Below are positions 1-22,304 of a DNA stretch of 22,304 nucleotides, piece after piece. Location: positions 1-22,304 of the IMG/VR virus record IMGVR_UViG_3300045922_000301. One strand, given 5' to 3'. The translations under genes were made by a program, and so were the position numbers. This DNA is from a virus. Each line of letters opens with the position of its first letter. Positions within the stretch are counted from its first letter, which is position 1. The notes under the pieces are model-generated. The model did no database searches and was not told the DNA's origin. It saw only the letters and a list, made by a program, of their open reading frames with translations.

Positions 1-244
1 GGCTACCCTGCATTGCAGCGTCACCACATGATATGGGATCGCCTGTCCTAGACTGTTGTCGCCCATTTGTATACACTGTTGGACTACCAAATAGCAGGAT
101 TCCCGAGTGGCATGCGCTCGAACAACAGTTGTGAACGAAAACTCCGTTCTCGAGCATAAAATTATGAGAATTATGCCCGACCTCAATATCATATACCTTT
201 ACGGGGGTTTCTAATCTTAAAAAAGTTTTATTCTTAATTTTCAT
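1..244 (-). CDS. C-terminal half of split PAAR spike-tip protein (C-intein + C-extein), partial
   Basis: This gene starts at ATG 244-242, with AAGG at 253-250 as ribosome-binding site, and runs off the window at base 1. The first 39 residues are a complete C-intein. They carry the block F motif VYDIEVGHNSHNF and end in GVFVHN, with the penultimate His and terminal Asn needed for Asn cyclisation. The next residue is Cys, the +1 nucleophile (codon 127-125). The C-extein then reads as the second half of a PAAR domain: a CCSSACHSG cysteine/histidine cluster, then GSPTVYTNG and RTGDPISCG, the repeat pattern typical of PAAR proteins. In T4-like phages the PAAR protein (gp5.4 in T4) caps the membrane-piercing spike. 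The ORF has no N-extein of its own, so it makes sense only as the trans-splicing partner of the gene at 1270-1728. It is missing from most simple ORF scans because it is short and cut by the edge. Confidence 0.9.
   Translation of the reverse strand, partial: MKIKNKTFLRLETPVKVYDIEVGHNSHNFMLENGVFVHNCCSSACHSGILLFGSPTVYTNGRQQSRTGDPISCGDAAMQGS
128..244 (-). other. C-intein segment (39 aa)
   Basis: This is the C-terminal intein fragment, including its initiator Met. It ends in the block G sequence VFVHN, followed by Cys+1. Its length is close to that of known naturally split C-inteins (about 35-40 residues). Confidence 0.9.
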
Positions 245-249
245 ACGAA

Positions 250-253
250 CCTT
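250..253 (-). promoter_or_regulatory. Ribosome-binding site of the C-intein gene
   Basis: AAGG on the minus strand lies 5 bases before ATG 244-242. It supports independent translation of the C-half, rather than this being the remnant of an interrupted long intein ORF. Confidence 0.6.
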
Positions 254-316
254 GTAAATATTTTGAGTCGCGGAACAGCCTTTCTCACTCAATCTAATAC
301 CGCAGGAGTATTAGTT

Positions 317-1291
317 ATGGACTATTTATCACATTATAAAGCTCTTATTAGAAAAGTCAAATCTGAAAACAGACAAAAATTATCAAAGGATCATCCAAAA
401 TACATTTATTATGAGACTCATCATATAATACCCAGGTGTTTGCTTTGCCACAAATCAGAAAAAATTATTAATGGTGAATGGAACCTAGTGTTATTAACTG
501 CACGTGAACACTTTGTTGCTCATCTGTTATTATGGAAGATTTATAAATCTTCCTTTGGGGATAATAGCAAAAGAACTCAGAAATTGCTAAATGCTTGTGT
601 TAAATTCTGGAATGTTTCTGGTGAACGTCACAAAATAAATTCTCATACATACCAAATTCTTCGAAACGAATTTAGTTCTTATCGTTCGTCCGTTGAAGTT
701 AGCCAGGAAACCAAAAAGAAATTGTCAGATAAAACAAAAGAAAGATTGGAAAAAGGAATTCATAACTTCCAAACGAACCATCCTATGAAAAATATAAAAA
801 ACCAAAATATCATTAGGGAATCAAATCTAAAAAGAGCAAGACAGGGAACACTCAACTTCCAAACCAATAACCCGATGAAGGATCTAGAGTTTGCCAAGAT
901 GCAAGGAATAAAACGTTCAATTAGATGGAAAAATTTGACAGAAAGTGAAAGAGCACAGGCGAGTTCTCAAAGGGAAGCAAAAAGCAAAATAACTAGAATA
1001 AAAAATGGAACCAATAAATGCAATCTTTCCGAAACTGCAAAAAGAGAACTTTCAGAAAGAATGAAAACAAATAATCCTTCACATCGAAGAAGCCAGGAAG
1101 ATCTTTCATTATCAGCCAAAAGAAAAATGAAATCGGTTGCAAACAAACTCCAAAAACTAATGGAGTTGCATCAACTAGAGATTTATGAACATACCTGGGA
1201 TCAAAATATCAAGAAATTAAAAGAACTAGAAATTATCAAAGGATCAATCAGTTGGAAAGTCTACCAATATTATTTGAATTTTGAATTTTGA
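317..1291 (+). CDS. HNH homing endonuclease with NUMOD3-like repeats
   Basis: Free-standing homing endonuclease of 324 residues. ATG 317 is chosen because AGGAG at 304-308 lies 8 bases upstream; an in-frame TTG at 263 has no such site. The N-terminal part has an HNH (beta-beta-alpha metal) nuclease core: ETHHIIPR (His35, His36), EWNLVLLT (Asn56) and REHFVAH (His65, His69). The C-terminal part is basic and repetitive. The motif GxxNFQTNxPMK occurs at about residues 147-158 and 177-188, with weaker copies near 231 and 250, as in NUMOD3 DNA-binding modules of phage homing endonucleases. It is encoded antisense between the two halves of the split-intein PAAR gene, and its last 22 bases overlap the 3' end of the N-half gene. 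It probably cuts intein-free PAAR alleles so that the module spreads, but the target site is inferred. The gene looks more AT-rich than its neighbours, which fits horizontal transfer. Confidence 0.88.
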   Translation: MDYLSHYKALIRKVKSENRQKLSKDHPKYIYYETHHIIPRCLLCHKSEKIINGEWNLVLLTAREHFVAHLLLWKIYKSSFGDNSKRTQKLLNACVKFWNVSGERHKINSHTYQILRNEFSSYRSSVEVSQETKKKLSDKTKERLEKGIHNFQTNHPMKNIKNQNIIRESNLKRARQGTLNFQTNNPMKDLEFAKMQGIKRSIRWKNLTESERAQASSQREAKSKITRIKNGTNKCNLSETAKRELSERMKTNNPSHRRSQEDLSLSAKRKMKSVANKLQKLMELHQLEIYEHTWDQNIKKLKELEIIKGSISWKVYQYYLNFEF

Positions 1292-1728
1292 ATATTATCA
1301 AATTCTGTTAAATCTTTGGCCATTTTGTAAACGCCTGACTCAAGAAGAAACAGGTGTTCAGGAGTACATTTGACTATAGTTCCATCTTCAAATTCAATTT
1401 CTACTAGTTCAAAAACTTCCTTGCAAAAAACTTGAACAATTGGAGTTTGGATCTCTTCATGAATGTCAAAAGAAGTTGTAAAAAATTTCTTTTGAAATCT
1501 CTCATGGCCTTTGAGGTATTCATTGTGGATTTCTAAAAAACTAACAAAACAGCCATTTACTGTTAACATTGTTTCTCCAACAAAACAATGCGTATCCCAC
1601 AAATCAAATTGTCTATGATTGGGGAGTCCATTGGTATAGATGTTGGGACTGGCCGTAATATTTGGTCGAGGAGGCCAACAGCCGTGACCCTGGCTCAAAT
1701 CACCCAGTCTTGTCAAGGGTTTGGTCAA
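1270..1728 (-). CDS. N-terminal half of split PAAR spike-tip protein (N-extein + N-intein)
   Basis: The 47-residue N-extein reads RLGDLSQGHGC, then ASPNIYTNGLP, and ends LWDTH, which is the first half of a PAAR domain. Cys1 of the intein is at 1587-1585. The 105-residue N-intein opens CFVGETMLTVNG (block A) and has block B at about residues 69-80 with the TxxH motif (CTPEH: Thr75, His78). It ends at a TAA stop, 1272-1270, without any endonuclease domain, as in naturally split N-inteins. I chose the TTG start at 1728-1726: it overlaps the upstream gene's stop (TTGA), has AAAAGG 8 bases upstream, and gives MTKPLTRLGD, a normal PAAR beginning. An ATG at 1818 would add 30 residues unlike PAAR and overlap the upstream gene by 94 bases. 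Spliced to the gene at 1-244, the product would cap the tail spike. Confidence 0.88.
   Translation of the reverse strand: MTKPLTRLGDLSQGHGCWPPRPNITASPNIYTNGLPNHRQFDLWDTHCFVGETMLTVNGCFVSFLEIHNEYLKGHERFQKKFFTTSFDIHEEIQTPIVQVFCKEVFELVEIEFEDGTIVKCTPEHLFLLESGVYKMAKDLTEFDNIQNSKFK
1273..1587 (-). other. N-intein segment (105 aa)
   Basis: This runs from Cys1 (codon 1587-1585) to the last sense codon before TAA. It contains block A (CFVGETML) and block B (GTIVKCTPEHLFLL), with the Thr and His that assist the N-S acyl shift. The length is typical for the N part of a naturally split intein. Confidence 0.9.
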
Positions 1729-2222
1729 GAGCAACACCTTTTGTGTTTGATTGTTGGCGCATGTGTGTGTTTTGCGTGACTCATATGGCCCAGTTTGTGA
1801 GTTAACGAGCACGAACATCCATTCCGATTCTTTACACGTTTTTTCAAACGATGAAACGCATGTGCCATCTCTTGATGTCCTCTTTTTGCATTGGTATAAA
1901 ACTCTTGGTCAGGAATGGGATTTCCATGTGAATCAAATTGAGTTGGATTGAGCCAGATGCTGTATCGTAGGCCTGGATGTTTGGTGTCATCAACTGTAGT
2001 ATTGCCACTCATTAAAATGATGTGCTGATCACTCCTAATAGTGATATTCTTGTTTGAATACAACTCGATGCCTGATGGTCCTTCATGCCACATGACCTGT
2101 GATTTGAAGTCGCTGGGTTCTGTTGATGTTAGGGAAGTTGAAACTGCTGTTTCAGCAACCTGTTGGTCTACCAGCAGTTTATTACTTGGATTCATGAAAG
2201 CGGTTTTTAAAGATTTCCACAT
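1725..2222 (-). CDS. Uncharacterised protein with His/Cys-rich tail, upstream of PAAR
   Basis: I do not recognise this 165-residue protein. ATG 2222-2220 is taken as the start; an in-frame TTG at 2228 lies just before it. The middle has a stretch rich in beta-branched residues, GIELYSNKNITIRSDQHIIL, of the kind seen in beta-helical or OB-fold phage spike parts. The last 32 residues are rich in His, Lys and Cys (CSCS, then HKLGHMSHAKHTH, ending KRCCS), a possible metal-binding or DNA-binding tail. Its stop overlaps the PAAR start (TTGA), so the two are probably translated together, and a role in the baseplate hub or spike is a reasonable guess. No function is claimed. The start overlaps the end of the upstream gene by about 40 bases, in line with the compact operon. 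Confidence 0.7.
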   Translation of the reverse strand: MWKSLKTAFMNPSNKLLVDQQVAETAVSTSLTSTEPSDFKSQVMWHEGPSGIELYSNKNITIRSDQHIILMSGNTTVDDTKHPGLRYSIWLNPTQFDSHGNPIPDQEFYTNAKRGHQEMAHAFHRLKKRVKNRNGCSCSLTHKLGHMSHAKHTHAPTIKHKRCCS

Positions 2223-2574
2223 GTTCAATTACTCTATCTGGATGCTTGTTTTGTAATTCATCAAATGTGAGTTCACGAAATGACAAAATCAAATCACTGT
2301 CAATAGTATCATTTTGTTGTTGATTCTTTGCAAACTCAACCAAGTATATCCAGGCGGGATCCATGACCTTGCGGTTGTCTTGAATGTTAAAGTTTGAATC
2401 TTCTGCCCATTCGCTAATAGAATTTGCGTTGAAATCATCATCTCGACACAAGTCTATGACCACTATTTGCTTAATTTCTTGATTGTCACGATTCTCAAAA
2501 GTTATTTGATAGAGTTCACAGTTCTCATATAAGTTGTGTGCTTGTTCGAAATCAGTCTGAGTATGATGTGTCAT
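2182..2574 (-). CDS. Hypothetical protein, 130 aa
   Basis: This is an acidic, soluble-looking protein with no recognised motif, signal peptide or membrane segment. The start ATG 2574-2572 overlaps the TGA stop of the preceding gene (ATGA), which supports both the start and translational coupling. It also overlaps the following gene. It is the middle member of a three-gene minus-strand run leading into the PAAR gene, so a tail-related job is possible but not shown. Confidence 0.7.
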   Translation of the reverse strand: MTHHTQTDFEQAHNLYENCELYQITFENRDNQEIKQIVVIDLCRDDDFNANSISEWAEDSNFNIQDNRKVMDPAWIYLVEFAKNQQQNDTIDSDLILSFRELTFDELQNKHPDRVIEHVEIFKNRFHESK

Positions 2575-2987
2575 TGTTTTTCCTTGGAATTTGTTTGAGT
2601 GTGGTTGAGTTCATCTTGGTGCTCCGTCAACGGAGCATGGTCTTTGTTTGTTTGATGCAACTGTCCACTCTCTGACAATGTTACTGGCTGAGCTTGAGCA
2701 ATCATTTGTTTTTGATCAATCTCTTTTTGTATGATGTCAGCCAATTCAATAATCTGCATGGGGTCGTCCAGTTTCTCCACAGAAATCACTTGGGACAAAT
2801 TGGATAACTCAAGTAAAGCGAGTATTTGATCCAAGTTTTGTTCAACTGTTGGTAAATCTGGAAGTTTGACTGTGGTTTGCACAAAACTTCGCAACACTGG
2901 TCCAGTCAAACTGGGCAAGTCATTGTCTAAGAATGTGGGGTTTTCATATGTGACTATAAAATAAGCGTGATTGATTTCCGTCATCAT
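2571..2987 (-). CDS. Hypothetical protein, 138 aa
   Basis: I do not recognise this protein. It begins MMTEINHAYFIVTYENP and has a predicted helical middle rich in Leu, Ile and Asp. Its C-terminal third is rich in Gln, Asn, His and Thr and looks disordered. ATG 2987 has AAGG 5-6 bases upstream. It ends in an ATGA overlap with the next gene. A 7-bp hairpin lies near its 3' end (2620-2637). It sits 57 bases downstream of nrdB on the same strand and starts the run of small genes leading to PAAR. Confidence 0.7.
   Translation of the reverse strand: MMTEINHAYFIVTYENPTFLDNDLPSLTGPVLRSFVQTTVKLPDLPTVEQNLDQILALLELSNLSQVISVEKLDDPMQIIELADIIQKEIDQKQMIAQAQPVTLSESGQLHQTNKDHAPLTEHQDELNHTQTNSKEKQ
2620..2637. 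repeat. Perfect 7-bp inverted repeat (TGCTCCG / CGGAGCA, TCAA loop)
   Basis: This GC-rich hairpin lies inside the 3' part of the gene at 2571-2987, about 45 bases before the next start codon. No T-run follows on either strand, so it is not a standard terminator. It could be an mRNA structure or chance. Confidence 0.5.
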
Positions 2988-3043
2988 CTGTGCCTTCAGC
3001 TGGTTTTATCATTTGTTTAGCATAGTGGATATTGTTGTTTGTG

Positions 3044-4138
3044 TCAAATCTTTAATTCACTTATGATGTCGTCAGTGACATCTTGATTGATTGCGCTGAC
3101 CAAGTAGCTGGAAATTTCCGTTTCCTGTGGAGCTACTCGAACATTTTTGGAACCCAGCCAACCATCAACCCATGGCAAAGGATTCTGCGCAGTAGCTTCT
3201 GGGAAAATCTTACCAAGACCTATCACTTGGCTGCGTCGGTTGACAATCCATTCCACATACTCTCCCAACATTTCCGCATTGAGCCCAATCATGCTGCCAT
3301 TTCGGAACAGATACTCGGCCCATCTTTTTTCTTCCTGTGCAGCTTGATCAAACATCTCAATCATTTGCGGACGAATGGACTCAAACACGTCTCCATATCC
3401 TTCCCTGTCTCGGAGAATTTTTATCAACTGTTGAGTGAGGCTCAAGTGCATGGCCTCATCTCTGGCTATGAGTGTTATGATTTTTGCGTTGCCTTCCATG
3501 AGATTGAGCTCACCCAAAGCAAATGCACACGCAAAACTCACATAAAAACGAACACCTTCCAGTATGTTGATTGCAGTCAAAGCCAGCATGAGTGTTTTGC
3601 GGTCTTGTTCGGTGACCGCATATCCAGGCTGTTGATACATCAAGCTGAGTTCAACAAGTTTGTCATAATGTTGTGTGACTGTGGCCGCTCTTTCAATTAT
3701 TGGCTGAATGTCCAAAATTTGGTCAAACACCAGTTCGGGTTTGGCAAACAAATTCTTGATCAAATAAGTGTATGATCGTGAGTGTATGGTTTCAAAGAAA
3801 TCCCAAGTGACCACACATCCTTCAAGTTCGGGAAGGCTCACAAGTGGCAGAATAGCACTCACTGGACCACGACCTTGAACGCTGTCCAGCATGATTTGAT
3901 AGCTCAAGTTTTTGACAAACACATCCTGTTGAACTTCGGTAAGTTTGTCCCAATCATTTCTATCTTTTTGTAGAGAAATTTCTTCTGGCTTCCAAAACAT
4001 CTCCATCATTCTCTTGTTGAGAGTATCCAACGCAGGATATTTGGGGTTTTCATAGGTTTGCAATCCAAGCCTTTCTCCAAAAAACAAAGGTTGTTTCTGC
4101 CAGTTGATTTGATTCAAATTGATTATTCTATTGGTCAT
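3044..4138 (-). CDS. nrdB: Class Ia ribonucleotide reductase, beta (radical) subunit
   Basis: Small subunit of ribonucleoside-diphosphate reductase, which holds the di-iron centre and tyrosyl radical used by NrdA to make deoxynucleotides. The E. coli-type ligand set is visible: Asp85 (IMLDSVQGR), Glu116 and His119 (FETIHSRSY), radical Tyr123 in the same motif, and the later RDEAMH pair of Glu and His ligands. The length (364 residues) is normal. The C-terminus carries ETEISSYLV and a terminal acidic/hydrophobic tail that would dock on NrdA. ATG 4138 has AGAGG 5 bases upstream. It follows nrdA by 42 bases on the same strand, which hold a TATAAATT box. Phages carry nrdA/nrdB to raise the dNTP supply during replication. 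Confidence 0.96.
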   Translation of the reverse strand: MTNRIINLNQINWQKQPLFFGERLGLQTYENPKYPALDTLNKRMMEMFWKPEEISLQKDRNDWDKLTEVQQDVFVKNLSYQIMLDSVQGRGPVSAILPLVSLPELEGCVVTWDFFETIHSRSYTYLIKNLFAKPELVFDQILDIQPIIERAATVTQHYDKLVELSLMYQQPGYAVTEQDRKTLMLALTAINILEGVRFYVSFACAFALGELNLMEGNAKIITLIARDEAMHLSLTQQLIKILRDREGYGDVFESIRPQMIEMFDQAAQEEKRWAEYLFRNGSMIGLNAEMLGEYVEWIVNRRSQVIGLGKIFPEATAQNPLPWVDGWLGSKNVRVAPQETEISSYLVSAINQDVTDDIISELKI

Positions 4139-4160
4139 AGGCCTCTGTTAGTTTTATTCT

Positions 4161-4168
4161 AATTTATA
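4161..4168 (-). promoter_or_regulatory. Late-promoter-like box TATAAATT before nrdB
   Basis: This matches 7 of 8 bases of the T4 late -10 box TATAAATA and lies 22 bases upstream of the nrdB start, in the short nrdA-nrdB gap. It could be chance in AT-rich sequence, since nrd genes are usually expressed early or middle. Confidence 0.3.
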
Positions 4169-4180
4169 CTAGTTGCTTTC

Positions 4181-6451
4181 TTAGATCTTACATGCGCCAC
4201 TGTCACATCCAGAATCCGCTTGAGTGTCAGCGTCGTTTTCATTTCCATCATTTGTGTTGTGATAATACAAAGTTTTCAAACCCAGCCGATAGGCCAAGAA
4301 CAAATCTTTGACAAGCTCGCTCATGGGTACGCCTTTGTCTCCCCAATTTGCTGGGTTATAGCTGGTATTGGTTGATATGCTTTGGTCAACAAATTTCTGC
4401 AAGACTGCCATGACCTGTAGGTATCCTTGATTTGATTTCATATCCCAGAGTTTTTCATAGTAGTTTTTGTATTTGGAGTATTCAGGACTGATGGTTTTTA
4501 AGTCCCCTCTTTTGCTTCTTCTAATAGTCAAATGCTCTCTGATGGGGTCAATGCCGGAAGTTGCATAACATACGATCGACGATGACTCCGTTGGAGCAAT
4601 CGCAGTCAGACAGCAATTTCTCATACCATATTCCAACACTTGTTCTCTGAGCTGGTCCCAATCATGTTCAAGAACAAATCCTTGACTGACTAGTTCGTCA
4701 ACATTCCTGTTATATGTGTCTATGGGCAACCGTCCATCCGAATATTTGGATGTATCAAAGGCAGGAGCTCGACCTTTTTCTTTGGCCAGTGAGACACTGG
4801 CCTTGATGCAATTGTATTGAACATTTTCCATCATTTGATGTGCTAGATGCAGTGCTTGTTCTGAATCCCATGAGATTTTGTTTTTGGCAAACACATAGGC
4901 CAAATTGATGACGCCTATTCCCAGTGTTCGTTGTTCTTTGGTGTATGACTCGGCTGCTTGGATGGGATATCCCTGATAATCAATGAGTTCGTCCAAAGCT
5001 CTAACGGTCAAGTCGCATACCTTTTCCATTTCATGTTCTTTGACTGCACCTAGATTAATTGAACTGAGAATACATGTGGCAACTCTGCCTTGGTCATCAT
5101 CAATGTGGTTGATGGGTTTGACTGGAAGCAAAATTTCTTGACAGAGATTGGACATTGCAACGTGTAGCTTGGTATGGCTGTGACTGTTGCAGTGGTCAGC
5201 ATTATAAATGTAAATTCTTCCCGTTTCAGCTCTCTCATTTAACAGAGTGTGAACAAAATCTCTTGCTGGCAGTTGTTTCTTTCTGATGCCTGGCATCTGC
5301 TCATAATGTTGATACAAATCATCAAATTCTGGATGACCAAAAGATTCATACAGCCCTGGCGTCTGTTCATTGGAAAACAAAGTGATAGTCTCATTCCTGA
5401 CGTATCTCTCATATACCAATCTACTCAAGCCAATGGAATAGTCAACATGCCTTACAGATGTTTCCTCACTGCCTTGGTTGTTTTTCAACTGAACAATGTC
5501 TTCGATTTCCCAATGGAAAAATGGAAAATGAACAGTCACTGCTCCTCCTCTTAGTCCGTTTTGGGTGAATGAATGCGCCACCGTTTGAACATTTCTAGCC
5601 AAAGGAATAATTCCAGTATGCTCAACTTCTCCACCTCGGATTTTGGCTCCTTTGCCTCTAATTCTGCCCATGTTCATACCAATGCCTGCTCGTTGAGCCA
5701 CATAATACCCCATGGCTGCTTGAGTATGAATAATACTATTCAAGTTGTCATCCATATCAAAAAGAATGCAACTGGCAAATTGTCTCAGAGGAGTTCTAAC
5801 ACCAGCAATTATTGGGGTGGGTAGTGAAATTTTGTGTTGACTGATGATGTCATAATAATCTTTCACATACTTGAGTCTTGACTCCACGGGATACCCACCA
5901 AACAGACACGCAGCAATCAGCACATACATGAATTGTGGAGTTTCATAGAGTTCGCCAGTGATGCGATCTTGAACCAAATATTTGTCTACACACTGTTTGA
6001 GTCCAGCATGAACAAAATTCAAATCACGTTCGTGTTTGATGAAACCATTGATTTTTTCCCATTCCTCTTGTGAATAAGTGTCCACCAACTGTTGGTCATA
6101 TACCCCTTTGGCAATATTCCGTTTGACCAGTTCCAACACATGCGGAGGAGTCTCACTCATCCAAACTTGCTTGCGAATTGAAAACAGCAACAACCGAGCG
6201 GCTGCGTACTGATAGTTGGGGTTTTCCAAACTGATCAAATCAACTGCGCTTTTGATCAGGATTTTCTGTATCTCATCAGTTGACATGCCATCATAAAACT
6301 GTATCGAACTCTTCATTTCTATTTGACTGGGGAAAACCCCACTCAATCCTTCACAGGCACTCATGACCATTTTGTGCAACTTGCTCAAACGCAATTGTTC
6401 TTGCGAACCGTTTCTTTTGACCACACGAAGTTCTTGCTCGGTTGCAATCAT
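4181..6451 (-). CDS. nrdA: Class Ia ribonucleotide reductase, alpha (catalytic) subunit
   Basis: Large subunit of ribonucleoside-diphosphate reductase, 756 residues, near the length of E. coli NrdA. In order: an N-terminal ATP-cone-like region (RVVKRNGSQEQ, residues 9-19); active-site Cys228 (FASCIL); the catalytic NLCQE motif with Asn435, Cys437 and Glu439; Cys460 (VATCILS), the partner of Cys228; the radical-transfer tyrosine pair in LKTLYYHNT; and the redox-active C-terminal pair CDSGACKI (Cys749, Cys754). The last is nearly identical to the E. coli end, CESGACKI. No intein or intron interrupts it, although nrd genes are frequent intein hosts. ATG 6451 has AAAGGA about 7 bases upstream. 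It is co-oriented with nrdB, and a CTAAATA box lies upstream. Confidence 0.97.
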   Translation of the reverse strand: MIATEQELRVVKRNGSQEQLRLSKLHKMVMSACEGLSGVFPSQIEMKSSIQFYDGMSTDEIQKILIKSAVDLISLENPNYQYAAARLLLFSIRKQVWMSETPPHVLELVKRNIAKGVYDQQLVDTYSQEEWEKINGFIKHERDLNFVHAGLKQCVDKYLVQDRITGELYETPQFMYVLIAACLFGGYPVESRLKYVKDYYDIISQHKISLPTPIIAGVRTPLRQFASCILFDMDDNLNSIIHTQAAMGYYVAQRAGIGMNMGRIRGKGAKIRGGEVEHTGIIPLARNVQTVAHSFTQNGLRGGAVTVHFPFFHWEIEDIVQLKNNQGSEETSVRHVDYSIGLSRLVYERYVRNETITLFSNEQTPGLYESFGHPEFDDLYQHYEQMPGIRKKQLPARDFVHTLLNERAETGRIYIYNADHCNSHSHTKLHVAMSNLCQEILLPVKPINHIDDDQGRVATCILSSINLGAVKEHEMEKVCDLTVRALDELIDYQGYPIQAAESYTKEQRTLGIGVINLAYVFAKNKISWDSEQALHLAHQMMENVQYNCIKASVSLAKEKGRAPAFDTSKYSDGRLPIDTYNRNVDELVSQGFVLEHDWDQLREQVLEYGMRNCCLTAIAPTESSSIVCYATSGIDPIREHLTIRRSKRGDLKTISPEYSKYKNYYEKLWDMKSNQGYLQVMAVLQKFVDQSISTNTSYNPANWGDKGVPMSELVKDLFLAYRLGLKTLYYHNTNDGNENDADTQADSGCDSGACKI

Positions 6452-6491
6452 GGTAAAAATCCTTTCGTTGTATTAATCAGAATGACCAAAA

Positions 6492-6498
6492 TATTTAG
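6492..6498 (-). promoter_or_regulatory. Late-type box CTAAATA upstream of nrdA
   Basis: GCTAAATAT on the minus strand lies 41 bases before the nrdA start. It matches the CTAAATA variant seen elsewhere in this window (8182, 13805). The rest of the 138-base gap (6452-6589) is AT-rich with no clear hairpin. Confidence 0.35.
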
Positions 6499-6589
6499 CT
6501 ATCAAAAATGCTTGAATGACAACTTTTTGAATTATTTTTTTAATTGTTCGATTTTAACACCCAAACACATGATTATCAAATATCAAATG

Positions 6590-8140
6590 CTAATTCATTA
6601 ACCAACTTTTGATTTGATAAACCAAGGTTCCTGGCCCATTGGCATCTGAACTGTATGTGACATTTAGAATGTTGCCAGAGAGATTGTAATCAAATGAAAT
6701 GCCTGTTGGCGCACTTTCGCTGAAAAGATCTGCTAAATCCACATTTGTTCCATCTGTGACCACAAACATGCGACCGCTTCTAACTGCATTGTTTCTTTTG
6801 AGGGCATAATCGATGAAAAAGGTATCAGCAACTGAGACATTCAAACTGATTCCTGAATTCACATTGATTTCATTTGGTGTCAAATTGATTTTTTGCTGTA
6901 ATGAGGCAATATCAATATTATTGAGTGTTAGTGCTTGCTGGCAGTTCAGTATCACTGAGTCAACACCCTGATTGAACACTGGAATCACACTGGGTTGAAC
7001 ATCAAATGTGCATTGCACTGAGCTTGCAGTTTCTCCTTGAAAAATTATTACTGGATTTCCCAATGGAAAATTGCCGCTGCTGCCACAGTCAACAAAATGA
7101 TTACTCACGCTTCTCACATGTTCACTGGCAGCTCCAGCAAAAATTGCGCTCAACTCAATGTTTTCAAACAAACAGTTGATTATGCTGGCATCTTGAATTT
7201 GACTATTGAAGAAACAACCCTTGTAGAGATCATGAGCGTGGCAATTGATGAAACTTATGGTTGATAACTCAATGCCAGTAATACTAGTGTCAATGACACT
7301 GGCGCAATTTCTAAATATGCAGTCCACCAGTTTGATTTGACGAGATTGATACATGACACCGAGAGGATCAATTCTCACACATTGTGATGAGGAAGGTCCT
7401 GCTGACCACCCACCAACAAACTCCACTTGATGAAAACTGACTGAGCTGGATCTTTGTAGATTGACAACATCAGCATCAGCGTCATGAACCAGGGTCATTT
7501 GTGAAACTTGAATATTTTTTGGAGTTTGGGCTGAATTGTTGCCAATTTGAATTCCAATTTGAAACAAACTGTCAGCAGTTGCCATCACATGAGGCAAACT
7601 GGCATTGACCATTCTGATGACTGTTCTACCCATGCCTTCACCAAAGATGTGAGTGTTTGGTGGCAAATATATTTCTTCCAAGTCCAAAATATATTCACCC
7701 GCAGGGAAGAATATTGTTCTAAAACTGCCCTTCTCACTGAGTAACACATTGGTATAGATGTCCTGCAAGGCTCGATTGATTGCTGTGCTATCATCTGTGA
7801 CGCCATCGCCTGTTGCACCGTAACTTTTAATTGACAGTCGATCATCAATTGCTTGTTGGTAGCTTCTTATGATGGGTTGCGTTGGAGATAAGCCGGTTGT
7901 AGCAATGATGCTGGTATTTGACCGATAGATGTGTTTGAGTGCGTCTGGGTTGCTGAGAAGAGTATATTCTGTAATGATTTCAGTGTTGCCAGTTTCTGGA
8001 GCCCCGTCTGCAATTTCTCCGTTACCAATGAAGAGACGTCTTTCATCTACTACATGCCCCAATTCGCTTCCTTCCAAAATGGGAAGATCAGCAATGAGAC
8101 CTCTTCGGTGTTTTATTTGTGACTTCTGTTCAACTGGCAT
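6590..8140 (-). CDS. Tailspike/tail fibre with right-handed beta-helix (pectate-lyase-like) domain
   Basis: Probable receptor-binding or surface-polysaccharide-acting tail protein of 516 residues. Residues about 9-41 (KHRRGLIADLP to RRLFIGNG) form the short N-terminal module common at the start of phage fibre proteins that attach to the tail. Residues about 102-125 (LSIKSYGATGDGVTDDSTAI) are the classic opening of pectate-lyase-3/GH28-like beta-helix proteins, followed by FFPAGEY and a long run of beta-strand-rich turns. The C-terminal ~110 residues look like a separate small beta domain. Whether it is an enzyme or only a binder cannot be told, since catalytic residues are not identifiable by eye. 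A late-type box, CTAAATA, lies 36 bases upstream, divergent from the one serving the gene at 8239. Confidence 0.85.
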   Translation of the reverse strand: MPVEQKSQIKHRRGLIADLPILEGSELGHVVDERRLFIGNGEIADGAPETGNTEIITEYTLLSNPDALKHIYRSNTSIIATTGLSPTQPIIRSYQQAIDDRLSIKSYGATGDGVTDDSTAINRALQDIYTNVLLSEKGSFRTIFFPAGEYILDLEEIYLPPNTHIFGEGMGRTVIRMVNASLPHVMATADSLFQIGIQIGNNSAQTPKNIQVSQMTLVHDADADVVNLQRSSSVSFHQVEFVGGWSAGPSSSQCVRIDPLGVMYQSRQIKLVDCIFRNCASVIDTSITGIELSTISFINCHAHDLYKGCFFNSQIQDASIINCLFENIELSAIFAGAASEHVRSVSNHFVDCGSSGNFPLGNPVIIFQGETASSVQCTFDVQPSVIPVFNQGVDSVILNCQQALTLNNIDIASLQQKINLTPNEINVNSGISLNVSVADTFFIDYALKRNNAVRSGRMFVVTDGTNVDLADLFSESAPTGISFDYNLSGNILNVTYSSDANGPGTLVYQIKSWLMN

Positions 8141-8175
8141 GGTGATTCTAGCTTCAAAAAATTTTGTTACTCAGC

Positions 8176-8182
8176 TATTTAG
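8176..8182 (-). promoter_or_regulatory. Late-type promoter box (CTAAATA) for the tailspike gene
   Basis: ACTAAATAGC on the minus strand lies 36 bases before the tailspike ATG at 8140. It is paired back to back with CATAAATA at 8194-8201. It resembles the T4 late -10 element TATAAATA, which needs no -35. Confidence 0.55.
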
Positions 8183-8193
8183 TTGGCATCAGC

Positions 8194-8201
8194 CATAAAT
8201 A
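8194..8201 (+). promoter_or_regulatory. Late-type promoter box (CATAAATA) for the gene at 8239
   Basis: It matches 7 of 8 bases of the T4 late -10 box and lies 38 bases upstream of ATG 8239, a spacing almost symmetrical to that of the opposing box at 8176-8182. Confidence 0.6.
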
Positions 8202-8238
8202 TTATGATCATATACACAAGATAACCACAGGAACCAAA

Positions 8239-8487
8239 ATGAAAACACTCGTCATAGACCAGCCAATCAAAGCCACAATCAACAGTCAGGAAATGTATTT
8301 TGAGGTCAAACAAACGCCAAGCAAAATCTTGCCATTCATGGGAATGAGCCGAGAAGCATCTGTTGATGAGTCTTTGACAACTGAGATAGTTTCAGGGGAA
8401 ACAGTCAGCATAGATGGTAGCAACTATCGAGCTCGTGTTGTAGGGGCAGTCATGGACGGCATCCACTTCACGTTAATCAGGGACTAA
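8239..8487 (+). CDS. Hypothetical small protein, 82 aa
   Basis: This short soluble protein has no recognised family. ATG 8239 is preferred over earlier in-frame starts because AGGA lies 8 bases upstream and the late-type box at 8194-8201 lies within the longer version. The sequence alternates hydrophobic and polar residues, as a small beta-rich fold would (KATINSQEMYFEVKQ, and VSIDGSNYRARVVGAVM). It is one of only three plus-strand genes in the window and shares a divergent promoter region with the tailspike gene, which suggests late expression. Confidence 0.7.
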   Translation: MKTLVIDQPIKATINSQEMYFEVKQTPSKILPFMGMSREASVDESLTTEIVSGETVSIDGSNYRARVVGAVMDGIHFTLIRD

Positions 8488-8524
8488 AGCAACATCTTCA
8501 AACACTTGTCAAAATCATGGTGAG

Positions 8525-8923
8525 TTAATCCCATTTCTCCGAGAGGTTGGACTGAAAATGTGTCTTTTGAAAATCAAAGAAATCGTCATCATCGTCAATG
8601 ATTAATATCTTTCCTCTCATTTTTTCTTTCTTTAACCAAGCAAGAATTTCTCTTCCTCGATGGCCTTCCTTGTCATCTGGAGTAGTCAGACGCTTTTGAT
8701 AGAGATGGCTAGTATTTAGGCCGTTAGCATCCAAAATATCACTGAGTGACACTGTCGTGTGCAACTTTTTCCAAGATGAGCTAATCACAATTTTGGCTCC
8801 AGTCTGTTCGCATAACCGATTAATCATTTGAACTGCTACGGGGTCAAATTTTCTTGATCCAAATGCCATCATACTCCTGGGAGTTACTAGAACTCCATCT
8901 ATGTCCAAGAATATTACCTTCAT
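8525..8923 (-). CDS. HAD-superfamily phosphatase-like protein (copy 1)
   Basis: HAD-fold protein of 132 residues. The N-terminal motif IFLDIDGVL has the nucleophile/acid Asp pair (DxD). VISSSWKK is motif II (Ser), HRGREILAWL follows, and LIIDDDDD is the motif IV acid cluster. This set (FLDIDGVL, ISSSW, HRGxEI, IDD) is the pattern of small HAD domains found alone in phages or fused in multi-domain RNA-repair proteins. That points to a phosphatase on nucleotides or nucleic-acid ends, but the substrate is unknown. ATG 8923-8921 is preferred; the TTG at 8941 would overlap the upstream gene. It lies just 1 base after the stop of the gene at 8925. A second, longer relative is at 16876-17376. Confidence 0.8.
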   Translation of the reverse strand: MKVIFLDIDGVLVTPRSMMAFGSRKFDPVAVQMINRLCEQTGAKIVISSSWKKLHTTVSLSDILDANGLNTSHLYQKRLTTPDDKEGHRGREILAWLKKEKMRGKILIIDDDDDFFDFQKTHFQSNLSEKWD

Positions 8924-8924
8924 A

Positions 8925-9689
8925 TTACACCCGAGTGTCAACCTTTATTTTAATAATGTTTTGATTTGAATTATCAATAATCCTAGCTATTTCTTGCAAA
9001 TGAGAATATCTCTTTTCTGAACATTTGATATTGGTCATTATCATAGTCTTTTTTCTGAATGTTGTTCGGGTCTCAACAGATACCTGGCTATTTCTTTTTG
9101 GCAAAGCGTTAATTCCAGTAGATGCTAAAAAATAGTCTGTGATAGCCTTGCCCAGTTTGTTTCTTTGATATTCTATTTTAATGGAAACCCGATGAACGCT
9201 TCTTCCTTGGTTATAGTGTTCGTTGGCATCCACTATTTCCTTTGATTTAGCAATAGCAAGGTGGATGAGAGTTCTATATTCGTGCCATCTCATTGCATCC
9301 AAGTCGTTGTATTTGGCATCAAATACAGTGAAAACTATAATCTTGTTTGTGTTGTCATGTGACGGCTCAACAGTGAAGCCTACCAACAATGAATCAGTGT
9401 TGATTTCTATTTGACAAAAATATTTCCTAATTTTTAGATGGTGTTTGTTCACGTCGCACCCAGTCATTTTTTTAGGCAAATCTGTGTGCTGCACCTGAAT
9501 TGGGTCCAGAGCAATCAAACAACGTATCATTTTTTGATTTTGAAAATAACTTTTAACAGATTGGCAAACTTCCTTTGATTGAGACGAGTCAAATCTCTGC
9601 TTGATTCTCAATCGAGCATGAGAAGAGATTTTTACCGAACTGAGTTCAGGAATCACTAACCTACTATTTTTCTGAAGAAATCCCAACAT
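8925..9689 (-). CDS. Uncharacterised protein, 254 aa
   Basis: I do not recognise this protein. It is basic, with no membrane segment or signal peptide. Residues about 21-34 (KISSHARLRIKQRF) follow an HAxxRxxxR pattern seen in some small phage and toxin-like proteins, but this is too short to assign a family. The middle contains a hydrophobic, strand-rich region (KIIVFTVFDAKYND). The protein ends one base before the HAD gene start, so the pair is probably co-translated. Codon and base use look more mixed than in the neighbouring structural genes, which would fit an accessory insertion between nrd/tailspike and gp14. Confidence 0.65.
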   Translation of the reverse strand: MLGFLQKNSRLVIPELSSVKISSHARLRIKQRFDSSQSKEVCQSVKSYFQNQKMIRCLIALDPIQVQHTDLPKKMTGCDVNKHHLKIRKYFCQIEINTDSLLVGFTVEPSHDNTNKIIVFTVFDAKYNDLDAMRWHEYRTLIHLAIAKSKEIVDANEHYNQGRSVHRVSIKIEYQRNKLGKAITDYFLASTGINALPKRNSQVSVETRTTFRKKTMIMTNIKCSEKRYSHLQEIARIIDNSNQNIIKIKVDTRV

Positions 9690-9757
9690 ATTGAAGTGCC
9701 TTATTGCAATGTGTTTGTTAACACTAACACATTCGGCGCATACAAATCAACGGTTTT

Positions 9758-10105
9758 TTAAGAAAGGAATAGAAGTTTTCCAGAAATATCTCGAACAGAA
9801 ATCAAAAAGTCGCCATTTGCAACACTGCGAGCAAAGTGTGAGTAATTTTGAAAAAAATCACTGACGACACCATCGAGAGTTAGATAGCAATGTGCCAGTC
9901 CCTGATAAGCACTGATTCTTTTGTTTCTATTTGAAAAGTTCAGTATGAAAGCAATTTGAATGTCTTCCTTCCATCCCACAAAAGCCACTTTGTCAATGGA
10001 CTTTGGACTACCTTCAATTCCTGAAAATACCAATTCCAAGTCAACTAGACCGAACTGTTCAATGACTTCATGTAGGGTGAGAATATTGGAGTTGTGTGTA
10101 GTCAT
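9758..10105 (-). CDS. Hypothetical protein, 115 aa
   Basis: Small soluble protein without a recognised family, beginning MTTHNSNILTLHEVIEQFG. ATG 10105-10103 is preferred over an upstream in-frame start at 10189, because the longer version would run across the AATAAATA box at 10126-10133 and into the divergent promoter region. The gene shares that region with gp14 on the other strand. Its end is 68 bases from the gene at 8925-9689. Confidence 0.6.
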   Translation of the reverse strand: MTTHNSNILTLHEVIEQFGLVDLELVFSGIEGSPKSIDKVAFVGWKEDIQIAFILNFSNRNKRISAYQGLAHCYLTLDGVVSDFFQNYSHFARSVANGDFLISVRDISGKLLFLS

Positions 10106-10125
10106 AAGCTTCTCTGTTGTAATAA

Positions 10126-10133
10126 TATTTATT
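10126..10133 (-). promoter_or_regulatory. Late-type box AATAAATA for the gene at 9758-10105
   Basis: It lies 21 bases upstream of ATG 10105 on the minus strand and matches 7 of 8 bases of TATAAATA. Its partner CATAAATA points the other way at 10171-10178. Confidence 0.45.
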
Positions 10134-10170
10134 GCTGGTTTGGCGCTCAATGTCAAAGATTGTTGATTTT

Positions 10171-10178
10171 CATAAATA
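10171..10178 (+). promoter_or_regulatory. Late-type box CATAAATA for the gp14-like gene
   Basis: It lies 25 bases before the gp14-like ATG at 10204. An AAGGA ribosome-binding site falls between them (10189-10193). This is the expected position for a T4-type late promoter of a structural gene. Confidence 0.6.
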
Positions 10179-10203
10179 GATACACACAAGGAAACTTTGA
10201 TTT

Positions 10204-11274
10204 ATGGGCACTCTGAGACTTTGGAAAGATGGCAAAAGAAAAAAGAACTATGAGTTCATTGACAAAATAGTTGCCAAACATTTTATGCTTGCAGGCACAG
10301 GAGTATATGTTCACAAGTATCTTGGCCCTCAATCTCAAAAGACCCAAGATCTCACCATTAGCAGTGATCCATTTGCCAATGAAACAACCATTCAAGATGT
10401 TTTGTTTCTTGAAAATCGTGATAGAAAATATGACCCAGATGTCACAGAACTGATCGGACATTATGACATACAGGAACTTGACTTCAATCTCACTCAATTT
10501 GGTTTCATGCTCAGTGGAGCCACAATGACCATAAACTTCCACATCAATCAAATGGTAGAGAGATTGGGAAGAAAAATTATGAGTGGTGATGTGTTGGAAG
10601 TTCGTCACAAAAGAGATGACTTGCTTTTGGACTTGGATGCTAGCCCAATAAATGCGTTTTACGTTGTCACAGACGCCTCCAGAGATGCCGGAGGATATTC
10701 CAATACCTGGCTACCACACATATGGAGATGTCGTTGTGAACCTTTGAAAGACAGCCAAGAGTTTAGAGAAATCATTGACCGTCTTGACAAACAAGGAAAG
10801 AATCCATCCACTCAAAATAAATTTGAACTGTTCAACAACATCATTGATGCTGAAGCCCAAAGACAGGTTGATCAGGGTAGAATGGACAGCAGTCACTTGT
10901 ATGTGGCCATTGATGGAAAAATACCTGGGGATAATTTATTGAATTCCTATTTTAATGGTGATGGATTGCCTCCCAATTTGGATTTACAAGCAGACAGCGG
11001 CACTCATTTTCCCGAGAATGCCCAAACTGGTGAGTATTTTATTAGAACCGATTACAACCCTCCAAGGCTGTTTCGCAAAGAGGATTGCAAATGGCGGATG
11101 ATTGAGGATGTTTGGAGAAAAACATATGTTCCTGGTTCAAGAACACTGGAAGATTTTCTCAACAATGATGCCATCGTGAGTTTTGGTCCCAATCTTGAAG
11201 AACAAATCGAGAGTCGTCAGCCCATATCCAAAACCATAACCAATCGGAAGAAGCCTCCCATAGACAAGGAGTGA
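10204..11274 (+). CDS. Neck protein, gp14-like
   Basis: Probable head-neck protein equivalent to T4 gp14, which with gp13 joins the packaged head to the tail. The 356 residues follow the pattern I know from marine T4-like phages. A VLFLENRDRKYD stretch is followed by DFNLTQFGFMLSGATMTI. Then comes a hydrophobic/basic segment with GRKIMSGDVLEVRH, then AFYVVTDASRDAGGYSNTWLPHIWR. A C-terminal GEYFIRTDYNPPRLF module ends near ESRQPISKTI. This is longer than T4 gp14 (256 residues), as in the marine relatives. It is on the plus strand, unlike gp15, which lies head-on at 11806-13173; in T4, genes 13-15 are co-directional. ATG 10204 has AAGGA 10 bases upstream and a CATAAATA late box. A terminator hairpin follows the TGA stop. 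Confidence 0.6.
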   Translation: MGTLRLWKDGKRKKNYEFIDKIVAKHFMLAGTGVYVHKYLGPQSQKTQDLTISSDPFANETTIQDVLFLENRDRKYDPDVTELIGHYDIQELDFNLTQFGFMLSGATMTINFHINQMVERLGRKIMSGDVLEVRHKRDDLLLDLDASPINAFYVVTDASRDAGGYSNTWLPHIWRCRCEPLKDSQEFREIIDRLDKQGKNPSTQNKFELFNNIIDAEAQRQVDQGRMDSSHLYVAIDGKIPGDNLLNSYFNGDGLPPNLDLQADSGTHFPENAQTGEYFIRTDYNPPRLFRKEDCKWRMIEDVWRKTYVPGSRTLEDFLNNDAIVSFGPNLEEQIESRQPISKTITNRKKPPIDKE

Positions 11275-11302
11275 TCTGCTGGAGATTTTGGCAAAAGGCG
11301 AG

Positions 11303-11328
11303 ACATCATCAGTTCTGATGATGTTTTG
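11303..11328 (+). terminator. Rho-independent terminator after the gp14-like gene
   Basis: A perfect 10-bp inverted repeat, ACATCATCAG / CTGATGATGT with a TT centre, starts 29 bases after the TGA stop and is followed by T residues on the plus strand. No T-run follows on the minus strand, so it should stop plus-strand transcription before the convergent Nudix/gp15 cluster. Confidence 0.6.
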
Positions 11329-11377
11329 GTTCGTTCCCAGATTAGAGAAATCCAAGCATTTGCATAAACATTAATGG

Positions 11378-11806
11378 CTAAGAACTTTTTAAAATTTGTT
11401 CAAAAACATCTGCAAAACATTGTCGTTCAAGAACTTCCTTGGTTCCTGGATGCATTCTGTTTGGCAAAACACCCACATCAAACCATCCATACCCTGCACT
11501 TTCTTTTGAATTGATATTTGGTAAAAATTCTTCTTCAACTACAATAACAAATGAATAAAATTCAAAAGTTTTGTCTTGAACTTGATGCACATCCAGAGGC
11601 AAACATTTGACCCATTTGGGAACAAAACCAACTTCTTCTCTGATCTCTCTGGTCAACCCTTCCAGTATGGTCTCTCCCATTTCCACTTTGCCTCCCCAGA
11701 ACCCCCAACATTCAGGGTAACTCACATGAGAACTTCTCAGATTGAGTAAAATTCGTCTAGTTTTCAAACTAACAAATGTACAGCCAGCTGCTCTCATCGG
11801 TTCCAT
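11378..11806 (-). CDS. Nudix hydrolase
   Basis: Nudix-family pyrophosphohydrolase of 142 residues. A full Nudix box GX5EX7REUXEEXGU occupies residues 39-61: Gly39, Glu45, Arg53, Glu54, Glu57, Glu58, Gly60, Phe61. The glutamates bind the metal used to cleave nucleoside diphosphates linked to another group. The substrate cannot be told; candidates are damaged dNTPs, ADP-ribose, NAD-type molecules or capped RNA. ATG 11806-11804 forms a TAATG overlap with the gp15 stop, so it should be translated from the gp15 message. A TTG at 11824 is a weaker alternative. The 103-base gap to gp14 holds the gp14 terminator. Confidence 0.92.
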   Translation of the reverse strand: MEPMRAAGCTFVSLKTRRILLNLRSSHVSYPECWGFWGGKVEMGETILEGLTREIREEVGFVPKWVKCLPLDVHQVQDKTFEFYSFVIVVEEEFLPNINSKESAGYGWFDVGVLPNRMHPGTKEVLERQCFADVFEQILKSS

Positions 11807-13173
11807 TACAATTGCAATCTCCAAAACCCATTTTTATAAATTCGGCTAATTAGTGGGAAGAATCCTTTGTCATTGATTTCATAACGTACGTTGGTTTCCA
11901 AATCAATAACATAGTTTACTGAAACATTTGACTCAAAGTCAAAATCCACTTGCCAGTTGGATCCATTCCATTGGATGATGTCGCCAGGTTTGGCTGCGAC
12001 AAATCCAGATCCCCATAATACTGAGCCATCACCCAGTTCGTCTTCCAACAGATATCTATCTCCCAGTGTGGGCAGTGGAAGTCCAGCACCCGGAGCTCTC
12101 ACATGAGGGTTAATGACTGCATTTACTGCATCCAGTGTCATGGATGGCAAAGTATCCAAGTCAGGAAAGAACAGCAACAGACTTGGGTCATTGGGGTCAT
12201 ACTCGATGCGACCAACAATGTCTTCATCAGGACGTTCCAAATCATTGTGCCAAAACAGACGAATCCGTGAGAAGTTGTTTTTGAGAGTACCATAGCGGTC
12301 AATGAGTTGGCTCCATACCCAAGGGTTGCCATTGGCATCTTCTCGTTGACCACATGGACCAAGTAGTCTAATCCTGTCATTTTCCACACTAATATAATGA
12401 TTTCCTGGAGTAACCACACTGGTATTCCAGATGTCTGGATATGGAGGATCTCCACAATCCCATTCAAATATGTCATGACGATCTGCGCCACGACCAATCA
12501 TTTGGATGATGTTTTCAATCAACACCTGTTTCTTGACTCTAGCTGGCGGTGATATCTGAGTATGAGTCTTAAAATCCATACTCATCACTTGCAACTCTTC
12601 TTCAGTGCCTTGAGGAATCCCTTGTTGATCAAAAGTAATCCCCATCAATCTCACTGTGTCTATGGCTGTCCAATCAAGTGGGTTTGTGGTTTTTTGTATC
12701 TCTAAGGCTGGGTTAAACAATAGCACAATCTGTTCAAACAGTTGCAACTTTTGCTCCATGTTGCTGGTGACGATGTCAACTTTAAAGTTGAAATCCAATG
12801 GTCTAAACTGCAAGCGATTGACTTCATAACGATTTCCAGGTTTTTGAGTGTATGATTGGGCGTCTTCGTCAAATTGTCTTTCTATGACCAAATTGGTATC
12901 AAAATTGGCTTGATAGCCAAGACGGTCTTCGGCTAGTTCAATGCCATCAAGATAAACGGCGATTCTAGGAACGCTCATGATTGCATTCTCAGAATTTTCA
13001 TTTATTATATGCTGAGCCTGACGGCTACTTCCTCCCCAAACAACTGGAACTCTTCGAAACTGATTGAGTCCATTGGAGTCCTGGCCAGTGACAATTTGGA
13101 AACCCGAGAATACCCGCATAAAATGCGTTATTACTCGCCGAGTTTGACCATCATAAAAATAAGGCAATGCCAT
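11806..13173 (-). CDS. Tail sheath completion/stabiliser protein, gp15-like
   Basis: Probable counterpart of T4 gp15, the tail-end protein that caps the sheath and tube and receives the head. The N-terminal ~250 residues follow the gp15 pattern: ALPYFYDGQTRRVITHFMRVF (tyrosine/arginine start), then RRVPVVWG, SVPRIAVYLDGIELA, a conserved region around FRPLDFNFKVDI, and FEQIVLLFNPAL. With 455 residues it is far longer than T4 gp15 (272). The extra C-terminal part contains a module reading AAKPGDIIQWNGSNWQVDFD, a type found in marine T4-like structural proteins. ATG 13173-13171 forms a TAATG overlap with the upstream membrane-protein stop. An earlier in-frame start (13215) would run 14 residues into that gene and is rejected. 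The Nudix gene follows with the same overlap. Confidence 0.68.
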   Translation of the reverse strand: MALPYFYDGQTRRVITHFMRVFSGFQIVTGQDSNGLNQFRRVPVVWGGSSRQAQHIINENSENAIMSVPRIAVYLDGIELAEDRLGYQANFDTNLVIERQFDEDAQSYTQKPGNRYEVNRLQFRPLDFNFKVDIVTSNMEQKLQLFEQIVLLFNPALEIQKTTNPLDWTAIDTVRLMGITFDQQGIPQGTEEELQVMSMDFKTHTQISPPARVKKQVLIENIIQMIGRGADRHDIFEWDCGDPPYPDIWNTSVVTPGNHYISVENDRIRLLGPCGQREDANGNPWVWSQLIDRYGTLKNNFSRIRLFWHNDLERPDEDIVGRIEYDPNDPSLLLFFPDLDTLPSMTLDAVNAVINPHVRAPGAGLPLPTLGDRYLLEDELGDGSVLWGSGFVAAKPGDIIQWNGSNWQVDFDFESNVSVNYVIDLETNVRYEINDKGFFPLISRIYKNGFWRLQL

Positions 13174-13775
13174 TAGGCAACTACTCCAACGACTATGGGA
13201 ATTACAATCATGCACAGTTCAAGTAGCATGTAAACAAAAAGTCCTCCTGGTATCATTCCAGTTGCTAGTTCAACTGCTCTCCGCTCATCAAAAACTCCAT
13301 CCTGATGGCCAGTTTTTTTGAATTTGTCAATGGCGTTTTGATGCAGCTTTTGTCCAATCCCTGTTTTCTGATGGAACATGTAACTGGGCAGTGTGATTCC
13401 CACCAGTCCCAACACGGCAAATACCAATGCCATCAAATAGCCGCCAGTTACTAGAGCAAAAATTGGAACCAAAACAAAAAAGGGAATATAAGAAATGAGT
13501 ATGGGTTTGAACAATCTGTTGTTTCTCACCGGAGAGGATTGATAGTCAAGTTCACTTTTGGCCTGACTTTTTCTTCTCAAAGTGAACCACCATGCAAGTG
13601 AAACAATGACTCCTGCTAGCAGAGTCCCATCCGATGCTCCCATCAAATGGATTGTCAACATGGTCAATACAGCATGTATGGCCATTGGTATTCCCTTGGT
13701 AGTGAAATTTCCACCATGCCAAGCACTTGCAATGCCAGTGGATGTTATTGCAATTATTAATGATATTGGTCCCAT
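13173..13775 (-). CDS. Multi-pass membrane protein, first gene of the gp15 cluster
   Basis: Polytopic inner-membrane protein of 200 residues with about five to six hydrophobic segments: near residues 3-17, 33-46, 53-69, two around 92-135, and a final one at the C-terminus (VYMLLELCMIVIPIVVGVV). Basic clusters such as LRRKSQAKS and DKFKKT lie between them, as expected for cytoplasmic loops. ATG 13775-13773 is chosen because AGGAG lies 8 bases upstream; the GTG at 13784 sits too close to that site. A CTAAATA late box is at 13799-13805. No family is recognised. It is co-translated with gp15 (TAATG), so it is made late, and a role in lysis, envelope remodelling or infection exclusion is possible but unproven. 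Confidence 0.75.
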   Translation of the reverse strand: MGPISLIIAITSTGIASAWHGGNFTTKGIPMAIHAVLTMLTIHLMGASDGTLLAGVIVSLAWWFTLRRKSQAKSELDYQSSPVRNNRLFKPILISYIPFFVLVPIFALVTGGYLMALVFAVLGLVGITLPSYMFHQKTGIGQKLHQNAIDKFKKTGHQDGVFDERRAVELATGMIPGGLFVYMLLELCMIVIPIVVGVVA

Positions 13776-13798
13776 AAACGTCACTCCTGTTACACAAC

Positions 13799-13805
13799 TA
13801 TTTAG
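13799..13805 (-). promoter_or_regulatory. Late-type box CTAAATA for the membrane protein-gp15-Nudix cluster
   Basis: GAACTAAATAGTTG on the minus strand lies 24 bases upstream of ATG 13775, directly before the AGGAG site. The rest of the gap up to 13979 shows no gene or clear terminator. Confidence 0.55.
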
Positions 13806-13979
13806 TTCTTAAGAAATGACCGAATAATTTTGAAACACTTTCAATCTAGACTTGGAGTCCCATAAAATCAAGAGAAATTCAAAAACGTTGTATTGGAAAA
13901 CAAGCAAGTCTTCAAAAGAGTCTCAGTGTATCAGCTTGAAGCTAGTCAAGAATGACCATCTTTCCAAAAAACACATCAA

Positions 13980-14351
13980 TTAAACAACAGCTTGTTCTGA
14001 AACCAGTTGATAGGGATGTTTCCAAGTTCCGATGTTGATATCAATATGCCAACCTACATCCCAGTAATCTGATTGGGCATTGCTATTATTCCAATTTCCA
14101 GAATTCATTAAATCCCTAAGTTTGAGTAGAAATTCCCGAGCCAAGCCTTCATAATATCTGTCAATTAAATATGTGTTGACCTGCTCATATGTGCGTTCTC
14201 CAAGATTGAAATCTATTGAACCAGAAGAGATAGTGACAACCAATGCTGACAAGTTGCGGACTGAAATTGACCCTTTGACACCGTATTCTTTTAATAACTT
14301 TTTGATTGTTGGCTCTAATTCTTTTTTGCGTTCTTGACTCATGTATGCCAT
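13980..14351 (-). CDS. Conserved-looking phage protein, 123 aa, unknown function
   Basis: This small soluble protein begins MAYMSQERKKELEPTIKKLL, a helical, charged start, followed by YGVKGSISVRNLSALVVTIS and a C-terminal aromatic-rich part (WNNSNAQSDYWDVGWHIDIN). I recall closely similar openings in other phage proteins of unknown function, so it is probably a widespread family, but no activity is known to me. ATG 14351 has a strong AAGGAG 7 bases upstream. The 273-base region upstream (14352-14624) holds no convincing gene. Confidence 0.75.
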   Translation of the reverse strand: MAYMSQERKKELEPTIKKLLKEYGVKGSISVRNLSALVVTISSGSIDFNLGERTYEQVNTYLIDRYYEGLAREFLLKLRDLMNSGNWNNSNAQSDYWDVGWHIDINIGTWKHPYQLVSEQAVV

Positions 14352-14624
14352 CTGTATTCTCCTTTTGCTTATATTCTAAGACTAACTGAATTTTCACAAG
14401 TTGTCTAGCAAAAAATAGAACTATCAACAAAAAATGGAAAATAATTGAGTCTTGAATGTGTGAATGACCATTGCCTTACTAGCACCAAACATCCTTGGCA
14501 TCCATTTGAGATTTGAGTGAGTAATCACAATTTATTTGATTCACTTGAAACCCCTGATAGTCTATATGGATTGTTGGTAGATATTTTTCCTGACATGTGG
14601 CATGACATCATCAAAAAATATTAA

Positions 14625-14933
14625 CTAACAAGCTGACAACAAAAAGTTTGTTTGATGTAGTTTTTTGGCCAATCTTTCTGCCATCAATTGTTTGTCCAAA
14701 CCATGGTTATAGCAAAACACTCTCAAAGTTGTGTTGGCTTCTGAGCGGTTGGCACTCACACCAATGGCAACCAAATAATCATAGGCATCTGTGAATGGGT
14801 ATCTAGCATTTTGTTTTTGCTGTTCAAAATACTCATCAAAATCATGTTCTAAACTAGTGGACAATAACAGACTCATTTGAGCCTCAACGGTTTCATCCTG
14901 TTCAATTGTTTGATAATGTGTGACGGGTTCCAT
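14625..14933 (-). CDS. Hypothetical protein, 102 aa
   Basis: Acidic N-terminal half (MEPVTHYQTIEQDETVEAQM) followed by a helical, Ala/Leu-rich half ending KKLHQTNFLLSAC. No family is recognised. ATG 14933 is chosen because AAGGA lies 6 bases upstream. An in-frame ATG at 15032 would add 33 Gln/Arg-rich residues with no ribosome-binding site. The 209 bases up to 15142 contain nothing convincing. Confidence 0.65.
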   Translation of the reverse strand: MEPVTHYQTIEQDETVEAQMSLLLSTSLEHDFDEYFEQQKQNARYPFTDAYDYLVAIGVSANRSEANTTLRVFCYNHGLDKQLMAERLAKKLHQTNFLLSAC

Positions 14934-15142
14934 GTTTTTCCTTTTGTTTGATGTTTGATTTTGAAGTTGCCAACTGGTTTTGAATTGACGACAACGGTCC
15001 GCCATACACATGGATAGAAGCACTATTGTCACTCAGTCTTTTTCAAAACCATTGATTATGAGTTCCAATACCAAGAAATGCAATTTGTTGAATCAAATGA
15101 GTCATTTGGTTAATTTGTTGTTTCCTATTCCAATCACTGGTA

Positions 15143-15580
15143 TCAATCCAGATATTTTCTTAGATTTTCCAGTAGCTTGATTTCTTGAATGATTTTGGGA
15201 GTATTTGTGTTTAATCCATCTCCCCAATCAATCTTGTTTCCTGATGAATCAATGTTTTTCACAGTCAGGGATATCCAAAACTCCATCGTGTCATTTTGAT
15301 TCATGCCTGGTACGACCTCTACCAACTCAAATATGGAGTTTTCATCATTTTGAATCTGTCCAATAATTTTAGGCAATGTCATTTCGTCATATCTGAGAAA
15401 AACTTTGACTCCTGTTGTTTTTGACTCAAAATCATTGTGAACTTGTTCTTTGACAGCCACTACCATAAAGTCCTTTGAATGTATCTCAATCCCATACTTT
15501 TCATGATGGTTTGCTCTCAACATTTGCCCAACATACAGCCCTTCAAAGGGACTTGAATGTTTTTTCAATATTTTGGTCAT
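15143..15580 (-). CDS. Hypothetical protein, 145 aa
   Basis: Soluble protein with a probable beta-rich N-terminal two thirds (EGLYVGQMLRANHHEKYGIE, KTTGVKVFLRYDEM) and an acidic middle. No family is recognised. It starts 12 bases after the stop of the gene at 15593-15964 and has no clear ribosome-binding site, so it may depend on translation of that gene. Confidence 0.65.
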   Translation of the reverse strand: MTKILKKHSSPFEGLYVGQMLRANHHEKYGIEIHSKDFMVVAVKEQVHNDFESKTTGVKVFLRYDEMTLPKIIGQIQNDENSIFELVEVVPGMNQNDTMEFWISLTVKNIDSSGNKIDWGDGLNTNTPKIIQEIKLLENLRKYLD

Positions 15581-15592
15581 GCAGACTATCAG

Positions 15593-15964
15593 TTAAACCA
15601 CATGCACACTCAAGCTATCAGTTGCTGGCTTGTATATGATCATATGAGATGGGATTCCAAGTTTTTGAACCTCTTGTGCTATTTGTGAAATTTTTTGGTT
15701 TCTACCGAGAACAATGCCACCAAACTTGACTTCGCTATTGGCTGGTCTTTTGGCAGTTTTCTTTCTGCATGTGATATACACAGCTCCCCAGCTTTTGATA
15801 TTGCATCTTAGCACTTGTTCCACTTGTGCAACCAATGTTTGATGGTCCACACTGTCAAACAACTCTTGGTGAAGTTCATAGGCCTTTTCAGCTCTATCAC
15901 CAATGTCATTGACCATGAACCACCCAGGTTGCTGACAATTTTTTTCTGTATCCTTGATTAACAT
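15593..15964 (-). CDS. Hypothetical protein, 123 aa
   Basis: Mixed alpha/beta protein of unknown family. A helical part (DRAEKAYELHQELFDSVDHQ) is followed by a basic strand-turn stretch (VYITCRKKTAKRP) and a strand-rich C-terminus (PSHMIIYKPATDSLSVHVV). ATG 15964 has AAGGAG 7 bases upstream, a strong start. It heads a short two-gene unit with 15143-15580. Confidence 0.68.
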   Translation of the reverse strand: MLIKDTEKNCQQPGWFMVNDIGDRAEKAYELHQELFDSVDHQTLVAQVEQVLRCNIKSWGAVYITCRKKTAKRPANSEVKFGGIVLGRNQKISQIAQEVQKLGIPSHMIIYKPATDSLSVHVV

Positions 15965-16027
15965 AAGTATCTCCTTTGGTTCTTAGTTTGATACTAACAC
16001 CATCAACAGCCACAGTCAATCCATTTT

Positions 16028-16879
16028 TCAAACAATTCCTCTTCTTTGAACCTCTTCAATGACAGCTTGTGTCAAATCCCAATCATATGAAACACTGTCT
16101 TCATTCAAAATGTCAAGATTGACTATGGCCCAGGAAAAATAACTGTCAGGTAGTTGTGATAGCAGTTTTCCTTTGTGTGTGCCTATTGGCCAAGTACTAA
16201 TGGGGATTCTTGAGCGAGCAATCTCATAGGCTAGATCCAGCAATACGTCACTGTCATTTGTTTGATATGTTTGTTCAAGCTGATACAAAAGGTAGGCAAA
16301 GAGTTCAACTGTGACCATACAATCATCAAGAGCTCGGTGATAGGTATTGACACCAGAACATTGCAAATCAAGTGCATATCTCAAATAATTCAAACTGTAT
16401 ACACCAGCTAGACAGTCATCCTCTCGTATTGATGATTCATCAATGATGTGACGTGCCAGTCTATATGTGCATATCCAAGGTTGATGGAACATTTGACTTG
16501 CAATTTCATTGTTCAAGAATGCTCTTTTGATCACTTCTTGATCATATCTTGAGTTATGAGCAACTAGATATTTGGGAGGGTCAAATTCTGCTAACATTTC
16601 TAGAACAAGTTCAATTCCACGTTCGCTATCAATGGTAGGCTGAGACTCCAACATGCTGCGGCTTATGTTGTTTTTGCTTGAGGCAGCGAAAGGAATGGGA
16701 GCATGAGTTCCAAACAGTTGGCTGCGTCCTTTTTGGTTATTGGCGATTCCCAATTCACAAATTTCTGCCTTATCAAAGTTCAAGTTGGTAGTCTCAGTGT
16801 CAATGACCAAGCATTTGCTCAAGGCTTGGTCAATCGTTTTTCCATGTTTGTTTCTGAGATTGTTCATAAACCATTTCAC
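16028..16879 (-). CDS. DnaQ-like 3'-5' exonuclease with ExoX-type C-terminal domain
   Basis: DEDDh-family 3'-5' exonuclease. All motifs are visible: Exo I VIDTETTN (Asp27, Glu29), Exo II HNSRYDQE (Asp113) and Exo III HRALDD (His181, Asp186). After residue ~230 there is a second small module, IGTHKGKLLSQLPDSYFSWAI, of the DUF3820 type, which also occurs in ExoX-like proteins. It probably trims DNA ends in repair or recombination; RNA is possible. GTG 16879 overlaps the upstream HAD stop (GTGA). ATG 16867 is the alternative, with AAAAGG 11 bases upstream, and would shorten the protein by 4 residues. It lies in the recombination block with UvsX and the UvsY-like protein. Confidence 0.88.
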   Translation of the reverse strand: MKWFMNNLRNKHGKTIDQALSKCLVIDTETTNLNFDKAEICELGIANNQKGRSQLFGTHAPIPFAASSKNNISRSMLESQPTIDSERGIELVLEMLAEFDPPKYLVAHNSRYDQEVIKRAFLNNEIASQMFHQPWICTYRLARHIIDESSIREDDCLAGVYSLNYLRYALDLQCSGVNTYHRALDDCMVTVELFAYLLYQLEQTYQTNDSDVLLDLAYEIARSRIPISTWPIGTHKGKLLSQLPDSYFSWAIVNLDILNEDSVSYDWDLTQAVIEEVQRRGIV

Positions 16880-17376
16880 CTTTTAGAGATTTTTCTTAGA
16901 TTTCTTTCCAAAATTTTATTGCATTGCACCAAATGTTCAAAAAGAAAACCTTCTTTGGGATCAGTTTGCACATGATAGTCCTGTTGAGAAGCCCTCACAC
17001 ACGCATCATCTATGATAACGTATCCCATATAGTCAAAACCTTCCTCGTTCTGATCTTGTATCCACTCAGCAATCTCATCTCCTCTGTGACGATCTGATAA
17101 CTTAGCGGGGGTTGCCCAATCATTGTGAAAGATTCCATTGAACCCAGCCTCTTTGAGATAGTCTTTGACAATTCCATATGGTTGAAGTCGTCTCCAACTT
17201 GAACTTATGACAAACTCCACATCATATGAAGATGACATGTAATTGAGCATACCTATGGCCATTGCGTCAAAATTATGGGGATGATTATATCCATAGCGAG
17301 CAGCATATTCAGTTCGGTTACTGATGAGAACTCCATCTATGTCAAGAAATATAATTTGAGTGGTTATGAGTTGCAT
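16876..17376 (-). CDS. HAD-superfamily phosphatase-like protein (copy 2)
   Basis: HAD-fold protein of 166 residues. IIFLDIDGVL carries the catalytic DxD, VISSSWRR is motif II, HRGDEIAEWI follows, and YVIIDD is the acidic motif IV. It shares these signatures in the same order with the protein at 8525-8923 but is longer at the C-terminus, ending KILERNLRKISKR. Such HAD domains are related to phosphatase modules of phage RNA/DNA repair enzymes, so end repair or nucleotide dephosphorylation is plausible. The substrate is unknown. The stop overlaps the exonuclease start (GTGA), suggesting joint expression and perhaps joint work on nucleic-acid ends. Confidence 0.82.
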   Translation of the reverse strand: MQLITTQIIFLDIDGVLISNRTEYAARYGYNHPHNFDAMAIGMLNYMSSSYDVEFVISSSWRRLQPYGIVKDYLKEAGFNGIFHNDWATPAKLSDRHRGDEIAEWIQDQNEEGFDYMGYVIIDDACVRASQQDYHVQTDPKEGFLFEHLVQCNKILERNLRKISKR

Positions 17377-17435
17377 TGATCAAGTTTAACACAGTGTGAG
17401 GGCAAAATCAATGGCAAAAAATGCTTGTTCTCAGT

Positions 17436-17897
17436 CTAAACTTCAGCATCTTGGATTCCAACCGCTCGCAATTTGACTATGTTGGTAATCTGCCATTGTT
17501 TGTTTTCCATGCCCTTGATGAGACCCAAATACATGTTTCTAATCAACGCCACTTCATTGATTAGTTCAGCTAAATCAACTACATCTGGATCACAGTCAAC
17601 ATATCTGTCGCAATCTTTGGATGTCAACACTCTACCAAGATTTGAATTCTCAAAGAATTTTCTAAATTTTTCTGAGCGGCAACGACGATATTTGATGTTG
17701 AGCATTTCTAGAACTGCTTCAATGTCTTGCAACTGATTGAAGCATTCTTCGATTTCTGCAGGAAGACTGGCGGCGTGATGTTCCAATCTTCCCTGTATCC
17801 TCAGCGATGATTTATGCTTGATGGCTTCCATTTGATAGAAATCTATCATGTCTATGATTTTGGATAAATCTCTTTTGACTTGAGAAAACCATTGCAT
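17436..17897 (-). CDS. UvsY-like recombination mediator
   Basis: Small helical protein of 153 residues directly downstream of uvsX. The C-terminal part (VVDLAELINEVALIRNMYLG, then ENKQWQITNIVKLRA) follows the pattern I associate with UvsY-type mediators of marine T4-like phages, including the closing KxWQIxNI motif. In T4, UvsY loads UvsX on gp32-coated single-stranded DNA. The N-terminal half is a long charged helix region. Assignment rests on this motif and on the gene order gp32-uvsX-this gene; overall similarity to T4 UvsY looks low. ATG 17897 uses an AGGAG located in the last codons of uvsX, 12 bases away. Confidence 0.55.
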   Translation of the reverse strand: MQWFSQVKRDLSKIIDMIDFYQMEAIKHKSSLRIQGRLEHHAASLPAEIEECFNQLQDIEAVLEMLNIKYRRCRSEKFRKFFENSNLGRVLTSKDCDRYVDCDPDVVDLAELINEVALIRNMYLGLIKGMENKQWQITNIVKLRAVGIQDAEV

Positions 17898-17906
17898 TTG
17901 ATTGAA

Positions 17907-19019
17907 TTACTCCTCAACATGATCATCATGATCACTGTTGTTAATATCCAATACATCACTTGTTCCGCCATCATGACGTTTTTTGGATGTGAGCATGAAA
18001 TCTTGAGCCATCTTTTCCAACATTTCGTCTGTGAAATTCTTCTTGAACTCCAAAAATTCTGTTCCATCCTGTGCTTGATAGAGATAGCGGTTGCCCTGTC
18101 TTTTGAGAACTCCTTTCTTTTCAAAGAAATCAAACAATCCACTGGTTGGATCCATACCAGTGTTATAGGGAATTTTGATTTCAGCTTTTTCAAAAGGTTT
18201 GGCATATCTTGATTTCCTTACAGTGACTGCTGAACGTATGCCATTGACTTCAGAGACCTTGTTGCCATCTTCATCTTCTTTGAGCTTTCTTTTTTCAATG
18301 GCAACAATTATGGAGCTAGCAAATTCAAGTCCTTGACCTCCAGAAATTTTAGCATCAGGGTTAAACATGTCTTGGCTAGCAAACACGTGATTGGTGGCAA
18401 CAACTCCAATGGGCTGATCAGCAATTTTGTCTACAATGTTTCTGCACAAACTGGTCAACATTTTGGCTTTTCTTCCCATGTCTCCCTTCATGTCACCTTT
18501 TTCAAACTGTTCTTGTTCAGTGGGAGTAATCAACATGCCCAATGAATCAATGACAAACATGACTCTAGGCTTTTCGTCTTCTGGCAGATCGCCATATTCG
18601 TCTCGGTAAGTTTTAACAAAATCACTAATGGTTTTGCCCACTGTGTCAATTTGACTGGTAACGATTCTCAACAGTTTGTCTGGATGAGTATCAACACCTA
18701 GACGTTCCAGCCATTGCTCATCCAAAGCGTTTTCGCTATCAAAAAGAACTACCATTACTCCCTTTTGTTGTGCGTGGCGAATCAAGTTTCCTGAACAGAG
18801 GTAACTCTTGCCACTACCTGACTCTCCAGCAAACATGGTAAATTTGCCTTCCAATGGTACGCCTTTGTAAAAGTCGCCACTGATTAGATAATTGAGCATC
18901 AAGGAACCCGTGCTAATCCAAGTTTTTGGATCATTAAACCCAGTACTCAATCCTTTGATGCTTTTGGTAATTTCCTTTCTGAATTTTGATAAATCAACTG
19001 GTTTGGTCATATTGGCCAT
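17907..19019 (-). CDS. uvsX: RecA-like strand-exchange recombinase UvsX
   Basis: RecA-family ATPase of 370 residues that pairs and exchanges DNA strands in recombination-dependent replication and repair. Walker A is GESGSGKS at residues 65-72. Walker B is VMFVID ending at Asp158. A Glu-containing LFDSENALD stretch lies near residue 95, and the DNA-binding L2 region includes KISGGQGLEF. The C-terminus is Asp/His/Glu-rich (residues ~355-370). The start at 19019 has AAGGA about 10 bases upstream; the ATG at codon 4 is an alternative. It sits between gp32, from which it is separated by a terminator, and the UvsY-like gene, so the three presynaptic-filament proteins are adjacent. Confidence 0.96.
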   Translation of the reverse strand: MANMTKPVDLSKFRKEITKSIKGLSTGFNDPKTWISTGSLMLNYLISGDFYKGVPLEGKFTMFAGESGSGKSYLCSGNLIRHAQQKGVMVVLFDSENALDEQWLERLGVDTHPDKLLRIVTSQIDTVGKTISDFVKTYRDEYGDLPEDEKPRVMFVIDSLGMLITPTEQEQFEKGDMKGDMGRKAKMLTSLCRNIVDKIADQPIGVVATNHVFASQDMFNPDAKISGGQGLEFASSIIVAIEKRKLKEDEDGNKVSEVNGIRSAVTVRKSRYAKPFEKAEIKIPYNTGMDPTSGLFDFFEKKGVLKRQGNRYLYQAQDGTEFLEFKKNFTDEMLEKMAQDFMLTSKKRHDGGTSDVLDINNSDHDDHVEE

Positions 19020-19059
19020 AACAACTGCTTCCTTGATAATGAATATTCTTTATGTTGGG

Positions 19060-19091
19060 AAAAATTGTGGGAGATGACTGTCATCTCCCAC
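19060..19091 (-). terminator. Rho-independent terminator between gp32 and uvsX
   Basis: A perfect 11-bp stem, GTGGGAGATGA / TCATCTCCCAC with a 3-base loop, is followed by T5 on the minus strand. It starts 17 bases after the gp32 stop. It should limit read-through from the highly expressed gp32 gene into uvsX. Confidence 0.8.
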
Positions 19092-19107
19092 TAGTGAGAG
19101 ATTTTGC

Positions 19108-20142
19108 CTATTGGCTTCTTTTTGCTCTCAGTTGTGCAAGAATGTCCTGAGCTGTTTTCGCTGGCGCAGTTTCTATTTGAGTATCATCGGTTGATTCTGT
19201 TGCTGATTGAGAAGATTGGTTCTTTTTGACTTTTTGTAAAATGTCAGCAGCAGAAACAGGCACATCCTCCTCGACAGCTGGGTCTGTCTTTGGCGCAACA
19301 GTCTTCCTGGCTACGGCAATTTTGGTTTGCTTGGCTTCCTGTTGAGTGCTACCTCCAATGGCGTCTAAACCATAAGGTTTGTAATAATTGGCAAAACGAG
19401 CAGGATCATAGGCGTCGCCATTGAGTGAGCTCTCATACATCTGCATGATGATATCCAAATGCTCGGATGTTGGTTCATCTGGCAAGTAATCCTTGAGATT
19501 GTTCAGTCCAAACTCTTGAATGGCTTCCAATTCTTCAACACTCAGAGAACGTGAACGTCGAGCCCAAGAACTTGTCATGTAGCTGGCATATTGGCCTTGT
19601 GCAGTTTTGTTTATTTTGAAGTCACATCCATCTTCATAGTCAACTGGCAATGACTCCATCTCTTCATCCATGAGAGAATTCTTAATGATATCATGCAACT
19701 GTTTGTTGATTACCAGTCGTCTAATTGGATTTTTAGGGGGCTGCTCCTCAACCAAAGGTGAATTAACCACAAACCCTTGGTAGATAAAGGACTGCTTTCT
19801 GTAGTAAGTTCTTGCCACTTCTTTCATGGAGTCATCATTCCAATAATCAGAGATTTCTTGAGTGATGGGGCAAATTTTTCCATACATCTGCATACAGGGA
19901 ACATCAACTGTGATTGGTTTATCACTTTGACCAACTATGCCATTGAATGGCATCTTGATGATTCTGCGTTCCACCCAAAAATAGGGATTTTCTTGATTGG
20001 CGTCTGGTAAAAAACGAATGGTTGCAGTTTCGCCTTCTTTGATATTCCAAAATGGGAATAGTGCGCCATCACCACTGCTTTCTTTTTGTTTGTTTTCCTG
20101 TTGGCGAAGACGATCGCGAATTTCTTTGAGAGATAGTGCCAT
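19108..20142 (-). CDS. Single-stranded DNA-binding protein gp32
   Basis: T4 gp32-like protein of 344 residues that coats single-stranded DNA in replication and recombination. The N-terminal cooperativity region is basic (MALSLKEIRDRLRQQENKQK). The core has NIKEGETATIRFLPD, FWVERRI and VPCMQMYGKICP. The C-terminal third is a flexible acidic tail with two DIL-type repeats (AADILQKVKK, AQDILAQLRAK), used in T4-like phages to bind partner proteins. ATG 20142 is chosen for AGGA 7 bases upstream. An in-frame start at 20190 lacks such a site. The zinc-binding region keeps only two cysteines: T4's CPVC ends in Thr here, and no nearby His is seen. A late-type box lies at 20224-20231 and a strong terminator follows. 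Confidence 0.9.
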   Translation of the reverse strand: MALSLKEIRDRLRQQENKQKESSGDGALFPFWNIKEGETATIRFLPDANQENPYFWVERRIIKMPFNGIVGQSDKPITVDVPCMQMYGKICPITQEISDYWNDDSMKEVARTYYRKQSFIYQGFVVNSPLVEEQPPKNPIRRLVINKQLHDIIKNSLMDEEMESLPVDYEDGCDFKINKTAQGQYASYMTSSWARRSRSLSVEELEAIQEFGLNNLKDYLPDEPTSEHLDIIMQMYESSLNGDAYDPARFANYYKPYGLDAIGGSTQQEAKQTKIAVARKTVAPKTDPAVEEDVPVSAADILQKVKKNQSSQSATESTDDTQIETAPAKTAQDILAQLRAKRSQ

Positions 20143-20223
20143 ATGTAGTCCTATGTTTGCTTTAATTGAAAATTTTGATAAGTTTGACAAAGTTGCAGTT
20201 TAAAATGCCATTTTGTTATAACT

Positions 20224-20231
20224 TATTTATT
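20224..20231 (-). promoter_or_regulatory. AATAAATA box upstream of gp32
   Basis: It lies 82 bases before the gp32 ATG on the minus strand, in an AT-rich leader. It matches 7 of 8 bases of TATAAATA. In T4, gene 32 has several promoters, including a late one. Confidence 0.4.
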
Positions 20232-20282
20232 ATACTGTTTGATTGTAGTTGAAATGAAGGAAATTGTCAAAAATGTTTTTGC

Positions 20283-20711
20283 CTAGTCAATAAAATTGAT
20301 CAAGTGAGGAACAGTGTGGTCCAACCAAGATTCTTGAATTCTAGCCCGTTGTTCTTCAAACTCTGCTTTGATTTTGCCACTGATGTGACGAGGACTAACC
20401 TCACTGGTGAAGGATCTTACGGTGACGCTTATGCCATTTTTTACAGACGTGGACTTTATCATCTGAAAGAAATCATAAAACTCATCAACTCCCATTGCCC
20501 CACTTTTGTATATGATGAGTTCTTTGTCTTCATCGAAATAATCATCTGGCATTTTGATAATCATTCCAAGTTCATCGAGATACACATATTTTGCCAATTC
20601 GCTACTTGCAATTGGACCTTTGCCTTTGTCATCATACATGCTAACGGTGTAGCCAGAACCTATGATCAAACCAATTATTTCTCGACGGAATTTTTTGAAG
20701 TTTATGTTCAT
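20283..20711 (-). CDS. Hypothetical protein, 142 aa
   Basis: Soluble alpha/beta protein of unknown family. It begins MNINFKKFRREIIGLIIGSG, has an acidic middle (MPDDYFDEDKELIIYKSGAM) and a basic/charged C-terminal helix (FEEQRARIQESWLDH). The start ATG 20711 has no ribosome-binding site, and a CATAAATA box lies only 5 bases upstream. The gene sits between the AAA ATPase and gp32 on the same strand, so it is likely part of the replication/packaging block. Confidence 0.68.
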   Translation of the reverse strand: MNINFKKFRREIIGLIIGSGYTVSMYDDKGKGPIASSELAKYVYLDELGMIIKMPDDYFDEDKELIIYKSGAMGVDEFYDFFQMIKSTSVKNGISVTVRSFTSEVSPRHISGKIKAEFEEQRARIQESWLDHTVPHLINFID

Positions 20712-20716
20712 AAAAC

Positions 20717-20724
20717 TATTTATG
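20717..20724 (-). promoter_or_regulatory. Late-type box CATAAATA directly before the gene at 20283-20711
   Basis: It matches 7 of 8 bases of the T4 late box but ends 5 bases before the start codon. If active, it would give a leaderless or nearly leaderless message. Confidence 0.4.
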
Positions 20725-20739
20725 TTGGAAGGCTTAATC

Positions 20740-21891
20740 TTAGACCAATAAGCTAAACATTCCTGTTTTGGTTATTGATTTTTGTTCTTTCCTAATTTTC
20801 AAATAGTTGTTATTTTCTTTGTCAAAATACACAAACTCTCCAAGAGTTGCATTGAATTCAATCAAATGCGAATTATGAAATACAGTCTCTGACCATTCAT
20901 CATCCGAGTCAATATCAATATCTTGATTGGATTTCAATTTTCTTTGTACAGGACCTGACTTGACTGTATATACTGACTTATGGTCAATGCTAAGAGTTTC
21001 CCTCAAATAAGGATTTCCGTAAAAGTGTGTTTGTCGTTTTTTGGTTTCAATCTCAACACCAGCAATTATCAACTGAACAATTGAATATGACTCATGATCA
21101 ACAAATGGGTCAATCTCTAGGTTTAGATTTTCGATGGCTTGCAACGCTGTTTCATTGTATGTATTCATTTCCCAGACTAGACCCTGCAAGTTATCAAACG
21201 AAAAGTCTTTAAAGAGTTTGACCATCTTGCATATTTTATCAATTTCTTGGTCCAAATTTTGGGTCATTGTCAAGTTTTCTTGACAATATTCTCGTATGAA
21301 TGGTTCCGACACTCCTTGGTAGGTGAATCTATAATGAATTCTTCCAGTTCTATTCAAGAAAAATTTATCCATTTTCATCACATCATTCACAGTGAACATG
21401 AACAGTTTCTTTGAAGAGAATACACCATCAAGCAGGGTAAGAAGTGCATGTTGGTCATCCTTTTCAGGATAGACTTTCTCAAATTCATCAAAGATTATCA
21501 CACAAGGTTGCTGAATGTCTTGTATGAGCTTGACAAAGAAACTGTCATTGAATTTCTCGTTGACTATTATGGTTGGCACTCCCCTTTGTTGCATCTTTTT
21601 ACTGACTAGTTGAGTGGTTAGTGTTTTTCCACTGCCTTTGACTCCTTCAAGCAATATCCCTGTTCCTCGGATCTTTGATTCAAAGGTTGTTATGATGCGA
21701 TCAACATGCTTGATGGTATCTCCATAAATTCTATCAGGAAAATCATAAGAAACTGTTTGGCTTTCCAAATAGTAACCACGCATTTTATGAAATTGCAACA
21801 AGTAAGTGATGGGAGGCAATTGTTTTTCCAGCCTAACGCTGTCTTCACTTAGAATTTGAACTTGATTGTTATCAATGATGTATGTGGTCAT
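20740..21891 (-). CDS. AAA-family ATPase
   Basis: ATPase of 383 residues with a Walker A motif GVKGSGKT (residues 83-90), a Walker B motif VIIFDE (131-136), a sensor-1-like FMFTVND and an arginine-finger-like NRTGRIHYRF. The fold resembles AAA+ proteins that remodel protein or nucleic-acid complexes. An N-terminal ~70 residues and a C-terminal ~170 residues are not recognised. The C-terminal part has an acidic patch (DIDIDSDDEW). ATG 21891 with GGAG upstream is the best start. A sigma70-like promoter lies between it and gp17. Its exact partner is unknown; packaging or replication is suggested by its place between gp17 and gp32. Confidence 0.82.
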   Translation of the reverse strand: MTTYIIDNNQVQILSEDSVRLEKQLPPITYLLQFHKMRGYYLESQTVSYDFPDRIYGDTIKHVDRIITTFESKIRGTGILLEGVKGSGKTLTTQLVSKKMQQRGVPTIIVNEKFNDSFFVKLIQDIQQPCVIIFDEFEKVYPEKDDQHALLTLLDGVFSSKKLFMFTVNDVMKMDKFFLNRTGRIHYRFTYQGVSEPFIREYCQENLTMTQNLDQEIDKICKMVKLFKDFSFDNLQGLVWEMNTYNETALQAIENLNLEIDPFVDHESYSIVQLIIAGVEIETKKRQTHFYGNPYLRETLSIDHKSVYTVKSGPVQRKLKSNQDIDIDSDDEWSETVFHNSHLIEFNATLGEFVYFDKENNNYLKIRKEQKSITKTGMFSLLV

Positions 21892-21929
21892 CAATTACTC
21901 CAGCCAGTGTCTAACAATACACCACATAT

Positions 21930-21956
21930 ATTATATGGCCTTGAACAAAAAGTCAA
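21930..21956 (-). promoter_or_regulatory. Sigma70-like promoter for the AAA ATPase gene
   Basis: TTGACT (21956-21951) and TATAAT (21935-21930) on the minus strand are separated by 15 bases. They lie immediately after the gp17 stop and 39 bases before the ATPase start. The short spacer is the weak point; a 17-base spacing to an overlapping TAATAT is also available. Confidence 0.5.
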
Positions 21957-22304
21957 CTAGTTTCTTAGAACAAATATTGGTAACGGATCTGGAGATGGCT
22001 CATCTATTGCTTGACTGAAATGTTCTTCAATGTTTGGATCAAACAGTTTGATTCTGTCTGCCAACCTAACTGCCAGCAGGCAAGCACTAATCAAATCATC
22101 ATGTTCACCACTTTTGGCAGCATAACTGGCACCGTTGCTCACATAATTCTTGCATTCTGATATGAGAGGGTTGGAGCGTAGGATCATTTTGTCTGATTCA
22201 ACCCAGGCTTTGAATTTGATACAAGCATCAATTTTGGTTTTATTGGTCGTACTGAATCCTCGTCTCACTCTTGACCCTCGAGTTTTTTTCTTTTCACTGA
22301 CATA
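21957..22304 (-). CDS. Terminase large subunit (gp17), C-terminal end, partial
   Basis: The last 115 residues of a T4-type large terminase, cut by the window edge; the visible open frame starts YVSEKKK. This part belongs to the RNase H-like nuclease domain that cuts the DNA concatemer during packaging. It contains the GFSTTNKTK stretch and GEHDDLISACLLAVRLA, whose second Asp aligns with the third catalytic acid of T4 gp17 (the HDD motif). The ATPase domain must lie to the right of the window. The gene ends in TAG at 21959-21957, directly abutting a sigma70-like promoter. A GTG at 22268 is only an internal codon, not the start. Confidence 0.85.
   Translation of the reverse strand, partial: YVSEKKKTRGSRVRRGFSTTNKTKIDACIKFKAWVESDKMILRSNPLISECKNYVSNGASYAAKSGEHDDLISACLLAVRLADRIKLFDPNIEEHFSQAIDEPSPDPLPIFVLRN

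What the first reader, a model, noticed from the sequence alone, without database searches (positions are those of the whole stretch)
1..1728. Spike-tip PAAR gene fractured by a split intein
Two minus-strand genes together encode one PAAR protein. The first ends in a canonical N-intein (Cys1, TxxH, stop). The second starts with its own ATG and ribosome-binding site and a canonical C-intein (HNFMLENGVFVHN) followed by Cys+1. Spliced together, the exteins give a seamless PAAR domain. A split intein in a phage spike-tip protein is unusual: known split inteins sit mostly in replication, nucleotide-metabolism and terminase proteins. The penetrating tip would be complete only after protein trans-splicing, which could time or gate tail assembly.
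Basis: partly seen in the sequence, partly recalled or inferred. Interest (0 to 1): 0.92.

Follow-up and report, generated by a model that had tools for sequence, protein, structure and literature searches.

The report
Split intein interrupts phage spike-tip gene
In this phage the gene for the sharp tip of the tail spike is cut in two by a self-splicing protein element with a DNA-cutting 'homing' gene lodged backwards between the halves, and a second, only distantly similar phage fragment has the same arrangement, so the tip protein is very probably rebuilt by joining two separately made pieces.

Summary
On the minus strand, 1728-1270 encodes a PAAR N-half plus a 105-aa N-intein. 244-1 encodes a 39-aa C-intein plus a PAAR C-half that runs off the contig. 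The joined exteins pass Pfam's PAAR cut-off, and the joined intein passes the Pfam and NCBIfam intein cut-offs. The splice point lies directly after an invariant His aligned with a PAAR zinc ligand.

Between the halves, on the opposite strand (317-1291), lies a MobE-family HNH homing endonuclease gene. GC content drops sharply at both intein/extein borders. This makes the locus a 'fractured gene' (split intein plus free-standing endonuclease), a known kind.

I found a second copy, IMGVR_UViG_3300038701_002102 (L046): same site, same split, same antisense HNH gene. Its endonuclease is truncated and has lost a conserved His, but both intein halves and PAAR remain intact. Intact PAAR genes with an empty site are common. 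No GenBank phage in the collection searched carries this element.

What is new is the extein (a virion spike-tip protein) and the antisense HNH endonuclease. The 'timing gate' idea has no evidence; a selfish element is simpler. Trans-splicing itself is inferred, not shown.

The parts
1588..1728 (-). N-extein: first 47 aa of the PAAR spike-tip protein (TTG start 1728, ends ...DLWDTH)
   Evidence: NF033420 matches residues 5-47 of the half
1273..1587 (-). N-intein, 105 aa: Cys1 (CFVGET), block B TPEH, ends at a stop at 1272-1270
   Evidence: TIGR01445 29.3 bits on the N-half alone (cut-off 24.5)
128..244 (-). C-intein, 39 aa: own ATG 244 with AAGG 5 nt upstream; VYDIEV...HNF; ends VFVHN
   Evidence: TIGR01443 33.2 bits (cut-off 15.6)
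1..127 (-). C-extein: Cys+1 and at least 42 aa of the PAAR C-half; runs off the contig
317..1291 (+). Antisense MobE-type HNH homing endonuclease gene, 324 aa; AGGAG at 304-308; its 3' end overlaps the N-half gene by 22 nt (1270-1291)
   Evidence: phrog_655 homing endonuclease, E 1.2e-24; T4-type MobE relatives; T6 MobE has the same HHIIP...N...REHF.AH core
245..316 (.). 72-nt divergent spacer between the C-half start and the endonuclease start, holding both ribosome-binding sites
   Evidence: an 11/12 sigma70-like match on the minus strand (360-333) lies just beyond it, inside the endonuclease gene, but such matches occur about 0.9 times per window by chance
1725..2193 (-). Upstream gene (155 aa from ATG 2193), weak spike beta-helix (DUF2345/VgrG-type) similarity, stop overlaps the PAAR start; probable spike neighbour, not part of the element
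   Evidence: PF10106 E 0.004, below cut-off

Best explanation
A split intein interrupts the PAAR (T4 gp5.4-type) spike-tip gene of a large T4-related phage, directly after the invariant His of the D-x-W-x-x-H motif. A free-standing MobE-family HNH homing endonuclease gene lies backwards between the halves. The two halves are translated separately, the intein fragments associate, and class-1 protein trans-splicing (Cys1, block B His, C-terminal HN, Cys+1) joins the exteins into an uninterrupted PAAR domain. The unspliced halves each carry only two of the four aligned zinc ligands (His15 and His47; His54 and Cys81), so the tip probably cannot form without splicing. The unit (intein halves plus endonuclease) is a selfish mobile element: the endonuclease would cut intein-free PAAR alleles in a co-infecting phage and repair would copy the element in. 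Shown: anatomy, homology, the second copy, empty sites, composition borders. Inferred: splicing, zinc coordination, homing.
For: Profile matches for exteins and intein over curated cut-offs. Splice joint falls on an invariant PAAR column and the joined sequence aligns to 11 intact phage PAAR proteins with no gap at the joint other than the variable loop that follows it. 251 phage records carry an uninterrupted PAAR. Synteny: Pseudomonas phages PA5oct and MIJ3 have an intact PAAR gene just after nrdA-nrdB; here PAAR lies three small genes beyond nrdB. Second locus L046 with the same site, split point and antisense HNH gene; third codon positions diverge most in N-intein, C-intein and endonuclease alike, as under purifying selection on protein. 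In L046 the endonuclease has lost its tail and the REH His (REP) while intein and PAAR stay intact. GC: N-extein 48%, N-intein 30%, spacer/endonuclease 33%, C-intein 33%, C-extein 52%; the same step in L046. Empty sites DHWITH|C in eight IMG/VR loci. Break lies at about the DnaE split point, and Npu DnaE, gp41-1 and NrdJ-1 structures are matched. No Rfam intron. Zinc ligands and need for the metal-bound tip in a T6SS PAAR: PMC10715212.
Against: No experiment shows splicing. The window's C-extein is cut by the contig end, so the full product is unseen. Homing is inferred; no cleavage site is known. The element is rare (2 loci found, none in 50,697 GenBank phage records at the sensitivity used), so transfer between phages is not directly seen, and the two copies are too diverged to date. 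Pfam has no hit for the window endonuclease; its assignment rests on phrog_655 and MobE similarity.
Confidence: 0.88

Rival explanations
1. Conditional gate: splicing of the tip is regulated (redox, metal, time) and so controls tail assembly.
For: The splice site adjoins an aligned zinc ligand and a Cys-rich stretch; a metal-bound PAAR tip is needed for function in a T6SS.
Against: No regulatory feature found; promoter-like and late-promoter-like matches are at chance level; intact PAARs in relatives need no gate; a selfish element explains the arrangement.
Confidence: 0.05
2. The halves do not splice but associate non-covalently into a two-piece PAAR, as the MobE-split NrdA of phage Aeh1 does.
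For: A MobE-family gene lies between the halves; Aeh1 NrdA works in two pieces without splicing (PMC2988022).
Against: Aeh1 is not described as having intein halves, whereas here both halves keep every canonical splicing residue in two divergent loci, and both intein halves show purifying selection.
Confidence: 0.05
3. HINT pretoxin-type processing of a PAAR effector rather than an intein.
For: PT-HINT (PF07591) matches the joined intein at E 5.4e-7.
Against: The element lies inside the PAAR domain and the flanks rejoin exactly; intein N- and C-terminal models pass their cut-offs; no toxin domain is seen, although the C-extein is incomplete.
Confidence: 0.02
4. Assembly artefact or dead gene remnant.
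For: Single metagenomic contig ending inside the gene.
Against: A second independent contig has the same structure with diverged sequence; all frames open.
Confidence: 0.02

Closest known systems
Fractured genes: split intein plus free-standing homing endonuclease (Dassa et al. 2009, cited through PMC6892783 and PMC10448857; the paper itself is not held)
   Same: Target gene cut into two reading frames, each with an intein half; endonuclease gene between them
   Different: Extein is a virion spike-tip protein; endonuclease is MobE-type HNH and antisense. The UvsX, DNA polymerase and NrdA cases checked here carry a same-strand free-standing reading frame of endonuclease type. Whether Dassa et al. 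report antisense cases could not be checked
Split PolB intein with endonuclease in Pseudomonas phages MIJ3 and PA5oct (PMC6892783; L048)
   Same: Same architecture, in phages whose PAAR gene also lies just after nrdA-nrdB
   Different: Different extein, intein only 24% identical, same-strand endonuclease unrelated to this one by sequence search; their PAAR is intact
TerL split intein of L053 (IMGVR_UViG_3300015202_000348)
   Same: 43% and 41% identical to the two PAAR inteins, joins them in the tree (support 0.70), same split point
   Different: Terminase extein, Ser+1, no intact endonuclease between the halves
MobE homing endonucleases of T4-like phages
   Same: HNH core HHIIP..N..REHF.AH; phrog_655
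   Different: T6 mobE stands between nrdA and nrdB; in Aeh1 it splits nrdA without an intein
Intact phage PAAR / T4 gp5.4
   Same: Joined exteins are a complete PAAR domain apart from the cut C-terminus
   Different: Not interrupted; endonuclease genes stand nearby in T4 (segC) and Campylobacter phages (hef)

Membership tests
Split intein (class 1) | N-fragment starting with Cys/Ser, block B TxxH | tested here: met
   C1 and TPEH; TIGR01445 over cut-off; TPDH in L046
Split intein (class 1) | C-fragment with block F, terminal HN and Cys/Ser/Thr +1 | tested here: met
   VYDIEV...HNF, VFVHN, C+1; TIGR01443 over cut-off; the motifs are kept in L046 although its TIGR01443 score is below cut-off
Split intein (class 1) | Protein trans-splicing activity | not testable with these tools
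   needs co-expression and mass spectrometry
Fractured gene (split intein plus free-standing endonuclease) | Two separate genes for one protein, each with an intein half, and an endonuclease gene between | tested here: met
   second case L046
Fractured gene (split intein plus free-standing endonuclease) | Endonuclease of the family first described with fractured genes | tested here: inconclusive
   Here it is MobE-type HNH (phrog_655), with no sequence match to the reading frames lying between the halves of the other split inteins checked; but the original family could not be compared because the paper is not held. I treat this as a variable, not a defining, feature
PAAR spike-tip protein (PF05488) | Joined exteins match the PAAR profile over the curated cut-off | tested here: met
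   33.7 bits against 27; PDB PAAR 4jiv and T4 gp5.4 matched
PAAR spike-tip protein (PF05488) | Four zinc ligands (3 His, 1 Cys) | tested here: met
   His15, His47, His54 and Cys81 by alignment only; metal binding not tested
MobE-type homing endonuclease | HNH core and family profile | tested here: met
   phrog_655 E 1.2e-24 over residues 1-312; core compared by eye with T6 MobE
MobE-type homing endonuclease | Cleaves or nicks the empty allele and promotes its own transfer | not testable with these tools
   needs an endonuclease assay and a mixed-infection cross
Self-splicing RNA intron | Intron RNA between the halves | tested here: not met
   no Rfam match in the window

The most novel reading that the evidence does not exclude
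Splicing at the zinc-ligand joint is conditional (metal or redox), so the phage completes its spike tip only under certain conditions and the element has become a regulator of virion assembly.
Probability: 0.05. Interest if true: 0.9.

Novelty: new variant of a known kind. Interest (0 to 1): 0.52.

Why it matters
No paper found here reports an intein in a PAAR protein, and the other split inteins met in this scan sit in replication, recombination, nucleotide-metabolism or packaging enzymes. Here the product is a small structural protein at the tip of the cell-piercing spike, so completion of the puncturing tip would depend on trans-splicing of two separately made pieces at a metal-ligand position. 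Two divergent copies, one with a decayed endonuclease, suggest that the split form can outlive its mobility gene. It also adds natural split-intein pairs for protein engineering, and a second endonuclease type and orientation for the fractured-gene arrangement.

Tried and rejected
Close-relative scans of IMG/VR with the N-half, C-half and endonuclease proteins gave nothing. An N-junction DNA pattern in IMG/VR and in bacterial/archaeal genomes gave no PAAR frame, only one TerL-like intein and chance hits. A C-junction pattern with a 12-residue loop found L046; the 13-residue version found nothing. An RNA hairpin over the endonuclease ribosome-binding site, as known for Aeh1 mobE, is not better than shuffles. 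Promoter and T4-late-promoter-like matches upstream of the C-half, inside the endonuclease gene, are at chance frequency. The two halves could not be folded as a complex: the folding rules admit only sequences read unchanged from DNA, so no structure job was run. Papers: no hit for split intein together with phage PAAR; Dassa 2009 is not held. Records very near the window may be hidden by the tools.

Full report
The window is a whole IMG/VR virus record of 22,304 bases. Its genes mark a large T4-related phage: NrdA, NrdB, a gp15-type tail sheath stabiliser, a UvsX-like recombinase, a terminase end, and a structural protein whose 15 best matches are all in jumbo phages such as Sinorhizobium phage Phosso, Salicola SCTP-2, PA5oct and Atu_ph07.

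Anatomy. On the minus strand, a gene starting at TTG 1728, whose start overlaps the stop of the upstream gene, encodes 47 residues of a PAAR protein followed by 105 residues of an N-intein and a stop. A second gene starting at ATG 244 encodes 39 residues of a C-intein and then at least 42 residues of PAAR, until the contig ends. Between them, on the plus strand, lies a 324-residue HNH endonuclease gene (317-1291), whose 3' end overlaps the N-half by 22 nt and whose start is 72 nt from the C-half start. Each of the three starts has a plausible ribosome-binding site.

Is it real? The joined exteins pass the PAAR cut-off of Pfam and score better together than the halves apart. The joined intein passes the intein models of Pfam and NCBIfam and matches solved inteins including Npu DnaE, gp41-1 and NrdJ-1, with the break at about the natural DnaE split point (the DnaE split point is from general knowledge). 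The joined PAAR aligns to 11 intact phage PAARs, and the splice joint is exactly after the invariant His of D-x-W/Y-x-x-H. Published work on PAAR names three His and one Cys as zinc ligands in two solved PAARs and in T4 gp5.4, and shows a metal-bound tip essential in a T6SS (PMC10715212). By alignment the ligands here would be His15 and His47 on the N-half and His54 and Cys81 on the C-half, so neither half alone should make the tip. That is inference.

A second case. A junction-pattern scan of IMG/VR found contig IMGVR_UViG_3300038701_002102 (L046). It has the same layout: N-half at 1680-1234 (-), an antisense HNH gene at 944-1246 (+) and C-half at 861-595 (-) with a complete PAAR end. Protein identity to the window is 43% (N-half) and 51% (C-half). 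Third codon positions differ most in N-intein, C-intein and endonuclease alike, the mark of selection on protein. The L046 endonuclease is only 100 residues, has lost the C-terminal tail, and has Pro in place of the His of the REH motif that T6 MobE and the window protein share; it is probably dead. Intein halves and PAAR remain intact. This speaks against an assembly error and suggests that the split form persists without the endonuclease.

Mobile element. GC falls at both extein/intein borders: 48, 30, 33, 33 and 52% along N-extein, N-intein, spacer with endonuclease, C-intein and C-extein; L046 shows 39, 26, 29, 28 and 42%. Empty sites (DHWITH|CC and similar) occur in eight IMG/VR loci, and 251 GenBank phage records carry uninterrupted PAAR genes. 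PA5oct and MIJ3 have an intact PAAR gene just after nrdA-nrdB; in the window PAAR lies three small genes beyond nrdB. No GenBank phage record matched 80% or more of the L046 N-half. The endonuclease belongs to phrog_655 with T4-type MobE. Endonuclease genes also stand near PAAR genes in T4 (segC near 5.4) and Campylobacter phages (hef next to PAAR), so the spike-tip region seems a repeated target.

Comparison. The arrangement is a fractured gene in the sense of Dassa et al. 2009, a paper not held here and known through citing papers. A PolB split intein with an endonuclease is already reported in MIJ3 (PMC6892783). In the same scan I met split inteins in UvsX, DNA polymerase and NrdA, each with a same-strand reading frame of endonuclease type between the halves, and a TerL split intein without an intact one. 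The two PAAR inteins group together (support 0.94) with the TerL intein next (0.70). What differs here is the extein, a virion structural protein, and the antisense MobE-type HNH gene. No paper found here reports an intein in a PAAR protein, though the library is limited.

Mechanism. Most likely: separate translation, association of the intein halves, class-1 trans-splicing, a finished PAAR placed on the spike; and homing of the whole unit into intein-free PAAR alleles in mixed infection. How the C-half is transcribed is open: read-through from upstream is simplest, and promoter-like matches are at chance level.

Verdict: observation confirmed, interpretation partly supported, new variant of a known kind.

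Noticed in passing
L046 (IMGVR_UViG_3300038701_002102) 595-1680: Second PAAR split-intein locus with a truncated, probably inactive antisense HNH gene; nrdA, nrdB and a dCMP-deaminase-like gene lie on the same small contig.
   Followed up: yes
L053 (IMGVR_UViG_3300015202_000348) 3024-5303: Split TerL intein with only 138 nt between the halves; that spacer seems to hold a short remnant resembling the start of a homing endonuclease. It is the nearest relative of the PAAR inteins.
   Followed up: partly
L062, L063, L064, L103: Split inteins in UvsX/RecA-type genes with a free-standing same-strand endonuclease-type gene between the halves; the window's own UvsX-like gene (17907-19019) is intact.
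   Followed up: partly
W01 (Salicola phage SCTP-2, MF360958.1): At least five different intein N-terminal matches over cut-off in one jumbo phage by the TIGR01445 search.
   Followed up: no
NC_071039.1 164101-165123 (L008): In PA5oct the PAAR domain is fused to a C-terminal region annotated as tail lysozyme / muramoyl-pentapeptidase and marked as seen by mass spectrometry; the window's C-extein may likewise continue beyond the contig end.
   Followed up: no
window 8525-8941 and 16876-17376 (-): Two similar genes starting (V/I)IFLDIDGVL, HAD-like; apparently a duplicated family in this phage.
   Followed up: no
NC_042112.1 13742-15635 (L121) and NC_000866.4 80196-81072 (L122): Homing endonuclease genes (hef, segC) beside or near intact PAAR genes: the spike-tip region looks like a recurrent endonuclease neighbourhood.
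   Followed up: partly
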